Assembly: GCF_000177675.1 (NCBI RefSeq)
Contig: NZ_ADGX01000036.1
Span: forward strand, 1-64,000
Source of the DNA: Parafrankia sp. EUN1f
GTDB lineage: Bacteria; Actinomycetota; Actinomycetes; Frankiales; Frankiaceae
DNA: 64,000 nucleotides
Direction: 5' to 3'
Positions within the stretch are counted from its first letter, which is position 1; every line of letters begins with the position of its first letter. The notes beneath the pieces are model-generated. The model searched no databases, was not told where the DNA came from, and worked only from the letters and a program-made list of their open reading frames with translations. The translations under genes were made by a program, and so were the position numbers. Positions 1-64,000 of the stretch are shown in pieces.

Positions 1-252
1 GCACCGCCGCCGAGGCCGCTCACACCGGTCACAGCGGTCACGGTGGCCCTGCCGGGGGCGGTCGGGCGGCCCGGTCAGCGGCGTCCCACTGCCATGCGCC
101 GACCACCACACCCAGCGGGGCGCCAGGGCCGACTCCACCTCGGCCAGGACGGCCGAGGCCTGCGCCGGCCAGGCCCAGCCGGCGTCCGCGTGCGCCAGCG
201 CGACCCCGACCCCGGGGACGGCCACCACCGCCACCGGCGTGCCCCGGTCCAC
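1..252 (-). CDS. Partial minus-strand gene running off the window start (unidentified)
   Basis: A frame on the minus strand is open from a GTG at 252 to the first base of the window, with an in-frame TGA a few codons upstream of that GTG. Its first part reads as ordinary protein: a hydrophobic stretch beginning TPVAVVAVPGVGVALAHAD, then a Trp-rich segment containing RWVWWSAHG. The last 25 or so codons towards the window edge are Arg/Cys/Pro-rich and look much less natural, so the frame may be broken there or the true gene may lie in another frame. The RWVWWSA segment faintly recalls the N-terminal part of actinobacterial 3'-5' exonuclease/DNA polymerase I-like proteins, but that is only a resemblance. 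Product unassigned. Confidence 0.3.
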   Translation of the reverse strand, partial: MDRGTPVAVVAVPGVGVALAHADAGWAWPAQASAVLAEVESALAPRWVWWSAHGSGTPLTGPPDRPRQGHRDRCDRCERPRRRC

Positions 253-433
253 CCCGCCGCTCGCAGCACCTCGACCGCGCCGGGGCGAGGCATCGGGTCC
301 ACCACGTCAGGCTCCTCTGTGGACGCGCTCCTCCGGCGTGTCCACAGTCGCACAGCCCTGTCGGCGGGCGGTGCTGCCAGCCCGTCCATCGCCAAGATGA
401 TCAACACTGTTGACGGCCGCCCGTGCGCGTTGT

Positions 434-448
434 CGATCTTGAAGATCG
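434..448. promoter_or_regulatory. 15-nt perfect palindrome in a divergent intergenic region
   Basis: The arms CGATCTT and AAGATCG are exact inverted copies around a central G. The site lies between the minus-strand partial gene (start 252) and the cupin gene (start 540). A TTGACG hexamer at about 411-416 sits just upstream. It has the size of a dimeric repressor site. The TetR gene at 1090 is the nearest regulator. The half-site GATCTTGAA recurs at about 1900-1910, upstream of the alcohol dehydrogenase. The operator role is inferred. Confidence 0.35.
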
Positions 449-539
449 GAGAAGGACGAACGAAGGACGACAGGACGACCCGGTGGCCCGGCGGTTTGCA
501 GGTGTCGCGGGTGCCGGCGGTGTGGTGTGGCGGTGCCCG

Positions 540-1016
540 ATGCAGGATGACGGCATGGCTGAACCGCGCCCGGTGCCCGTGCCGCATCCGCTGATCGAGG
601 CTCTCGGTCTGGCGCCGCATCCTGAGGGCGGGTGGTACCGGCGGACCTGGCAGTCGCCGCTCGAGCTCGACGCTCATGGCGGGGTGCGGCCGATGGCGAC
701 CGCGATCTCCTTCCTGCTGCTGCCGGGCGAGGTCTCGCACTGGCACCGGGTGCGCTCGGACGAGCTGTGGTTCTGGCAGGGCGGCGGGGCACTGCTGCTG
801 ACCGAGGGCGGGGCGCGGGACGCCCCGGGCGCGACGACCGGGTACCGACTGGGGCCGGAGCCGGCGGTGAGCGGCGCCGAGCGGGTACAGCACCTGGTGC
901 CCGCGAACGTCTGGCAGACCGCCCGACCGACCGGTGCGGAGCACGTCCTGGTCGGCTGCGTGGTGGCGCCCGGGTTCGACTTCGCCGACTTCGAGCTGCT
1001 GGACACCCCGGGCTGA
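540..1016 (+). CDS. Cupin superfamily protein, DUF985 type
   Basis: Predicted 158-residue cytosolic cupin. The DUF985 hallmarks are visible: HPEGGWYRRTW near residues 27-37 and SHWHRVRSDELWFWQGG near residues 66-82. These form the single-domain beta-barrel with the HxH-type metal or ligand pocket seen in the family. Length matches the usual 150-170 residues. Two in-frame ATGs, at 540 and 555, are possible. I use the first, but no good ribosome binding site separates them. The biochemical role of the family is not settled; sugar-nucleotide epimerase-like folds are the nearest structures. The gene precedes a TetR regulator on the same strand with a short gap, so the two may be cotranscribed. 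Confidence 0.75.
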   Translation: MQDDGMAEPRPVPVPHPLIEALGLAPHPEGGWYRRTWQSPLELDAHGGVRPMATAISFLLLPGEVSHWHRVRSDELWFWQGGGALLLTEGGARDAPGATTGYRLGPEPAVSGAERVQHLVPANVWQTARPTGAEHVLVGCVVAPGFDFADFELLDTPG

Positions 1017-1089
1017 CCCGCCCCGCGCGGGCTGTCGGTCTGTCGGTTCCTTCGGGTCTGTCCGGCCGTGTCCGCCTACGCTGTGTGGG

Positions 1090-1665
1090 GTGCACAGGGG
1101 TGGCTGGGCCGGGGATCCGCCGGCGACGGACGAGGAGGCCGCCGCCCGGATCGTCGCCGCGGCCAGGGCGTGCATCGAGGTCGACGGGACCGGCTCGGAC
1201 CTGGCGAAGGTCGCCCGGCGCGTCGGGGTCACCCGCCAGACGGTCTACCGCTACTTCCCGACCAGGCGGGCCCTGTTCGAGGCTGTCGCGGAGCAGGGTG
1301 TGGAGGCGCTGGTGGCAGGGATGGCCGCGAGCCTCACCGGCGTCGACGATCCCCGGGACGCGCTCGTCCGGCTGATGCTGCACTGCGTCCGGACGTTGCC
1401 GAACGACCCGGGCCTGTCCTTCATCGCGCAGCCGGGCCGCGGTGACGCGCTGATCACCACGGCGGACGCGCCGCGGCTCACTCTGGCGGTGCTCGACCGG
1501 CTGCCGATCGCTCTCGACCTGGGCGAGCAGGCCCGGGCGGCGCTCGCCGAGCACATGGTGCGGTTGCTGCAGTCGCTGCTTCTCGACGAGACCACCCAGT
1601 TGCGTTCCGACGAGGATCTGGTCGCCTTCCTGCATGCCTGCCTCGACCATCACGTAGTATCCTAA
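1090..1665 (+). CDS. TetR/AcrR family transcriptional regulator
   Basis: Residues 14-60 hold the N-terminal helix-turn-helix domain of TetR proteins, including VARRVGVTRQTVYRYFPTRR, followed by a ligand-binding helical domain of about 130 residues. The length of 191 residues is normal. The start is taken as GTG 1090, because the open frame upstream lacks family resemblance and this leaves the usual short lead before the first helix. It lies between the cupin and the alcohol/aldehyde dehydrogenase pair, all on the plus strand, so it may control the dehydrogenases downstream, itself, or the divergent partial gene. The stop codon sits in an AT-rich patch (1652-1690) that is unusual for this genome. 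Confidence 0.85.
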   Translation: MHRGGWAGDPPATDEEAAARIVAAARACIEVDGTGSDLAKVARRVGVTRQTVYRYFPTRRALFEAVAEQGVEALVAGMAASLTGVDDPRDALVRLMLHCVRTLPNDPGLSFIAQPGRGDALITTADAPRLTLAVLDRLPIALDLGEQARAALAEHMVRLLQSLLLDETTQLRSDEDLVAFLHACLDHHVVS

Positions 1666-1690
1666 ATATCTATATATTTCTTCGCATACC
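1652..1690. promoter_or_regulatory. AT-rich promoter-like patch upstream of the dehydrogenase pair
   Basis: A run with TATCC, TAAATATC and TATATATTT stands out from its roughly 70% GC surroundings and overlaps the 3' end of the TetR gene. About 245 bases separate it from the alcohol dehydrogenase start. The rest of the 1666-1933 gap holds no credible gene; near 1870-1915 it carries loosely repeated TGATCT/TGACCTTGAA words that could be binding sites. The promoter role is inferred from composition only. Confidence 0.3.
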
Positions 1691-1933
1691 GGCCCTGGGG
1701 TGGTTGTCGGCCCATCTCGCGGCGAGTCCGCGATCGGTTGAAACATGTAGATCTGTGCCTTAGGGTTTCGCGCATCGCTGTTGCGATGTTCCCGGCGGCC
1801 GGCAGGTCCGCCGCCTGGTGAGCCCGTCGCCTCGTCGCCTCCTCGGCGCACCGGCCCCGGACGCGCTGATCTCGACAGGCCGACCCTGGATCACTGATCT
1901 TGAATTGCTGACCTTGAAGAACGGGAGTGCCGG

Positions 1934-3037
1934 ATGAAGGTGACCGCGGCGGTGCTGCGGCAGGCGGACGGCCCCTACGTCCTGGAGGAGGTCGAGCTCG
2001 ACCCGCCGGGGCCGGGCGAGGTCCTCGTCCGGGTCGTCGGCGCGGGCATGTGCCACACGGACGTCGTGCCGCGTGAGGAGAGGTCGCCGGCGCAGCCGCC
2101 GGTCATCACCGGGCACGAGGGTTCCGGAGTGGTCGAGGCGGTCGGTGACGGGGTTACCCGGGTGTCGGTGGGCGACCACGTGGTGCTGTCCTTCGACTCG
2201 TGCGGCGAGTGCGCGAGCTGTCGGCGCGGCGTGCCGCCCTACTGCGACCTGTTCCTGTTCCGTAACTTCTTCGGCCGGCGTCTCGACGGCACCACCGGTG
2301 TGCGTGACGCGGCCGGCGGCGAGATCGCCTCGCGCTGGTTCGGCCAGTCCTCGTTCGCCACCTACTGCGTCGCGGCCGAGCGCGGGGTGGTGGTCGTCGA
2401 CCGTGACCTGCCACTGGAGAAGCTGGGGCCGCTCGGTTGCGGCATCCTCACCGGCGCGGGCTCCGTGCTCGTCGACCTGGACGTCCGCGCGGGTGCCAGC
2501 TTCGTGGTGTTCGGCGCCGGAGCGGTGGGGCTCGCGGCGATCATGGCGGCGAAGGTCGTCGGCGCCGACCCGATCATCGCGGTCGACCTGCACCAGCACC
2601 GGCTGGACCTCGCCGTCGAGCTCGGCGCGACCCACACGCTGGACGGTCAGAGCACGGATCTGGTGTCCCAGATCCAGGCGCTGACGGGCGGTGGTGCCGA
2701 CTACACCTTCGACACCACCGGCAACGCGACGGTGATCGGCAACGCCGTGGGCGCGCTGCGCGCCGGCGGGCACTGCGGGATGGTGGGCATCCAGACCGAG
2801 CCGATCACCTTCGACACGATCACGCTGCTCGGCAAGCGGCTCTCCAACATCCTGGAGGGCGGCGCCGATCCGCAGGTGGTGATCCCGCGGCTGATCGAGC
2901 TGTGGCGCGCCGGCCGGTTCCCGTTCGACCGGCTCATCGAGACCTTCCCGCTGGCGGAGATCAACGCCGCGGAGGAGGCGTCCCTTTCCGGCAAGGTCGT
3001 CAAGCCGGTCCTGCTCCCGTCGGAGGCCTCGGTATGA
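1934..3037 (+). CDS. Zinc-dependent alcohol dehydrogenase (MDR family, aryl-alcohol type)
   Basis: Oxidises a primary or aryl alcohol to the aldehyde with NAD(P)+. The 367-residue protein shows the complete medium-chain set: catalytic zinc ligands C40 (MCHTD), H61-E62 (GHEGSG) and C169, structural-zinc cysteines C90, C93, C96 and C104, and the nucleotide-binding motif GAGAVG at 194-199. The FFGRRLDGT and FGQSSFATY segments are typical of the benzyl/aryl-alcohol and terpene-alcohol dehydrogenase branch. Its stop overlaps the start of the aldehyde dehydrogenase (ATGA), so the two are translated together and should act in sequence, alcohol to aldehyde to acid. Substrate not determined; a long-chain, terpenoid or aromatic alcohol would fit the neighbourhood. 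Confidence 0.9.
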   Translation: MKVTAAVLRQADGPYVLEEVELDPPGPGEVLVRVVGAGMCHTDVVPREERSPAQPPVITGHEGSGVVEAVGDGVTRVSVGDHVVLSFDSCGECASCRRGVPPYCDLFLFRNFFGRRLDGTTGVRDAAGGEIASRWFGQSSFATYCVAAERGVVVVDRDLPLEKLGPLGCGILTGAGSVLVDLDVRAGASFVVFGAGAVGLAAIMAAKVVGADPIIAVDLHQHRLDLAVELGATHTLDGQSTDLVSQIQALTGGGADYTFDTTGNATVIGNAVGALRAGGHCGMVGIQTEPITFDTITLLGKRLSNILEGGADPQVVIPRLIELWRAGRFPFDRLIETFPLAEINAAEEASLSGKVVKPVLLPSEASV

Positions 3038-4485
3038 CCACCGTCATCGAACGCGACCAGCTTCTCATCGGTGGGGTCTGGCGCCAGCCCGCCACGTCCG
3101 GCCGGATCGAGGTCCACTCGCCGCATGACGGCCACCTCGTCGCCACCGTTCCCGAGGCGACCCGCGCCGACGCCGACGCCGCGATCGCCGCGGCGTCGGC
3201 GGCACTGGCGGGCAGCGCCTGGTCACCGGGAGCCGGCAAGGAACGCGCGGAGCTGATCCGGAAGGTCTCGGCGGGGCTGCAGGCCCGGGCCGAGGAGCTC
3301 GCCGGGATCATCACCGACGAGATGGGCTCGCCGGCGGCGTTCTCCCTGTTCGGGCAGGCCATCGGCTCCGCCATGGTCATCGAGGGCTTCGCGGACGTCG
3401 CCGAGAGCTTCCCCTTCGAGCAGGAACGCCCCGGGCTGATGGGGCGCTGCCTGATCCAGAAGGTCCCGGTCGGGGTCGCGGTGGGAATCGTGCCGTGGAA
3501 CGTGCCGATCTTCCTGTCGTGCATGAAGCTGGGCGCGGCGCTCGCGGCCGGCGCCCCGATCATCCTCAAGCCGCCGCCGGAGGCACCGGCCAGCTCGTTC
3601 CTGCTGGCCGAGGTGCTGCTCGCGGCGGACGTCCCGCCGGGGCTGGTGAGCATCCTGCCCGGCGGCGCGGAGCTCGGCCGGTACCTGGTCGGGCATCCGG
3701 GTGTGGACAAGGTGTCGTTCACGGGCAGCAGCGCGGCGGGCCGGACGGTCGGCGCCACCTGCGGTGAGCTGATGAAGCGTGTCACGCTGGAGCTGGGCGG
3801 CAAGTCGGCCGGTGTCATCCTCGACGACGCGGATCTTGCGACGGTCGTCCCGCAGCTGCTCGACTCGGGGCTGCAGAACAACGGGCAGGTGTGTGCGGCG
3901 CAGAGCCGCATCCTGGTACCGGCGTCGCGTTACGACGAGGTCATCGACGCGCTCGCCGACCACATCCGCGGTCTGAGCGTCGGTGACCCGCGCGACATGA
4001 CTACCGCTGTCGGCCCGCTGGTGTCGGCGCGGCAGCGTGACCGGGTCGAGGGCTACCTCGCCGACGGACGGGCCAGCTCCGCCCGGCTCGTCGTCGGCGG
4101 CGGCCGTCCAGCCGGGCTGGACGCCGGCCACTATGTCGAGCCGACCCTGTTCGCCGATGTCGACAACGCCAGCCGGATCGCCCGTGAGGAGATCTTCGGG
4201 CCGGTGGTGACGGCGATCCGCTACCACGATGACGACGAGGCGGTCGCGATCGCCAACGACTCCGACTACGGGCTGTCCGGCTCGGTCTGGACCGCCGACG
4301 TGGCCCGCGGGGTGGCGTTGGCCAGCCGGATCCGCACCGGCGTCTGCGCGGTCAACTCCGCCGCGATCGTCGAGCCACGCAGCCCGTTCGGTGGCTTCCG
4401 GCAGTCCGGGATCGGGCGGGAGATGGGCCCCGAGGGTGTCGAGGCCTACCTGGAGACCCGCACGGTCGTGCTGCCGTTCGGATAG
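3034..4485 (+). CDS. NAD(P)-dependent aldehyde dehydrogenase
   Basis: Oxidises an aldehyde to the carboxylic acid, most likely the product of the alcohol dehydrogenase whose stop codon it overlaps. The 483-residue chain has all catalytic residues of the ALDH superfamily: N156 in PWNVP, general base E253 in LELGGKS and nucleophile C287 in NNGQVCAAQ, plus the C-terminal PFGGFRQSGIGRE. The start is the ATG of the ATGA overlap at 3034-3037. A much longer open frame upstream in the same phase is only the shadow of the previous gene. A strong hairpin at 4494-4529 follows directly, so the pair forms a complete transcription unit. Confidence 0.92.
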   Translation: MTTVIERDQLLIGGVWRQPATSGRIEVHSPHDGHLVATVPEATRADADAAIAAASAALAGSAWSPGAGKERAELIRKVSAGLQARAEELAGIITDEMGSPAAFSLFGQAIGSAMVIEGFADVAESFPFEQERPGLMGRCLIQKVPVGVAVGIVPWNVPIFLSCMKLGAALAAGAPIILKPPPEAPASSFLLAEVLLAADVPPGLVSILPGGAELGRYLVGHPGVDKVSFTGSSAAGRTVGATCGELMKRVTLELGGKSAGVILDDADLATVVPQLLDSGLQNNGQVCAAQSRILVPASRYDEVIDALADHIRGLSVGDPRDMTTAVGPLVSARQRDRVEGYLADGRASSARLVVGGGRPAGLDAGHYVEPTLFADVDNASRIAREEIFGPVVTAIRYHDDDEAVAIANDSDYGLSGSVWTADVARGVALASRIRTGVCAVNSAAIVEPRSPFGGFRQSGIGREMGPEGVEAYLETRTVVLPFG

Positions 4486-4493
4486 CTGATCCG

Positions 4494-4529
4494 GGCCCGG
4501 GCCGGCGGCGTTCACCGCCGGCCCGGGCC
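4494..4529 (+). terminator. Hairpin terminator after the alcohol/aldehyde dehydrogenase pair
   Basis: Perfect 15-bp GC stem (GGCCCGGGCCGGCGG and its inverse) with a 6-nt loop, 9 bases after the aldehyde dehydrogenase stop. It has no T tract, as is common in high-GC actinomycetes. It lies between convergent genes, so it could act in both directions. Confidence 0.75.
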
Positions 4530-4562
4530 GCGGGTGAATACCGCCGGCGCGTTTGGCGAGTC

Positions 4563-4614
4563 GCAAGAGTGAACGATTCTGGTCGTTGCGACGACCGAAA
4601 TCCTTCGTTCTTGC
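4563..4614. repeat. Palindromic dispersed repeat, short hairpin form
   Basis: Two 24-nt arms (4563-4586 and 4591-4614) are inverted copies matching at 19 of 24 positions around a TGCG loop. The right part (4591-4625) matches the inverse of the repeat arm at 9101-9147 at about 27 of 35 positions, sharing CCGAAATCCT and TTCTTGCGG. It therefore belongs to the same repeat family as 9101-9296, sitting here between two convergent genes. Confidence 0.55.
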
Positions 4615-4672
4615 GGGTCGCCAGGCGAATCTGCGCCTCTTTTGCCCCTCCTGAGGTGAAGCGACCGGGCCG

Positions 4673-5875
4673 TCAGGCGGTGAGCAGGCCGAGGGTGCCC
4701 AGATCGCGGATGGCCGCGCAGGTGTTGGTGGCCATCGAGAGGAACATCCGGTGGGAGCTTTCGGTGGGCTCGTTCGTCGCGTAGATGGCGCCGAGCACGG
4801 TGAGCAGGGGCCCCTGCAGCGTCCCGAGGCGGTAGTCCCCGAAGCAGGCCTCGAAGGGGTAGTCCGCCACCCCGAGCTGGAGCAGCCGGTCGTGGTAGGT
4901 GCGGAGCAGTGTCTTCTCGTGCGCCCTGCGGAGGTCGGGGTGCAGGGCGGTGGAGAGGAAGTAGGCGACGTCGCGGCCGGGGAACCCGATCTCGAGTGAC
5001 TGCCAGTCGACGGCCGTGACCCGGATGCCGGTGGCCCCAGGGTCGTCGGTGGCCTCGGGGTTGTCGGTGTCGGCGGTGTCGGAGAAGAGCAGGTTGTCGA
5101 GCCGGTAGTCGCCGTGGATCAGGCTGTGCCGGGCACCGATGTGCCGGCCCCAGCGGCCGAACAGGTCGGCTGTGCGGTGCAGCGTGTCGAGGTCGGCGGG
5201 GGAGAGGTCCGCGCCGAAGCGGTCGACGAAGGGCGTGGTGGCCGTCGCGAGCAGCTCACCGAGGAAGCTGATGCCCGCCTCGTCGGTATGACGTAGCCAG
5301 CTGGCCGTGTCGCGTAGCCCCTGCTGGCCCCAGTAGGGGGCGTGCAGGCCGGCGAGGTTGCGGATCGCGGCGTGGGCCTGGGCGAGGGTGGCGCCGTGGA
5401 CCTGGGAGCCGGGCCGGGATGGGTGTGCGTCCTCGAGGACGAGGGTGAAGCTGTGGCCGTCGGTGGTGATGTCGGCGCTCCAGCAGCGGGGCACGCGGAT
5501 CTGGGCGCCTGCGGCGAAGCTGCGGTAGTAGCCGACCTCGCTGAGGTATCCGGGTGCGATCTGGGCGCGTGCGGCGGGGGTGCCGGCGGCCAGTTTGAGG
5601 ACCACCGACGGCGGCGCCGGGTCGGTTGCGTCTGGTGCGGCGGTGAGGTGGAAGCGGTAGCTGGAGCTGAGCTGGCCGCCGCCGACGGGCTCGTGGCGCA
5701 GGCCGGTGATCTCGGTGTCCGTCCCGCCGCGGCGTAACACGGCGGTCATCCACTGCGGCGTGACGTGGTGCGGATCGTCGACGATCCACGCCACGTCGTC
5801 CACGCCTGCCCTGGCGCCTGTGCCCGCTAAGGGGCCCGTGCCCGCCGCCGGCGTGGCACCTTCCGACTCGCTCAT
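4673..5875 (-). CDS. APH/ecdysteroid-kinase-like phosphotransferase family protein
   Basis: A 400-residue kinase-fold protein. It has the phosphotransferase motif HGDYRLDN at 254-261, the metal-binding DWQ at 290-292 and a VVLKL lysine near residue 94. Family members phosphorylate small molecules with ATP; in catabolic clusters of actinomycetes and mycobacteria they accompany acyl-CoA dehydrogenases and P450s rather than resistance genes. It lies 78 bases downstream of a P450 on the same strand, probably in one operon. The protein at 13427 is a clear paralogue sharing the WMTA, SSYRF, HGDYRLDN and YFLSTAL segments. The N-terminus is Ala/Gly/Pro-rich, so a later start is possible. Substrate unknown. 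Confidence 0.8.
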   Translation of the reverse strand: MSESEGATPAAGTGPLAGTGARAGVDDVAWIVDDPHHVTPQWMTAVLRRGGTDTEITGLRHEPVGGGQLSSSYRFHLTAAPDATDPAPPSVVLKLAAGTPAARAQIAPGYLSEVGYYRSFAAGAQIRVPRCWSADITTDGHSFTLVLEDAHPSRPGSQVHGATLAQAHAAIRNLAGLHAPYWGQQGLRDTASWLRHTDEAGISFLGELLATATTPFVDRFGADLSPADLDTLHRTADLFGRWGRHIGARHSLIHGDYRLDNLLFSDTADTDNPEATDDPGATGIRVTAVDWQSLEIGFPGRDVAYFLSTALHPDLRRAHEKTLLRTYHDRLLQLGVADYPFEACFGDYRLGTLQGPLLTVLGAIYATNEPTESSHRMFLSMATNTCAAIRDLGTLGLLTA

Positions 5876-5953
5876 CCTGTGTGCCCTCCGGCAGCCCTGG
5901 TGGTTCGGCGGCGTGTGGGCCGCCCAGGGCTGCGACGGCCGGGCCGGATGTCG

Positions 5954-7177
5954 TCAGGAGATCTTGTAACGGATCGGCAGCCGCTTGGGGCCGCCGACGA
6001 AGACGGTCTGCATGTACTCGGGGGTGCCGGCGAGCTCGACCTCGCGCAGGCGGGGGACGAGTTCGGTGTAGAGGGCGCGGGCCTCGAGGCGGGCGAGGTG
6101 GGTGCCGAGGCAGTAGTGGGCGCCGAAGCCGAAGCCGACGTGCTTGTTGGGGGTGCGGCCGACGTCGAAGGTCTGTGGGTCGGTGAAGACGTCCTCGTCG
6201 CGGTTCGCCGACGGGTAGGACAGCAGGACGGCGTCGCCGGCGGGGATCGGAACGCCGCGGATGGTGGTGTCGCGCGTGGCGGTGCGCATGAAGTGCTTGA
6301 CGGGGGACGTCCAGCGGATCATCTCGTCGACCGCGGTCGGCACGAGGGCCGATGGGTCGGCGGTGAGGCGCTGCCACTGGTCGGGATTGTCCAGCAGGGC
6401 GTGCAGGCCGCCGGAGATCGCGGCGCTGGTGGTGTCGTGGCCGGCGGTGGCGATGAGGACGTAGTAGCCGACGACTTCGAGCTCACCGATGGTGTCGCCG
6501 TGGACGGTGGCGTTGGCGATGACGGAGCCGAGGTCGTCGGTGGGGTTCTCGCGGCGGTCGGCGATCACTTTCTGGAAGTACTGGAAGAAGTCGAGGAGGG
6601 CTTCCATCGCGGCGGCGTCGCCGTCGGCGGCGCGGGCAAGGTCCTGGTCCTCGGCGCCGAACAGCTCCTGGGTGAGCTTCAGCATCCGGGGGAAGTCCTC
6701 CTCGGGCAGCCCGAGCAGGGAGAGGATGACGTAGAGGGGGTAGTGCGCGGCGACGTCCTGGACGAAGTCGCATTCGCCGCCGAGGTCGGCCATGTGGTCG
6801 ACGTAGCGCTTCGCGAGCTGGGTGATCCGGTCGGACAGCCGCCGCACGCCGGCGGGCTTGAACCAGTCGGCGCTGATGTGCCGGTAGATCGGGTGGTCGG
6901 GGGCGTCCATCTGGACGAGTGCTCGGATAGGCGGCGCGGGGGCGTCCGGGTCCTGCTGGACGGCGGTGCGGGGGGCGTTGTGCCACAGCTCGGAGTCGCG
7001 GGAGATCTCCATGACGTCGTCGTACCGGGTGATCGCCCAGAACGGGGCGAACCCCTCGGTCTCGACCCGGTGGACCGGGGACTCACGGCGCAGCACCGCG
7101 GTGGCGGCGTGGAAACGCTGCTCGTCCGCGTAGGCGGTGGGGTCGGTGAAGACGCCGCCGGCCTCGTCAAGGTTCAT
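5954..7177 (-). CDS. Cytochrome P450 (CYP125/CYP142-like clan)
   Basis: Heme-thiolate monooxygenase of 407 residues. The I-helix motif AGHDTTSA, an ExxR motif (EMIR) and the heme-binding FGFGAHYCLG with C356 as thiolate ligand are all present. No membrane anchor is visible, as expected for a soluble bacterial enzyme that needs a ferredoxin and reductase; neither is encoded nearby. The C-terminal layout resembles the mycobacterial sterol and fatty-acid hydroxylases CYP125, CYP142 and CYP124, so a steroid, terpene or alkyl substrate is likely. It stands between the limonene-epoxide-hydrolase-like gene upstream and the phosphotransferase gene downstream on the same strand. A TAGATAAT-type AT-rich element about 140 bases upstream is a possible promoter. 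Confidence 0.9.
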   Translation of the reverse strand: MNLDEAGGVFTDPTAYADEQRFHAATAVLRRESPVHRVETEGFAPFWAITRYDDVMEISRDSELWHNAPRTAVQQDPDAPAPPIRALVQMDAPDHPIYRHISADWFKPAGVRRLSDRITQLAKRYVDHMADLGGECDFVQDVAAHYPLYVILSLLGLPEEDFPRMLKLTQELFGAEDQDLARAADGDAAAMEALLDFFQYFQKVIADRRENPTDDLGSVIANATVHGDTIGELEVVGYYVLIATAGHDTTSAAISGGLHALLDNPDQWQRLTADPSALVPTAVDEMIRWTSPVKHFMRTATRDTTIRGVPIPAGDAVLLSYPSANRDEDVFTDPQTFDVGRTPNKHVGFGFGAHYCLGTHLARLEARALYTELVPRLREVELAGTPEYMQTVFVGGPKRLPIRYKIS

Positions 7178-7426
7178 GATCAGGTCCTTCTCGCTGCCGG
7201 CGGCAGGACCGCCGTGCGGCCGGTGCCGCGGTCTCGAACACAGGAGGGAGGCGCTCGGTCGGCCCCGGGGATTTACGGCCCATCGGCAGGATCGCGCCCG
7301 ATGCGCCCTGAGTCCGCAAATTATCTAGAAGTATGCCCTGGTGCAACGGCTTGACCATCGGCGGGCGGCGCACTGGCAGCGGAAGGCTCCGCGCCGGCTG
7401 CGCGCTCGGTGCGGGGGTGGCAGCGG

Positions 7427-7960
7427 TCAGGGCCCGGTTCGGCGCCGGGCCGCGACCGCCGCGGCGGCCTGGAAGAACAGAGCTTTCCCCGCGCCGCGGG
7501 CGCTGGCGGCGAGGAACGTCGCCCAGTCGAAGTAGTCCCGCCACAGCACCACCCGGCCGTCTTGCACCTCGAACGTGCCGCAGACCCAGAACTCCGCCCC
7601 CCACGAGCCGGCGCGCAGCACATCCGTCCGTTCGGTGAGCACGACCGGGCCGTCCGCGGCCAGATGGTGGATGCGTGCCTCGAACCCGGTGCCGTACCGC
7701 AGCATCCAGCGCAGCTGCTTCTCCACCGCCACCCGCCCGCGGGCCGGCGGCAGTGGAACGTTCTGGTAGACGACGTCATCCGAGACGAGCGCCAGCGCCG
7801 CGTCGGCGTCGAGCCGCTCCAACGCCGCCAGGAACGCCCTGACCACCGCCCGCGGTTCGGACGCCGACCCGGGATCGGTGTCGTTCTCGGGACCTGGGTT
7901 GGGCTTCGGGTCGGGGCCGGACGAGGCCGGCGGCTCGGGCGAGACGTGGGGGTCGGACAT
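7427..7960 (-). CDS. Limonene-1,2-epoxide hydrolase-like protein (NTF2 fold)
   Basis: Small cone-fold protein of 177 residues. The pattern expected for limonene-1,2-epoxide hydrolases appears intact: YQN at 65-67, RTD at 111-113 and RDYFD at 141-145 would supply the water-activating Asp-Arg-Asp triad and the Tyr/Asn pair. The likely reaction is hydrolysis of a small or lipid epoxide to a diol, and EphG-like proteins of mycobacteria are comparable. The first 35 residues are Pro/Asp-rich and probably disordered, or the real start is further in. It is encoded upstream of a P450 on the same strand, which fits a P450 epoxidation followed by hydrolysis; that pairing is inference. Confidence 0.75.
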   Translation of the reverse strand: MSDPHVSPEPPASSGPDPKPNPGPENDTDPGSASEPRAVVRAFLAALERLDADAALALVSDDVVYQNVPLPPARGRVAVEKQLRWMLRYGTGFEARIHHLAADGPVVLTERTDVLRAGSWGAEFWVCGTFEVQDGRVVLWRDYFDWATFLAASARGAGKALFFQAAAAVAARRRTGP

Positions 7961-8231
7961 GGCGGTCCCTAAGGTCGATGGTGTTCGGGGTTGGTGCCCC
8001 GGATGCCCGGGGCACCTTCATCATTCGCGCTGTCCCGGCCGCCGTCCTCGGGTCGCGGGGAGAAGCCCCGGCGCCCCTGGTCGTAACCCTCGGCCGGCCG
8101 TATCGCCAGGGCGGCCGGCGACGCCACGGTGGCCGAGACGACGCTGGCAGACTCGGGTGGTGGCAACACGCCGCTGACGCCGGTCCCGGCTTTCGTCGAG
8201 ACGGCGTGGCGACGTGACGAGGAGATTTACC

Positions 8232-9002
8232 ATGCGCAGGTTGAACGGCCAGGGTGAGCAGGCCATCGCGGATCTCGCCCGCCGGTACGGCGTGAGCACC
8301 GACGCGGTGCGCACGCTGTTGGACGCGGTGCTGCTCGGCGGTGGTACCCAGGCGCAGTTCTCCCACCCCGAGCTGGGTGGCCGCGGACAGTGGATGGCCG
8401 GTGGCATGACGATGGTCGGCGACATGTTCAACCACGGCCTGCAGGCAACGGTCAGCGCTCTCGCCACGGAGCTGTCCACTCTGTTGGCTTCGAAGCAGCT
8501 GTATGCGCCCGCCGCCTCCCCGCCGACCGGCGGCGGAGAGCCCGCGGCGGCCCACCCGGCGAACTCGAGCAGCTGGTGGCCCGGTGACCTGGGCCAGCCC
8601 AGCTCGACTGGCAGCCAGAACGAATCCCGATACGCGATCTTTCCGGCTGTGCGGCGGCTGGCCGTGCGCCGCGGCGACGGCCAGGTCCGCATCTACGACA
8701 CCCTCGACCATCACATCACGGGCGTCCAGCAGCAACAGCAACAGGGCGACCGGCCCAGAACACTGTCCTTCTCCAGCCAGCACGGCACCTTCCCCGTGGA
8801 AAGCCTGCCGCTGGTGAGCCCGGCACCGCAGCGGCCCGCCCCGGCCGTGAGCCCGTCCGAACCCGCCCCGGCGTCCGCCGGTGGCACCGACCCGGACGCG
8901 ATTCTGGCGACAATCGAGAGGTTGAGTGACCTGCACCGCCGCGGTGTTCTCTCGGACGAAGAGTTCACCGCGAAGAAGGCCGATCTGCTGGCCCGTCTTT
9001 AG
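8232..9002 (+). CDS. SHOCT-domain protein
   Basis: A 256-residue protein starting at ATG 8232, chosen for the GAGGAG ribosome binding site at 8219-8224. The N-terminal 75 residues are helical and contain an HTH-like stretch (LARRYGVSTDAVRTLLDAV). A Pro/Ser linker and a middle domain follow (YAIFPAVRRLAVRRGDGQVRIYD), then a short Gln run. The C-terminal 37 residues match the short SHOCT module, with LSDLHRRGVLSDEEFTAKKADLL. SHOCT is a small helical domain of uncertain role often fused to membrane or nucleic-acid-related domains. The gene stands alone, next to the repeat-filled gap at 9003-9397. Function unknown. Confidence 0.7.
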   Translation: MRRLNGQGEQAIADLARRYGVSTDAVRTLLDAVLLGGGTQAQFSHPELGGRGQWMAGGMTMVGDMFNHGLQATVSALATELSTLLASKQLYAPAASPPTGGGEPAAAHPANSSSWWPGDLGQPSSTGSQNESRYAIFPAVRRLAVRRGDGQVRIYDTLDHHITGVQQQQQQGDRPRTLSFSSQHGTFPVESLPLVSPAPQRPAPAVSPSEPAPASAGGTDPDAILATIERLSDLHRRGVLSDEEFTAKKADLLARL

Positions 9003-9100
9003 TGTCGTCGCTGGCAAGGCCTGCCGTCACCCACTCCATGCGGCATGGCTGGTTCCACGGCCATTATTAGAATCCCTAGCGAAGTGGCACTTGGCAATCC

Positions 9101-9147
9101 GCAAGAAGTGAGGATTTCGGTTGCTGCGGAGCCCGTCGCAAAATGCC
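9101..9147. repeat. Long inverted repeat, left arm
   Basis: 47-nt arm starting GCAAGAAGTGAGGATTTCGG. It matches the inverse of 9250-9296 at about 37 of 47 positions, and its start matches the palindromic element at 4563-4614. It has less extreme GC content than the neighbouring genes. Confidence 0.6.
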
Positions 9148-9249
9148 GAGAAGTGGCCGATCCGGGCCACCAACTTTGACCTGGCAGCCCACGTTCGTCC
9201 GTCAGCGAAGATCTCAGCCGTGTGCACCTGACTACCGATCTTGGTCGGC

Positions 9250-9296
9250 GCCATTTTGTTACAGGCTCTGCGGCGGCCAAAATCCTCAATTCTTGC
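9250..9296. repeat. Long inverted repeat, right arm
   Basis: 47-nt arm ending AATCCTCAATTCTTGC, the inverse partner of 9101-9147. About 100 bases lie between the arms and contain no gene. The arrangement resembles a small non-coding mobile element or the remnant of one. Confidence 0.6.
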
Positions 9297-9397
9297 TCGG
9301 CGGTGGCGGTGGCGGTGGCGGAAGCTCGATGTGCGGGATTCTGCGGCGGGCTCCGAAGTCCGAAGCTACTGAGATGCGCCGTTGCTCGCCGGTCGGC

Positions 9398-10498
9398 TCA
9401 GCCTGGGGCGCCGTCGAGCATGCTCTGGAAGCCGCCCGGCGCGTAGGGGCCGATGACGAGCTGTTCGAGGACGCCGAGGCCGACCCGCTCGCCCCAGGTC
9501 GCGCGCACCACCTGCTGGACGTGCACGCATTCGGGTGCGAGCGTGTCGAGCTCGGCGACCTTGTGCACCTCGCCGCCGACGGCGAGCTCGTCGTGCCAGC
9601 GGCCGTGCTTCCAGCGCGGGTGCAGGTAGCCGACACCCTTCATGCGGAAGGTGCGCAGCGGTTCCAGCTCCACCGTCTCGTCCGGGCCGAGCAGGAGCGT
9701 GGCGCCGTCGGAACGGCGCAGGCCCGGAGCCCAGCGCACCCGGTGGCGTACCCCGTGCAGCCAGCTGATGCCGGTGTCGGGCCCGAACACCGGGTCGCCG
9801 TCGCCGAGAACGGGCAGGACGGCGGTCCGTTCCAGCCACGGCCGCCCCGTCTCGTCCTCCATGACGACGTAGTGCAGGGCGCGGTCGGCGAAGTTCAGCG
9901 GGGCCCACAGGAAGAACACCTGCGGCAGGGCGGTGCGCGGCGCCGCGGGGGTCCGTTCGCCCACGCCGCGGATTCCCCACGACCTGTCCTTGGTCCCGTA
10001 GGTGCCCGGGGTGATCTCGATGCGCGCGCCGCCGGTTTCGAGCCATCCGCTCCAGGTGACCATCTGGGTGGCCCGGGTGGAGTCGGTGAGCAGCAGCGGC
10101 CCGTCGTGCTGGGTGGCCCGGGGCTCCTCGTGCGCGGGGGTGCGGGCGGTGGCGGTGAGCTCGGCGGCGAGGCCGTGCTCCGGTGCGTCGACGATGATCC
10201 TGTTCACCCGCAGCGGTTCCACGATCTCGACCGTGACCGGGCCGATGCTGGTGCGGGTGCGGTCCAGCGGGATGCGTCCGGAGGCGAAGACCGAGCGCTG
10301 CACATCCTGGTGGACGACGCTGAACGCACCGTCGATCGTGCCGCGGTTCGGGTACAGCCCGAACGCGAGCGCGAAGTAGACGTCCTCGTCGTAGCCGTTG
10401 AACCAGAACCGGTCGTAGTGGTCGGGATGCCCACCGCCGGCGTGCGCGACCGGCAGCGCGCTCTGATGGATCGGATAGTCGTCGAACGGCGTGAGCAT
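9398..10498 (-). CDS. Conserved hypothetical protein of lipid-catabolism neighbourhoods
   Basis: A 366-residue protein starting with MLTPFDDYPIHQ, from ATG 10498. It has no signal peptide or membrane segment. Several stretches are rich in aromatic residues and Gly, such as HYDRFWFNGYDED, TKDRSWGIRG and FFLWAPLNF. They suggest a beta-rich, lipocalin-like or hydroxysteroid-binding fold; the pattern of two similar beta halves with RSWG-type motifs recalls AttH/CrtC-like proteins. I believe similar proteins sit near P450, acyl-CoA dehydrogenase and APH-like genes in mycobacteria and Frankia, but this is from memory. It is transcribed divergently from the LuxR regulator at 10703 across a 204-base spacer. 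Enzymatic role unknown. Confidence 0.6.
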   Translation of the reverse strand: MLTPFDDYPIHQSALPVAHAGGGHPDHYDRFWFNGYDEDVYFALAFGLYPNRGTIDGAFSVVHQDVQRSVFASGRIPLDRTRTSIGPVTVEIVEPLRVNRIIVDAPEHGLAAELTATARTPAHEEPRATQHDGPLLLTDSTRATQMVTWSGWLETGGARIEITPGTYGTKDRSWGIRGVGERTPAAPRTALPQVFFLWAPLNFADRALHYVVMEDETGRPWLERTAVLPVLGDGDPVFGPDTGISWLHGVRHRVRWAPGLRRSDGATLLLGPDETVELEPLRTFRMKGVGYLHPRWKHGRWHDELAVGGEVHKVAELDTLAPECVHVQQVVRATWGERVGLGVLEQLVIGPYAPGGFQSMLDGAPG

Positions 10499-10702
10499 GG
10501 CCTGTTTCCCTCCATCCGCACGGCCGTCCGGCAGGTCGGCGGCCCGGCAGCCCTTTGCGTGTGCCGCACCGGTGGGTGGGCGTGACCAGGATCGTGGGCC
10601 TGTCACGGGGCGGGCATCCGTAGAAGTACGGGGATGGCTACCGGGATCGCCGGGTGATCGGTGCGTCTTGACGTCGTGGCAGACCCCCGCCAAAGATGAT
10701 CC

Positions 10703-13270
10703 ATGGCCGTGTCCGCGCAGGTTCGGTTCCGAGGCGAGCGGCTGCCCACCGAACGCACGAGCTTCGTCGGCCGGCGTGCGGAACGCACGGAGCTTCGCGA
10801 GCTGCTCGGTGAGTTTCGCCTGGTCACGGTCACCGGAGTCGGTGGTGTGGGCAAGACCCGGCTGGCGATGCGGGTGGCCGCCGAGACGCGCCGCGCGTAC
10901 CCGGACGGGGTGTGCGTCGTGGAGCTTGCGCGGCTGCGGGATCCGCGGCTGGTGGCGCACACCGTCGCCGCGGCGTTCGGCTGCCAGCCGCGCGGGAGCG
11001 CCGAACCGTCGTCCGCGGCGCTCGGGGCGTACCTGGAGACCAGGGGAGCGCTGCTCGTCCTGGACAACTGCGAGCACGTCGTCGAGGCCTGCGCGGAGCT
11101 GGTGGACCTGCTGCTGACCCGCTGCCCGCGGCTGCGCATCCTCGCGACGAGCCGGGAGTCGTTACGGGTCCAGGGCGAGGCGACGTACGTGGTGGCGCCA
11201 CTGCCGGTCGGCGGCGGGAACGGGAACGGGGCCGGGGCCGACCCGCACCTGCCCTGCGACGCGACGACGCTGTTCGTCGAACGGGCCCGTGCCGTCCGCC
11301 CGGACTTCGCGCTGACCTGGCACAACCGGGCCGCGGTCGGTGACATCTGCCGCCGCCTCGAGGGCATCCCACTGGCCATCGAGCTTGCCGCGGTGAAGAC
11401 CCGGGCCCTGTCACCGGCTGAGATCCTGGTGCGGCTCACCAGGCCGACCGCGCTGCTGCGCCACGACGGGCGGCTGGTCGCCGACCGGCAGCGGACCCTG
11501 CGCGCCTGCGTCGCGTGGAGCTTCGACCTGTGCACCCCGCAGGAGCGCCTGCTGTGGGCCCGACTGTCGGTGTTCGCCGGTGACTTCGAGCTCGACGCGG
11601 CGGAGGGTGTCTGCGGCGACGGGCTGGCCGAACCGTTCCTCGACCTGGTCTTCGCGCTGGTCGACAAGTCGATCCTCACGTTCGAGCCGGGGGCGGAGCG
11701 CGGGCGGCTGCGGCTGCTGGAGATGCTGCGCCAGTACGGCCAGGAGCGGCTGGAGCACGACATCGAGTGGCGCGGCGAGTGGCAGGTGCTGCGTCGGCGT
11801 CACCATGACTGGTACGCCGGGCTCGCCGCCCGCGCGGAGGCGGAGTGGACGGGCCCCGCGCAGCAGTCCTGGCTCAGTCGGCTGCGCGCCGACCATGCGA
11901 ACCTGCAGCTGGCGCTGGAGTACTGCGCCGCCAGCCCCGACCCGGCGGCGAACCTGGCGCTCGCGCAGTCGCTGCACCGCTACTGGGTCGCGGACGGATG
12001 GTTCACCGAGGGGCGGTACTGGCTGGCACGCCTGCTCGACGACGGCGGCTCGGGCGCCGGCGGTGGCTCGGGCGCTTCTGGTCGCGCCGGAAGCGCCGGA
12101 AGCGCCGGAAGCACCGGAAGTGGCGGAAGCGGCGGAGGCGCTGGCGGTGCGGGTGGTGACGAGGCCGGGCGCGGGGGCGGCGACGACGTCCCCGGCCGGG
12201 TCCGTGCGCTGCATACCGCGGGCTGGCTCGCGACCCTGCAGGGTGACCGTGGCGACGCCGAACGGATGCTGGAGCACGGCAGTGAGCTGGTGGCGGCCGG
12301 TTGTGCGGGCGCCGAAGCCGCGCTCATCACCCAGCTCACCGGCCTCGACGCGGTGTACACCGACAAGCCCGACGCCGTCGCGAACCTGGAGCGGGCCCTC
12401 GCTCAGTTCCGCCGGGACGGCGACCTGAACCGGCAGCAGGAGACCCTCGCGGTGCTCACGCTCGCCGCCGCGCTGGGAAGCACCCCGTGGGCGGCGCAGC
12501 GCTACTACCAGGACTGGGTCGCCATCGCGATTCTGCGCCGGGACCGCCGGCTGCGCGCCTACGCGGAATGGGCCCGCGCGCTGGCCACCTGGAGGGCCGG
12601 TGACCCGAAGGGCGCGCTGGCGATCGCGCGCGCCGCCGTCTTCGGGGAGAGCGGGCTGCCCGACCACCTCGGTCTCGCCCTGTGCCTGGAGGCGCTTGCC
12701 TGGATCCGGGCGGGCCTGGACGAGTTCGCCGGCGCGGCGGTTCTGCTCGGCGCGGCGGACCATCTCTGGGAGCGGATGGGGACGTCCACCGCGGCCTTGC
12801 CCGCGCTGTTCCGGCTTCGCCAGGACTGCGAGGCGGCGTGCCGGGAGGACCTGGGCCCGCGCGCCTTCGACGCGGCCTGGGCGCGGGGAGCCGCGCTCGC
12901 ACCGGCGGAGGCCTGGGCCACCTCCTGTGCCACGGGCTCGGCGACGGCTTCCGCCGCCGCGACCGCTACTGGACCGGTCACCGGATCGTCCAGCGGACCG
13001 GCCGCCGGATCCTTCACCAGGCCGACCACCGGGCCGGTCACCGTGCCTGCCGGCGCGTGGCTGGGCGGAGTGCGGTTGACGCGGCGGGAGAGGCAGGTCG
13101 CCCAGCTCGTCGCGCGGGGCCTGAGTAACAGGGACATCGCCGCCACCCTGGTGATCTCCCCGCGGACGGCGGAGACACACGTCCAGCAGATCCTGAAGAA
13201 GCTGGGGCTGACCTCGCGGGCCCAGGTGGCGGCCTGGCTCTCCGCCCAGCCGGCCGAAGCCGCGGGCTGA
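10703..13270 (+). CDS. LuxR-family regulator with N-terminal NB-ARC/AAA-type ATPase
   Basis: A large 855-residue transcription factor of the SARP/LAL-like type. Residues 45-52 (GVGGVGKT) are the Walker A P-loop, LLVLDNCEHV near 115-124 is Walker B, and LATSRESL near 147 is the sensor segment typical of this ATPase group. A tetratricopeptide-like helical region follows. The C-terminal 65 residues, from about 791, form the LuxR HTH with RRERQVAQLVARGLSNRDIA and TAETHVQQILKKLG. Residues 448-495 are a Gly/Ser/Ala-rich insertion encoded by a near-tandem repeat. The gene is divergent from the unknown protein at 9398 and upstream of the APH/acyl-CoA dehydrogenase/P450 set, which it may activate. Ligand unknown. 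Confidence 0.9.
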   Translation: MAVSAQVRFRGERLPTERTSFVGRRAERTELRELLGEFRLVTVTGVGGVGKTRLAMRVAAETRRAYPDGVCVVELARLRDPRLVAHTVAAAFGCQPRGSAEPSSAALGAYLETRGALLVLDNCEHVVEACAELVDLLLTRCPRLRILATSRESLRVQGEATYVVAPLPVGGGNGNGAGADPHLPCDATTLFVERARAVRPDFALTWHNRAAVGDICRRLEGIPLAIELAAVKTRALSPAEILVRLTRPTALLRHDGRLVADRQRTLRACVAWSFDLCTPQERLLWARLSVFAGDFELDAAEGVCGDGLAEPFLDLVFALVDKSILTFEPGAERGRLRLLEMLRQYGQERLEHDIEWRGEWQVLRRRHHDWYAGLAARAEAEWTGPAQQSWLSRLRADHANLQLALEYCAASPDPAANLALAQSLHRYWVADGWFTEGRYWLARLLDDGGSGAGGGSGASGRAGSAGSAGSTGSGGSGGGAGGAGGDEAGRGGGDDVPGRVRALHTAGWLATLQGDRGDAERMLEHGSELVAAGCAGAEAALITQLTGLDAVYTDKPDAVANLERALAQFRRDGDLNRQQETLAVLTLAAALGSTPWAAQRYYQDWVAIAILRRDRRLRAYAEWARALATWRAGDPKGALAIARAAVFGESGLPDHLGLALCLEALAWIRAGLDEFAGAAVLLGAADHLWERMGTSTAALPALFRLRQDCEAACREDLGPRAFDAAWARGAALAPAEAWATSCATGSATASAAATATGPVTGSSSGPAAGSFTRPTTGPVTVPAGAWLGGVRLTRRERQVAQLVARGLSNRDIAATLVISPRTAETHVQQILKKLGLTSRAQVAAWLSAQPAEAAG
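12083..12136. repeat. In-frame 9-nt tandem repeat coding for a Gly/Ser-rich linker
   Basis: Imperfect copies of AGCGCCGGA give a Gly-Ser-Ala tract inside the LuxR regulator. The unit is a multiple of three, so copy-number change would lengthen or shorten the linker without breaking the frame. Confidence 0.6.
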
Positions 13271-13426
13271 GCGGACGGACGTCCTTTACAGTCCTGACGC
13301 TCTCTGGCAAGAGTGTTTACGTCCGGCGGGCTTGGAAGTACTCTGCGGTGCCGACGATGCGGTTCCCCCGAGGGGCGGGTGCATCCGGTCGAGCGGGCTC
13401 CCCACCCGAACATAGAGGGATACTTT

Positions 13427-14698
13427 ATGCAACCTTCACATCCTGATTCGTTGTCCGGCTCTGCATCCGGTTCCGATTCCGCTTCTGCCGCCAGCACCAA
13501 TGCCGGCGCCGACGCCGGCGCCGGCGTCGACGCGCGCCGTGAGCCGGGTTCGGGTACTGATGTGCCGGGCGTCGGCACCGCCGAGCAGATCGTCGACGAT
13601 CCGGCCGAGATCACTCCGGCGTGGATGACCGCGGCGTTGCGCGGTGCCGGTGGTGCTCATGGCGCCGGCGGTGCCGGCGACGTCGAGGTCCGCGCTGTGA
13701 GCCACGAGCCGATCGGCACTGGTCAGATCGGTTCCAGCTACCGCTTCCGGCTGGAGTACGCCCCCGGGCGCGACACCACGGCGGGCGGCGCACCGGCTCC
13801 GCGCACGCTCGTGGTCAAGATGGGCGCCGGTGACCCGGGCGGGCGGGACGTCGTGCGCCGCGGCTACCGCAAGGAGGTCGGGTTCTACGCCCGGCTGGCC
13901 CGGGACGCCCGCATCGACATCCCGCACTGCTGGCAGGCCGCGATCAGCCCGGACTCCCGCGCCTTCACCCTCGTGCTGGCCGACGCCGCCCCGGCGCGCC
14001 CGGGCAGCCAGGAGGACGGCTGTGACGAGGCGCAGGCCACCGACGCCGTCCGCGCGCTCGCCGGGCTGCACGCGTCGTTCTGGAACAGCGAGCTGCTCGC
14101 CGCCGAAGGCGACTGGCTGCCCCGCCCGCAGGACGCGGAGCTCGCGTTCATGGCCGAGCTGCTGGTGGCGACCACGAAGGACTTCGGCGATCGGTTCGCC
14201 GGCGTGCTCGACCAGCGTGACCTCGACACGCTGCACCGGGCCGCCGCGCTGACCTACCAGTGGGAGAGCGGCTGGCGCGCGCCGTTCACCCTGCTGCACG
14301 GGGACTACCGGCTCGACAACCTGATGTTCCCGGCGCAGGGCCCGGGCGTGCTGACCGTGGACTGGCAGACGATCACCATCGGGCTGCCGGCTCGCGATCT
14401 CGCGTACTTCCTGTCCACGGCGCTGCCGCCAGCCGTGCGGCGCTCGACCGAGCACCGGCTGGTGGGGGCCTACCACGCCCGCCTCGTCGAGCTCGGCGTC
14501 ACGGGCTACTCGGCCGAACAGTGCTTCACCGACTACCGCGCCGGGATGCTGCACGGCCCGCTGATCACGGTGCTGGGCTGCATGTTCGCCGCCGGAGTGC
14601 GCTCGGAGCGCTCCGACCGGATGTTCCTGTCGATGGCTCGGGGGATCTGCGCGGCGCTGCGCGACCTGGAGTCGCTGGACCTGATCGCGAGTTCCTGA
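13427..14698 (+). CDS. APH/ecdysteroid-kinase-like phosphotransferase family protein (paralogue)
   Basis: A 423-residue paralogue of the protein encoded at 4673-5875. It has the kinase motif HGDYRLDN at about 291-298, DWQT near 312 and the conserved tail SDRMFLSMARGICAALRDL. The start at ATG 13427 follows AGAGGGA at a good distance. The first 45 residues are a low-complexity Ser/Ala/Gly tract, probably disordered. It precedes two acyl-CoA dehydrogenases, an enoyl-CoA hydratase and a P450 on the same strand, a neighbourhood typical of catabolic kinases rather than antibiotic resistance. ATP-dependent phosphorylation of a hydroxylated lipid or terpenoid is a reasonable guess; the substrate is not readable from sequence. 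Confidence 0.8.
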   Translation: MQPSHPDSLSGSASGSDSASAASTNAGADAGAGVDARREPGSGTDVPGVGTAEQIVDDPAEITPAWMTAALRGAGGAHGAGGAGDVEVRAVSHEPIGTGQIGSSYRFRLEYAPGRDTTAGGAPAPRTLVVKMGAGDPGGRDVVRRGYRKEVGFYARLARDARIDIPHCWQAAISPDSRAFTLVLADAAPARPGSQEDGCDEAQATDAVRALAGLHASFWNSELLAAEGDWLPRPQDAELAFMAELLVATTKDFGDRFAGVLDQRDLDTLHRAAALTYQWESGWRAPFTLLHGDYRLDNLMFPAQGPGVLTVDWQTITIGLPARDLAYFLSTALPPAVRRSTEHRLVGAYHARLVELGVTGYSAEQCFTDYRAGMLHGPLITVLGCMFAAGVRSERSDRMFLSMARGICAALRDLESLDLIASS

Positions 14699-14804
14699 CG
14701 GCCGCTCGGCCCGCCGCTCGCCGCGCCCGGCGGGCCGAGTGCGACGCCCGGCGGGCCGCTCGCGCCGGTTGGCCTGCCGAGTTCCCGCGCCCCGCGCCGC
14801 GAGA

Positions 14805-14832
14805 CTGACGTCTGGCCGCCAATTGGCATAAT
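14805..14832 (+). promoter_or_regulatory. Likely promoter of the acyl-CoA dehydrogenase operon
   Basis: CTGACG at 14805-14810 and CATAAT at 14827-14832 are spaced 16 bases apart as -35 and -10 boxes. GTATCC follows directly, then GGAGGT at 14842-14847 and the ATG at 14854, giving a very short leader. The CATAATGTATCC word resembles elements at 48791-48804 and 56553-56566. Confidence 0.5.
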
Positions 14833-14853
14833 GTATCCAATGGAGGTGGTCGG

Positions 14854-16041
14854 ATGCTGCTCCTCGACTCCGAGTCCGAGGCCCAGTTCCGCAAGGAGAT
14901 CCGGGCCTGGGTCCGGCAGGCTGTTCCCCAGCTCGGCGGGCCCCCGCCCGAGCGGGACTGGCAGGCCCGCCGGCGGTACGACAGCGCCTGGCAACGAATG
15001 CTTGCCGATGCGGGCTACGCGGGTATCCACTGGCCCCGCGAGTACGGAGGCCGGGGCGCCAGCCCGGCCGAGCATCTGATCTTCCTGGAGGAATCCGCCG
15101 CGGCCGGTGCCCCCGACCTCGGCGTCCACTTCGTCGGCCAGCTGCACGCCGGGCCCACCCTCATCGCCGAGGCGACCGACGAGCAGCGCGCCTTCCACCT
15201 GCCCCGGATCCTGTCCGGGGAGGCGGTGTGGTGCCAGGGCTTCTCCGAACCGGGCGCCGGCAGCGACCTCGCCGGGCTGCGCACCCGGGCCGTCCGCGAC
15301 GGTGACCACTACGTCGTCACCGGGCAGAAGATCTGGACGTCCTACGGCCCGGTCGCCGACTACTGCGAGCTGCTCGTGCGCACCGACCCCGACGCGCCGA
15401 AGCACCGCGGGATCACCTGGCTGATCATGCCGATGGACAGTCCGGGTGTCGACGTCCGTCCGCTGCGGACCATCCACGGCGACAGTGAGTTCGCCGAGGT
15501 CTACCTGGACGAGGTCCGCATCCCGGTGGCCAACCGGGTCGGCGCGGAGAACGACGGCTGGCGTGTCGCGATGGTCACCTTCGGCTTCGAGCGCGGCACC
15601 GCGTTCGTCCGGGAGCTGATCACCGCGCGCAGCCACGTCGCCGACCTCGCCGCACTCGCCCGGGTGCTGCCGCGGGGCGCCGGCACCGCCTGGGACGACG
15701 CCGGCCTGCGCCGTGACATCGGCCGGGTCGCCGCCGAGCTGGACGCGCTGTGGGCGCTCACCAAGCGCAACGTCACCCGGGGCATGGTCGGGGTCATCCC
15801 ACCGGCCGGCGGCTCCGCGTTCAAGCTGTCCTACTCGGAGACGCTGCACCACCTGAGCGCACTGATCATCCGGGTGCTGGACCGTGCCGCGCTGAGTATG
15901 GACGACCTGCCCGGCCTGCCCACCGGGCAGCTGGTGCACGCCCAGCTGCACGCGTTCGCGATCAGCATCGGTGCCGGGACGTCGCAGATCCAGCGCAACA
16001 TCCTCGCCGAGCGCGTCCTCGGCCTGCCCAAGGAGCGCTGA
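14854..16041 (+). CDS. Acyl-CoA dehydrogenase (large/alpha-type partner)
   Basis: FAD-dependent alpha,beta-dehydrogenation of an acyl-CoA thioester. The 395-residue chain shows the family's flavin/substrate motif CQGFSEPGAGSDLA, the ITWLIMPMDSPGV middle beta domain and the C-terminal IGAGTSQIQRNILAERVLGLP. It starts 7 bases after a GGAGGT ribosome binding site. A second, shorter acyl-CoA dehydrogenase follows after 3 bases. This layout is known from the mycobacterial FadE heterotetramers (ChsE1-ChsE2 type) that dehydrogenate steroid side-chain CoA esters, and I infer a similar alpha2beta2 complex here. A bulky polycyclic or branched acyl-CoA is the likely substrate class. Confidence 0.9.
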   Translation: MLLLDSESEAQFRKEIRAWVRQAVPQLGGPPPERDWQARRRYDSAWQRMLADAGYAGIHWPREYGGRGASPAEHLIFLEESAAAGAPDLGVHFVGQLHAGPTLIAEATDEQRAFHLPRILSGEAVWCQGFSEPGAGSDLAGLRTRAVRDGDHYVVTGQKIWTSYGPVADYCELLVRTDPDAPKHRGITWLIMPMDSPGVDVRPLRTIHGDSEFAEVYLDEVRIPVANRVGAENDGWRVAMVTFGFERGTAFVRELITARSHVADLAALARVLPRGAGTAWDDAGLRRDIGRVAAELDALWALTKRNVTRGMVGVIPPAGGSAFKLSYSETLHHLSALIIRVLDRAALSMDDLPGLPTGQLVHAQLHAFAISIGAGTSQIQRNILAERVLGLPKER

Positions 16042-16044
16042 GCG

Positions 16045-17064
16045 ATGCACTTCGACCTGGATGAAGACCAGCGCGCGTTGCGGGACACCGTCCGCCGGCT
16101 GGCCGAGGAGGTCTTCCCGGTGGAGCGGACCCGCGGCTGGGCCGAGCCGGGTGGGTTCGACCGCGCGGCGTGGAGCGCGCTCGCCGAGCTCGGCACGTTC
16201 GCCGTCTACCAGCCGGAGGAGCGCGGCGGGCTCGCGCTGCCGGTCGTCAACGCCGTCCTCGCCTACCAGACGCTGGGTGCCTGCCTCGTGCCCGGCCCGC
16301 TGGTCGCTGCGGCGCTCGCCGCCGACCTCGACGGTGACAGCGGGGCGGTCGGCGGCGGGGAGGTCGTCCCGGCGGTCGTGGTGCGTCCGGAACCGGGCGC
16401 GCCGCTGCTGGTCGAGCATCTGCGCGACGCCGACGTCGTCTACGTCCTCGACGCGCACGGCATCGAACGGCTCGACCCGGCGGCACTGACCGCGACGCCG
16501 ATCACCGTGCCACTGGACCCGACCACGCCGCTGTCGCTGGTGACGGACCTCCCGCGGGGCGATCAGGTCGGCGACGCGGCGCAGGCCGCCCGCTGGTCGC
16601 TGCTGGGCTCGCTGCTCAGCTCCGCGCTGCTCGTGGGCCACGCGCTGCGTGTCCTCGACCTGGCGACCGCGCACGCGCAGCAACGCGAGCAGTTCGGCCG
16701 GCCCATCGGGACGTTCCAGGCCGTGAAGCACATGCTCGCGGACTGCTTCGCCCGCGGCGAGGTCGCCCGGGCCGCGGTCGACGCCGCGGGCGTGATCATC
16801 GACGAACCCGGCGCACTCGACATCACCGAGCCCGGGTCCGGCGGCGGGCCGGCCGTCCGCGCCGTCGCCGCGGCCCGGGTGCTGGCCGCCGAGGCGGCGC
16901 TGCTCAGCTGCCGGACCGCGATCCAGGCGCACGGCGGGATGGGGTTCACCTGGGAGGTGGACCTCCACCTGCACCTCAAGCGGGCCCTGCTGCTGGAAAC
17001 CTCCTACACGACGTCCGACGCCGCCGCCGAGGCGGTCGCCCAGAGCCTGCAGAGAGTGCCGTGA
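16045..17064 (+). CDS. Acyl-CoA dehydrogenase (small/beta-type partner)
   Basis: A 339-residue acyl-CoA dehydrogenase, short for the family because the middle beta domain is reduced. It starts with MHFDLDEDQRALRDTVRRLAEE and carries REQFGRPIGTFQAVKHMLAD and AIQAHGGMGFTWE in the C-terminal helical domain. Short chains of this sort usually pair with a longer partner, and the preceding gene ends just 3 bases upstream, so the two probably form one heteromeric enzyme. Its stop overlaps the GTG of the enoyl-CoA hydratase gene (GTGA at 17061-17064), which supports coupled translation and consecutive beta-oxidation steps. Confidence 0.88.
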   Translation: MHFDLDEDQRALRDTVRRLAEEVFPVERTRGWAEPGGFDRAAWSALAELGTFAVYQPEERGGLALPVVNAVLAYQTLGACLVPGPLVAAALAADLDGDSGAVGGGEVVPAVVVRPEPGAPLLVEHLRDADVVYVLDAHGIERLDPAALTATPITVPLDPTTPLSLVTDLPRGDQVGDAAQAARWSLLGSLLSSALLVGHALRVLDLATAHAQQREQFGRPIGTFQAVKHMLADCFARGEVARAAVDAAGVIIDEPGALDITEPGSGGGPAVRAVAAARVLAAEAALLSCRTAIQAHGGMGFTWEVDLHLHLKRALLLETSYTTSDAAAEAVAQSLQRVP

Positions 17065-17966
17065 CGACATCGATCCCCACCCCGACGGACCCCACGCCGA
17101 CGGAACCCACCCCGCCCACCGACGGTGCGACCGCGGCCGTGACCGAGGTGGCGGCGGACGGTGAGCTGACCCTGACGGTGACCGACGACGGCATCGCCCG
17201 GGTCACCCTCAACCGGCCGGACGCCGGCAACGCCCTCACCATGGGGCAGCGCGACGCCCTGCTCACCTGGTTCGCCCGCTTCAACGCCGACCCGTCCGTG
17301 CGGGTCGTCGTCCTCGGCAGCACCGGACGTTTCTTCTGCACCGGCGCGGACCTGCGCCAGCAGCGTTCCGCCGGGCCGCGCCCCGACGGTGTGCCCGAGA
17401 AGCTCGTCGGTGACATCCGCCGGGCGATGACCACCGGCGGCATCAACGTGGTGCACGCGATCCTCGACTGCGAGAAGCCGGTGATCGCGGCCGTGCAGGG
17501 CACCGCGGCCGGCATCGGGGCGCACCTGGTGTTCGCCTGCGACCTGGTCGTCGCCGCCGACAACGCGAAGTTCATCGAGATCTTCGCCCGTCGCGGGCTC
17601 GCCGTCGACGGCCTCGGGACCTGGCTGCTGCCGCGGCTGGTCGGCCTCGCCCGGGCCCGCGAGCTGGTTCTGCTTGCCGAGGACATCCCGGCCACCCGCG
17701 CCGCCGAGATCGGCCTGATCGCGCGGACCGTGCCCGCCGAGGAGCTGGCCGCGACCGTCGACGACCTGGCCACCCGCCTCGCCGCCGGCCCGACCCGCGC
17801 ACACAGCGCCAACAAGTGGCTGCTCAACCGCTCCCTGGACGTCGACCGGCACACCCTGGCGCAGGAGGAGGCCTGGGTCGTGGAGGCCCTGTCCTACACC
17901 GAGGACGCCGACGAGGGCGTGCGCAGCTTCGTCGAACGCCGCCCCACCCGCTTCCGCGGCTTCTGA
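17061..17966 (+). CDS. Enoyl-CoA hydratase/isomerase family protein
   Basis: A crotonase-fold protein of 301 residues with a GTG start overlapping the previous stop. The first 45 residues are a Pro/Thr-rich tail absent from most homologues. FCTGADL and GTAAGIGAHLVFACDL supply the oxyanion hole. In the catalytic loop, FARRGLAVDGLGTW carries Asp where hydratases often have Glu; this arrangement is commoner in isomerase-like members such as the PaaG group. It therefore either hydrates or shifts the double bond made by the acyl-CoA dehydrogenase pair encoded just upstream. A 13-base gap leads to the P450 gene. Confidence 0.85.
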   Translation: MTTSIPTPTDPTPTEPTPPTDGATAAVTEVAADGELTLTVTDDGIARVTLNRPDAGNALTMGQRDALLTWFARFNADPSVRVVVLGSTGRFFCTGADLRQQRSAGPRPDGVPEKLVGDIRRAMTTGGINVVHAILDCEKPVIAAVQGTAAGIGAHLVFACDLVVAADNAKFIEIFARRGLAVDGLGTWLLPRLVGLARARELVLLAEDIPATRAAEIGLIARTVPAEELAATVDDLATRLAAGPTRAHSANKWLLNRSLDVDRHTLAQEEAWVVEALSYTEDADEGVRSFVERRPTRFRGF

Positions 17967-17979
17967 TCAGGGGGAGACC

Positions 17980-19176
17980 ATGACCAGCACCACCGACGTC
18001 TACTACGACCCCTACGACACGGACATCGACGCCGAGCCGTACGAGGTGTGGCGGCGGATGCGCGACGAGGCGCCGGTGTACCGCAACGACCGCTTCGACT
18101 TCTGGGCGCTGTCGCGGCACGCCGACGTCGACGCGGCGTCCCGCGACCCGCGCACGTTCAGCTCGGCTCGCGGGACCACGCTGGAGCTGCTCTCCTCCGG
18201 CGGCGGCGCACCCCGGATGATGATCTTCATTGATCCGCCGGAGCACTCGCGGCTGCGGGTGCTGGTCTCCCGCGCGTTCACCCCGCGGCGTATCTCGGCG
18301 CTGCACGAGCAGATCCGCGAGCAGTGCCGCATCCTGCTCGACCCGCATGTGGGCGGCGGCGGGTTCGACTACGTCGCCGACTTCGGCGCCCAGCTGCCGT
18401 CCCGGGTGATCTCGGCGCTGCTCGGCGTGTCACCGGCCGACCAGCCGCGCATCCTCGACGTCATCAACACGATGTTCCACATCGAGCCCGGCGTCGGAAT
18501 GATCAACGACACCGCCCTCAACGCGATGTTCGAGCTGCACGGCTACCTCGTCGAGCAGCTCGCCGAACGGCGCGTCCGGCCTCGCGACGACATGTTCACC
18601 GCCCTCGTCCAGGCCGAGCTCACCGAGGACGACGGCAGCACCCGCCGGCTCGACGACCAGGAGGCGGCCAACTTCGGCGTGCTGCTCGTCTCCGCCGGCA
18701 CCGAGACCGTCGCGCGCCTGCTCGGCTGGGCGGGGCTGGCCCTCGCCGACTTCCCCGACCAGCGGGACCTGCTGGTCGACGACCCGGGCCTGATCCCGGG
18801 CGCCATCGAGGAGCTGCTGCGCTACGAGGCCCCTTCACCGAGCCAGGGCCGCAGCCTCACCCGTGACGTCACCCTGCACGGCGTGACCATTCCCGCGGGC
18901 AGCAACGTCCTGCTGCTCACCGGCTCGGCTGGCCGTGACGAGCGCGCCTTCCCGAACCCCGACGTGTTCGACGTCCGCCGTCGCATCGAGGCGCACCTGT
19001 CGTTCGGACTCGGCGCGCACTACTGCCTCGGCGCCGCCCTCGCCCGCCTCGAAGGACGGATCGCGCTGGAGGAGACCCTGCGCCGCTTCCCACGCTGGGA
19101 CGTCGACCGGGCCGGCGCCGTGCGCCTGCACACCAGCACCGTGCGCGGCTACAAGAACCTCCCCATCGCCGTGTAA
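17980..19176 (+). CDS. Cytochrome P450
   Basis: A 398-residue soluble P450. The I-helix motif SAGTETVA, the ExxR motif EELLR and the heme segment FGLGAHYCLG with C349 are intact. The start at ATG 17980 follows GGGGGAGA. It ends the unit that begins with the acyl-CoA dehydrogenases, and a terminator hairpin follows at 19212-19250. The early segment (DPRTFSSARGTTLE) is of the general bacterial class rather than clearly CYP125-like, so hydroxylation of the same acyl or polycyclic substrate is inferred from context alone. No ferredoxin gene is adjacent. Confidence 0.9.
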   Translation: MTSTTDVYYDPYDTDIDAEPYEVWRRMRDEAPVYRNDRFDFWALSRHADVDAASRDPRTFSSARGTTLELLSSGGGAPRMMIFIDPPEHSRLRVLVSRAFTPRRISALHEQIREQCRILLDPHVGGGGFDYVADFGAQLPSRVISALLGVSPADQPRILDVINTMFHIEPGVGMINDTALNAMFELHGYLVEQLAERRVRPRDDMFTALVQAELTEDDGSTRRLDDQEAANFGVLLVSAGTETVARLLGWAGLALADFPDQRDLLVDDPGLIPGAIEELLRYEAPSPSQGRSLTRDVTLHGVTIPAGSNVLLLTGSAGRDERAFPNPDVFDVRRRIEAHLSFGLGAHYCLGAALARLEGRIALEETLRRFPRWDVDRAGAVRLHTSTVRGYKNLPIAV

Positions 19177-19211
19177 GCGGCGGGTCCGCACCTCCCCGGG
19201 CGCTCCCGGTT

Positions 19212-19250
19212 CCGACAGCCTCCCGCCCGGATCGCGCGGGAGGCTGTCGG
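19212..19250 (+). terminator. Strong hairpin terminator after the P450
   Basis: Perfect 15-bp stem (CCGACAGCCTCCCGC and its inverse) with a 9-nt loop, 35 bases after the P450 stop. It lies between convergent genes and marks the end of the 14.8-19.2 kb transcription unit. Confidence 0.8.
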
Positions 19251-19380
19251 TCGAACCATCGGCATGGGACGAATGGGAGCGCTGGAAGGGACGCGATCCG
19301 CGGGCAGGGGCTGGCAGGTCACCTGGCCGAGGTCCACGGCGCGCCACTCCAACTCGGGGTGGACCTTGCCGGCCACGGCA

Positions 19381-19833
19381 CTAAAAAGAACGCCAGTCGC
19401 GGACGAACGACACGAGGAACCCCAGCATCCCGATCCCGAAGATCAGAAAAACGACTCCGCCGATGATCGAGCCGATGCCGACGTCGGAGGGGTTCCTGAC
19501 CTCGCCGGGATTCCCTCTGTCGTAGAGGACGTCCAGCCGCCTACCTTCCTCGAAGGAGCCGGAGATCTCCCGGACGTACTTCTCCCCGTCGACCGTGTAG
19601 CCGACCTTGGTGAAATGGACGGTGTAGCTGCCGTCCTCGTCCTGCCAGGTCTCGGAACGGGTGGAGAGTGCCACGGCGGTCGTGTGCGCACCGTCGTTCC
19701 GGAAACTGAGGTCCGACACGAGGCCATGGATGACCACGCCATTCCAGAACAGCAGGAAGGCGAACATGGCCAAGAAGAACAATGAATCCCCGATGCCGCT
19801 TCGGTGGCCTCGGAACCGGCGTGAGGAGCGCAT
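19381..19833 (-). CDS. DUF3592-like membrane protein
   Basis: A 150-residue protein with two predicted membrane helices. One is near residues 15-37 (SLFFLAMFAFLLFWNGVVIHG); the other is near the C-terminus (IGGVVFLIFGIGMLGFLV). Between them is an extracytoplasmic beta-rich domain with the DUF3592 pattern YTVDGEKYVREISGSFEEGRRLDVLYDRGNPGEVR. The start is taken at ATG 19833; the frame is open further upstream, but that part is Arg/Cys-rich and unlike the family. Function unknown. It is convergent with the P450 unit and otherwise isolated. Confidence 0.65.
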   Translation of the reverse strand: MRSSRRFRGHRSGIGDSLFFLAMFAFLLFWNGVVIHGLVSDLSFRNDGAHTTAVALSTRSETWQDEDGSYTVHFTKVGYTVDGEKYVREISGSFEEGRRLDVLYDRGNPGEVRNPSDVGIGSIIGGVVFLIFGIGMLGFLVSFVRDWRSF

Positions 19834-20119
19834 CCGGAACCCCCGGTCCGACGGAGAGCGCAGTCCATTCTCGGTGCAGGATAGAACCCGTCCCGCCCGG
19901 TGTCGATCAGGCATGTGACAGTCGCATCCCCGACACCGCCCTGCCTGTCGTCGGGACACTGACCGGAGTCCGACGGTGAGGACCGCCCGCCGCCGAGGCG
20001 TCTGCGACCCGCCTGCGAGAGGCCGATCTCGTGCGGCGTCCGGCTAAAGGACGACGGCGGCGCCGGTCCGCGGACGCCACGACCACCGCCGAAGCGGTTC
20101 CGGGGCGTAGGGTTCGCGG

Positions 20120-21007
20120 GTGGCTACTGCCGCCGAGTACGCAGCTGGCCGGGTTGACGCGGTACGCGACGATCCGGCGGGGCGGCTGGCGTTGCTGGGC
20201 TCTCTCTACGCGGCGCCGCCGGGGTGGCCCGAGTTGCGGCTGCCGTATCGGCGGGCGGCGTTGGCGTTCATGCGCTGGCAGCTACGCCGCGGCCTGCTCG
20301 CCCCGGTGGATGGTGAGGCGTCGGGCAGTGCGTGGTGGCGGGCCGTCAACGAACGGCTGCTGCGTGACACCGCTGAGGCGCGTGGTCATGTGGTTGGCAT
20401 GGGTGGTCCGATCTCCTCGCCGAGCGCCGCGTCGTCGGTGGCGTTCGCCCGCCGGCCTTCGGCGCGGGCGTGGTACCGCGCGCACAACGCGAGCGTCGTG
20501 GCTGCGTATCTCGACCATCGGGCGCTGGCCGACGCCGAAGGCTATGTGGAGCGGTTCTTCCTGAACCTGGTGCTGGTCCGTGTGTTGTACGCGCACGCTC
20601 TGGTGGCCGCTCCGCGCCTCGCGATGGGCTGGTTGGGGCCGGTCGCACCCCTGCTGGGTGACCCGCGGGTGAGAATGACCGGTATTTTTCTGTCGCTGTC
20701 CCGGGTGCTGCCCGACCGGTATCCGCTCCAGGGCGATCTGCAGGGGCATATCGACGACGAGCACGGCCTCGGTCGGCTGCTGGACGTCGGGATGATCGTG
20801 CCGCGCCTCGACGCGCTCTACTCCTGGTCGGCCGCGGAACTGTCGATTCCCGAACTCACCGGACTGATTCGGAACCGGGTCCCGTGCTATGCCTGGGATC
20901 CCAGCGACAGGAAACCGTGGGACCCGGCGCCGAATCTGGTCGTTCGAGCACTTCGGTGGATGGTTCCACCTGGTGGGACATCCGCCGCCGGTGGCAGCAC
21001 CGTGTGA
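20120..21007 (+). CDS. Uncharacterised protein, 295 residues
   Basis: I do not recognise the family. The GTG start at 20120 gives MATAAEYAAGRVDAVRDDPAGR, and no good ribosome binding site is visible. The chain has no signal peptide. It is mostly helical with many Arg/Trp/Leu residues, including LGSLYAAPPGWPEL, AFMRWQLRRGLL and RAWYRAHNASVVAAYLDHR. The middle portion YVERFFLNLVLVRVLYAHALV could be a buried or membrane-lying helix. PCYAWDPSDRKPW near the end is a distinctive motif for searching. The gene is monocistronic, followed by a relic coding segment and the convergent isomerase gene. Confidence 0.6.
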   Translation: MATAAEYAAGRVDAVRDDPAGRLALLGSLYAAPPGWPELRLPYRRAALAFMRWQLRRGLLAPVDGEASGSAWWRAVNERLLRDTAEARGHVVGMGGPISSPSAASSVAFARRPSARAWYRAHNASVVAAYLDHRALADAEGYVERFFLNLVLVRVLYAHALVAAPRLAMGWLGPVAPLLGDPRVRMTGIFLSLSRVLPDRYPLQGDLQGHIDDEHGLGRLLDVGMIVPRLDALYSWSAAELSIPELTGLIRNRVPCYAWDPSDRKPWDPAPNLVVRALRWMVPPGGTSAAGGSTV

Positions 21008-21024
21008 CCGGTCGTTTCCAGCTC

Positions 21025-21154
21025 CCGGGCGCTCACGCGCTCGCCGACACCGCTGCGCACCCACGTCTCCTCGGCGCTGCAATCCGGCGACCTCACCAAG
21101 GAGGAGATGGACGAGATCGTCACCGCCCGCGAAGCGCGGCCGACGTGGCGGTGA
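21025..21154 (+). pseudogene. Relic of a carboxymuconolactone-decarboxylase-like (CMD/AhpD) gene
   Basis: In one plus-strand frame, preceded by a stop and with no start, the translation contains LRTHVSSALQSGDLTKEEMDEIV before ending at TGA 21152-21154. The run ALQSGDLTKEEMDE is what one expects from the C-terminal helix of a CMD-domain protein, which normally continues with an xLHFAVY-type segment that is absent here. Only about 35 codons survive, and they overlap the 3' end of the convergent isomerase gene. I read it as a truncated remnant, perhaps left when the minus-strand cluster was inserted. Confidence 0.4.
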
Positions 21155-21950
21155 ATGCCTGGCGGGCCATTTCCGCCGGTCCGAGCGCCGCGAGTGAGGC
21201 GGAATACACCTCGGTCGCGATGATCGGCGTGGCTCCCATCGCGGCGAGAACGTCCAGAACCGCGTCGATGTCGATGTCGCCGGCGCCGGGCAACAGCCGG
21301 GCGGTGGTCGTCTCCACGACTGGGTCCTGCGCGGGCTTAGCGGGCGCGTCGCAGAGCTGGACCACGTCTATTCGTGCTGCGGGTATGTTCCGCAGCACGT
21401 CTTCTCTCGGGCCGCCGGGCTGGCGAAACCAATGCCAGAGATCGAGGACGAGACCGAGGTTGTCGCGGTTCACCGCATCCAGCAACCGTGCCGCCGCGGC
21501 GAGGGTCGGCACCACCGTCCACGGCAGGAACTCGAGGCTGATCCGCAGGCCCTGGTCCGCTGCGATATCGCAGAGGTAGGCCAGTCGCGCCGCGACCTCG
21601 CCGAGGCCTGCGGTCTCGGGACGCAAGGTTGTGATCGCGATGATGTGCTGCGCCCCGGCGCGCCGGGCGAGGTCCATGAGCGGCGCGGCTTCCGCCGCGA
21701 TCGTGGACCGGTCGGCGGTGGCCCACTCCATCGCCACCTCCACGGTGGCGATCGACAGCCCACGATCACGATGGCGGTCGAAGTACTCTCGCGGGGCCAT
21801 TCCGGCGGTGACCGCGCCGTCGAAGTGGGAGCTCGTCATCTGGACTCCGCTGAAGCCCGCATCTGCGACCACGTCGACGAGCGCGCGGATGTCGTCGGCG
21901 TCGGTCGGATGGCCCAGCGGTAACAGTGTCGGTGCCGAGATGACGGTCAT
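21120..21950 (-). CDS. Sugar phosphate isomerase/epimerase-like TIM-barrel protein
   Basis: A 276-residue AP-endonuclease-2/xylose-isomerase-like TIM barrel. Visible family motifs are LEFLPW (metal-binding Glu), DLWHWFRQPGG (metal-binding Asp/His region) and QLCDAPAKP. The start at ATG 21950 has GGAG nine bases upstream. Members isomerise or dehydrate small hydroxylated metabolites using a divalent metal. It is the last gene of a minus-strand array with an HMG-CoA-lyase-like enzyme and a CoA-transferase, so it probably acts on a hydroxy- or keto-acid intermediate; the exact reaction is not readable. Confidence 0.75.
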   Translation of the reverse strand: MTVISAPTLLPLGHPTDADDIRALVDVVADAGFSGVQMTSSHFDGAVTAGMAPREYFDRHRDRGLSIATVEVAMEWATADRSTIAAEAAPLMDLARRAGAQHIIAITTLRPETAGLGEVAARLAYLCDIAADQGLRISLEFLPWTVVPTLAAAARLLDAVNRDNLGLVLDLWHWFRQPGGPREDVLRNIPAARIDVVQLCDAPAKPAQDPVVETTTARLLPGAGDIDIDAVLDVLAAMGATPIIATEVYSASLAALGPAEMARQAFTATSAALRGR

Positions 21951-22060
21951 GATGATGATCTCCAACCAGAGTGCAGGGATGGGCGCCGCAGCTGCTCGGG
22001 ACCTCATGTGGGCATGGGCCCGGCCGGATACAGAACAGGGCGGGAGGCCCAGGACGGTGT

Positions 22061-23047
22061 TCAGTTCTGCCGGGTCGTGGTCACGCCCTTGAAGGTGCGG
22101 AGGATGTCGCTCCATCGGGCGTTGGTCATCTCGCGGGCGGAACCGCCGCGGCTGCGGTGGTCGAGGGATTCCCGGCCGGTCGTCAGCCGGGCCAGTTCCG
22201 ACACCCGGGCGTAGGCCTCTTCGTCTATGCCGGTGGTGACGCCGAGAGCGCCGGTGAAGGCGAGGAGATCCTCGGTCGGAAGATTCCCGAGAACGTCGGG
22301 CTCACCGGGAAACCACAGGTCGCCGCCGATCCCGCAGAACGCCGACTCGAGCCAGTCGACGCCGACGCCCAGCGCGGCGAGCACGTTCGCGAGCGCGAAG
22401 CCGTTCCGCGCGTGCAGGTGCAGGCCGATCTCAAGCGTCGGGAAGGCGGCACGGGTGGCTTCCAGGGAGTCGACGATCTGCGCCGGGTTGGCCATGCCGA
22501 CGGTGTCGCCGAAGTAGACGCCCACCGCCCCTGCGTCGACGGCCCGCCGCACCACCTCCAGGCGGATCGCAGGGTCGGTGGCACCGACGCACGGCGTGAA
22601 GAAGGCCATCGCGATCCCGACGATGAGGGCTGCGCCCGCGGTCCGGGTGATCTCGCCGATGGCTGGCAGGTCGGCGAGCACCTGCGCGACGCCGCTGCCC
22701 TGGTTGAGGCGGCTGACCTCCTCGTCGCAGCAGGTCAGGGCGACGAGATAGTCGAGTTCGCACTCCCCGGCGCGGTGCGCGCCACGCAGGTTGGGGACGA
22801 GCGCGCGGTACCGCACCCCGGGCTGGCGTGGCACGGCCGCGAGGACTGCCTCGGCGTCGGCGAGCTGGGGCAGCACTCGTGGGTGCGCGAACGAGGCGAC
22901 CTCGATGTCCCGGACGCCGGCGTCGATCATGCGTTCCACGAGTTCGACCTTCGCCTCCGTCGGCACGATCCGCTCGACCGACTGCAGGCCGTCCCGCAGG
23001 CCCACCTCCACGACCCTGACACCGGGCTGGAGCGCGAGCGAGCTCAT
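22061..23047 (-). CDS. HMG-CoA lyase-like enzyme (DRE-TIM family)
   Basis: A 328-residue aldolase-type lyase that would split a 3-hydroxy-acyl-CoA into acetyl-CoA (or propionyl-CoA) and a keto acid or ketone. R18-D19 and Q22 in VGLRDGLQ, plus H210 and H212 in LHLHARNG, are the metal and substrate ligands of the family. The flexible-loop motif differs: where classical HMG-CoA lyases have a GGCPYA-like Cys, this protein has FCGIGGDLWFPG at 238-248, so the loop cysteine is shifted or replaced. That suggests a different 3-hydroxy-3-alkyl substrate. Its start overlaps the stop of the CoA-transferase gene (23044-23047), so thioester formation and cleavage are probably consecutive steps. Confidence 0.85.
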   Translation of the reverse strand: MSSLALQPGVRVVEVGLRDGLQSVERIVPTEAKVELVERMIDAGVRDIEVASFAHPRVLPQLADAEAVLAAVPRQPGVRYRALVPNLRGAHRAGECELDYLVALTCCDEEVSRLNQGSGVAQVLADLPAIGEITRTAGAALIVGIAMAFFTPCVGATDPAIRLEVVRRAVDAGAVGVYFGDTVGMANPAQIVDSLEATRAAFPTLEIGLHLHARNGFALANVLAALGVGVDWLESAFCGIGGDLWFPGEPDVLGNLPTEDLLAFTGALGVTTGIDEEAYARVSELARLTTGRESLDHRSRGGSAREMTNARWSDILRTFKGVTTTRQN

Positions 23048-24300
23048 CGGATCACCCCGCGGCGACGGAGATCGGCGACGATGCCGGCGTCGATGTCGAG
23101 CTCGGCGAGCAGTTCGTCGGTGGCGTCGCCGAGCGGCGGGCCGGCCCAGCGGATCCGCGCCGGCGTGCGGTCGAAGCGGGGCACTACTGCCTGCATCGGC
23201 AGGGTCGTGCCGTCCTCGCCGACCTCCACGTCGACGATGGACCGCCGCGCGGCGAAGTGCGGGTCGTCGAGCATTTCCGGCGCCCGGTAGACCAGGCCCA
23301 CGGGCACCGCGTGGGCCAGGCAGCGGTCCTCGACCTCCCTGCGGGTGAGCGTGCTCGTCCAGGCGGTGATGATGTCGTCGAGCGCCTGCTGCCGGCGGCC
23401 TCGGTCGGCGTGCGTGGCGTAGTCCGGGTCGTCGGCGAGCGCGGGCTGGTCCATCGCCGCCGCCAGCCGCCGGAACACGGTGTCCTGGTTCGCCGCGATG
23501 AGCAGGTCCGCTCCGTCCGATGTCGGGTACACGTTGGAGGGCGCGACCCCTGGCAGTACCGAGCCGGTGCGTTCACGAACATGGCCGAACGCGGCGTAGT
23601 CGGCCACCAGTGACTCGCTCATCGCGAGGACGGCTTCGTACAGGGCACAGTCGACGATCTGGCCGCGGCCGCTGCTGGCGCGCTCGACCACCGCGGCGAC
23701 GGCGCCGAGCGCGCCGAGCATGCCGGCGAGGCTGTCGCCGATGGACAGCCCGGAGCGGCTCGGTGGTCGGTCCGGCTCGCCCATGAGGTGCCGTATCCCG
23801 CCCATCGCCTCTCCGATGGAGCCGTAGCCTGCCCGGCCGGCGTAGGGACCGGTCTGGCCGAAGCCGGTCACCCGGACCATGATGAGCCCGGGGTTGGCTG
23901 CCGAGAGCTCGTCGTAGCCCAGGCCCCAGCGTTCCAGCGTGCCGGGGCGGAAGTTCTCGACGACGATGTCCGCGGTCGCGGCGAGGCGGCGCACCAGGTC
24001 CTGGCCGTCGGCGCTGCGCAGGTCGCAGCCGAAGGATCGCTTGTTGCGGGCAAGCACCGACCAGTGCACCGGCGCTGCGGTGCCGTCGGTGTAGCCCCAC
24101 CGCCGCATCGGGTCGCCGCCGGCCGGATCCTCGATTTTGATCACCTCGGCGCCGTAGTCGCCGAGAAGCTGGCCGCAGAAGGGGCCCGCGATGAGCTGGC
24201 CAAGCTCCAGGACCCTCAGGCCCGCGAGCGGTCCGTCGCCCCGTCGTCCCTGATCCTCAGGACCGGGCGGATCACTTGTGGCCGCGGACACATCAGTCAT
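23044..24300 (-). CDS. CoA-transferase family III (CaiB/BaiF type)
   Basis: Moves CoA from a donor such as succinyl-CoA to an organic acid through an aspartyl-CoA intermediate. The 418-residue length is normal. Catalytic Asp189 lies in RSGLSIGDSLAGM, and the N-terminal LRVLELGQLIAGPFCGQLLGDYGAEVIKIE and VENFRPG motifs are typical of the family. It is translationally coupled to the HMG-CoA-lyase-like gene (ATGA overlap) and lies downstream of an IclR regulator. The pair would activate a hydroxy-dicarboxylic or branched acid and then cleave it. Confidence 0.9.
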   Translation of the reverse strand: MTDVSAATSDPPGPEDQGRRGDGPLAGLRVLELGQLIAGPFCGQLLGDYGAEVIKIEDPAGGDPMRRWGYTDGTAAPVHWSVLARNKRSFGCDLRSADGQDLVRRLAATADIVVENFRPGTLERWGLGYDELSAANPGLIMVRVTGFGQTGPYAGRAGYGSIGEAMGGIRHLMGEPDRPPSRSGLSIGDSLAGMLGALGAVAAVVERASSGRGQIVDCALYEAVLAMSESLVADYAAFGHVRERTGSVLPGVAPSNVYPTSDGADLLIAANQDTVFRRLAAAMDQPALADDPDYATHADRGRRQQALDDIITAWTSTLTRREVEDRCLAHAVPVGLVYRAPEMLDDPHFAARRSIVDVEVGEDGTTLPMQAVVPRFDRTPARIRWAGPPLGDATDELLAELDIDAGIVADLRRRGVIR

Positions 24301-24387
24301 CGGTCGTGGTCACCCCACCACATCACTTGTCTCGTTCGAACATGGGCACGGTTCGACTGTCGGCACGGCGCACGTCATACGTGGACA

Positions 24388-25182
24388 TCAGAGCAGCTGT
24401 TGCGAGATCGCCTTGGCGCACTCGACGAGGGCCGGAGCATGTTGGGCGGCACTCTCGGGTGAGAGCCGGAACGCGGGCGCGCCGATGGCCAACGCCCCGA
24501 CGAGGGCGTCGCGGGCGTCCGTCAGCGGAGCCGCCATGGAGCTGAGCCCTCGTTCGCGCTCCTCGGGCGAGTACGCCCAGCCGCGTTGGCGGGTGAGTGC
24601 CAGGTCGTCAGTGAGCCGGTCGACAGAGGTGATGGTGTTCGGCGTGAACGCGGGCAGGCCGGCGTCGAGTGCGAGCGCGAGCGCCTCGGGCTCGTGGGCC
24701 ATGAAGATCTTGCCGGCGGCACCCGCGTTGAGCGGCTGGATCTGGCCGACCTTGCCCTGATAGATGATCGACTGTTCTGAGTGGCTCATGAGTACGGCCA
24801 CTCGGGCGCCGCCCTGGCGGACGTAGACGATGCACGATTCGCCGGTGCGGTCACGCAGGTCGCTCACGATGGGCCTGGCCGCGTCGATCAGGTCGGAACC
24901 GGCGGTCGCCGCGGCCGACCAGGCCATCACCCGTAGCCCGATCGAGTAGTAGTCGCCGGTTCGCTGGAGCAGGTTCTCCTGGACGAGTGTGCGCAGGATC
25001 CGGGCCACCGTCGTTGTCGGGAGGCCGGTCGCGGCCCGGACGTCGGAGGCCCGCAGCCGCGGCTGTCCCCGGGAGAAGCAGTCCAGGATCAGAGCCTGGC
25101 GGTGCAGCACCTGGACGGCGTCACTGTCGCGCGTCACGCCGGGCGGGCCCTGCTCGGAGTCGTTGCGGTTGTCGTCGTGCAC
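24388..25182 (-). CDS. IclR-family transcriptional regulator
   Basis: A 264-residue regulator. The winged HTH is at about residues 30-85 (ASDVRAATGLPTTTVARILRTL), followed by the IclR effector-binding domain with GESCIVYVRQGGARVAVL and NAGAAGKIFMAHEP. IclR proteins usually control adjacent aromatic or organic-acid catabolism and sense a pathway intermediate. It lies inside the minus-strand catabolic array, between the CoA-transferase and the racemase-like gene, and is the only dedicated regulator there, so it is the prime candidate to control the 21-34.8 kb pathway. Confidence 0.88.
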   Translation of the reverse strand: MHDDNRNDSEQGPPGVTRDSDAVQVLHRQALILDCFSRGQPRLRASDVRAATGLPTTTVARILRTLVQENLLQRTGDYYSIGLRVMAWSAAATAGSDLIDAARPIVSDLRDRTGESCIVYVRQGGARVAVLMSHSEQSIIYQGKVGQIQPLNAGAAGKIFMAHEPEALALALDAGLPAFTPNTITSVDRLTDDLALTRQRGWAYSPEERERGLSSMAAPLTDARDALVGALAIGAPAFRLSPESAAQHAPALVECAKAISQQLL

Positions 25183-25241
25183 GCCTGCCGGTGCCTCTCG
25201 TCTGGTCGTCGGTTCGTCTGCCTGTCGCGCCGCGGGGACCG

Positions 25242-26000
25242 TCAGTGCCGGAGCAGGAGGGAGCCGAAGCCCTCACGCCGGTCGGGTATCCCATGGCGGC
25301 GCAGCGCATGCCAGTACGTCGCCGTGTTGACGGCGATGACCGGAAGCCCGAGCCATCGTTCCGCCTCGTCGGCCAGTCGCGCCATGGACAGGTTCGCTCC
25401 GAACTGGATGATCGCGCGCGGCCGCCCGGCGGCGAGTTCGGTGAGCGCCGCGCGGACGTCCGCCTCGGGCGTGCGCGAGATCTGAAGGGGCGTGGGCGCC
25501 CGTAAGTGGATCGCCTGCTGGTATCCGTAGCCGATCTCCTCGACGAAGGCCTTCAGATGTGCGTCCGCGTCCGGCATGTACGGTGTCACGAGCGAGATCG
25601 GCCCGTCGTCGACACCGAGAGCGTGCAGCGCGGCCGGCAGCGCGTCCGCCGCATGGATGAGCGTCAGCTCGCCGAAACGGGTGTTGAGCCGCCGCTCGAT
25701 GGCCCGCGCGGCGCCGACACCGCCCCGGTACACCGCCTCGATGGACACTCCCATCACGACACACGTCGGCTCGACGCAGAGCACCCGCTGGACGGCATCG
25801 TCCAGGCCGCGGTCGATGGCGTCGACGAGCTCCTGAAACCCCACGTCGCCGTCGATCGGCTTCTCGGGGATGTGGATGCGCGCGATGTGGTTCGTCACGC
25901 CATAGGGGCGCATCGCGTCATACTCGGGCTGTACCACCGTGTTGACCGACGGCGTCACGACACCGAATCTGGCCCGGTAGCCGAGTGGATCGCCGGACAT
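25242..26000 (-). CDS. Asp/Glu racemase superfamily protein (maleate isomerase/arylmalonate decarboxylase-like)
   Basis: A 252-residue protein starting at ATG 26000 behind AGGAGG. The fold is recognised from FGVVTPSVNTVVQPEYDAM at the N-terminus and the VVMGVSIEA and LPVIAVNTATYWHALRRHG segments. Family enzymes use one or two cysteines as acid/base or nucleophile. Here the only cysteines are C75 and C80. The position expected for the second catalytic Cys, in the IIQFGANLS region about 50 residues before the end, has none. It may thus be a decarboxylase or isomerase with altered chemistry, or inactive. It is in the same array as the CoA-transferase and the flavoenzyme. Confidence 0.7.
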   Translation of the reverse strand: MSGDPLGYRARFGVVTPSVNTVVQPEYDAMRPYGVTNHIARIHIPEKPIDGDVGFQELVDAIDRGLDDAVQRVLCVEPTCVVMGVSIEAVYRGGVGAARAIERRLNTRFGELTLIHAADALPAALHALGVDDGPISLVTPYMPDADAHLKAFVEEIGYGYQQAIHLRAPTPLQISRTPEADVRAALTELAAGRPRAIIQFGANLSMARLADEAERWLGLPVIAVNTATYWHALRRHGIPDRREGFGSLLLRH

Positions 26001-26114
26001 TGGAGTCCTCCTGGTCGATAGGACGGATCGGAGGGACACGCACCTGGCGGCGCCCTGTGTCTCGGAGCGCGTCGAGCGCTTGCGGCCCGCGCGGGCATCT
26101 CCCGCGGCGCCGAC

Positions 26115-28151
26115 TCATGACGCGCTGGCCGCGGATGCGCCCACGAGCCGCCGAGCCGCGAGCTCGCCCTCCCAGATCGCGTCGAACACCCGGCGCGGGG
26201 CAACGCAGTCACCTACGCCTACGACCTGCCGTTCGACGGCGCCGAGCTCCCGGAGCAGACCGTCGTTCGCTCGCTGCCCAGTCACCAGAACCACCGCGTC
26301 GACGGGCTCGCGCTGCTGCCGCTCGCCGTTGTAGACGTCCGCGAGCGTAACCCGGTCATCCTTGATCTCGACGAGCTCGACGCCCGCGGACAGCCGCACG
26401 CCGAGCCGGCGCAGGCGACCTGTGACGGACGGCAGATCGTGACTGTCAGTGAGTCCTACTCCGACGTGCGTGAGTCGCGTCGCGATCTCGACCGTGCGGC
26501 GCCGCGCGCCGCCGGCGAGATGCTCGGCGACCGCGAGCGCCCGGCGGTCCCCGAGGTCGTCGACGATGAGCACCGAGGCCGGCAGGTTCACTCGCTCGCC
26601 GAGCACGTCCTGCACGGTGAAGACGTTCCACTGGTCGGTCCCTGGCACGGCGGGCGCGCCCGGGGCCCAGCGGGCCGGGTGCAACGCCGTCCACCCGTCC
26701 CGGCGTGGTGACGATCCGGTCGCGATGATGTAGGCGTCGAACTGGCCGGCGAGGTCCGCGACGGTCGCCGCGTGGCCCAGCTTGATGGTGACACCGGCCT
26801 TGAGCAGCTGATCGGTGAGCCAGTCCGTGATGCCGAGCCACTCCCGGTAGGGCTCGACGACGCTGAGCCAGCGCACCTGGCCACCGGTCGTGTCGGCGCG
26901 CTCGAACACGGTGACCTCCCAGCCGAGTTCGGCGGCGGTCAGCGCGGCCCGTAGCCCTGCCGGCCCGGCGCCGACGACCGCGACGCTCCGGGCCGAGGCA
27001 TGCGCCGAGGGCGCGGCCGGTGCCGCGGCGAGGACGGCCTCTCGGCCGACAGCGGGATTGTGGATGCAGGAGAGCGCCGTGCGAGCGATCGACGCGATGC
27101 AGTGGTTCGCGCCGACGCAGGGCCGGATGTCGTTCGCGCGTCCCCCGGCCGCCTTCCTCACCCACTCGGCGTCGGCGATGAGCTGCCTGGCCATGCCGAC
27201 GAAGTCGGCGTCGCCGCGCAGCAACACCCCTTCGGCCATGTCCGGCGTGGTGATGCGGCCCACGACGACGACGGGCAGCTCGCCGACGGCGGACCTGATC
27301 GACGAGGTCGCCGCGATCTGGTGACCCATGGGTGTGGGCGACGCGCCGTAGATGAGCATCCGGTCGAGGTAGGTGCCCTGGGAGACGGAGATGTAGTCCA
27401 CCGCTGCGGTGGCCGCGATGCGCCGGGCTATCTCCGCCCAGTCCGCGGTTCGCAGCCCGTTCTCGACGTCGCCGTCGTCCCCGTTGATCCGGATGCCGAC
27501 CACCATGGTCGCCGGTACGGCCGCACGCACGCGTTCAATGATGCGCCGGACCAGGCGGAACCGGTTGTCGAGGGAGCCGCCGTAGTCGTCGGTGCGGTGG
27601 TTGGTCGCGGGGGAGAGGAACTGGCCGAGCAGGTATCCATGCGCCAGGCCGTGGATCTCGACGCCGTCGAGACCGCCGTCGACCGCGAGAGCCGCGGACC
27701 GGGCATAGCCCTCCACGAGTTCGTCGATCTCGGCGGCTGACATCTCGTGCGGGATCTCCCGGTAGACCGCGCACGGGACCGGGCTCGGCGCCCACACCGG
27801 CAGGCGGCTCACGATGCTGTCGGTCTCCCGGCCGCGGTGCCAGAGCTGGGCGAAGAGCAGCGTGCCGTGCGGCTGGACCGCGGCGGCCACCGTGCGGTAG
27901 CTGTCGACCACCGATGGCTCGTAGGCCAGCACGACACCCGGGCGAGGCTGACTCGTGGGATGGACCGCTGTCGCCTCCATCGTGATGACGGCGACGCCCT
28001 TCGCGGCCCGCTCACCGTAGTAGGCGGCATGCGCGGCCGAATAGGTGTGGTCGGTGGTGAACTCGGTGGCGTGGGCCGTCATCCAGACCCGGTTGCGGGT
28101 GGTGCGCGGCCCGAGCCTGCCCGGCTGGAACAGCGCTGGGTAGTGCCTCAT
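26115..28151 (-). CDS. Old-yellow-enzyme/2,4-dienoyl-CoA reductase-like flavoprotein
   Basis: A 678-residue two-part flavoenzyme. Residues 1-340 are an FMN-binding TIM barrel of the old yellow enzyme family, with VEIHGLAHGYLLGQFLSP. A cysteine segment at 345-362 follows, then a FAD/NAD(P)-binding half starting at VVGAGPAGLRAA (GAGPAG at 394-399). Relatives reduce dienoyl-CoA or enone double bonds or act as amine dehydrogenases. The usual four-cysteine 4Fe-4S set is incomplete: C345, C351 and C362 are present, but the position expected for the second ligand is Ala348 (CVGANHC instead of CxxCxxC). Start overlaps the stop of the TauD-like gene, so the two are coupled. Confidence 0.85.
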   Translation of the reverse strand: MRHYPALFQPGRLGPRTTRNRVWMTAHATEFTTDHTYSAAHAAYYGERAAKGVAVITMEATAVHPTSQPRPGVVLAYEPSVVDSYRTVAAAVQPHGTLLFAQLWHRGRETDSIVSRLPVWAPSPVPCAVYREIPHEMSAAEIDELVEGYARSAALAVDGGLDGVEIHGLAHGYLLGQFLSPATNHRTDDYGGSLDNRFRLVRRIIERVRAAVPATMVVGIRINGDDGDVENGLRTADWAEIARRIAATAAVDYISVSQGTYLDRMLIYGASPTPMGHQIAATSSIRSAVGELPVVVVGRITTPDMAEGVLLRGDADFVGMARQLIADAEWVRKAAGGRANDIRPCVGANHCIASIARTALSCIHNPAVGREAVLAAAPAAPSAHASARSVAVVGAGPAGLRAALTAAELGWEVTVFERADTTGGQVRWLSVVEPYREWLGITDWLTDQLLKAGVTIKLGHAATVADLAGQFDAYIIATGSSPRRDGWTALHPARWAPGAPAVPGTDQWNVFTVQDVLGERVNLPASVLIVDDLGDRRALAVAEHLAGGARRRTVEIATRLTHVGVGLTDSHDLPSVTGRLRRLGVRLSAGVELVEIKDDRVTLADVYNGERQQREPVDAVVLVTGQRANDGLLRELGAVERQVVGVGDCVAPRRVFDAIWEGELAARRLVGASAASAS

Positions 28152-28984
28152 CGTCCTTGGATCGGTTCGTCGCCGAGGAGGGTGGTGCGGTGCATGGTGC
28201 GGGGCCGAGTCCGGTCGAATGCGCAGGCGCGGTGCAGCAGGCCGCGGTTGTCCCAGATCACCGTGTCGCCGACGGACCAGCTGTGCCGGAGCACATTGTC
28301 CGGCGTGGTGGCCCGGGCCTCCAGCTCGGCCAGCAGCGCCCGCCCCTCGTCACGGTCCATCCCGACGATGTGGGACGCCGTGTGCCCGAACACGAGGGAC
28401 CGCCGCCCGGACCGCTGCTCCCACACCAGCGGGTGCTCCCGCGTGGGGCGCGAGGCCCACTCGGCCAGCTGCTTCGGCGTCGGGTCCGGGTAGCTGCGCC
28501 GCTGTACCGCCTCGAAGGTGTGGACGACGCGCAGCTTCGCGTACTGCTCCTTCTCCGCATCGGAGAGAGCCTCGTACGCGGCATAGCTGCTCGCGAACTC
28601 GGTCTCGCCGCCGTGGTCGGCGACCACGCGCGCTGTCAGCACACCGGCCCTCGGCGGCGGGCCGCCGTCCAGGCAGCCGTCGATATGCCAGCCGTCGTTG
28701 CTCCGGAAGTACTCGGCGTTGCGGTTTGACGGCTCGAAGTTGATCTCCATTACCTCGGGCAGCCGATAGCCGCGGAAGCGGGCCAGCTCGCCCAGCCTCC
28801 GGCAGAACTCCACCTGCGCTTCATCGTCGAGATGAATTTCCCGGAAGAGCAGAACTCCGTACTCCGCCAGCGCGGTGAGGCAGGCGTCCGGGAATTCGTC
28901 GTCATGCAGGAGGCGCTCGCGGTCGATGTCCAGGACCTCGACCCCGATCCGTTCCGACAGCTTCTTCGTCGCGATTGCGGCCAT
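28148..28984 (-). CDS. TauD/TfdA-family Fe(II)/2-oxoglutarate dioxygenase
   Basis: A 278-residue dioxygenase that would couple 2-oxoglutarate decarboxylation to substrate hydroxylation. The iron triad is H100-x-D102 in WHIDG and H251 in LLHRACAF, and an Arg near 258-262 binds 2-oxoglutarate. The start at ATG 28984 was chosen because the longer frame is Arg-rich and unlike the family. Its stop overlaps the start of the flavoenzyme gene by four bases (ATGA). Family members attack sulfonates, phenoxyacetates or other acids; none can be assigned here, but the oxidative theme matches the neighbours. Confidence 0.88.
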   Translation of the reverse strand: MAAIATKKLSERIGVEVLDIDRERLLHDDEFPDACLTALAEYGVLLFREIHLDDEAQVEFCRRLGELARFRGYRLPEVMEINFEPSNRNAEYFRSNDGWHIDGCLDGGPPPRAGVLTARVVADHGGETEFASSYAAYEALSDAEKEQYAKLRVVHTFEAVQRRSYPDPTPKQLAEWASRPTREHPLVWEQRSGRRSLVFGHTASHIVGMDRDEGRALLAELEARATTPDNVLRHSWSVGDTVIWDNRGLLHRACAFDRTRPRTMHRTTLLGDEPIQGR

Positions 28985-29101
28985 CTGGCGCTCCTTCCTG
29001 CGCGGCCCGGCTCGTCGGCTGCCGGCTTCGCGTCGTCTCGTTCGGCCCGCGGGATGTCGTCCGGCGGGTGCTCGCGTCATGCATCCGTCCGCTGGCAGGG
29101 G

Positions 29102-29932
29102 TCAGATGCGCCGCCCGGGCGGTACCGGGTTGTGGGTGCGTGGCCAGCGGAACATGCCGCTGGACGCGTGCTGCCCGCCGTTGAGCAGGAGGGTCACACC
29201 CGACAGCCATGATGCCTCTGCCGAGCAGAGGTAGAGCGCCGCCGAGGCGACGTCGTCCACGTGCCCGATCCGATTGAGCGGATAGAAGGACGCCATCGCG
29301 GCCCGGTCCTCGGATGTGGTGAGCCGGTCGGCGATGAGCTCGGTCTCGATCGGGCCCGGAGCGATCGCGTTCACCCTGATCCCGTGTGTTCCGAACTCCA
29401 TGCCCAGTGTCGACGTGAGGTGATTGAGAGCCGCCTTCGCGGCCCCGTACAGCACTGCCCCAGGCGATGGGAAACACCCGCCGACCGAGGTGATGGTGAG
29501 GATCGCGCCCGCGATGCCGCGGTCCTTCATCGACTCGGCGGCGCGGATGGAGGTCATCAGCGCGGCGCGAACATGCAGCCCGAAGACGTGGTCGAAGTCG
29601 TCGGTGGTGACGTTGAAGGTCCCACGTTCGAGGCGACCGGTGTCGCCGGCCGAGTTGATCAGGACGTCGATTCTGCCGAGCGTGGCAAGGGCGCGCTCGA
29701 CAAGGTCGCCCGGCGCGCCGGGCTCGGTCAGATCGACGGGTAACGCCCATGCCTGCCGCCCCAGTGCCTGGATCTCCGCGACGACGACATCGAGCTGCTC
29801 ACGGCCGCGGGCAGCGACCGCGACATCTGCCCCGGCCCGTGCCAGGGCCAGGGCGACAGCCCGCCCGATGCCCCGCCCGCCGCCCACGACGAGGACCCGG
29901 CGGTCGAGGTAGGAGAACAGTGGGGTGGTCAA
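29102..29932 (-). CDS. Short-chain dehydrogenase/reductase
   Basis: A 276-residue classical SDR. The cofactor motif GGGRGIG lies near residues 17-23, NSAG in the middle, and the catalytic Ser and YxxxK in SVGGCFPSPGAVLYGAAK. The start is taken as TTG 29932, which follows GGAAGG at a proper distance and overlaps the stop of the upstream TPP gene remnant (29929). A GTG at 29953 is the alternative. It probably oxidises a secondary alcohol or reduces a ketone with NAD(P). Its place in the array next to the dioxygenase and flavoenzyme suggests oxidation of a hydroxylated intermediate. Confidence 0.85.
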   Translation of the reverse strand: MTTPLFSYLDRRVLVVGGGRGIGRAVALALARAGADVAVAARGREQLDVVVAEIQALGRQAWALPVDLTEPGAPGDLVERALATLGRIDVLINSAGDTGRLERGTFNVTTDDFDHVFGLHVRAALMTSIRAAESMKDRGIAGAILTITSVGGCFPSPGAVLYGAAKAALNHLTSTLGMEFGTHGIRVNAIAPGPIETELIADRLTTSEDRAAMASFYPLNRIGHVDDVASAALYLCSAEASWLSGVTLLLNGGQHASSGMFRWPRTHNPVPPGRRI

Positions 29933-30488
29933 TGTGCACCTTCCGTTGCCCACGTCGCGTACTCGCCGTAGTTCGGCATCTCCTCCGAGTTCGCTTTCGG
30001 GTCGACCGCGACGTGGATGACGGCCGTCTTTCCACTGGCGTACGCGCGCTTGATGGCGGGCGCGATGTCCTCGTCGCGCTCGACGTACTCGCCGTGGCAG
30101 CCGAAGCCGTCGGCGACCTCGTCGAGGCGGGTGTTCGTGCTCCAGTGGGTGCCGGTCTCCAGCGACCCCTGGCCGAAGGTGCGCTTGTAGACGCCGGCCT
30201 CCAGGCCCCAGGCGTAGTCGACGGCGACGACGCAGACCAGCGGCAGGTTCAGCCGTGCGGCTGTCTCCAGCTCGGCGATGTGGAACTGGAAGGCCGAGTC
30301 ACCGGTGATCAGCATCACCGGGCGCCTGCGGCCGTCGGCCACCGAGGCGCCGACGGCGTAGGGCAGCCCGCCCCGGCCGTAGTGCACCGGCTCACCCAGC
30401 TCGGTGCCGATCGCCAGGCACAGAAGATCGTGTTGATGCGCTCGGCTTCGAACAGGTCCAGGATCCGCTCGTAAACCTTCACCGGCAT
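29929..30488 (-). pseudogene. TPP-dependent enzyme (acetolactate synthase-like), internally deleted
   Basis: The first 22 codons from ATG 30488, behind GAGGG, read MPVKVYERILDLFEAERI, a normal N-terminus of acetolactate-synthase-like TPP enzymes. At about 30420-30430 the sequence jumps, in another frame, to LAIGTELGEPVHYGRGGLP and continues to 29929 as the family's C-terminal TPP-binding half, with ITGDSAFQFHIAELETAAR. About 380 residues between, including the PYR domain and the middle domain, are missing and the frame is broken. A normal homologue is about 550 residues. The C-terminal piece could be translated from an internal GTG at 30387 but would lack half the active site. I call it a pseudogene created by one internal deletion. 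Confidence 0.8.
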
Positions 30489-30538
30489 GGGAACCCTCGG
30501 GGGCCGTCGCGCTGGTGCGGGCGGCGCTGTGGGCTGGC

Positions 30539-32365
30539 TCACCGGCCCAGCGCGAGGCCGGTCAGCTCGCCCGTTTCACGCCAGGCCCGCAGCAGGTCCT
30601 CCATGGCGTAGAAGCCGGGCCAGTAGGGATCGCCGAGGACCGAACGAATCTCCTGCTCACCCTCGTTGTTGTAGTAGCCGGGCGTACATTCCCGAACGAA
30701 GGTGGTGTTGTCGATCGCGGTCGCCCTGATGGTGGCGACCCATTCGTCCTGGGCTTCGGCGGTGGGCTCGACGGTGCTGACGCCGCGGGCGAGGGCCTCG
30801 GCGATGATGTAGGCGATGTGGTCGGCCTGCTGCTCGAACATGGAGGTGACGCTGGCGGTGATACCGCCCTGGATGTACCCGGTGAACATGAGGTTGGGGA
30901 AGCCGTGGCTGGTGATACCGTGCAGAGTACGGTAGCCCTTCGCCCAGTGGTCATAAAGCGAAAGGCCATCGCGTCCCGTGAACGGGTGGATGGCAAGGCG
31001 TCGGTCGAGATCGGTGGTGATCTCGAAACCGCTGGCGAAGACGATGCAGTCGACCTCATGCTCGATCCCGTGGGCGATGACGCCCTTTGTGGTGATCCGT
31101 TCGACGCCTTTCGTGCTCGACACGTCGACCAGGGTGACGTTCGGCAGATTGAAGGTTGGCAGGTAGTCGTCGTTGAAGCACGGCCGCTTGCACAGAAAGC
31201 GGTAGTAGGGCTTCAGGGCTTCAGCCGTCACCGGATCCTCGACGATGGCGTCGACACGCTGGCGTAGCCTCTCCATCACCTGGTAGTCCACCGTCTCGCG
31301 TAGCTCGAGGAACGCTGCCGGGTCGGCGAGGGCCGCCCACCCGTCGGTGGCATCCAGATGCGCCTGCAGGTTGCGGCTGATCTCGGTCCACCCGTCGCAG
31401 ACCAGGTCGGGCTGGCCTGGGCCGAACGCCTCGTAGGCAGCCGCGTGGAAGTTGCGCTGCCGCTCCCGCTGCCAGCCAGGGCGTAACGTCCGCACCCATT
31501 CGGGATCGGTCGGCGCGTTGGCGCGCTGATCGATGGAGGTCGCCGTGCGCTGGAAGACATAGAGGTGCTCGGCGGCGCGGGCGAGATGCGGAATCACCTG
31601 GACACCGCTGGCGCCCGTGCCGATCACCGCCACCCGCTTCGTGGCGAGCTCGTCGAGACCGCCGTGGATGTCGCCGCCGGTGTAGGAGTAGTCCCATCTG
31701 GCCGTGTGGATCGTATGGCCTTCAAAGTCGGAAATGCCCGGGATCCCGGGTAGCTTGGGCCGGTTGAACGGCCCCTGGCACATGACGACGAAACGAGCCC
31801 GGATGTCGTCGCCCCGATTGGTGCCGATCCTCCAGCGGCCGGTCGAGGCATCCCACACGAGCGACCGGACGAGCGTGCTGAACATGGCGTTCTCATAAAG
31901 GCCGAAGTGCCGGCCGATGCGCTGACAGTGTTCGCGGACCTCGTCGCCGAAGGTGTACTTCTGGGTGGGGATGTACCCGGTCTCCTCCAGCAGCGGCAGG
32001 TAGCAGTAGCTGTCCGAGTCGACCTGGATGCCGGGGTAGCGGTTCCAGTACCAGGCGCCGCCGAAGTCGCCGCCGAACTCGAGGATTCTCAGATCGGTCA
32101 CCCCGGCCTGCTTGAGCCTGGTCGCGGTGATGAGACCGGCGAAGCCGCCACCGAGGATCGCCACGTCGATATCCGCGGAGACCGGCGGGCGCGGCACGAT
32201 CGGCGTGTACGGGTCGGCCTCGTAGAAATCCTCGAATTCGCCTTCGGCTTCCAGGTACTGCTTCTGTCCCTCCGGGCGAAGCCGCTTGTCGCGCTCGGTC
32301 AGGTATTTCGCCCGGAGAGCCGCCTGGTCGACCTCGGGCGTCTCGGTCGGTGCGCAGGTCTGCAT
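30539..32365 (-). CDS. Baeyer-Villiger-type flavin monooxygenase
   Basis: Inserts oxygen next to a ketone, converting cyclic ketones to lactones or linear ketones to esters, using FAD and NADPH. The 608-residue chain has the FAD motif GGGFAG at 72-77, the BVMO fingerprint FEGHTIHTARW at 214-224 (F214, G216, H220, W224) and the second dinucleotide motif GTGASG at 249-254. The start is ATG 32365; the 61 codons upstream in frame are Pro-rich and unlike the family. The N-terminal extension of about 60 residues is typical of cyclopentadecanone/steroid-type BVMOs. It is the first gene of the minus-strand array and divergent from the MaoC-like gene. Confidence 0.93.
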   Translation of the reverse strand: MQTCAPTETPEVDQAALRAKYLTERDKRLRPEGQKQYLEAEGEFEDFYEADPYTPIVPRPPVSADIDVAILGGGFAGLITATRLKQAGVTDLRILEFGGDFGGAWYWNRYPGIQVDSDSYCYLPLLEETGYIPTQKYTFGDEVREHCQRIGRHFGLYENAMFSTLVRSLVWDASTGRWRIGTNRGDDIRARFVVMCQGPFNRPKLPGIPGISDFEGHTIHTARWDYSYTGGDIHGGLDELATKRVAVIGTGASGVQVIPHLARAAEHLYVFQRTATSIDQRANAPTDPEWVRTLRPGWQRERQRNFHAAAYEAFGPGQPDLVCDGWTEISRNLQAHLDATDGWAALADPAAFLELRETVDYQVMERLRQRVDAIVEDPVTAEALKPYYRFLCKRPCFNDDYLPTFNLPNVTLVDVSSTKGVERITTKGVIAHGIEHEVDCIVFASGFEITTDLDRRLAIHPFTGRDGLSLYDHWAKGYRTLHGITSHGFPNLMFTGYIQGGITASVTSMFEQQADHIAYIIAEALARGVSTVEPTAEAQDEWVATIRATAIDNTTFVRECTPGYYNNEGEQEIRSVLGDPYWPGFYAMEDLLRAWRETGELTGLALGR

Positions 32366-32781
32366 GCGAGATCCTCGGTTCGGGATTGTCACAGGGATGT
32401 GAGTCGTCGTCGCCGGAGGGGCGGGGAGTCCTGGAGGTCGGGGCGTGGCAGGTCGGGCTGTCGAGAGCAGCTCGTGGCGAGTCTCGCCGGTGACTCCCGT
32501 CCCGAGGAACTCTGGACGAAACCGCATCGTGGTGTCAATATCCGCCATGCGGTCTTTCGGGTCCCGCTGCTGGTCGCCCTACCTCCCACGGCGGGGCGAC
32601 GGGGGACCTCCAGCCCTGGTCGCCGGCATGCCGCGCCACGTTCGAGCGGGCGGTGCGGGTGCTGGCTGTGGCTCGCGGGCCGGTGCGTCACCAACCGGGT
32701 GGGCCTTCTGGCGTCGGCGAGCTACTCGCGGCCGGCGCGAGCATTTCCCGTGCACGTCAAACCGACAGTCGGGAGCGCAGG
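32366..32781. other. Divergent promoter region between the BVMO and MaoC-like genes
   Basis: These 416 bases contain no recognisable gene; open frames crossing it are Arg/Pro-rich shadows. It must carry the promoters for the minus-strand array (BVMO first) and the plus-strand MaoC/SDR pair. A less GC-rich word, GTGTCAATATCC, lies at about 32535-32550. I could not identify a convincing -35/-10 pair. Confidence 0.5.
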
Positions 32782-34020
32782 ATGAGTGGACAGAGCACGA
32801 CGGCACCGACAGACGCGGACTCAGGAGGAGCCAGGCTCGACCTGTCCGACGTCGACCATCGCGTGGGCCGGTTGGTCGGTGGCGGGCAGCTGTGGGATCC
32901 CTGCAGCGCCTCGGACATCCGCCGCTGGGTGATGGCCATGGACTACCCGAACCCTCTGCACTGGGACGAGGAGTTCGCCCGCGGGTCGAGATACGGCCGC
33001 ATCATCGCGCCTCAGTCCATGGCGGTCGCGCTGGACTTCGGGCATGGCGCCCAGCCGGCCTGCGTGGGCTACATCCCGGGCAGCCATCTCATCTTCGGCG
33101 GCGAGGAGTGGTGGTTCTACGGCGCCCGCGTGCATGTGGGCGACCAGCTCTTCCAACAACGGCGCTTCCACGACTACAAGGTGGTCGAGACGAAGTTCGC
33201 CGGACCCACGATGTTCTCCCGCGGCGACACGGTCCACACCAACCAGCGCGGCACCCTGGTGGCGCGCGAGCGCTCGACGGCGATCCGTTACCTGGCGGCG
33301 GAGGCGGAACGTCGTGGCATGTATGACAAGCAGCTCGGTGCGGTGAAGAGCTGGACCGCCGGGGAACTCGCGGAGGTCGAAAAGGTCCGCCACGACTGGA
33401 TACTGTCGAACCGCCTGGGCGTCTCGCCGCGGTTCGACGATGTGGAGGTCGGCGCCAGGCTGCCGCGTCGAGTGATCGGTCCGCACAGCATCGCGAGCTT
33501 TACCACCGAGTACCGGGCGTTTGTCTTCGGTATCTGGGGCACGGCTCACTGGGTGGCACCGCCGGGCATCGAGGATCCATGGATCAATCAGGACCCGGGA
33601 TGGGTGGACGGGTTCGGCTTCGACGAGGAAGGCGCTCGCATCGACCCGCGGTTGCGCGACGGCCTCTATGTAGGCCCGTCGCGTGGCCACGTCGACGCGG
33701 ACAAAGCCAGCGAGATCGGCATGTCCCGTGCCTACGGGTACGGCGCCACGATGGGCGCCTGGTGCACCGACTACCTCGCCTACTGGGCTGGCGTCGATGG
33801 CATGGTGCGCCACACCAGGGCGAACTTCCGTGCTCCTGCCTTCGAGGGAGACGTCACCTACTTCGACGCGGAAGTCGTCGGTAAGGAAACCGACTCGGTC
33901 TGGGGTGCCCCGCTCGTCCACATCAAGCTGCGGCTCGTGAATCAGGACGGGCAGGTTCTGGTGGACTGTACGGCCGAGGTCGAGCTGCCGCCCGGCCCCG
34001 GCAGGGGGGCCGGTCAGTGA
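32782..34020 (+). CDS. MaoC-like double hot-dog dehydratase family protein
   Basis: A 412-residue protein with two hot-dog halves, as in FAS1-type/MaoC-N dehydratases. The first half shows NPLHWDEEFARGSRYGRIIAPQSMA and GGEEWWFYGARVHVGDQL. The second half shows SRAYGYGATMGAWCTDYLAYWAG and GDVTYFDAEVVGKETD. Such enzymes hydrate or dehydrate bulky enoyl-CoA/3-hydroxyacyl-CoA esters, notably in steroid degradation. The start at ATG 32782 was chosen over upstream in-frame codons because family similarity begins there. Its stop overlaps the GTG start of the following SDR gene. The pair would perform hydration followed by oxidation. Confidence 0.8.
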   Translation: MSGQSTTAPTDADSGGARLDLSDVDHRVGRLVGGGQLWDPCSASDIRRWVMAMDYPNPLHWDEEFARGSRYGRIIAPQSMAVALDFGHGAQPACVGYIPGSHLIFGGEEWWFYGARVHVGDQLFQQRRFHDYKVVETKFAGPTMFSRGDTVHTNQRGTLVARERSTAIRYLAAEAERRGMYDKQLGAVKSWTAGELAEVEKVRHDWILSNRLGVSPRFDDVEVGARLPRRVIGPHSIASFTTEYRAFVFGIWGTAHWVAPPGIEDPWINQDPGWVDGFGFDEEGARIDPRLRDGLYVGPSRGHVDADKASEIGMSRAYGYGATMGAWCTDYLAYWAGVDGMVRHTRANFRAPAFEGDVTYFDAEVVGKETDSVWGAPLVHIKLRLVNQDGQVLVDCTAEVELPPGPGRGAGQ

Positions 34021-34751
34021 ACAGTCGCGTGGCCATCGTCACCGGTGGCGGATCGGGAATCGGCGCGGCGATCGCTCGCCGGCTGGCCGCGGACGGCCTT
34101 GCGGTGGCGGTCTTCGATCTGAACGGCGCGACTGCCGAGGAGACCGCCGCCTCGATCGCGGCCGGCGGCGACAAGTCCCTCGGCCTGGCTGTCGATGTGA
34201 CGGACGCCGCCGCCATCCAGGCCGGAGTCGAGTGCGTGCGCGGCCGGCCGGTGATTCTGGTCAACAATGCGGGGATGACGCCACACGGGCCGTTTCTGGA
34301 GATCACCACCGACATGTGGAACCGCTCTCTGGAAATCAACCTGACGAGCGCCTTCCACTGCTGCCAGGCTGTGCTGCCCGGAATGATTGAAGAGGGATGG
34401 GGGCGTATCGTCAACATATCCTCGTCGAGTATCAACACCGGCCCACCGCAGCTCGCGTCCTATGTTGCTGCCAAATCAGGAGTCGTCGGCCTCACGAAGG
34501 TCCTTGCTCGCGAATTCGGCCCGAGGGGGATCACGGTCAACACCATTCCGCCGGGCTTCATCGACACTCCCATGCTGCGCCAGTCCGAGAAAGGCGGCCT
34601 CATGCGCGTCGAGGAGCAGGAATCCGTCACGCCAGTCGGCCGCATCGGCCGTCCGGAGGACATAGCAGCGGCCTGCGCATTCCTTGTCCGCGACGAGGCC
34701 GGCTACATCACAGGCCAGGTGATCGGAGTCAACGGGGGCCGCAACACCTGA
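34017..34751 (+). CDS. Short-chain dehydrogenase (3-hydroxyacyl-CoA/2-hydroxycyclohexane-carboxyl-CoA type)
   Basis: A 244-residue classical SDR with a GTG start in a GTGA overlap with the MaoC-like gene. TGGGSGIG binds NAD, NNAG lies in the central strand, and the catalytic residues lie in ISSSSINTGPPQLASYVAAKSG. The C-terminal YITGQVIGVNGG is the family tail. It is similar in layout to BadH-like and 3-oxoacyl-ACP reductase-like enzymes. Coupling to the dehydratase-like gene suggests it oxidises a 3-hydroxyacyl-CoA to the 3-keto form, feeding a lyase or thiolase. Cofactor NAD is inferred from family habit. Confidence 0.88.
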   Translation: MNSRVAIVTGGGSGIGAAIARRLAADGLAVAVFDLNGATAEETAASIAAGGDKSLGLAVDVTDAAAIQAGVECVRGRPVILVNNAGMTPHGPFLEITTDMWNRSLEINLTSAFHCCQAVLPGMIEEGWGRIVNISSSSINTGPPQLASYVAAKSGVVGLTKVLAREFGPRGITVNTIPPGFIDTPMLRQSEKGGLMRVEEQESVTPVGRIGRPEDIAAACAFLVRDEAGYITGQVIGVNGGRNT

Positions 34752-34833
34752 CTCCCGGTCAGACGATGAGCCGTTGAAGATCGGTGGTCTCCCGGGCGGC
34801 CTCGGTGGTCTCCAGCGGAACAGCCCTGACCGG

Positions 34834-35679
34834 TCAGCTCTTTGGTTTCTTGGCGCCGCCGAAGCCGAGGCGGGCGCTGCGTTCCTTGAACTCCGGGGTG
34901 TTCAGCAGGTTGGTCACCAGCAGGCGGTCGAGGTGGCGCTGGGCGGTGCGGTCGGAGATGTCGGCGTACATGTCGACGGCGAGCTTCGCCACGCCGAGAG
35001 CCTCGGCGGGGATGGTGGTGAGCTCGCGGCAGAACGCGTACACGTCGTCCAGGAACGTCTCCGTCGGGAAGATGTCGTGCACCAGGCCGATCCGCAGCGC
35101 CTGCTCGGCGGTGACCTTGCGGCCGGCCATCGCCATCCACTTTCCCCAGGCGGGGCCGACGATGCGGGTGAGGCGGCTGGTGCCGCCGCTGCCGGCCAGC
35201 ACCCCGATGTGGATCTCCGGCACCGCGAACTCCGCCTGCGGGGTGCAGAACCGGAAGTCGCACGACACCGCCATCTCCACCCCACCACCCAGGCAGATTC
35301 CCTGCGCGGCGATGATGATCGGCTTCTCGATCGCCTCGAACTCGTCGTAGAGCGCGTGGTGGCTGCGGTAGTTGCGCCGGACGTTCCAGCCCGGGTGAAG
35401 GTGCTCCGTCTCCGGGTTTCCCTGCCGGTTGCCGACGGGCTCGGACAGGTCGACGCCGGCGGTGAAGTACCGCCCGACGCCGGTGATGACCAGGCAGCGC
35501 AGGTCGTCCCGGTCGGAGAGCAGATTGGCGGCCTGCCAGAGGGTGCTGGTGACCTGGGCGCTGATGAGGTTGAGCTTCGGGCGGTCGATGGTCACGGTGA
35601 GGATGCCGTCGTGCTCGGTCAGCCGGGCGTGCTGCTCGCCGGCCCCTCCGGCTGGCTGTTGGGCGCTCGTTGCCGTCAT
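34834..35679 (-). CDS. Enoyl-CoA hydratase/isomerase family protein
   Basis: A 281-residue crotonase. The motifs are FTAGVDLSE and GICLGGGVEMAVSCDFRFC for the oxyanion hole and VPEIHIGVLAGSGGTSRL for the catalytic Glu loop, so unlike the copy at 17061 it keeps a Glu in that loop. The start is ATG 35679. It is the last gene of a minus-strand unit with a TetR regulator (54 bases upstream) and an acyl-CoA synthetase. Hydration of an enoyl-CoA or an isomerase reaction is expected. The terminal Lys-rich GGAKKPKS is unusual but harmless. Confidence 0.85.
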   Translation of the reverse strand: MTATSAQQPAGGAGEQHARLTEHDGILTVTIDRPKLNLISAQVTSTLWQAANLLSDRDDLRCLVITGVGRYFTAGVDLSEPVGNRQGNPETEHLHPGWNVRRNYRSHHALYDEFEAIEKPIIIAAQGICLGGGVEMAVSCDFRFCTPQAEFAVPEIHIGVLAGSGGTSRLTRIVGPAWGKWMAMAGRKVTAEQALRIGLVHDIFPTETFLDDVYAFCRELTTIPAEALGVAKLAVDMYADISDRTAQRHLDRLLVTNLLNTPEFKERSARLGFGGAKKPKS

Positions 35680-35733
35680 GAACTCGAGATCCTTCCGTCT
35701 TCTGCTGGGCTCGCGCGGGAGCCGCACCTGTGG

Positions 35734-36366
35734 TCAGCCGGCGGCGGCCGGCGTGACGAACGCGCGGCGGACCATCTCGACGAACTGCTCCTCGGCGATG
35801 CCTGCCGTCCCGTCGGGGCGGGTCGCCTCGGCGTTGCGGTAGGCCCCGACCATCGACGCGAGCAGCCGGGCGAGGCTGTCGGCATCGCCGCCGCAGATCG
35901 TGCCGTCGCGCTGCCCGCGTTGGATCACCTCGGCCTCCAGTCGCATCGCGTCCGTGTACCCGTTGGCGATGTCCTCGCTGAGCTGAGGCGAGACGGCGAG
36001 GCCCGACGAGTACAGCCGGCTCATGAGCCGGCCGAAGTCCGGGTAGGCACGATAGAACATGATCTCGCTGTGGACGAGTCCCACGAGCAGGTCGATGCCC
36101 GCCCCGTCCGCCTCGGCGAAGGAGCGGATCCGCCCCAGCAACGCCCCGCCGCGCCGATCGATGACCGCCCGCAGGAGCTCGTCCTTGTTGGGCAGGTGCA
36201 GGTAGAGCGCTCCGACCGACATCTCGCACCGCTCGGCGACCTGCCGCAGGCTGGTCTCGCGGAAGCCGTGCCGGCCGAACAGCTCCTCTGCGGCGTCGAG
36301 GACCCGCTCACGGACCCGCTCGGCCTGTTCGCGCTGGCGCAGCTCACGCGGGGAGGCGGTCGTCAT
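35734..36366 (-). CDS. TetR-family transcriptional regulator
   Basis: A 210-residue regulator. The HTH domain covers residues 15-60, with RQVAERCEMSVGALYLHLPNKDELLRAV. The C-terminal domain (YPDFGRLMSRLYSSGL and similar) is a ligand-binding helical bundle. Its ATG overlaps the stop of the acyl-CoA synthetase gene (36363-36366), so it is made together with a fatty-acid-activating enzyme and probably senses an acyl-CoA, in the manner of FadR/KstR-like TetR repressors. It probably controls this unit; the operator is not identified. Confidence 0.88.
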   Translation of the reverse strand: MTTASPRELRQREQAERVRERVLDAAEELFGRHGFRETSLRQVAERCEMSVGALYLHLPNKDELLRAVIDRRGGALLGRIRSFAEADGAGIDLLVGLVHSEIMFYRAYPDFGRLMSRLYSSGLAVSPQLSEDIANGYTDAMRLEAEVIQRGQRDGTICGGDADSLARLLASMVGAYRNAEATRPDGTAGIAEEQFVEMVRRAFVTPAAAG

Positions 36367-38156
36367 CGGGCCGCCGCGGTCCCGCTGCCGACGCCCGCGT
36401 CGACGCCGGTGCCGGAGCCGCTCCCCGTCTCGGTGCCGCCGTCGGCGCCGGGTGGGATGTCGAAGCGTTCGCGCAGGTCCTGCTTGAGGACCTTGCCGGT
36501 GGTGTTGCGGGGGAGGCTGCTCACGGTCGTGACATGCGCGGGCACCTTGAAGGCCGCCAGCGATGCGCCCACCCACGCGCGGACGTCGGCCGGGTCGATC
36601 ACGGCGCCGTGGCGGGGAACGATCACGGCCAGCACCTCCTGGCCGAGCTCGCGGTGCGCCACGCCGATCACCGCGGCGTCGGCGACATCGGCGTGTTCGA
36701 GGAGGCGGTTCTCGATCTCGATCGGGTAGATGTTCTCGCCGCCGCGCACGATCATGTCGCGGAGTCGGCTCTCGACCTGGAGCAGACCGCCCTCGAACCG
36801 GCCGTAGTCCCCGGTGGGGTACCAGCCCTGGTCGTCCACCGGGCTGACCGACTCGCCCCAGTAGCCGAGGAAGGTGCTCGGGCAGCGGATCCACAGCTCG
36901 CCGATGCGTCCGTCGGTGATCTCGGCACCGCTCTCGTCCCGGACGACGACTTCGGCGGTCGGCGTGGGTACGCCCGCCGAGGTGGGATGCGCCGCGAGGC
37001 GTGGGCCGCTGATCGCGGTACCCAGGCCGCAGGTCTCGGTCATCCCGTAGCCGTTGGTCAGCGGAGTTCCCGGCATCCGCTGCTCGAGCAGGCGGGGCAG
37101 CTCTGGTGAGATCGTCGCGCCACCGCAGCCGACGCTCCTGATCGTGGCACGGGCCATGCGGTCCAGGTCCGGATGCTCCAGCAGACGCAGGATCTGGGTT
37201 GGCACGCCGCTCCACTGGGTGACGCCATGGCGGGCGGTCAGCTCCAGGTGAACGGCCGGATCCCAGCGGCCGGGCGGGGGAAGCACGAGTGTCATCCCGG
37301 AGCGAGGCGCCACGGCCGTCAGCGGCCCGAGGCCGGAGATGTGGAAGAACGGCCCGGTCAGCACCGACACCGGCGTACCCGCCGGCGGGGGAGCGGCCCC
37401 GGAGACGGCCTCGACCGCGCCGCGCAGCGCCGCGTCCATCGCGAAGTTGACCAGCCCACGGTGGCTGATCAACGCTCCCTTCGGACGGCCGCTGGTACCG
37501 CTGGTGAACAGGATCGCGCAGGCGTCGTCCTCCTCGACGGCGGCCGGCTCGAAGGCCGGCGCCCCGGTCTCCCCGGTCTCGCTGGCCGTCCCCGCCGCGG
37601 CGGGGACGGCCAGGTCGGTGAACGACACCGCGCCGGCGACCGCGTCCGCGACAACCTTGCTGCCCGCGTCGGCGTCGAGCTGGGTGAGGCGGGCGAGCCG
37701 GGGCTCGTCGGCGACCAGCAGCGCCGGTTCGGTCAGCGCCAGACCGGCGGCGAGCTCGGGTCCCGTCCACCAGCCGTTGAGACCGACGACGACGGCGCCG
37801 AGCAGGAGCACGCCCCAGATCGTCAGCGCGTGCTCGGCGCTGTTGGCTCCGGCCAGGGCCACTCGGTCGCCGGCGGCGATCCCGTGACGGCTCCGCAGTG
37901 CCGCGGCGACCGCCCGCGCGGCGTCCGCGGCCTCACGGTAGGTCACCGTCCGCTCCGGCAGTACCAGGTACGGGCGATCGGGGTGCTCCCGGGCGGCCGC
38001 GGCGAGCAGCTCCGGCAGGCTGCGCGGCCGCTGCGCGAAGACCGTCATCTCGACCCCGCGGACGTCCTCGCGCACCAGCTCGAACGGCGCGCCCGGCCCG
38101 GTCAGGACGGGGAGCAGCGACGGCGGGATGCGGGTGAGATCGGGCCAGCCTGCCAT
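36363..38156 (-). CDS. Acyl-CoA synthetase (AMP-binding, FadD-like)
   Basis: ATP-dependent activation of a carboxylic acid to its CoA ester via an acyl-adenylate. The 597-residue protein has the P-loop-like FTSGTSGRPKG near residue 220, YGMTETCG, the hinge GDYGRFEGGLLQVESRLRDM and the catalytic lysine in TGKVLKQDLRE. The start at ATG 38156 follows GGAGG closely. The C-terminal 30 residues (GGTETGSGSGTGVDAG) are a low-complexity tail rarely seen in the family. Coupled to the TetR regulator and followed by an enoyl-CoA hydratase, it probably starts a beta-oxidation branch. Confidence 0.9.
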   Translation of the reverse strand: MAGWPDLTRIPPSLLPVLTGPGAPFELVREDVRGVEMTVFAQRPRSLPELLAAAAREHPDRPYLVLPERTVTYREAADAARAVAAALRSRHGIAAGDRVALAGANSAEHALTIWGVLLLGAVVVGLNGWWTGPELAAGLALTEPALLVADEPRLARLTQLDADAGSKVVADAVAGAVSFTDLAVPAAAGTASETGETGAPAFEPAAVEEDDACAILFTSGTSGRPKGALISHRGLVNFAMDAALRGAVEAVSGAAPPPAGTPVSVLTGPFFHISGLGPLTAVAPRSGMTLVLPPPGRWDPAVHLELTARHGVTQWSGVPTQILRLLEHPDLDRMARATIRSVGCGGATISPELPRLLEQRMPGTPLTNGYGMTETCGLGTAISGPRLAAHPTSAGVPTPTAEVVVRDESGAEITDGRIGELWIRCPSTFLGYWGESVSPVDDQGWYPTGDYGRFEGGLLQVESRLRDMIVRGGENIYPIEIENRLLEHADVADAAVIGVAHRELGQEVLAVIVPRHGAVIDPADVRAWVGASLAAFKVPAHVTTVSSLPRNTTGKVLKQDLRERFDIPPGADGGTETGSGSGTGVDAGVGSGTAAAR

Positions 38157-38208
38157 GGTTTCCTCCAGGCTTCGGTCTTCGGTCTTTCGGGACTGGTCGG
38201 CCGGCCGG

Positions 38209-39708
38209 TCAGACTCCGACGGCGATGACCTTGGTTTCCAGGTACTCCTCGAACCCGGGCACACCCATCTCACGGCCCAGCCCGCTCTGCCGATACCCGC
38301 CGAAGGGCATGTCGGGCGCGTAGTACTGGCCGCCGTTGACGTTGATGGAGCCGGTGCGCACCCGCCGCGCGATGCCCATCGCCCGGTCCAGTGAACCGGA
38401 GCTCACCGACCCGGCCAGCCCGTAGATCGAGTTGTTCGCGATGCGGACGGCGTCGTCGTCGGTGTCGAACGGGATCATCACCGCGACCGGGCCGAAGAAC
38501 TCCTGCTGGGCGATGGCCGAGTCGGGGTCGACGTCGACGAACAGGGTCGGCTCGGTGAAGAAACCGGTCGGCAGGTGCGCGGGCACACCGCCGCCGGCGG
38601 CGACCTTCTGCCCCTCGGCCACCCCGACGGCGATCAGGTCGAGGACCCGCTGCCGCTGCACCGCGCTGATCTGTGGGCCCATCAGCACCGACGGGTCGGT
38701 CGGGTCGCCGTAGGGGAAGTTCGCCAGTGCCTCGCTCATGGCGGCGACGGCGTCGTCGTAGAGCGGGCGGGCCACCAGCAGCCGGGAGTCGATCGCGCAG
38801 CCCTGCCCGGAGTGGAAGCAGGCGACCGTGGCCGCCATCGGGATGACCTTGCCGAGGTCGGCGTCGTCGCACACGATGTGCGCGGACTTGCCGCCCAGCT
38901 CCAGGAACGTCTTCTTGATGGTCGGCGCCGCGGCGGCCATCAGGCGCCGGCCCACCGCCGTCGAACCGGTGAAGCTGATCATGTCGACCCGCGGGTCCTC
39001 CGCGAGGCGCTGCGCGACCTGGTTGTCCGACGTCGTCACGACGTTGAACACCCCGGCCGGGACGTCGGTCTCCTCGGCGACGAGGCGGCCGAGCACGGTG
39101 GCCGTCCAGGGTGAGTCCGGTGCCGGCTTGAGCACCACCGTGTTGCCCGCGGCCAGCGCGGGCACCACCTTCGCCAGGTTGATCTGCATCGGCACGTTCC
39201 ACGGCGTGATCGCCGCGACGACACCGACCGGCTCCCGCGCCACCACCCGGCGGCTGGTGGAGTACGTGACCGGCGAGTCGTACACGCCGTGGTCGGTGTC
39301 CCAGGCGTACTTCTCGGCCAGCTCCACCGTGTAGGAGACGATTCCCAACGCCGCGTCGAGGTGCGGGCCGTGGGTAAGCGATACCGGAGCGCCGATCTCG
39401 GCGACGGTCAGCCCGCGCAGCTCCTCCTTGTGGCGCTCCAGGGCCTCCGACAGCTGGCGCAGGCAGCGCAGCCGCAGCGGCGTGTTCGTCGACCAGTCGG
39501 TGGTGTCGAAGGCGGTTCGGGCGGCGGCGATGGCCGCGTCCATGTCGTCGGAGCCGGCGTCGGCGACCGAGCCGAGGACCTGCTCGGTCGCGGGGTTGAT
39601 GTTGGTGAAGGTGCGGCCGGCCCGCGCCTGTACCAGGGCGCCGCCGATCAGCAGCCGCGGCTCGGAGACCACGGAGTCATCCGCCGGGGCGGCAGAGGTG
39701 TCGGACAT
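38209..39708 (-). CDS. Aldehyde dehydrogenase (NAD-dependent)
   Basis: A 499-residue ALDH with TPWNVP (catalytic Asn), the Glu in LELGGKSAHIV and the nucleophile in HSGQGCAIDSRLL. The C-terminal YYAPDMPFGGYRQSGLGRE is typical of the actinobacterial ALDHs found in terpene and steroid catabolic clusters. It is distinct from the copy at 3034, so the two probably have different substrates. It lies 52 bases upstream of the acyl-CoA synthetase gene on the same strand, suggesting aldehyde to acid to acyl-CoA. The GntR regulator lies upstream. Confidence 0.92.
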   Translation of the reverse strand: MSDTSAAPADDSVVSEPRLLIGGALVQARAGRTFTNINPATEQVLGSVADAGSDDMDAAIAAARTAFDTTDWSTNTPLRLRCLRQLSEALERHKEELRGLTVAEIGAPVSLTHGPHLDAALGIVSYTVELAEKYAWDTDHGVYDSPVTYSTSRRVVAREPVGVVAAITPWNVPMQINLAKVVPALAAGNTVVLKPAPDSPWTATVLGRLVAEETDVPAGVFNVVTTSDNQVAQRLAEDPRVDMISFTGSTAVGRRLMAAAAPTIKKTFLELGGKSAHIVCDDADLGKVIPMAATVACFHSGQGCAIDSRLLVARPLYDDAVAAMSEALANFPYGDPTDPSVLMGPQISAVQRQRVLDLIAVGVAEGQKVAAGGGVPAHLPTGFFTEPTLFVDVDPDSAIAQQEFFGPVAVMIPFDTDDDAVRIANNSIYGLAGSVSSGSLDRAMGIARRVRTGSINVNGGQYYAPDMPFGGYRQSGLGREMGVPGFEEYLETKVIAVGV

Positions 39709-39753
39709 CGAGCTGGCTCCTGTCCCTGTAACGGGTGGTCGTGAGATTGGTCG

Positions 39754-40428
39754 TCAGGCCGCGGGGTGCCAGAGGATGTCGCGTGCGTCCAGCAGCTCCA
39801 CCACATGCCCGCCGTAGCTGCGCAGCAGGCGGATGAACTCCGCCGCGGCGCCGCCGCCGTCGCCGGCCGTCATCGCCCGCATGACGGCGGCCACTCCGCT
39901 CTTCTGCGCCCCGATGGTTCCGGGAACAAGGGCGAAGAAGTTGCCCGGGATGATGCCGGTCATCAGACGGGAGAACGACGACAGCCGGGGCGAGTTCGCC
40001 ATCGCGAAGATCTGGCGGAGGAACTGCTCGTTGGCGCGCAGAAGCTCGTCGGCGTCCTCGGCCTGGCACAGCCGGCGCTCCGCGGCGGCCAGCGCCGCGA
40101 AGCCGGCCGGGTCACCGCGTTCGGTGGCCTGCTCGGCCGCCAGCCCGTAGAGGTGGCCCAGCAGCGCGTAGTAGTCGATGACGGAGTTGCGGTCCAGCCC
40201 GTGGACGAACGCGCCGCGGTGCGGCTCGATCGCGATCCAGCCCTCGCTCTCCAGCGTGATCATCGCCTCGCGCACCGGGATGCGGCTGACGCCCAGCTCC
40301 TCGGCGATCATGTCCTGGCGGACGCGGTCACCCTGGCGCAGCGCACCGCTGAAGATCAGGCCGCGGATGTGGTCCGCGACCTGACGTCCACTGCTGCGAC
40401 GTTCCATGTGCTGCCTGGTCCGGGTCAT
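39754..40428 (-). CDS. GntR-family regulator, FCD (FadR C-terminal-like) type
   Basis: A 224-residue regulator. The N-terminal winged HTH (VADHIRGLIFSGALRQGDRVRQDMIAEELGVSRIPVREA) is a textbook GntR domain, and the rest is an all-helical FCD ligand-binding domain. The ATG at 40428 overlaps the stop of the fused ABC transporter gene by four bases; a second ATG at 40407 is possible. FCD-type GntR proteins sense organic acids or acyl-CoAs. Coupling to the transporter suggests it controls uptake and the downstream aldehyde dehydrogenase/acyl-CoA synthetase genes. Confidence 0.88.
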   Translation of the reverse strand: MTRTRQHMERRSSGRQVADHIRGLIFSGALRQGDRVRQDMIAEELGVSRIPVREAMITLESEGWIAIEPHRGAFVHGLDRNSVIDYYALLGHLYGLAAEQATERGDPAGFAALAAAERRLCQAEDADELLRANEQFLRQIFAMANSPRLSSFSRLMTGIIPGNFFALVPGTIGAQKSGVAAVMRAMTAGDGGGAAAEFIRLLRSYGGHVVELLDARDILWHPAA

Positions 40429-43205
40429 TCAGCCACCCGGACGGCCTTGGTCGCCGCCGTGGCAGGGGCGGCCGGGGTGGCGCCGGCGCCGGCGCCGGCG
40501 GTACCAAGGTAGGCGCGGGCCAGCTGCTCGGTGTCCAGCTCGCTGGTCGGGCCGGCCCAGGTGATGTGGCCGACGGTGAGGAAGGCGGCGTGCCCCGCGA
40601 CGGACAGCGCGTTGCGGGTCTTCTCCTCGGCGATGAGCAGGGCCGTTCCCTGCTGCTGCAGCTGGCCGAGCGCGGCGAAGATCTGCTCGGTGACCAGCGG
40701 TGCCAGGCCGAGCGACGGCTCGTCGGCGATGAGCAGGCGGGGCGGGCGGACGAGCGCCGGGGCGAGGGTGAGCTGCTGCTGCTCACCGCCGGAAAGCGCA
40801 CCCGCGGCCTGCCCGCGCCGGCGGGCCAGCGAGGGGAAGGCCTCGTAGGCACGGTCGCGTTCGTCCCGGTCGCGCAGCCAGATCGTCAGGTTCTCCTCGA
40901 CGGTGAGGTCGGGGAAGATGCCGCGGCCCTCGGGCGCCAGATAGATGCCGTCACGCCGCCGGTGCTGCGCCGGGATCGCGGTGACGTCCTCGCCGGCGAG
41001 CTCGACGGTGCCCGAGGTGGGTGTGACGAGGCCGCCGATCGCCGCGCACAGCGTGGTCTTGCCGGCACCGTTGCTGCCCAGCAGGGCCAACGCCTCGCCG
41101 GGGCCGATCACGAGGTCGACGCCGTGCAGGACCTCGATGTCGTTGTAGCCGGCGTGCAGCCCACGCACCCGCAGGACGGGCTCCACCGCGCCTGCGAGCG
41201 CACCGGCGGCCGTGGGCACATCGCCGCCCACAGGAACAGCGACCGCGGGTGAGGGAGCTGCCGGGGCGGGCGCCGTCGCAGCTGTTGCCGGGCCGGCCTG
41301 GCGGCGGCGACGTTGCTGGGTGGCGCGGCCGATGGCGGCCAGCGCGCCGTCCGGGTCGCGGGCCAGGCCGATGGCGCCGAGCCCGAAGAGGATCTGCATG
41401 AAGTGGGTGGAGTCCGGGATGTTCTCGAACGCCTGCGGGGCGAGCGCGGCGACGAGGCCGGCGAGGACGGCGCCGGCGGGGCGGCGGATGCTGAAGGTGA
41501 TGGTGGTCGCCAGCCAGACCAGCCCGAGGAACGCGTCGTAGTCGGTGTTGGTGACCCGGCCGCGGGTGGTCGCGAGCAGGACGCCGCCGAACCCGGCGAT
41601 GGCCGCGGAGATGACGAAGACCAGCAGCTTCATGCGCCCGACGGCGATGCCGTTGGTCTGCGCGCCGACGTCGCTGGAGCGGACGGCGAGCATCGCCCGG
41701 CCCGTGCTGGAGGTGCGCAGGGCGTGGACGAGCCAGATGGTCAGCCCGAGCAGCACGAGCAGCATCACGACCATCCACCGGGGGTTGGCGGTGTCGACGA
41801 TGCCCAGGTCCGGTGCCGGGATCGCCCAGCCGCCGGAGCCGTTGGAGATGTCGCGGATCTGGAACAGCAGGTTCTGGCCGATGAACGCCAGCGCCAGCGT
41901 GGACAGCGCCAGCGGCAGTCCGCCGAGACGGCGGGTCGGCAGCGCGATGACGGCGCCGGTCAGGGCGGCGACGATCACCCCGGCGAGCAGCGCGGGCAGG
42001 TAGGGGACGTCATGGGAGAGCAGGATGCCGGTGGTGAAGGCACCGGCGAGGACGAAGGCGACCTGCGCGAGGCTGACCATGCCGCCGATGCCGGTGACGA
42101 CCGTGAACGACATCAGCACGATGGCGGTGGCCAGGCCCTCTGCGAGCAGACCGGCCCAGAAGTCGGTGGCGCCCCAGGCGGTGTAGGCGAGCAGGCCGGC
42201 GGTGACCACACCCCACAGCGCGCGCCGGCGCCACGGCGAGACCTCGGTCGGGTCCTCGGCGGGCGGCTTCTCCTCGAGGGTGGTGCCGGCGGAACGGCCG
42301 CGTTCGGCGCCGAAGAAGAACAGCAGCAGGAAGAGAATGATGAACGGGACGGCGGTCGGGAATCCGGTGATGTCGAGGTCGACGTAGCCGTCCACCAGGT
42401 TCTGGGCGACACCGAGCAGCAGACCACCGGCCATCGCGATCGGAATGGAGGCGAAACGCGCCAGCACCACCGCGGGGATCGAGACGAACAGCAGCGTGTT
42501 GTAGGTGAAGTTGGCCAGGCCGAACATCGGGGCCAGCAGGACGCCGACCAGGCCGGCCAGCCCGCAGGAGGTGATCCAGGAGACCGCGGACGCACGGTCC
42601 GGGTCGACGCCGCGCAGGGCGGCGATGGCGGGCCGGCTCACCGAGGCGCGCATCTCCAGGCCGATGCGGGTGCGGCGAACGAGATACCACAGCAGCAGCG
42701 CGGAGAAGATCGCGGCGCCGAGAATGGCCAGCTTGTCGCTGTCCAGGATCAGCCCGTTGCCGAGCTTGTAGATCTCCTTGGGGCTGGGGCCCAGGCCCGG
42801 GAACCGGAAGACGTCCTCGACGGTCGGCAGGTCCAGGCTGGCCTTCTCCCGCAGCATGGCGGAGATCCACAGGCACAGCGCGGGCAGCGCGATGAGCAGG
42901 CCGAGGGTGGCGACCATCCGCGCCGCGATGGACGCGTCGCGCAGCGGGTTGAACAGGATCCGGTGCAGCAGCCAGCCCAGCGCCGGCGCGAACACGCCGA
43001 CACACAGAATCGCGCTCGGCACGACGGGCAGGCCCTGGCCGGTGTTGAGCTGGAAGAACAGGTAGGCCGTCGAGAAGGCGACGCCGCCCTGCCCGAAGTT
43101 GAACACTCCGGAGGTCTGGTAGGTGAGGGTCAGGCCGGACGCGAGGATCGCGTATAACGCGCCGGTGACCAGCCCCGCGACCACCAGGTTGAAGAACTCG
43201 GTCAC
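40425..43205 (-). CDS. Fused branched-chain-type ABC transporter: LivH permease + LivM permease + LivF ATPase
   Basis: A single 926-residue polypeptide carries what is normally three Liv proteins. Residues 1-300 are a LivH-like permease (GALYAILASGLTLTYQTSGVFNFGQGG). Residues 325-625 are a LivM-like permease (GIGGMVSLAQVAFVLAGAFTTGIL, then the EAA-like STGRAMLAVRSSDVGAQTNG). An Ala/Pro linker follows, then residues 690-895 form a LivF-like ATPase with Walker A GSNGAGKTT near 709, the LSGGEQ signature near 803 and Walker B LLIADEP near 824. The frame is intact throughout, so the fusion is not a sequencing join visible from the data. The partner LivG ATPase and binding lipoprotein are encoded upstream. 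It should import a hydrophobic amino acid or a carboxylated catabolite. Confidence 0.92.
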   Translation of the reverse strand: MTEFFNLVVAGLVTGALYAILASGLTLTYQTSGVFNFGQGGVAFSTAYLFFQLNTGQGLPVVPSAILCVGVFAPALGWLLHRILFNPLRDASIAARMVATLGLLIALPALCLWISAMLREKASLDLPTVEDVFRFPGLGPSPKEIYKLGNGLILDSDKLAILGAAIFSALLLWYLVRRTRIGLEMRASVSRPAIAALRGVDPDRASAVSWITSCGLAGLVGVLLAPMFGLANFTYNTLLFVSIPAVVLARFASIPIAMAGGLLLGVAQNLVDGYVDLDITGFPTAVPFIILFLLLFFFGAERGRSAGTTLEEKPPAEDPTEVSPWRRRALWGVVTAGLLAYTAWGATDFWAGLLAEGLATAIVLMSFTVVTGIGGMVSLAQVAFVLAGAFTTGILLSHDVPYLPALLAGVIVAALTGAVIALPTRRLGGLPLALSTLALAFIGQNLLFQIRDISNGSGGWAIPAPDLGIVDTANPRWMVVMLLVLLGLTIWLVHALRTSSTGRAMLAVRSSDVGAQTNGIAVGRMKLLVFVISAAIAGFGGVLLATTRGRVTNTDYDAFLGLVWLATTITFSIRRPAGAVLAGLVAALAPQAFENIPDSTHFMQILFGLGAIGLARDPDGALAAIGRATQQRRRRQAGPATAATAPAPAAPSPAVAVPVGGDVPTAAGALAGAVEPVLRVRGLHAGYNDIEVLHGVDLVIGPGEALALLGSNGAGKTTLCAAIGGLVTPTSGTVELAGEDVTAIPAQHRRRDGIYLAPEGRGIFPDLTVEENLTIWLRDRDERDRAYEAFPSLARRRGQAAGALSGGEQQQLTLAPALVRPPRLLIADEPSLGLAPLVTEQIFAALGQLQQQGTALLIAEEKTRNALSVAGHAAFLTVGHITWAGPTSELDTEQLARAYLGTAGAGAGATPAAPATAATKAVRVAE

Positions 43206-43302
43206 GCGATTCCTCCTTGGTCGCGGCCCGCGCCGCCGCCATTTCTGAGACCACCTGGCCGGGCGCGGAGTTTCCGTTCCGGCCCCGGCCAGGCGGTATT
43301 AC

Positions 43303-43350
<48 letters not shown>

Positions 43351-43360
43351 TGCGGTGGAG

Positions 43361-44698
43361 CTACTTCTTGATCAGGGAACCGCAGGAGAGCTTGCTGGTG
43401 ATGTCGTACTTGTCGCCGTTGAGCTGGACGATCGAGGCGCAGGGGGACGAGATGTTGTGGTTGAGCGGCCACCGCGTCTCGGGCACGGCGCCCTCGACGT
43501 AGTAGGAGTAGTCGGAGTTGAGCACCTTCAGGAGCTTGTCGACGGTGAGGTCACGGCCGGCCTTGGTGGCTGCCTGGACGAACATGTCGGCCGCCCAGTA
43601 CCCGGCCATCGCCGGCAGGCTGATGGCCTGGTCCGGGGCGTACTTGGCGAAGTCCTCGGTGAGCTGCTTGATGGCGGGGACGCTGGTGTCGACCCCGGGC
43701 TGCCACTGCACGATCGTGTAGGACTTCTGCAGGTCCTTGAACCCGGCGAGGCGCGGGTCGTAGCCGACCGGGTTGAGGTTCTTGCCCTCGTACCCGGCAG
43801 CGGTCATCGCGGCGGTCATCTTGATGACCGAGTTGAAGTCCGCGACGTAGAGGACGACGTCCGGCGGGGCGCCGTTGTTCGAGGTCATCAGGGCGTTGAC
43901 GACCGCGGTGGTGTCGGTGATGCCCGCGACGGGGATCGGGTTCTCCTCGTAGACGGTCTTCACCCCGACGGAGCGGATCTGTTCGCCGAGCTGCTTCAGG
44001 CCCGCCCGTGCCGAGTCGTTGTCGACACCGACGAGAGCGGTCGTCTTGCCGGAGGCGTCACCGCCGAACATGGCCTGGATCATCAGGCCGTACGTCGTCG
44101 AGGTGACGTCGCCCTCGGGGAACTGGCATCCGGTGACGCCGAAGCCGATCGAGGTCTCGCAGAAACCGAGGTTGAAGCCCCAGCCGAAGAAGGGAACCGT
44201 CTCGCCGCAGAAGGTGTCGAGATAGTTCGCGCTGCTGGTCATCACCGGGACCGCGGCGAAGATGTTCTTGTCGACCAGTGCCTTGGCCTGGGCGCTGTTG
44301 CGCGCGGGGTCGTTGCCGTCATCGAGGGTGCCCACGTAGTTGATCTTGCGGCCGTTGACGCCGCCCTCGGCGTTCGCCCGGTCGAAACGGGCCTGCGCGC
44401 CGAGCTCGGTGCCGGCCATCGAGCTGCCGCTGGCGCTGGTCAGATAGGCCAGGCCACCGATGGTGATCTCGTTGTCGGTGACGCCGCGGGTGGGGTTGGC
44501 GGCGGTCTGGCCACATTTCAGGCTGGCTGCGTCCACGGTGTAGCCACCGTCGCTCCAGCCCGACGGTGGGCCCGCCTTCACCGTGTCGGCCGCGACCGTC
44601 GGGCCGTCCTGAGGTGTGCCGTCCGACGAGCACCCCACAGCACTCGCGATGACCGCGAGCGCGGTGGCTGCCGCCGCCACTAATCGGATGGGTCGCAT
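43361..44698 (-). CDS. Branched-chain amino acid-type ABC substrate-binding lipoprotein (LivK-like)
   Basis: A 445-residue extracellular solute-binding protein of the periplasmic-binding-protein type 1 fold. The N-terminus MRPIRLVAAAATALAVIAS is a signal peptide ending in a lipobox-like SAVGC, so it is probably a lipoprotein. ITIGGLAYLTSASGSSMAGTE starts the mature receptor domain. Several cysteines (for example in CGQTAA, FCGET, FCETS, TGCQFP) could form disulfides. The start at ATG 44698 has AGGAG upstream. It is followed by the fused permease-permease-ATPase gene. Ligands of such receptors in catabolic clusters include hydrophobic and aromatic acids as well as amino acids. Confidence 0.9.
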   Translation of the reverse strand: MRPIRLVAAAATALAVIASAVGCSSDGTPQDGPTVAADTVKAGPPSGWSDGGYTVDAASLKCGQTAANPTRGVTDNEITIGGLAYLTSASGSSMAGTELGAQARFDRANAEGGVNGRKINYVGTLDDGNDPARNSAQAKALVDKNIFAAVPVMTSSANYLDTFCGETVPFFGWGFNLGFCETSIGFGVTGCQFPEGDVTSTTYGLMIQAMFGGDASGKTTALVGVDNDSARAGLKQLGEQIRSVGVKTVYEENPIPVAGITDTTAVVNALMTSNNGAPPDVVLYVADFNSVIKMTAAMTAAGYEGKNLNPVGYDPRLAGFKDLQKSYTIVQWQPGVDTSVPAIKQLTEDFAKYAPDQAISLPAMAGYWAADMFVQAATKAGRDLTVDKLLKVLNSDYSYYVEGAVPETRWPLNHNISSPCASIVQLNGDKYDITSKLSCGSLIKK

Positions 44699-44748
44699 CG
44701 TTGCACTCCTGGTGATTCTTGAACGAACGAGCGGTGCGGGAGCTGGTG

Positions 44749-45549
44749 TCAGCCGAGGTAGGCGTCGCGGACGGCCTGGTTCGCCTGAATCTCGGCCGGG
44801 GTGCCCTCGGCGAGGACGGAGCCCAGGTCGAGCACGGTGATGCGGTCGCAGGTCCGCATAACGAAGGCGGCGTCGTGCTCGACGAGCACCACCGCGCACC
44901 CCTCGCCCCGCAGGGACAGCACCAGCTCCCCGAAGCGGTCGGACTCGGCGTGAGCCAGCCCGGACGTCGGCTCGTCGAGCAGCAGCAGCCGCGGGCGGTC
45001 GGCGATGGCGCGCGCGAGCTCGAGCAGGCGCTGCTGGCCGAGTGGCAGCGCGCCGGCGGAGACCTTGCGCAGTTCCGTGAGGCCGCACCACTCGAGGACC
45101 TCCGCGGCCCGCTCGCGGCGCTGGCGTTCCAGCGTGCGCCGCGACGGCAGGGAGAGCAGGTCGGCGAGGACACCGCCACCGCCGCCGTGCCACTCGAGCC
45201 CGGCGAGCACGTTGTCCTCCACCGAAAGCCAGCTGAAGACCTGGGCCCGCTGGAACGTGCGGCGCATGCCGAGCCGTGCGCGCCGGGTGGCCGAGACGGC
45301 TGTGACGTCGTCGTCCGCGAAGTGGACGGTTCCCTCGGAGGCGGGGGTGATGCCGGAGATGATGTCGAAAAGCGTGGTCTTGCCTGCGCCGTTCGGCCCG
45401 ATGAGGCCCTGGACGGTTCCGGCGGCGACGGTGAGGTCGACGTCGGTCAGTGCGCGCACCCCGCCGAAGCGCTTGCTGACCGAGGACAGGCGCAACAGTG
45501 GCGCTGCTCCGGTGACGGGCGGCGCCGCGGTGGATGTCGGCGTCGGCAT
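44749..45549 (-). CDS. ABC transporter ATP-binding protein, LivG-like
   Basis: A 266-residue ATPase with Walker A GPNGAGKTT at 51-59, FQRAQVFSWLSVEDNVL typical of the LivG branch, the signature LPLGQQRLLELARAI and Walker B LLLLDEPTSGL. The start at ATG 45549 follows GGAGG; upstream in-frame residues are not conserved in the family. It is the first gene of the transporter unit and the second ATPase beside the one fused to the permeases. This explains why only LivG exists as a free subunit here. The likely transport form is LivG plus the fusion protein, fed by the LivK-like lipoprotein. Confidence 0.9.
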   Translation of the reverse strand: MPTPTSTAAPPVTGAAPLLRLSSVSKRFGGVRALTDVDLTVAAGTVQGLIGPNGAGKTTLFDIISGITPASEGTVHFADDDVTAVSATRRARLGMRRTFQRAQVFSWLSVEDNVLAGLEWHGGGGGVLADLLSLPSRRTLERQRRERAAEVLEWCGLTELRKVSAGALPLGQQRLLELARAIADRPRLLLLDEPTSGLAHAESDRFGELVLSLRGEGCAVVLVEHDAAFVMRTCDRITVLDLGSVLAEGTPAEIQANQAVRDAYLG

Positions 45550-45858
45550 AATGCCTCCAAAACCGCCGTCGGCGGCAACGACTCGGCTGCGATGTCTCAT
45601 CGGAGTTCTGCTGGATCTGTGGAGATGGGCGCGCCACCCCCGGTGCCAGGGGTCCGGGCCCGGTGTGGGAGCGGCACGGGCCCTGGCGGGGCGGGCGGGT
45701 GACCACGCATGACCCGGGACGTGGCGTCACTGCGGTGATCTTTAGATATTGTATAATCAATCACATATGCCGGAATGTGGCAAGGGTTCGTGTACCGGCA
45801 CCACCTTGGTGGTGTTCGTCCCCCCCGCCCGACCCCTGAGTCGGCGCTCGGCCGGCTC
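45550..45858. other. Intergenic region with promoter-like AT patch upstream of the transporter unit
   Basis: No gene in these 309 bases. Near 45741-45770 a striking AT-rich patch contains, on the minus strand, TATACAAT, which could be the -10 box of the transporter operon with a leader of about 190 bases. A similar ATACAAT lies in the promoter region at 48789-48804. The palindrome at 45799-45814 lies near the thiolase end. Confidence 0.45.
45799..45814 (-). terminator. Short hairpin-like palindrome after the thiolase gene
   Basis: CACCACC and GGTGGTG arms around TT, about 45 bases after the thiolase-like stop. The two-base loop makes a real hairpin tight, so it could equally be a protein-binding palindrome. 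Weak terminator call. Confidence 0.35.
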
Positions 45859-47055
45859 TCAGTCGACTCCGAGCAGCACTGTCGAGGCCGAGCTGAACCA
45901 GCCTCCGGTGGCGTTCACACAGGCCACCCGGGCGTCCGGGACCTGCCGGCCGGTGGCCTCCCCGCGCAGCTGGCGGACGGCCTCGACCAGCAGGAAGATC
46001 CCGCGCATGCCGGGATGACAGGCCGACAGCCCGCCGCCGTCGGTGTTGGTGGGCATCGCCCCGCCCACCCGCATCGTGCCGCCCTCCAGGTAGCCGCCGG
46101 CCTCCCCGCGGCCGCAGAACCCCAGCGCCTCGAAGGTCAGCAGCACCGTCGAGGTGAACGAGTCGTAGAACTGGCAGACGTCCACGTCGGCGGGGGTCAG
46201 CCCGGCGCGTGAGAAGGCCAGCCGGCCGGACACCTCGGCGGGTGAGCGGGTGAAGTCCGCCCACTCCGACATCGTCGTCACATTGCTCGCGGTGCCGGTG
46301 CCCAGCACCCGCACCGCCCGGCCCGGCAGGTCGGCCGCGCGCCGGGCGGATGTCAGCACCACCGCGCCGCCACCGTCGCTGCGGATGCAGCAGTGCAGCT
46401 TGGTGAACGGCGTCGCCACCATGGGCGCGGCGAGGACGTCGTCGACCGTCAGCGGCTCCCGGTACATCGCGTCCGGGTTGAGGCCCGCGTTGAAACGGGT
46501 GTCGACGGCGATGTTCGCGAGCTGTTCGATGGTCGTGCCGAACTCGTGCATGTGCCGCCGCGCCGTCATCGCGTACTTGGCGATGAGGGTGTGCCCCCAC
46601 GGCACCTCGAACTGGCTCGGCCCGCGCGACGAAAGCGACAGGTTCGCCGTCCGCAGCCGGTTCTTCAGGTCCGAGCGTGCCGTCGACCCGTAGACGAGCA
46701 GCACGGTGGTCGCGGTTCCGGCCCGGATCGCGTCGGCGGCGTGCTCCAGCATCACCTCCCACGCGCTGCCGCCCACGCTGGTGGAGTCGGTCCAGGTCGG
46801 CCGCAGCCCCAGGTACTCGGCCAGCTCGACCGGCGCGAGGACGCCGAGGCCGGTCGAGGCCACACCGTCGACGTCGGTGTGGCTCAGCCCCGCGTCGGCG
46901 AGTGCCCGGGCCGCGGCCTGCTGGTGCAGCGCGAAGGGCGTCGTCGAGTCCACCCGCCCACAGTCGGACAGCGCCGCCCCGACGATGACAACCTGCTCGA
47001 TCATCCGATTCTGCCCCATCACCCGGTCCTGCCCCATCACCCGGTCCTGCCCCAT
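45859..47055 (-). CDS. Thiolase-superfamily protein (SCP-x/Ltp2-like, nucleophile Cys absent)
   Basis: A 398-residue thiolase-fold protein. C-terminal motifs QFYDSFTSTVLLTFEALGFC, NTDGGGLSACHPG and VNATGGWFSSAS identify the sterol-carrier/lipid-transfer thiolase branch. Where ordinary thiolases have the nucleophilic Cys after the first sub-domain, this chain reads TSVGGSAWEVM at 92-102, without a cysteine. That fits members such as Ltp2 that act as aldolases in steroid side-chain cleavage, usually with a DUF35 partner, which I do not see nearby. ATG 47055 overlaps the synthetase stop (TGATG). The first 18 residues are a tandem repeat (MGQDRV), so the mature start could be the Met of MIEQVV. 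Confidence 0.82.
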   Translation of the reverse strand: MGQDRVMGQDRVMGQNRMIEQVVIVGAALSDCGRVDSTTPFALHQQAAARALADAGLSHTDVDGVASTGLGVLAPVELAEYLGLRPTWTDSTSVGGSAWEVMLEHAADAIRAGTATTVLLVYGSTARSDLKNRLRTANLSLSSRGPSQFEVPWGHTLIAKYAMTARRHMHEFGTTIEQLANIAVDTRFNAGLNPDAMYREPLTVDDVLAAPMVATPFTKLHCCIRSDGGGAVVLTSARRAADLPGRAVRVLGTGTASNVTTMSEWADFTRSPAEVSGRLAFSRAGLTPADVDVCQFYDSFTSTVLLTFEALGFCGRGEAGGYLEGGTMRVGGAMPTNTDGGGLSACHPGMRGIFLLVEAVRQLRGEATGRQVPDARVACVNATGGWFSSASTVLLGVD

Positions 47056-47057
47056 CA
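47014..47057. repeat. 18-nt tandem repeat at the start of the thiolase-like gene
   Basis: About 2.4 copies of an 18-nt unit (CCCCATCACCCGGTCCTG on the plus strand), with a diverged extra copy to the left. On the coding strand each copy supplies an ATG and reads MGQDRV, giving three alternative in-frame starts. Confidence 0.85.
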
Positions 47058-48740
47058 GCGCTTGTCGTAGGTGATGCCGGCGGCCTCGGCGTCCCAGGTG
47101 CCGGCGGTGACGCCCTCGGCGCGCAGCTCACGCTTGAGCACCCGGCCGACGGGGCTGCGCGGCAGCTCGGCGCGGAACTCGATGTAGCGCGGCAGCGCGA
47201 AGTACGGCAGCGCGTCCACACACCAGCGGAACAGCTCCTCCTCGGTGAGCGTCGCGTCCGGTGCGAGGATGGCCGTGACCTTGACGTCGTCCTCGGTCAG
47301 CCTGCTCGGCACCGCGTGCACGGCGACGTCCGCGAGCTGGCCGTGGCCCATCAGGATGCGCTCGACCTCGAAGCTGGCGATGTTCTCACCGCGGCGGCGC
47401 AGGTAGTCGGCCTTGCGGTCGACGAAGTAGAGGAAGCCGTCCTCGTCGATCTTCCCGATGTCGCCGGTGTGGTACCACCAGTTGCGGCTGGCCTCGACCG
47501 TGGCCTCGGGGCGGCCCCAGTAGCCCTCGAACATGACGTGCGGGAGCTTCGGCCGGATGACGATCTCGCCGTCGGTGCCGCGCGGCTGCTCGACGTCGGA
47601 GTCGTCGAAGATGCGGACGTCGAAGTAGCGGGTGTTGATGACCCCGGCGGCCCGCGGCTTGTTGCGCACACCGGGTGGCTGCCAGGAGATCAGACTGGCC
47701 TCGGTGACGCCGTAGGCGCCGGAGAACGTCTCGATGCCGAACCGTTCGCGGATGACGTCGTCGACCTCGGGAGGCAGCGGGGCCGCACCCATCAGCCGCA
47801 GCGAGCTGTTGGCCTGCGCCGCGCCGGAACGCGGCATCTCCGGCCGGTCGACGTCATGGGCGAGCAGGTAGGCCATGGTGCCGAGGGTCGAGGTGATCGT
47901 GGCCCCGGTGCGGTTCATCTCGGGCCAGAAGTTCGACACCGAGAACTTCCGGTAGATCGCCGAGCGGCCACCGAAGACCAGGGCACCGACCACCGCGGTG
48001 ACCAGCGCGTTGTAGTGGAACATCGGCAGCGGCGTCCACAGCACGTCGGACGCCGTGCGCCCCCAGCTGTAGCCGATCTGCTGGGCGAGCGCCTCGTGGT
48101 AGTTGTGGCTGAGCATGCAGCCCTTGGACAGCCCGGTGGTCCCACCCGTGTAGATGAAGGTGGCCAGATCGGACGGGTCGCGCTCCACCGGCGCGGTCAG
48201 CGGGGTGGCGGCGAGCAGGTCGTCGAGGCGGTGCGCGGTGGCGCCGGGGAACTCCAGCGCGTCGGGCCCGGTCACGACGACATGGCGCAGACCGTCGAGG
48301 TCGGCGCTGACCGCCTGCGCCCGGTCGGCCAGGTCCGCTCCCACGACAAGCACCGTCGAGCCGGAGTCACGCAACTGGTGGCGCAGGTACTCGCCCTTGT
48401 AGGCGGTGTTCACCGGTACCGCCACCGCACCCACCCACTGGGTCGCCCACCAGACCAGCAGGGCCTCCGGGGAGTTCTCCAGCAGCGTGGCGACCCGGTC
48501 GCCGGGCGCGACGCCCAGCTCGCGCAGCGCCCCGCCGAGGGCCGCGGCGGCCGTGACGACCTCGCCCGCGGTCAGCTTGGTGCCGCAGACGTCCAGGTAC
48601 TCCGAGTCGGGCTCCTTCTCGGCCCGCCGCAGCAGTAACTCGGTCGTGGTGTGCCGGGGCGCGCTGCCCCAGACGCCGTCGGTCACGTGGCGCTCCTCGG
48701 AAGTCGAGCCGTTTGGGCTTGTGAACTCGGTGAGGCTCAT
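47055..48740 (-). CDS. Acyl-CoA synthetase (AMP-binding, CaiC/FadD17-like)
   Basis: A 561-residue adenylate-forming ligase. YTGGTTGLSKGCMLSHN near residue 200 is the ATP-binding loop, GAYGVTEAS the adenine motif, YHTGDIGKIDEDGFLYFVDRKADYLRRRGENI the hinge, and the catalytic lysine lies in GRVLKREL. Most similar in style to the CaiC/FadD17 group that activates carnitine-like or steroid-derived acids; this is a by-eye judgement. Its stop forms TGATG with the thiolase-like start, so activation and C-C cleavage enzymes are translated together. It is divergent from the Rieske oxygenase gene. Confidence 0.9.
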   Translation of the reverse strand: MSLTEFTSPNGSTSEERHVTDGVWGSAPRHTTTELLLRRAEKEPDSEYLDVCGTKLTAGEVVTAAAALGGALRELGVAPGDRVATLLENSPEALLVWWATQWVGAVAVPVNTAYKGEYLRHQLRDSGSTVLVVGADLADRAQAVSADLDGLRHVVVTGPDALEFPGATAHRLDDLLAATPLTAPVERDPSDLATFIYTGGTTGLSKGCMLSHNYHEALAQQIGYSWGRTASDVLWTPLPMFHYNALVTAVVGALVFGGRSAIYRKFSVSNFWPEMNRTGATITSTLGTMAYLLAHDVDRPEMPRSGAAQANSSLRLMGAAPLPPEVDDVIRERFGIETFSGAYGVTEASLISWQPPGVRNKPRAAGVINTRYFDVRIFDDSDVEQPRGTDGEIVIRPKLPHVMFEGYWGRPEATVEASRNWWYHTGDIGKIDEDGFLYFVDRKADYLRRRGENIASFEVERILMGHGQLADVAVHAVPSRLTEDDVKVTAILAPDATLTEEELFRWCVDALPYFALPRYIEFRAELPRSPVGRVLKRELRAEGVTAGTWDAEAAGITYDKR

Positions 48741-48788
48741 GTTGAATGTCGGTTCAGTGATCGGTTCAGCCCCTCCCGATCGCCACAG

Positions 48789-48804
48789 ATTGTATATCTT
48801 ATCC
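48789..48804. promoter_or_regulatory. Divergent AT-rich promoter element between synthetase and Rieske genes
   Basis: The word ATTGTATATCTTATCC sits between the synthetase start (48740, minus) and the oxygenase start (48851, plus). On the minus strand it contains TATACAAT, a good -10 box. It shares the TTATCC ending with 56553-56566 and resembles 14827-14838. One short element probably serves both genes. Confidence 0.45.
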
Positions 48805-48850
48805 CACCTACGTCACGCTACGGTGCGGACCTTTCTGGGAGGCAGACGCC

Positions 48851-49930
48851 ATGACCACCTCGGACGGGGCCCCGGCCAGCCGTCGCGGCGCCGAGCTCTA
48901 CGGAACCAACGCGGTCACCACGACCGCCGACGACGAGCTCGTCGGGCTGCCCATGCCGCAACGTCCCGACACGCTGACCGACCTCTCCCGGCGAACGAAG
49001 GTCCGGCGGGAGAGCACGCCCCGCTTCCCGTTCCCGATTCCGAACGGCTGGTTCATCGTCGCCCGGGCCGACGAGGTCGAGCCGGGGCGAACCAAGTCCC
49101 TCTTCTACTTCGGCAAGGACCTGGTGCTGTTCCGCGGCACCGACGGCACGCCGTACCTGTTCGACGCCTACTGCCCACATCTGGGCGCCCACCTCGGCGT
49201 CGGCGGCCGGGTCGTCGACGGGTCGCTGCAGTGCCCGTTCCACGGCTGGCGCTTCGACGGCGCGACCGGCTCCTGCGTCGAGGTTCCCTACGACGACATC
49301 GACTACATCCCGAAGACGGCCACCGCCCGCTCCTACCCGGTCGTCGAGCGCAACCACATGATCTGGGCCTGGCACCACCTCGAGAAGCAGGCACCGACCT
49401 ACGAGGTGCCGGAGGTCGAGGAGTTCCACGACCCCGCCTGGCTGCCGATCGTGGTCAAGGAGTTCGAGATCGCGACGTGCTGCCAGGAGATGGCGGAGAA
49501 CAACGTCGACACCCCCCATTTCCTCTATGTGCACGGCACGCCGGCCATCCCCGAGCAGGACTTCATCACCGACGGCCACTACAAGCGGGCAGTCGCGATG
49601 GACGGCAACTTCGTCCGCGAGGGCTACGGGCTGGGCCTCGGTGTGCTGCGGGTGAAGAAATACACGACGTTCATCTCCTCGACGACGCCGATCGACGAGG
49701 AGAACGTGCACGTCCGCTGGATCTTCACCAGCCCGGCGAAGAACGGGGAGGACGCGGCGGAGAAGGCCTCGCGCGCCTTCACCGACGGCATCAGCCAGGA
49801 CCTCCCCATCTGGGAGAACAAGATCTACAAGGACCCGCCGGTGCTGCGCCCCTCCGAGAAGGCGATCACCGAGCAGCGTCGCTGGTGCCAGCAGTTCTAC
49901 TCCTGGCCGGACGGCGCGCCCAAGCACTGA
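48851..49930 (+). CDS. Rieske non-heme iron oxygenase, KshA-like
   Basis: The oxygenase component (359 residues) of a two-component monooxygenase. C108, H110, C128 and H131 bind the 2Fe-2S cluster (CPHLGAH, CPFHGW). D220, H223 and H228 in NNVDTPHFLYVHG are placed as the mononuclear iron site. The overall length and the TGSCVEVPYDDIDYIPKTA segment resemble 3-ketosteroid-9-alpha-hydroxylase oxygenases. No reductase (KshB) gene is adjacent. It is the first gene of a four-gene plus-strand operon with decarboxylase-like, amidohydrolase and SDR genes. Hydroxylation of a polycyclic ketone is the best guess, and steroid specificity is unproven. Confidence 0.88.
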   Translation: MTTSDGAPASRRGAELYGTNAVTTTADDELVGLPMPQRPDTLTDLSRRTKVRRESTPRFPFPIPNGWFIVARADEVEPGRTKSLFYFGKDLVLFRGTDGTPYLFDAYCPHLGAHLGVGGRVVDGSLQCPFHGWRFDGATGSCVEVPYDDIDYIPKTATARSYPVVERNHMIWAWHHLEKQAPTYEVPEVEEFHDPAWLPIVVKEFEIATCCQEMAENNVDTPHFLYVHGTPAIPEQDFITDGHYKRAVAMDGNFVREGYGLGLGVLRVKKYTTFISSTTPIDEENVHVRWIFTSPAKNGEDAAEKASRAFTDGISQDLPIWENKIYKDPPVLRPSEKAITEQRRWCQQFYSWPDGAPKH

Positions 49931-49963
49931 CCGCGAGCCCGGCCGCACCGTAACGCCGCTCGT

Positions 49964-49979
49964 TCACGCAATTGCGTGA
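49964..49979. promoter_or_regulatory. 16-bp perfect palindrome inside the operon gap
   Basis: TCACGCAATTGCGTGA is fully self-complementary, flanked by GCTCG and CGAGC, which lengthen the symmetry imperfectly. It lies in the 108-base gap between the Rieske gene and the decarboxylase-like gene. It has the form of a dimeric repressor site, or a hairpin if transcribed. Confidence 0.55.
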
Positions 49980-50038
49980 CGCGAGCTCTGTTCGTGCTGC
50001 CCGAAATCCGTGAACGCCACCATCATGAGGAGGGCCTG

Positions 50039-50800
50039 ATGGGCAACCGTTGGGTACGCAGCATTGAGAAAAGCTCCGAGGCCGAGTCGAACGTGGGCAG
50101 CGGGTTGCCCCCGATCCCGTCGCTGGAAGTGGTCTACCTGACCGACCCGGCGCGCCTCGCCGAGGTGCTGCCGCCGCCGCTCACGCCACCGGCGCAGCCG
50201 CGGGTGCATGTGCGGGTGACCGACATCGACCTGCATTTCGGCGAGTACCACTACAAGGAGCTGGTCGGCTACTTCGCGGTCGACGCCGTCTACGACGGGG
50301 TGACCGGTGAGTACCCGCTGCTGATCCCGATCGACCTGGAGTCGGCGATCTCGATCAGCCGGGAGAAGCACGGCGAGCCGAAGAAGCTCGCCAGCCTGGA
50401 GCTGACCCGCGACGGCGACCACGTCGAGGGCCGGATCGCGCGCAACGGTGTCACCTTCGTCGAGATCGTCGGGGATGTCACCGAGACCCTGCCGGTGCCC
50501 GAGCCCTACCCGGCGACCCAGTGGTGGTTCAAGTTCCTGCCCGCGGTCTCCGGATCGGGCTTCGACGGCGACCCGCTGCTGGTCCGCTTCGACCAGGTGC
50601 GCACCCCGGTCACCGTGGAGCGGGTCGAGGGCAAGCTGGTGCTGCGCGACGAGCCCACCGCGCCAGTCGTCGACCTGCCCGTCCTCGAGACGGTGTCGAT
50701 CACCTACACGACGCGCTCCTCGGCCAACAAGGCCAGCGTCGTGGGCCCCGTCGACCCGGTCGCGTTCGAGCCGTACGCCTTCAGCCGCTACGACCACTGA
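50039..50800 (+). CDS. Acetoacetate decarboxylase-like protein
   Basis: A 253-residue protein of the ADC fold. The Schiff-base lysine region EKHGEPKKLASL (K115/K116) matches the FPKKLA motif of acetoacetate decarboxylases. PATQWWFKFLPA in the second half is typical of the family's barrel. The start at ATG 50039 has an excellent GAGGAGGG site at 50027-50034; the frame extends further upstream but without one. It may decarboxylate or retro-aldol a beta-keto acid, or act as an aldolase-dehydratase like some ADC relatives. It lies between the Rieske oxygenase and the amidohydrolase, matching oxidative ring cleavage followed by chain shortening. Confidence 0.82.
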   Translation: MGNRWVRSIEKSSEAESNVGSGLPPIPSLEVVYLTDPARLAEVLPPPLTPPAQPRVHVRVTDIDLHFGEYHYKELVGYFAVDAVYDGVTGEYPLLIPIDLESAISISREKHGEPKKLASLELTRDGDHVEGRIARNGVTFVEIVGDVTETLPVPEPYPATQWWFKFLPAVSGSGFDGDPLLVRFDQVRTPVTVERVEGKLVLRDEPTAPVVDLPVLETVSITYTTRSSANKASVVGPVDPVAFEPYAFSRYDH

Positions 50801-50866
50801 GTCCCTGAGCCTGACGCCCGTGCCCGCGCGACCGACGACGAGAACGAGAAGGCCGAAGGACAGAAC

Positions 50867-52090
50867 ATGAGCGACCGGTACTTAATCATCTCCACCGATA
50901 CCCACGCCGGGCTCCCGCCGGAGCAGTACCGCGAGTACGTCGAGCCCCGCTACCGCCAGGCGTTCGACGACGCCCAGGCCGCGGACGTCCAGGCGTCCGC
51001 GCTGGTGACCGCCGACGACCACCTGAAGTTCCTCGCCGAGTGGAACTCCGAGATCGGCGACCACGGCGGGATGGAGGGCGCCTGGGACCCGACCGTGCGC
51101 ACCAAGGAGATGGACTCCGAGGGTGTGGCCGCCGAGGTCGTCTTCCCCGACGCGGACTCGGCCGGTGTCGGCGGCGTCTCGGCGTCGCCGTTCGGATCCG
51201 GTCTGAACTCCTCCGGTGACAGCGACCCCGTGCTTGTGATGGCCGGCGCGAAGGCACACAACCGGTGGGCCGCGGAGTTCTGCCAGAGCGAGCCCGACCG
51301 CCGCTACGGCATCGCGATCATCCCGGCGCTGCACGACGTGGCCGCCGCGGTCGCGGAGGCCGAGTGGGCGGCCGAGAACGGCCTGCGCGGGGGGATCATG
51401 ATCCCGACGAAGTGGGGCACCTACCCGGCCTACAACGACCCGGTGTACGACCCGCTGTGGTCGGTGTGCGCCGAGGCCGGGCTGGTTGTGCACACCCACT
51501 CCGGCGTCGGCCCGACCGACTACACCTGGGCGCCCGGATTTCTGTCCATCTACGCCACCGAGGCGTACTGGTGGGCGGCCCGCCCGTTCTGGGCCCTGCT
51601 GCTCGGCGGCGTCTTCGAACGCCACCCGAAGCTGCGCTACGCCCTGGCGGAGAACGGTGCCTGGTGGGTGCCGGACATCCTCGCCCGGATGGACGCGAAA
51701 TGGGAGGGCGACCACTCGACCCGCAAGTTCGGGCCGAAGACCTTCCGCGACGGCATGCGGATGAAGCCGTCGGAGTACTACCGACGCAACGTGTGGATGG
51801 CGTCGTCCGTCATGGGCGAGCTGGAGATCTCACGGCGCCACGACATCGGGGTCGACCGGCTGATGTGGGGTCACGACTACCCGCATCCGGAGGGCACCTG
51901 GCCGCACACCCGCGAGTGGCTGCGTGACCGGTTCGGTGGCGTGCCGGAGGCGGACGCCCGGCGCATCCTCGGGCTCAACGCGGCCGAGCTGTACAACTTC
52001 GACCTGGAGAAGCTCGCGCCGGTCGTCGACCGGATCGGCCCGACCGTCGAGGAGATCCACGGGCCGGCCCAGGACGGCGGCGTCGCATGA
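50867..52090 (+). CDS. Amidohydrolase family 2 (ACMSD-like TIM barrel)
   Basis: A 407-residue metal-dependent hydrolase or decarboxylase. ISTDTHAG near residue 8 is the first metal motif, with DTH replacing the usual HxH. VVHTHSG lies on a middle strand, and LMWGHDYPHPEGTWPH holds the late Asp. Homologues in actinomycetes lie in steroid and terpenoid degradation clusters and are often annotated only as amidohydrolase. Decarboxylation of an aromatic or enol acid (ACMSD-like) or hydrolysis of a lactone/amide are both possible. Its stop overlaps the ATG of the SDR gene (52087-52090), so the two are translated together. Confidence 0.82.
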   Translation: MSDRYLIISTDTHAGLPPEQYREYVEPRYRQAFDDAQAADVQASALVTADDHLKFLAEWNSEIGDHGGMEGAWDPTVRTKEMDSEGVAAEVVFPDADSAGVGGVSASPFGSGLNSSGDSDPVLVMAGAKAHNRWAAEFCQSEPDRRYGIAIIPALHDVAAAVAEAEWAAENGLRGGIMIPTKWGTYPAYNDPVYDPLWSVCAEAGLVVHTHSGVGPTDYTWAPGFLSIYATEAYWWAARPFWALLLGGVFERHPKLRYALAENGAWWVPDILARMDAKWEGDHSTRKFGPKTFRDGMRMKPSEYYRRNVWMASSVMGELEISRRHDIGVDRLMWGHDYPHPEGTWPHTREWLRDRFGGVPEADARRILGLNAAELYNFDLEKLAPVVDRIGPTVEEIHGPAQDGGVA

Positions 52091-52989
52091 GCGGGCCCAT
52101 CACCGACTTCGCCGGCCGGGTCGTCGTCATCACCGGCGGTGCCGCCGGCATCGGCCGCGCGCTCGGGGAGGCGTTCGCCCGCGCCGGCGCGCTGCTGGTG
52201 CTCTCCGACATCGAGGCCGGCGCGCTGACGGCGACCGTCGACGCGCTGCGTGAACAGACCGGCGCGAAGGTCGACGGCATCGTCGCGGACGTCTCCGACG
52301 AGGCCTCCGTCGAGGAGCTGGCCGCGGAGGTCTTCCGCCGCTACGGGCGCACCCATGTGCTGGTGAACAACGCCGGCGTCGGCCCGCCCGGGGCGAAGGT
52401 GTGGGAGTCGACGCCGAACGACTGGCGGTGGACGTTCGGCGTGAACGTCTACGGCGTCGCCAACGGCATCCGCTCGTTCGTCCCGCGGATGATCGCCTCC
52501 GGGGAGCCCGGGCACGTCGTCAACACCTCGTCCGGGGACGGGGCGGTCGCGCCGATGCCGAACGCGTCGGTGTACGCGGCGAGCAAGGCGGCGGTGGCGA
52601 CGCTCACCGAGTGCCTGGGGGCCCAGCTCGCGGAGGAGGGACATCCGATCGCGGTGTCGCTGTTCCTGCCGTCGGGCAAGGGGCTGCTCGACACCGGGCT
52701 GTGGACCGCGGACCGCAACCGGCCCACGGACCTGGCCCGGGAGAAGCCGCGGTCGAGCCCGGCGATGACGGTCGCCGGGCTCGTCGCCGCCGCGGCGAAG
52801 GCCGGCCGGGAGATTCCCATCCAGCCGCTCGACGAGGTGGCCGACGACCTCCTGCGCGGCATCGCGGCGGGGGAGTACTGCCTCATGCTCGGGCGGGACG
52901 ATGCCGCCAAGACGCTGAGCGTGCGCGCCGAACGGTTCGGCGCCGGCCTCAACCCCACCGAGACCGGGCACAACCTGCTGGATCTCTAG
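52087..52989 (+). CDS. Short-chain dehydrogenase/reductase
   Basis: A 300-residue SDR, longer than the classical form because of an extra C-terminal region with LPSGKGLLDTGLWTADRNRP and a Rossmann-external helix. GGAAGIG binds the cofactor, NNAG is present and the catalytic residues are in SSGDGAVAPMPNASVYAASK. It ends the Rieske operon, and a 17-bp-stem terminator follows 24 bases later. Expected role: oxidation of a hydroxyl made by the oxygenase, or reduction of a ketone. Substrate not readable. Confidence 0.88.
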   Translation: MSGPITDFAGRVVVITGGAAGIGRALGEAFARAGALLVLSDIEAGALTATVDALREQTGAKVDGIVADVSDEASVEELAAEVFRRYGRTHVLVNNAGVGPPGAKVWESTPNDWRWTFGVNVYGVANGIRSFVPRMIASGEPGHVVNTSSGDGAVAPMPNASVYAASKAAVATLTECLGAQLAEEGHPIAVSLFLPSGKGLLDTGLWTADRNRPTDLAREKPRSSPAMTVAGLVAAAAKAGREIPIQPLDEVADDLLRGIAAGEYCLMLGRDDAAKTLSVRAERFGAGLNPTETGHNLLDL

Positions 52990-53013
52990 CCGGGCTGGTG
53001 GCCGGCGGCTGGT

Positions 53014-53055
53014 GGCCGGCGGTCCGCACCCGCAGATCGGTGCGGACCGCCGGCC
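53014..53055 (+). terminator. Strong hairpin terminator of the Rieske operon
   Basis: A 17-bp perfect stem (GGCCGGCGGTCCGCACC and its inverse) with the loop CGCAGATC. It lies 24 bases after the SDR stop and before the convergent secreted-protein gene, so it may serve both. Confidence 0.82.
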
Positions 53056-53118
53056 GCGCGCAACCGCGGGTGGCTGTCGCTGTGGTGCGACTCGGGCGAC
53101 TGCCGGTTCAGCCGGCTG

Positions 53119-54171
53119 TCACGGCACGAACGAGCCGGGGCCGACCACGCGGAACGGTGCGGCGGGCGCGTCCTGGATCGACTTGAAGGGCACCTCGAAG
53201 TTGAGGACCTCCTTGGTCGTCCGCTTGATGGCCCAGAACGTCGGGTGCTTCTTGTCCGAGCGGTCCCAGGCGATGGCCTGGCCCTCGACGTCGGGCAGCG
53301 CGACGGTGGCGACCCAGGTCAGGGTGGTGCCCGCCTCCGGGAGCTCCATGACGTATACCTCGGCGTTGTCATGACCGGTCAGCCAGAGCCGGCCGTCGGG
53401 GCCCCACGAGCCACCCGAGTTGCTCATCGGACGGAACCGGTCGACCAGGGCCGCCGGAACGATCCAGGCCTCGACGACCTCGAACCTGTCGTTGAGCTTC
53501 ACGACCTGGGTGTTCTGGCTGCCGCCGCCGTAGGGTTTGCCGTCGGCGCCGTTGGTGTCGTAGTTGGCGAAGCCCGCCCACCAGGCGCCGTCGTGGCGGT
53601 CGATCCAGGTCAGCGAACCACGGTCGATACCGAAGCTGAAGGTCTCGATGTGGCGCATGGTCCTGGTGTCGAGGACCTCGATCGAGCTCGCCATCGGAAC
53701 CTGGTTGTAGTTCGAGTGGGCGAGGTAGAGCTTGTTGTCGACGACCGTGCCGCTGTCGAAGTGGATCAGCGGGCCGGACGCGTCGGAGACGAACTGCAGC
53801 AGCGGGGCGCCGGTGGCCCGGTCGTGCTTGGTGACGGTGCGGTTGTCGACGGCGTAGAAGTACTTGCCGTCGACCGCGACACCCTGGTTGGCGTCGAAGG
53901 CGGCGTAGCGGCGGATCAGCGTCGCCGTCAGGTCCTGCGGCGCGGCTGCCGCCGCGGCGGTCGCCGCCGTGGTCGTGGTCGCGGTGGGCGTCGCGGCAGC
54001 GGTGGGTGCCGCGCTCGCCGTCGCTGTCGCCGTCGCGGCGGGGGACGGAGTGGCGTCGCCGGCGGTGGTGGCGGCGATCGCGGTCGTGGTGGCGGTGACG
54101 GTCAGCGCGGCGACCGCGAGGGACCCGGCCAGGGCTCGGGTCAGGGTGACACGGGTGTTTCGCAACCGCAT
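53119..54171 (-). CDS. Secreted beta-propeller-like protein with Thr/Ala-rich linker
   Basis: A 350-residue exported protein. ATG 54171 opens a signal peptide of about 30 residues (MRLRNTRVTLTRALAGSLAV onwards), then comes a low-complexity Ala/Thr/Pro linker to about residue 75. The rest is a repeat-like fold with segments such as GVAVDGKYFYAVDN, GTVVDNKLYLAHSNYN, SWGPDGRLWLTGHDN and IAWDRSDKKHPTFWAIKR, which look like blades of a propeller of the NHL or LVIVD sort. The Asp/Gly-rich blade ends suggest an extracellular binding or cyclase-like role. It stands alone and is convergent with the Rieske operon. Function unassigned. Confidence 0.75.
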   Translation of the reverse strand: MRLRNTRVTLTRALAGSLAVAALTVTATTTAIAATTAGDATPSPAATATATASAAPTAAATPTATTTTAATAAAAAAPQDLTATLIRRYAAFDANQGVAVDGKYFYAVDNRTVTKHDRATGAPLLQFVSDASGPLIHFDSGTVVDNKLYLAHSNYNQVPMASSIEVLDTRTMRHIETFSFGIDRGSLTWIDRHDGAWWAGFANYDTNGADGKPYGGGSQNTQVVKLNDRFEVVEAWIVPAALVDRFRPMSNSGGSWGPDGRLWLTGHDNAEVYVMELPEAGTTLTWVATVALPDVEGQAIAWDRSDKKHPTFWAIKRTTKEVLNFEVPFKSIQDAPAAPFRVVGPGSFVP

Positions 54172-54441
54172 GGGATGCTCCGTTTGTCGGTGGTCAAGAC
54201 GAAACCTGAACCACGCTGGCCGCAACCGGGGACGGCCCGGTAACGGCAGACCCGTCGCGACGTGAATCCCAGGCGAAGCATTGATGCGTTCGGTGGCCGG
54301 GTGATGCTTGTATTGCAGCAGGTAGCCGAGCTGTGGACGCACCCCGTGCGGCACGCGGGCACGGCTGGAAGTGAGCGTGAATCCGCGGAATCGTCGGATG
54401 CGCTCAGTGCTTTGCGGTAATCCGCTGTGGCGGAGGCCGGT

Positions 54442-55218
54442 CTATTTCGGCTGGAGGCGGGCGCCGGCGTCGATCCGGATGACCTCGGCGTTGAGGTAGC
54501 TGTTGCGCAGCAGCTCGAGCGCGAGCGAGGCGAACTCGTCGGCGGTGCCGAGCCGGTGCGGGAACAGGACGTCGCGGCGGAGCTTGTCCTTGAACTGCTC
54601 CGAGGCGGGGCCCTCCCCGTAGATGGGCGTGTCGATCAGGCCCGGGGCGATCGTGTTCACCCGGATGCCGGCCACCGACAGGTCCCGCGCGATGGGGAGG
54701 GTCATGCCCACCACGCCCCCCTTGGACGCCGAGTAGGCGGCCTGGCCGATCTGGCCGTCGAAGGCGGCGAGCGACGCGGTGTTCACGATCGCTCCCCGCT
54801 CCCCGTCGGCGAGCGGCTCGGTGGCCGCCATCGCGGTCGCGACGATGCGGACACAGTCGAACGTGCCGATCGTGTTCACCTCGATGACCTTCCGGAACGC
54901 CTCGAGGCTGTGCGCCGAGTCGTAGCTGCCGTCGCGGCCGATCGTGCGCGACGCCCAGCCGATACCGGCGCAGTTGACCAGCGAGCGCACCGGACCCAGG
55001 GTTTTCGCCAGCTCGGTGGCGGCGACGATCTGCTCGGTGGAGGTGACGTCCACATGGGCGAACACGCCGTCGATCTCCTTGGCGACGGCGCTCCCGCGGG
55101 CGTCGTCGCGGTCGGCGACCAGGACCCGGGCACCGGCGGCGGCCAGCGCCCGCGCGGTGGCGGCCCCGAGGCCCGACGCACCTCCGGTGACGATCGCTGA
55201 CGTGGCGCTCAGATCCAT
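54442..55218 (-). CDS. Short-chain dehydrogenase, 3-hydroxyacyl-CoA dehydrogenase type II-like (HSD10-like)
   Basis: A 258-residue SDR with TGGASGLGAATARAL for NAD, NCAG, and the catalytic set in TASLAAFDGQIGQAAYSASKGG. The segment SIVTGGASGLG-x-ATA and the tail GLIDTPIYGEGP followed by PHRLGTADEFASLALELLRNSYLN are close to the HSD10/type II 3-hydroxyacyl-CoA dehydrogenase layout. It starts at ATG 55218, 36 bases downstream of a P450 on the same strand, so the two are probably cotranscribed. The likely step is oxidation of a 3-hydroxyacyl-CoA or hydroxysteroid. Confidence 0.88.
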   Translation of the reverse strand: MDLSATSAIVTGGASGLGAATARALAAAGARVLVADRDDARGSAVAKEIDGVFAHVDVTSTEQIVAATELAKTLGPVRSLVNCAGIGWASRTIGRDGSYDSAHSLEAFRKVIEVNTIGTFDCVRIVATAMAATEPLADGERGAIVNTASLAAFDGQIGQAAYSASKGGVVGMTLPIARDLSVAGIRVNTIAPGLIDTPIYGEGPASEQFKDKLRRDVLFPHRLGTADEFASLALELLRNSYLNAEVIRIDAGARLQPK

Positions 55219-55253
55219 CCCGGACTCTCCTCGCGGGTCGCCCGGGCGGCTGC

Positions 55254-56462
55254 TCAGGCGGGAACGAAACGGACCGGCATGGCGGTCACACCGTTGACGA
55301 AGTTGGAGCGTAGCCGAGTCGGTGGCTCCAGCAGCTCGACCCGGCGCACCCGCTCGACGAGGACCCGGTACATCTGCTCGATCTCCAGAATCGCCAGATG
55401 ACGGCCGAGGCAGAAGTGCGCTCCGCCGCCGCCGAAGCCGATATGCGGGTTGGGGCTGCGCCCGATGTCGAACGTGTAGGGGTCGGTGAAGACGTCCTCG
55501 TCGAAGTTGGCCGAGGAGTAGAAGATCACCACCTTGTCGTTCTCCCGGATGAGCTGGCCGCCGAGCTCGACGTCCTGCGTCGCGGTGCGGCGGAAGGCGT
55601 TGACGGGGCTCACCCACCGGACGATCTCGTCGGCCGCGGTCGGCGCGAGGTCCGGGTCGGCGCGCAGCCGCTCCCACTGGCCCGGGTTGTTGATCATTGC
55701 CAGCATGCCGCCGGTGACGGCGTTGCGGGTCGTCTCGTTGCCGGCGAACATGAGCAGCAGGAAGAACAGGTCGAACTCCAGCTCGGACAGCGCCTCGCCG
55801 TTCTCGTCCGGCGAGATCAGCTTCGTGACGATGTCGTCGGCCGGGTTGGCGCGCTTCGTCGCGCCCAGGTTGTTCGCGTACTCGTAGATCTCGAAGACGG
55901 CGGTCGCGGCGTCGCCGCCCGCCTCCAACTGCAGGTCGGTGGCCGAGGCGAGCCGGTTCGACCATTCGAACAGCCGGTGGCGGTCCTCCAGCGGCACCCC
56001 CATCAGCTCGGCGATGACGATGAGCGGCAGGTCGGCGGCGACCAGCTCGACGAAGTCGCCGGTGCCGGCGGCCAGGGCCTTGTCGACGATGACCTCGCTG
56101 GCCAGTCGCAGGTGCTCCCGCATCTGGGCGATCACCCGCGGGGTGAAGCCGCGGTTGACCAGGCTGCGCAGCCGGGTGTGCGCCGGCGGGTCCATGTTCA
56201 GCATCATCAGCTGCTGCTGCGCGCGGTCGTCCTCGGACATCTCGCCGAGGATCGCGGTGCGCCGGCTGGAGGAGAACAGCTCCGAGCTGCGGGACACGCG
56301 CACGACATCCGGGTGACGGGTGACGGCCCAGAAGCCTTCCGGAACCTGCGGGTCGGCGTGTCGGAACACCGGCGCCTGCGCGCGCAGGAGCTGAAAGTCC
56401 TGGTGCGGGATGCCGACCTCGTAGCGGGCGGCGTCGTAGACGTCGATCGTCTCCAAGGACAT
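55254..56462 (-). CDS. Cytochrome P450, CYP125/CYP124-like
   Basis: A 402-residue P450. The I-helix AGNETTRNA, the ExxR motif EIVR and the heme segment GGGGAHFCLG with C351 are clear. The tail PTRLRSNFVNGVTAMPVRF is close to the mycobacterial CYP125/CYP142 steroid and branched-lipid omega-hydroxylases, so terminal oxidation of a sterol-like side chain or a terpenoid methyl group is the favoured reaction. The start is ATG 56462 behind GGGAGA; a TTG at 56474 is possible. A consensus promoter with an embedded inverted repeat lies at 56498-56526. It is divergent from the F420-type oxidoreductase gene. Confidence 0.92.
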   Translation of the reverse strand: MSLETIDVYDAARYEVGIPHQDFQLLRAQAPVFRHADPQVPEGFWAVTRHPDVVRVSRSSELFSSSRRTAILGEMSEDDRAQQQLMMLNMDPPAHTRLRSLVNRGFTPRVIAQMREHLRLASEVIVDKALAAGTGDFVELVAADLPLIVIAELMGVPLEDRHRLFEWSNRLASATDLQLEAGGDAATAVFEIYEYANNLGATKRANPADDIVTKLISPDENGEALSELEFDLFFLLLMFAGNETTRNAVTGGMLAMINNPGQWERLRADPDLAPTAADEIVRWVSPVNAFRRTATQDVELGGQLIRENDKVVIFYSSANFDEDVFTDPYTFDIGRSPNPHIGFGGGGAHFCLGRHLAILEIEQMYRVLVERVRRVELLEPPTRLRSNFVNGVTAMPVRFVPA

Positions 56463-56497
56463 GGGTTCTCCCAACGGCTGGACGGCAGTTGGCCCGC

Positions 56498-56526
56498 ATA
56501 TTTACAGTTCTGCCATCAACTGTCAA
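56498..56526 (-). promoter_or_regulatory. Promoter of the P450/SDR unit with operator in the spacer
   Basis: On the minus strand TTGACA (56526-56521) and AAATAT (56503-56498) are spaced exactly 17 bases, a near-consensus sigma-A promoter. The inverted repeat ACAGTT-N8-AACTGT at 56504-56523 fills the spacer and overlaps the -35 box. A dimeric repressor bound there would block transcription. The regulator is unknown; it is not adjacent. Confidence 0.75.
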
Positions 56527-56552
56527 TTGTGTCGGGAGCGGTTCGCGGCTAC

Positions 56553-56566
56553 GATATAATTTATCC
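56553..56566 (+). promoter_or_regulatory. Likely -10 region of the oxidoreductase/acyl-CoA synthetase unit
   Basis: GATATAATTTATCC contains a perfect TATAAT at 56555-56560, facing the oxidoreductase gene. No convincing -35 box is visible 17 bases upstream. The TTATCC end recalls the elements at 14827 and 48791. Confidence 0.5.
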
Positions 56567-56708
56567 ATCGGTGGTCCGCAGATCCCGCCCCCGGACGCGG
56601 GCCACCGATGGGTTACGGGTGAGTCCGACCCGGTCCCGGCCCGGACACCCGACCACAGGCCCGTCGGCATCGCGGCGGGCCTGACCGTGCCGAACGGGAG
56701 GTACCGGT

Positions 56709-57890
56709 GTGAGCGTGACCGCGGACGAGTTACCGCCACCGCCCTCGGAGCGCGGCGCCGAACCGGGCGCTGACGGCGGTCGCCGCGGCGGCGGCCAGCG
56801 CGCCGGCGGCGCCGGGCAGCTCAACGAGCTGGGTTTCTACACCCTGGCCGGGCACGGCGCCGCACCCCGTGACCTGGTCACCGAGGTCCGCGCCGCCGAG
56901 AAGCTCGGCATCGGCGCGGCCTTCATCTCCGAGCGCTTCAGCACCAAGGACGCGGCGACGCTCTCCGGCGCGGCCGGTGCCGTCAGCGAGACGATCGGGA
57001 TCGCCACCGGCGCCACGAACCACAACACCCGCCACCCGATCGTCACGGCCACCATGGCCACGACCATGCACCGCCTCACCGGCGGCCGGTTCGCCCTCGG
57101 CCTGGGCCGCGGCTTCGACCGCCTCTTCAAGGCCTTCGGGCTCACCCCGATCACAAGCGCGCAGATCGAGGACGTCGTCGGCGTCCTGCGCCGGCTCTGG
57201 CGCGGCGAGATGGTGCTGGGCCACGACGGGCCGGCCGGCGCCTGGCCCTACCTGCACCAGGACGCCGACTTCGACGAGGACATCCCGATCATGCTCGCGG
57301 CACTCGGCCCGCGTTCGCTGGAGCTCGCCGGGCGCTGCCTCGACGGGGTCATCCTGCACACCTTCTACTCGGACGCCGCGGTCGCCGAGGCGATGGCCGC
57401 GGTGGCGCGCGGCGCGAAGGCGGCCGGGCGGGACCCGGACAGCGTGCGGGTCTGGTCGGTGCTCGCCACCGTCTCCGACGAGGTCGGGGAGGAGCTGCGG
57501 CTGCTCAAGACGGTCGGCCGGCTCGGGTCGTACCTGCAGGGCTACGGCGATCTGATGGTCCGGGTCAACGACTGGGATCCGGCGGTGTTGGAACGCTTCC
57601 GCGCCGACGAGGTGGTCGGCTCGGTCAAGGGCGGGATCGACACGAAGGCGACCAGGGAACAGCTGGAGCACATCGCGACACTGATCCCGCCGGAGTGGCT
57701 GGCCACCGCGGCGACGGGCAGCCCACGCCAGTGCGCCGAGGCCATCGCCCGCCAGTTCGACCTCGGTGTGACCGGAGTGATCATGCATGGCGCGACGCCC
57801 GCCGAGCTGACGTCCGTGGTGGGGGAGTACCGCGAGATCCGGCCCGCCCGGCTCGCCGGCCTGCCCGCCAACCCCGGGCGGACCACCTGA
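56709..57890 (+). CDS. LLM-class (F420-type) oxidoreductase
   Basis: A 393-residue luciferase-like TIM-barrel protein with a GTG start behind GGGAGG. ELGFYTLAGHG, IGAAFISERFSTKDAATLSGA, LTGGRFALGLGRGFDRLF and the C-terminal GSPRQCAEAIARQFDLGVTGVIMHG are typical of the actinobacterial F420-dependent/LLM group found in steroid and lipid catabolic regions. The first 37 residues are Gly/Arg-rich and absent from the family core. It probably performs a hydride transfer with F420 or FMN on an unsaturated or keto intermediate. Divergent from the CYP125-like gene, and upstream of an acyl-CoA synthetase after an 80-base gap. Confidence 0.85.
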   Translation: MSVTADELPPPPSERGAEPGADGGRRGGGQRAGGAGQLNELGFYTLAGHGAAPRDLVTEVRAAEKLGIGAAFISERFSTKDAATLSGAAGAVSETIGIATGATNHNTRHPIVTATMATTMHRLTGGRFALGLGRGFDRLFKAFGLTPITSAQIEDVVGVLRRLWRGEMVLGHDGPAGAWPYLHQDADFDEDIPIMLAALGPRSLELAGRCLDGVILHTFYSDAAVAEAMAAVARGAKAAGRDPDSVRVWSVLATVSDEVGEELRLLKTVGRLGSYLQGYGDLMVRVNDWDPAVLERFRADEVVGSVKGGIDTKATREQLEHIATLIPPEWLATAATGSPRQCAEAIARQFDLGVTGVIMHGATPAELTSVVGEYREIRPARLAGLPANPGRTT

Positions 57891-57969
57891 CGGCCGCACC
57901 ATCCAGCTAAGCCCGTTCCCCTGAGAACCAGCCGCGCCGCGGCTGAGCCTGGACGTTGGAGGTCCGACG

Positions 57970-59541
57970 ATGTACCCCGGCACGCACGCGTCCATCCACC
58001 CGGACAAGCCAGCCGTGATCATGAGCGGCTCCGGTGAGCGGATCACCTACCGGGACCTCGACGAACGCTCGCTGCGCCTCGCCCGGCTGCTGCGGGAACA
58101 CGGCCTGCGGGAGGGCGACACGGTGGCGATCGTCGCCGAGAACCACGTCCGGTACCTCGAGGTGGTCTGGGCGGCCCTGCGCTCCGGGCTGTACCTGACC
58201 GCGGTGAACTGGCACCTCGCCCCCGCCGAGGCCGCCTGGCTCGTCGCGGACTCCGGTGCCCGCGCCCTGATCGCGACGAAGCGGTTCGCCGCGACGGCGG
58301 TGGAGATTGCCACCGAGGTCCCCGCCTGCGACCTGCGCCTGATGATCGACGGAACCGGTGAGGGAACCGGCGACGGACCCGAGGCCGGCTTCGACGACTA
58401 CGAGGCGGCGCTGGCGGCCCAGTCCACCGAGCCGCTGCCCGAGCAGCCCCGCGGCGAGTTCATGCTCTACTCCTCCGGGACCACCGGCCGCCCCAAGGGG
58501 ATCCGCCGGCGCCTCAGCGGCGACCCGGTCGACCGGCCGGCCGGCGGCGGCATCGCGGCGATGGGCACGTTCCTGTTCGGCATGGACGAAAGCTCCGTCT
58601 ACCTGTGCCCGGCCCCGCTGTACCACGCGGCCAGCCTGCAGTGGGCCGTCTGCGTGCATGAGCTCGGCGCCACCCTCGTCATCCTGGACAAATTCGACGC
58701 CGAGCAGACCCTGGCCGTGATCGAGCGGGATCGGATCACCCACGTCCAGGTGGTGCCGACGATGCTGGTGCGGCTGCTGAAGCTCCCGGAGAAGGTGCGG
58801 CTGGGCTACGACACGTCCAGCCTGCGGCGGGTCATGCACGCCGCGGCACCGTGCCCGGTCCCGGTCAAGCAGGCGGTGATCGACTGGGTCGGCCCGATCG
58901 TCGACGAGTACTACTCCGGGACGGAGGGCTGCGGCGTCACCTACATCAGCTGCGCCGACTGGCTGACACACCCGGGCTCGGTGGGCCGTGCGCTGGTCGG
59001 CGTCCCGCACATCTGCGACGACGAGGGCGCGGAGGTTCCCGCCGGCACTGCCGGGCTGCTGTACTTCGAGCGGGACGAAGCGCCCTTCGAGTACCACGGC
59101 GACCCGCAGAAGACCCGGGACAGCAGGCACCCCGACCACCCGAACTGGACGACCTGCGGGGACATGGGCTACCTCGACCCCGACGGCTACCTCTATCTCA
59201 CCGACCGCAAGAACTTCACCATCATCTCCGGCGGCGTGAACATCTACCCCGCCGAGATCGAGGCCGCGCTGGTCATGCACCCCCAGGTCGCCGACGTGGC
59301 GGTGTTCGGGTTGCCCGATCCGGAGATGGGCGAGTACGTCCACGCCGTCGTGGTGCCGGCCGACGGTGTCGAGGGCACCGACGAGCTCGCCGAGGAACTG
59401 CGGACCTACCTGCGCGGCAGCCTCGCCGGCTACAAGGTGCCCCGCGTCGTCGTGTTCCGCGCCGAGCTGCCCCGGATGCCCACCGGCAAGCTCGCGAAGG
59501 GCCAGCTCCGGGCGGAATATCTCCCCACACCGACCACCTGA
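57970..59541 (+). CDS. Acyl-CoA synthetase (AMP-binding, FadD-like)
   Basis: A 523-residue adenylate-forming ligase beginning at ATG 57970, with GGAGGT six bases upstream. YSSGTTGRPKGIRR near 170 is the ATP loop, YYSGTEGCG the adenine motif, CGDMGYLDPDGYLYLTDRKN the hinge and GKLAKGQLR the catalytic lysine. It follows the LLM oxidoreductase on the same strand, so it may activate the acid made after P450 oxidation on the other side of the divergent promoter. Steroid-side-chain and long-chain acid ligases share this form; substrate not readable. Confidence 0.9.
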   Translation: MYPGTHASIHPDKPAVIMSGSGERITYRDLDERSLRLARLLREHGLREGDTVAIVAENHVRYLEVVWAALRSGLYLTAVNWHLAPAEAAWLVADSGARALIATKRFAATAVEIATEVPACDLRLMIDGTGEGTGDGPEAGFDDYEAALAAQSTEPLPEQPRGEFMLYSSGTTGRPKGIRRRLSGDPVDRPAGGGIAAMGTFLFGMDESSVYLCPAPLYHAASLQWAVCVHELGATLVILDKFDAEQTLAVIERDRITHVQVVPTMLVRLLKLPEKVRLGYDTSSLRRVMHAAAPCPVPVKQAVIDWVGPIVDEYYSGTEGCGVTYISCADWLTHPGSVGRALVGVPHICDDEGAEVPAGTAGLLYFERDEAPFEYHGDPQKTRDSRHPDHPNWTTCGDMGYLDPDGYLYLTDRKNFTIISGGVNIYPAEIEAALVMHPQVADVAVFGLPDPEMGEYVHAVVVPADGVEGTDELAEELRTYLRGSLAGYKVPRVVVFRAELPRMPTGKLAKGQLRAEYLPTPTT

Positions 59542-59663
59542 ACCGAGGTGAGCCAGGGGGGGTTCGCTTTTGGTGTGGGTGAGGCTGGCGGGTTCGGCGT
59601 TGGCGGTGCCGCGGCGGGGCCGGCCACGACCGCCTCGGACGTCTTCCAGGTCCGTCCCGAGAT

Positions 59664-60068
59664 TCAGGTGTGCTGGTCGACCTCCTCCCGCTCTGCCCGA
59701 CCCGCACCGGTTTGGCGGCTACCCTCATCGCCATCGACAGGACCCGGACCAGGTTCGGCGGTACGTGCATCGCCGTGGCTGGCACGCAAGGCCCGCAACA
59801 CCGCGCGCAGCCTCGCGTTGTCCTCGCTGAGCCGGCGGATCTCCGCCTGCTGCCGATCGGACGTCGACGGTCGTCTCCGCTCGACCTCGGGTTCGGCCTC
59901 GGCCTCGGCCTGACGGATCCAACCCCGAAGCGCCTCGCGGCTGATGCCGAGGGCATCCGCAACGCTCTCGATCGCCGACCATTCCGAGCGGTGCCGGGAT
60001 CGGACCTGGGCGACCTGGGCCACCGCCCGGGCCCGGAAAGGTGGTGAATACCTGGTCGGACGGCTCAT
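59664..60068 (-). CDS. IS3-type transposase OrfA-like, probably degenerate
   Basis: A 134-residue protein. The N-terminal HTH (MSRPTRYSPPFRARAVAQVAQV ... ADALGISREALRGWIRQAEA) and the leucine-zipper-like DRQQAEIRRLSEDNARLRAVLRALRA are the two hallmarks of IS3-family OrfA. The C-terminal 30 residues are Glu/Gly-rich and unlike OrfA. No OrfB integrase with DDE residues follows on the minus strand, and no terminal inverted repeats are visible. It is therefore a solo remnant, or a domesticated DNA-binding protein. It separates the catabolic region from the RHS gene. Confidence 0.65.
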   Translation of the reverse strand: MSRPTRYSPPFRARAVAQVAQVRSRHRSEWSAIESVADALGISREALRGWIRQAEAEAEPEVERRRPSTSDRQQAEIRRLSEDNARLRAVLRALRASHGDARTAEPGPGPVDGDEGSRQTGAGRAEREEVDQHT

Positions 60069-60779
60069 GCGATGGACGCTCCTGTGCTCACGAACCGGTT
60101 AGGCGCGCATGCGTTTCGGTTTCCAGGTGCTCGCCGTTGCGGAGAAGACGCGATGGCCGTCTCCCGGCTTGAACCTGTGGCCACACAGCGGACCTGCAGT
60201 TTTCGGCTGCGGACGCGTCCACCCCTCGCCCATGTGGGGCCGACGGAGACTATGACATGAGCCAGCAATCCCTGCTACCGGAACGAGAAAAATTCCGTAC
60301 TGCTCATGTGTTTCCGCAGTTCACGAACCACGGTGGCTCGCCGCCGCCCCCTCGGTACGCCGTCCTCCCCGGAAGCGTGACCACACCGACCCACTCGGGC
60401 GGTGGCTGGCAACGCCCCCAGGGCCGCGTCCAGCAGATGAATGTTTCATCCAGGTAACTCACCGCTGTGTGCTCCATCTCATATGATACGCAGCGTGCCC
60501 GCGTTCGTCGCTTAGTGCGAGTGCCCGATGGGCGAGATGCCCGTTATGCGTTATTTACTCTTTGCGTCCCACCTACCTTCCGTGATCAGGCGCCCGGCAC
60601 CTTCGATGGGCTCACTACTTTCCGTCCGCTACCCCAAGGCTCCCGTCCGGGCCACACTTGTCCACCGGTCTTCGCTTCTGCCATTTTTTGATGCCCATCG
60701 CGGTGTTTGGCGGAAGCGGCCATCCGACCGCGCTGTCCTGCTTTTGTTCCAGCGTTTCGCCTGGACGAACGGAGTTGGC
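60069..60779. other. 711-base region without a recognisable gene, upstream of the RHS gene
   Basis: Small open frames exist on both strands but none has a family resemblance together with a ribosome binding site. The stretch 60250-60720 appears less GC-rich than the rest of the window and holds the AT-rich word CATATGATAC at about 60480, a possible promoter for the RHS gene. The composition suggests foreign or mobile DNA. Confidence 0.5.
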
Positions 60780-63700
60780 GTGCAGCGGCATGGCGTGTTG
60801 CGTCGTGGGTGGACATCCCGGTTCTTGTGTGTGCTGTTAGTCGCGCTGCTGGCGGCGACGGTTGCCGACTTTCTTCCAGCCGGTGAGAAGGCCGCCCAGG
60901 CCGCAACCCGGGATCCCGCCCCAGCTCCGGCACCGCCTGCGACCGGTCCCGCGGAACGGCCGGATTTTGTATCCGCGCAGCTCACGGCACGTGCGGAAAA
61001 GCGCCGTATCGAGGTGACCGGTGAGCGGACGGAGACGACCTCGACGTTCGTGAACCCGGATGGCACGGTCACCGTCGACTCGTACTCGGGCATCCGTCGG
61101 GTGCGCCGAGGGGAGGACTGGGTCGACGTCGACTCGACGCTGGTCCTCGCCGACGGGAAGGTCACGCCGAAGGTCACGAAGGCGGGTGTCGAGCTGTCGG
61201 CCGGCGGTCCGAAGGCGGGTGACGTCGCCACGCTCGTCGACGGCGACCGGGAGATCGCCTTCGGCTGGCCGGGTGCGCTGCCCGCCCCGGAGCTGAAGGA
61301 CAACACCGCCACCTACAAGGGCGTCGCCAAGGACACCGACCTGGTCGTCAAGGTCTTCCCGACCGGCTACGACGTGCAGATCGTCGCGCACACCCCGGAC
61401 GCCGCGCAGACGGCGCTGTCCCTGCCGATGCGCCTGAAGGGCGTCACCGCCACCCGCACCCCCGGTGGGGAGCTGCGGATGTCCGCCGGCGGGAAGGTGA
61501 CCGCACGCTCGCCCGTGCCGCTGATGTGGGACTCCCATGTCAACCCGACCAGCAAGCTTCCCGACCGGGTCCGCGACGTCGCCGCGACGCTCGACAGCGC
61601 GAAGGCGGACAGGCCCACGCTGGCGCTGAAGCCGGACAAGGGCTGGCTCACCGACCCGGACCGGCAGTACCCGGTGACGATCGACCCGGCCGCCACCCTC
61701 GCCGACAACCTCGACACCGACGTCAACAACGTTTACACGACCACGAACTACGACACCTACGAGTACCTGCGGGTCGGGAACTACGCCGGCGCGGCGGTGA
61801 ACCGGTCGTTCCTGCGCTTCGACGACTCGGCCATCAAGGGCAAGCACGTCACCTCCGCCGTGCTGAACCTGTGGCAGGCGGGATCCGCGACCTGCACCAC
61901 CCAGCCGACGATCGTGCAGGGGGCCGGGGGGATGGGCGCGGGCACCACCTGGGCCACCCAACCCAGCGCGGACGGAATCACCTGGGGGAGCGGCACCTTC
62001 AACAACGGTGGATCGTGCACCTCCTCGGGCGGCACGAGTATCGACATCACCGGGCTGGTCGACGCCTGGGCGCACAACGGCTACCCGTCACCGGAAACCC
62101 TCACCGTGCGGGCGCAGAACGAGGCGGACGCCAACCAGTTCAAGTACTTCTACTCGGGCGACACGTTCCTCGGCCCGCAGATCTCCACCACGTACAACTC
62201 GTATCCGGGCACGGTCGCCGGCCGTTTCACCAAGCCGTGCTCGGTGCAGTGCGGCGGCACCCCGGCGATGGTGCTGACGAACACCACCACCCCGACGCTG
62301 TCGGGCGGCTCGCTGGACCCCGAAGGCAGCCCCGTCCGGCTTGATTTCGAGGTGTGGAACTCCGCCGGGACGACGATGGTCACCAGTGGGTCGGCCACGA
62401 ACGTGACATCGAACTCGATCGGCTCGTGGACAGTGCCCTCAGGCCTGCTCACGAACGGGACGGCGTACCAGTGGCGGTCCCGTGCCTACGACGGGGTCGA
62501 CTACTCGCAGTGGTGGTCCGGGTGGATCCCCTTCACCGTCGACACCACCGCGCCCGCCGCGCCGACCGGTCTGAGCTCCGCGGCCTGGGCGTCCGGTGGC
62601 TGGGGCACGGCCACCTCCGGCACCTTCTCCTGGACGTCCCCGGGTGGTGACACCCAGTCGTTCCTCTACGGCCTCGACCAGCCCTCACCGGCCACGGAGA
62701 CGACGGCGACCACCACCCCGACGCTGAGCCCGGGCGGTGGGTTGCACACCCTCTACCTGCGGACCAAGGACAAGTCGGGCAACCTCTCGTCGGTGGTGTC
62801 GTACGGGTTCGGGGTCGGCGCGGGGGCGCTCGCGCAACCGGCCGAGGGGGCACGGGTCCAGCGGTACACCACCCTGGAAGGGCAGGCTCCCGCGGCGCAG
62901 ACGAAGGTGACCTTCCAGTACCGGATGGGCACCAACACCGCCACGGCGTGGGTCGACGTCCCGACCGCCGACGTGACGGTCGCCGGGACGTCGACCCATC
63001 CGAGCTGGCCGATGACCCGTAACGGGTCGGGTCTGTTCGACAAGCTGACCTGGGACCTCAACGCCACCCTGACCGGGTTCGGCGCACCCGACGGACCGGT
63101 GCAGGTCCAGGCCTGCTTCCGGGACGCGGCGAACACCGTGTCATGCGCTCCGCTGCACACCGTGCAGTTCGCCCGGCGCGCGTTCGCCGACGCCGACGCC
63201 ACCCAGCCGGTCGGCCCCGGCACCGTCGCCCTGCTGACCGGCGACTACTCGGTCTCGGCGACCGACGTGTCGATGCCGACCTACACCGGCGAGCTGACCG
63301 TCGGCCGCTCGTTCACCACCCTCGCGGTGGGTGGCACAGCCGGGGTGTTCGGCCCGGGCTGGACGGCGAGCATGCCCGGCCCGGACGCCGGCTCCGCGGA
63401 CCGCACCCTCACCGACTACACCGCGACTGACGGCTACGCCGCGCTCACCGACGAGAACGGCGTGCAGGACGTCTACGTCCGCACCGGTTCCGGCACCTAC
63501 CCTTACACCTACGCCGGTGTCGGGGACGTCGCGACGGACGGTTCGAAGCTGACGAAGGACTCGGCCACCCAGTTCACCCTCACCGAGGTCGACAGCACCC
63601 GCACGATCTACACCGCGCAGACCGTGGGCGGAGCGACGGTGTGGCGGGTCAGCCAGGTCATCGAACCGGGCACGAACACCACCTCCACCTTCACCACCGA

Positions 63701-64000
63701 CTCCGCCGGGCGGACCACCCGCATCCTCGCCCCGGTACCCGCCGGTGTCACCTGCACCACCCTGGTCGCCGGCTGCCGGGCGCTGACCATCGGCTACGCC
63801 TCCTCGACCACCGCGACCGGCACCGGCACCGACCCGGCGACCTGGGGTGACTACACCGGCCGGCTGACCTCGGTCGCGATGTCCCTCAACGGCGACCCCG
63901 CGGTCAACGTGGCCGCCTACGCCTACGACTCGGCCGGCAAGCTGCGCTCGGCGAAGGACCCCCGCACCGGCCTGACCACCACCTACGCCTACGACGCCGC
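60780..64000 (+). CDS. Secreted RHS/YD-repeat protein, 5' part only (runs off window end)
   Basis: An open frame without stops from GTG 60780 (GGAG nine bases upstream) to the window end, at least 1073 residues. It opens with a basic signal peptide and hydrophobic core (RFLCVLLVALLAATVADF). A Pro/Ala segment and a beta-rich region to about 300 follow. Residues about 301-471 look like a DNRLRE-type domain (RSFLRFDDSAIKGKHVTSAVLNLW, IDITGLVDAW). Fibronectin- or Ig-like repeats come next, then from about 835 the RHS head (FGPGWTASMPGPD) and the first YD-type repeats (RLTSVAM, VAAYAYDSAGKL, GLTTTYAYDA). Such proteins usually exceed 2000 residues and end in a variable toxin or glycosidase domain that is outside this window. 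Confidence 0.88.
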   Translation, partial: MQRHGVLRRGWTSRFLCVLLVALLAATVADFLPAGEKAAQAATRDPAPAPAPPATGPAERPDFVSAQLTARAEKRRIEVTGERTETTSTFVNPDGTVTVDSYSGIRRVRRGEDWVDVDSTLVLADGKVTPKVTKAGVELSAGGPKAGDVATLVDGDREIAFGWPGALPAPELKDNTATYKGVAKDTDLVVKVFPTGYDVQIVAHTPDAAQTALSLPMRLKGVTATRTPGGELRMSAGGKVTARSPVPLMWDSHVNPTSKLPDRVRDVAATLDSAKADRPTLALKPDKGWLTDPDRQYPVTIDPAATLADNLDTDVNNVYTTTNYDTYEYLRVGNYAGAAVNRSFLRFDDSAIKGKHVTSAVLNLWQAGSATCTTQPTIVQGAGGMGAGTTWATQPSADGITWGSGTFNNGGSCTSSGGTSIDITGLVDAWAHNGYPSPETLTVRAQNEADANQFKYFYSGDTFLGPQISTTYNSYPGTVAGRFTKPCSVQCGGTPAMVLTNTTTPTLSGGSLDPEGSPVRLDFEVWNSAGTTMVTSGSATNVTSNSIGSWTVPSGLLTNGTAYQWRSRAYDGVDYSQWWSGWIPFTVDTTAPAAPTGLSSAAWASGGWGTATSGTFSWTSPGGDTQSFLYGLDQPSPATETTATTTPTLSPGGGLHTLYLRTKDKSGNLSSVVSYGFGVGAGALAQPAEGARVQRYTTLEGQAPAAQTKVTFQYRMGTNTATAWVDVPTADVTVAGTSTHPSWPMTRNGSGLFDKLTWDLNATLTGFGAPDGPVQVQACFRDAANTVSCAPLHTVQFARRAFADADATQPVGPGTVALLTGDYSVSATDVSMPTYTGELTVGRSFTTLAVGGTAGVFGPGWTASMPGPDAGSADRTLTDYTATDGYAALTDENGVQDVYVRTGSGTYPYTYAGVGDVATDGSKLTKDSATQFTLTEVDSTRTIYTAQTVGGATVWRVSQVIEPGTNTTSTFTTDSAGRTTRILAPVPAGVTCTTLVAGCRALTIGYASSTTATGTGTDPATWGDYTGRLTSVAMSLNGDPAVNVAAYAYDSAGKLRSAKDPRTGLTTTYAYDA

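Follow-up and report, generated by a model that had tools for sequence, protein, structure and literature searches.

A LivH-LivM-LivF fusion protein in a Liv-type ABC importer of Parafrankia sp. EUN1f

We describe a single protein of Parafrankia sp. EUN1f in which two permeases and one ATPase of a Liv/HAAT-type ABC importer are joined, while the second ATPase and the substrate-binding lipoprotein are encoded separately. Its gene, here called livHMF, lies in a stretch of 64,000 nucleotides from contig NZ_ADGX01000036.1, analysed as a whole (the window). Taken together, the best explanation is one that we hold likely: livHMF encodes the core subunit of the importer, with LivHM as its channel, LivF tethered and LivG free; ATP would be hydrolysed at the LivG site, LivF would have been added once in evolution, and the substrate would be an organic acid.

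The architecture, typing, conservation, phylogeny, motif pattern and gene neighbourhood behind this explanation are direct observations. The locus is organised as follows:

36363..38273, minus strand: acyl-CoA ligase by profile match; the best NCBIfam match, steroid-24-oyl-CoA synthetase, is below cut-off
38209..39708, minus strand: aldehyde dehydrogenase, Rv0768-like by profile match (TIGR04284, below cut-off)
39754..40428, minus strand: GntR/FCD regulator (Pfam), adjoining livHMF in relatives too
40425..43205, minus strand: livHMF, fused LivH-LivM-LivF protein of 926 residues (frame, Pfam, E. coli typing, orthologues)
43361..44698, minus strand: substrate-binding lipoprotein (Peripla_BP_6 by Pfam), with a lipobox-like VIASAVGC read from the sequence
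44749..45600, minus strand: livG, free partner ATPase (Pfam, E. coli typing, motifs)
45859..47055, minus strand: thiolase-like protein, a conserved neighbour (profile match, neighbourhood comparison)
47055..48740, minus strand: acyl-CoA ligase, a conserved neighbour (profile match, neighbourhood comparison)

The livHMF frame opens with GTG behind an AAGGAGG ribosome-binding site, read directly from the sequence, and has no internal stop; the start of the GntR/FCD gene overlaps its stop by 4 nt (ATGA). Between the stop of the binding-protein gene and livHMF, the intergenic stretch is taken up by a CAG-type trinucleotide run of about ten units, not all of them perfect (43296-43345, minus strand). 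Pfam places two BPD_transp_2 domains and one ABC_tran (residues 693-831) on the protein. Typing against the liv operon proteins of E. coli K-12 MG1655, together with an AlphaFold2 model, divides it into five parts:

42306..43205, minus strand: LivH permease domain, residues 1-300, helical in the model; residues 1-310 match E. coli LivH (26%)
42231..42305, minus strand: LivH-LivM linker, residues 301-325, with a conserved AGTTxEEKPPAD; pLDDT <50 at 300-321
41295..42230, minus strand: LivM permease domain, residues 326-637, helical in the model; residues 311-670 match E. coli LivM (27.5%)
41187..41294, minus strand: LivM-LivF linker, residues 638-673, Ala/Pro-rich and variable in length and sequence; pLDDT <50 at 638-673
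40500..41186, minus strand: LivF-type ATPase domain, residues 674-902, typed also by its motifs; residues 671-926 match E. coli LivF (41%) better than LivG (27%)

In the model (mean pLDDT 74, pTM 0.67) both linkers are disordered, at 300-321 and 638-673, and the ATPase is well folded. The best solved match of the ATPase domain in a fold search is 1ji0, at 42% identity; for the whole protein the search returned NBD-level or meaningless full-length matches only (TMq ~0.23), and phmmer found no solved homologue of the permease part. The ATPase carries Walker A GSNGAGKTT, signature LSGGEQ and Walker B IADEP, with Glu at the H-loop position (AEEK). The free ATPase resembles E. coli LivG (38%, 171 bits) more than LivF (35%, 123 bits), and its motifs are Walker A GPNGAGKTT, a degenerate signature LPLGQ and H-loop VEHD. 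A preliminary description of this DNA had proposed both the unbroken LivH-LivM-LivF frame and the separate LivG and lipoprotein genes; the open frame, Pfam and E. coli typing bear it out on these points.

The system contains what defines a HAAT (Liv-type) importer: its two BPD_transp_2 permease domains are one of LivH and one of LivM type; its two ATPases differ, one being LivF-type and the other LivG-type, each with intact Walker A and B motifs; and the operon also encodes an extracytoplasmic binding protein of Peripla_BP_6 type. E. coli LivKHMGF has the same five functional parts and the same asymmetric ATPase motifs, but on five separate polypeptides; here LivH, LivM and LivF are joined and the polypeptides number three, so this is not a classical Liv system with every part on its own chain. 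Closer in layout are the actinobacterial LivHMG proteins, such as those of Rhodococcus jostii RHA1 (WP_011600149.1) and Streptomyces (WP_332880747.1), which are likewise permease-permease-ATPase chains with the second ATPase and the binding protein adjoining. They are nevertheless the mirror image of the window system, with LivG fused and LivF free where ours has LivF fused and LivG free, and their ATPase fusion is of separate origin in the permease tree. Rhodococcus erythropolis R138 has a LivH-LivM fusion (WP_030003114.1) of the same permease clade but without a fused ATPase, LivG and LivF being separate genes. Proteobacterial LivM-LivG proteins, e.g. WP_080623005.1 of Paracoccus yeei, also tether a Liv permease to an ATPase; only LivM and LivG are joined there, LivH is separate, and the protein falls outside the fused-permease clade.

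How common is such a protein? The same genome holds 55 BPD_transp_2 matches, and 20 more of its Liv loci were typed by domain. Nine of them encode a complete LivH-LivM-ATPase protein, in each case with LivG as the fused ATPase and LivF on its own; a tenth has a LivM-LivG piece lying at the edge of a contig; in seven only LivH and LivM are fused, and three are operons with all parts separate. Judged from these loci, Liv-type importers of many architectures have expanded in this genome. The departure from a norm of five polypeptides, on which the preliminary description had dwelt, is thus not exceptional here, given the nine LivH-LivM-ATPase and seven LivH-LivM proteins; NCBI, moreover, already uses the product name 'branched-chain amino acid ABC transporter permease/ATP-binding protein', although the example bearing it, Streptomyces WP_332880747.1, is a LivHMG. 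We found no paper on a LivH-LivM-LivF fusion in the open library searched, where absence is weak evidence.

The suggested search for single-protein homologues in permease-permease-ATPase order was productive: livHMF has single-frame orthologues (E <= 1e-100) in 16 of 35 family genomes, with identities of 98, 84, 78, 77, 75% and lower, and others in Nonomuraea (47%) and Embleya (45%); Frankia AgB1.9 and Pseudofrankia stand at 72-75%, and the overall range is 38-98%. Across the phylum, a survey limited to three scored candidates in each genome (E <= 1e-100) found a livHMF match in at least 3 of 246 genomes, a lower bound. By these comparisons LivHMF is a conserved variation on the architecture of a known importer family, and its uncommon trait is limited to LivF being the joined ATPase. 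Where the flank suffices, in the same genome and in loci across the order, the partners are complementary: LivHMF lies beside a free LivG, LivHMG beside a free LivF. The one clear exception is the LivHMF gene of locus L119 (G004:C111, 5992-8892), where no LivG was found in the ~6 kb flanking it to each side.

In a tree of joined LivH and LivM sequences, all fused permeases form one strongly supported clade, apart from the separate-gene systems. All LivHMF proteins occupy a single branch of it, with the unfused LivHM and LivF of locus L122 nested inside; LivHMG proteins are scattered over several branches, and LivH-LivM proteins without an ATPase are interspersed with ATPase-bearing forms. Strict monophyly of LivHMF is rejected (p 0.003) because L122 nests within the set. 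The simplest reading would be an ancestral actinobacterial LivH-LivM fusion that LivG joined several times and LivF essentially once, the latter followed by one or more splits or else accompanied by a second fusion; sampling was centred on one family, which makes these counts of events provisional. The LivGs that accompany LivHMF group in a clade of their own, consistent with co-evolution of the two proteins. At L122 (G019:C8, 4651-8915) LivF sits on a separate frame behind LivHM, and at L072 (G030:C1:3921188), also of the LivHMF branch, it perhaps does so as well; both could result from a split after the fusion or from a second fusion in other members, and L072 also from a frameshift.

The two ATPases differ in a regular manner. 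Every LivF examined, fused or free, lacks the H-loop histidine, having Gln in nearly all cases and Glu throughout the LivHMF clade; it mostly has Glu at the position of the LivG Q-loop Gln, and its signature is a canonical SGGE/Q. Every LivG examined has intact Q- and H-loops and a degenerate signature (LPLGQ in the window, LAYGD in E. coli). In a composite ATP site, one subunit contributes the Walker, Q and H motifs and the other the signature (PMC7756269); the odd motifs thus gather in the LivF site, leaving a canonical LivG site. By this clustering of motifs, the system belongs with heterodimeric ABC transporters having one degenerate ATP site. The asymmetry is family-wide, E. coli included, and the fusion is not its cause, since unfused systems have it too; the earlier suggestion that the fusion forces asymmetric pairing of the ATPases fails on this point. 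Its companion, that the fusion fixes a 1:1:1 ratio, stands in so far as one chain does fix the ratio in translation, but a 1:1:1:1 complex is already the expected state of an unfused Liv-type ABC importer.

Assembly of the complex, the hydrolysing site, the role of the tether and the substrate are what we infer from these observations. One chain would supply the entire membrane channel, LivH and LivM, with LivF tethered to it by a floppy linker; free LivG would complete the ATPase pair, and the lipoprotein would hand the substrate to the channel. ATP hydrolysis most likely takes place at the LivG site, formed by the Walker, Q and H motifs of LivG against LSGGE of LivF, whereas the LivF site, with Glu where the H-loop His would stand and facing LPLGQ of LivG, most likely binds ATP and hydrolyses little. 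The tether may serve mainly to ensure that LivF is made together with the channel and stays locally concentrated; what the fusion changes is plausibly co-translation, ratio control and that local concentration. Such a tether does not seem essential in every lineage, as L119 has no LivG within ~6 kb and L122, perhaps also L072, has a separate LivF.

Two alternatives concern the protein itself. The frame could be an assembly or sequencing artefact, or an internal start could also yield free LivF, so that the working transporter has separate subunits. The assembly is indeed split over 396 contigs, and a candidate internal GTG at residue 680 has GGAG upstream, a weak ribosome-binding site. That site is missing from the relative with 98% identity, and no internal start with a ribosome-binding site occupies a common position among 21 orthologues; a separate LivF made in this way is not conserved. 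The same single frame recurs in independent genomes, and dN/dS is clearly below 1 in the LivH, LivM and LivF domains alike (five pairwise orthologue comparisons). These results exclude both chance and misassembly as its origin, and the frameshift or misassembly named beforehand as a refutation did not materialise. The linkers diverge and vary in length among orthologues, yet their indels keep the frame, with selection extending across the linker. We consider an artefact or a free LivF very unlikely; comparison with relatives confirms the 926-residue frame as genuine. Even less probable, in our estimation, is that LivHMF pairs with a second LivHMF through LivF-LivF contacts, LivG serving another transporter. 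The L119 gene without a LivG nearby would suit such pairing, but LivG adjoins livHMF in nearly all loci with sufficient flank, the partner LivGs form their own clade as expected of co-evolving partners, each complex would have to contain two channels, and LivF alone would be left without a histidine H-loop.

Two other alternatives bear on the origin and the use of the importer. All permease-permease-ATPase Liv proteins might descend from one fusion with a later exchange of ATPase type, as the single clade of fused LivH-LivM permeases could suggest. Constraining the LivHMG permeases to one clade is rejected, however (AU p 1e-6), and the interspersed ATPase-less LivH-LivM proteins speak against it too; we regard a single origin as improbable. 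As to use, acyl-CoA ligases, a thiolase-like protein, an enoyl-CoA hydratase, an aldehyde dehydrogenase and two regulators (GntR, TetR) surround the importer at 34834-48740, and the cluster looks like an acid catabolism island. We propose import of an organic acid because acyl-CoA ligases, thiolase, dehydrogenase and the GntR regulator adjoin the importer: judging by these neighbours, the compound taken up is probably converted to its CoA thioester, and it need not be a branched-chain amino acid. Should the system instead be an ordinary branched-chain amino acid importer, its neighbours would serve to degrade branched-chain amino acids or fatty acids. The HAAT-family sequence agrees with that, as does the best match of the binding protein among solved structures, a probable Leu/Ile/Val-binding protein. 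That match is weak (E 1.6e-6), though; a single substrate class does not account for the roughly twenty or more Liv-type systems of the genome; and the ligase and thiolase-like genes, with the GntR gene, are kept beside livHMF in relatives of several genera. An ordinary amino acid importer is somewhat unlikely, but less so than the other alternatives.

The system offers biochemists a simplified Liv importer of three polypeptides, and LivHMF with LivG is a convenient structure target, its permease part having no solved homologue by phmmer. For annotation, actinomycete 'permease/ATP-binding' proteins comprise two distinct architectures. The remaining interest lies in the mirror-image choice of tethered ATPase and in the Gln-to-Glu swap of the H-loop in the LivHMF clade; set side by side, LivHMF with LivG and LivHMG with LivF provide a natural contrast for asking which member of an asymmetric ATPase pair may be tethered. 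More tentatively, actinobacterial LivH-LivM may have been extended independently with a catalytic-looking LivG, several times, or a degenerate-looking LivF, essentially once, the H-loop Gln changing to Glu in the LivF-tethered lineage as the tethered ATPase became a specialised, largely structural or regulatory partner. If true, evolution would here have run an experiment of its own on which of the two unequal halves of an ABC motor can be linked permanently to the channel. Finally, the free LivF partners of LivHMG (L084-L086, L083, L088-L091) often have DELS after Walker B, against the usual DEPS.
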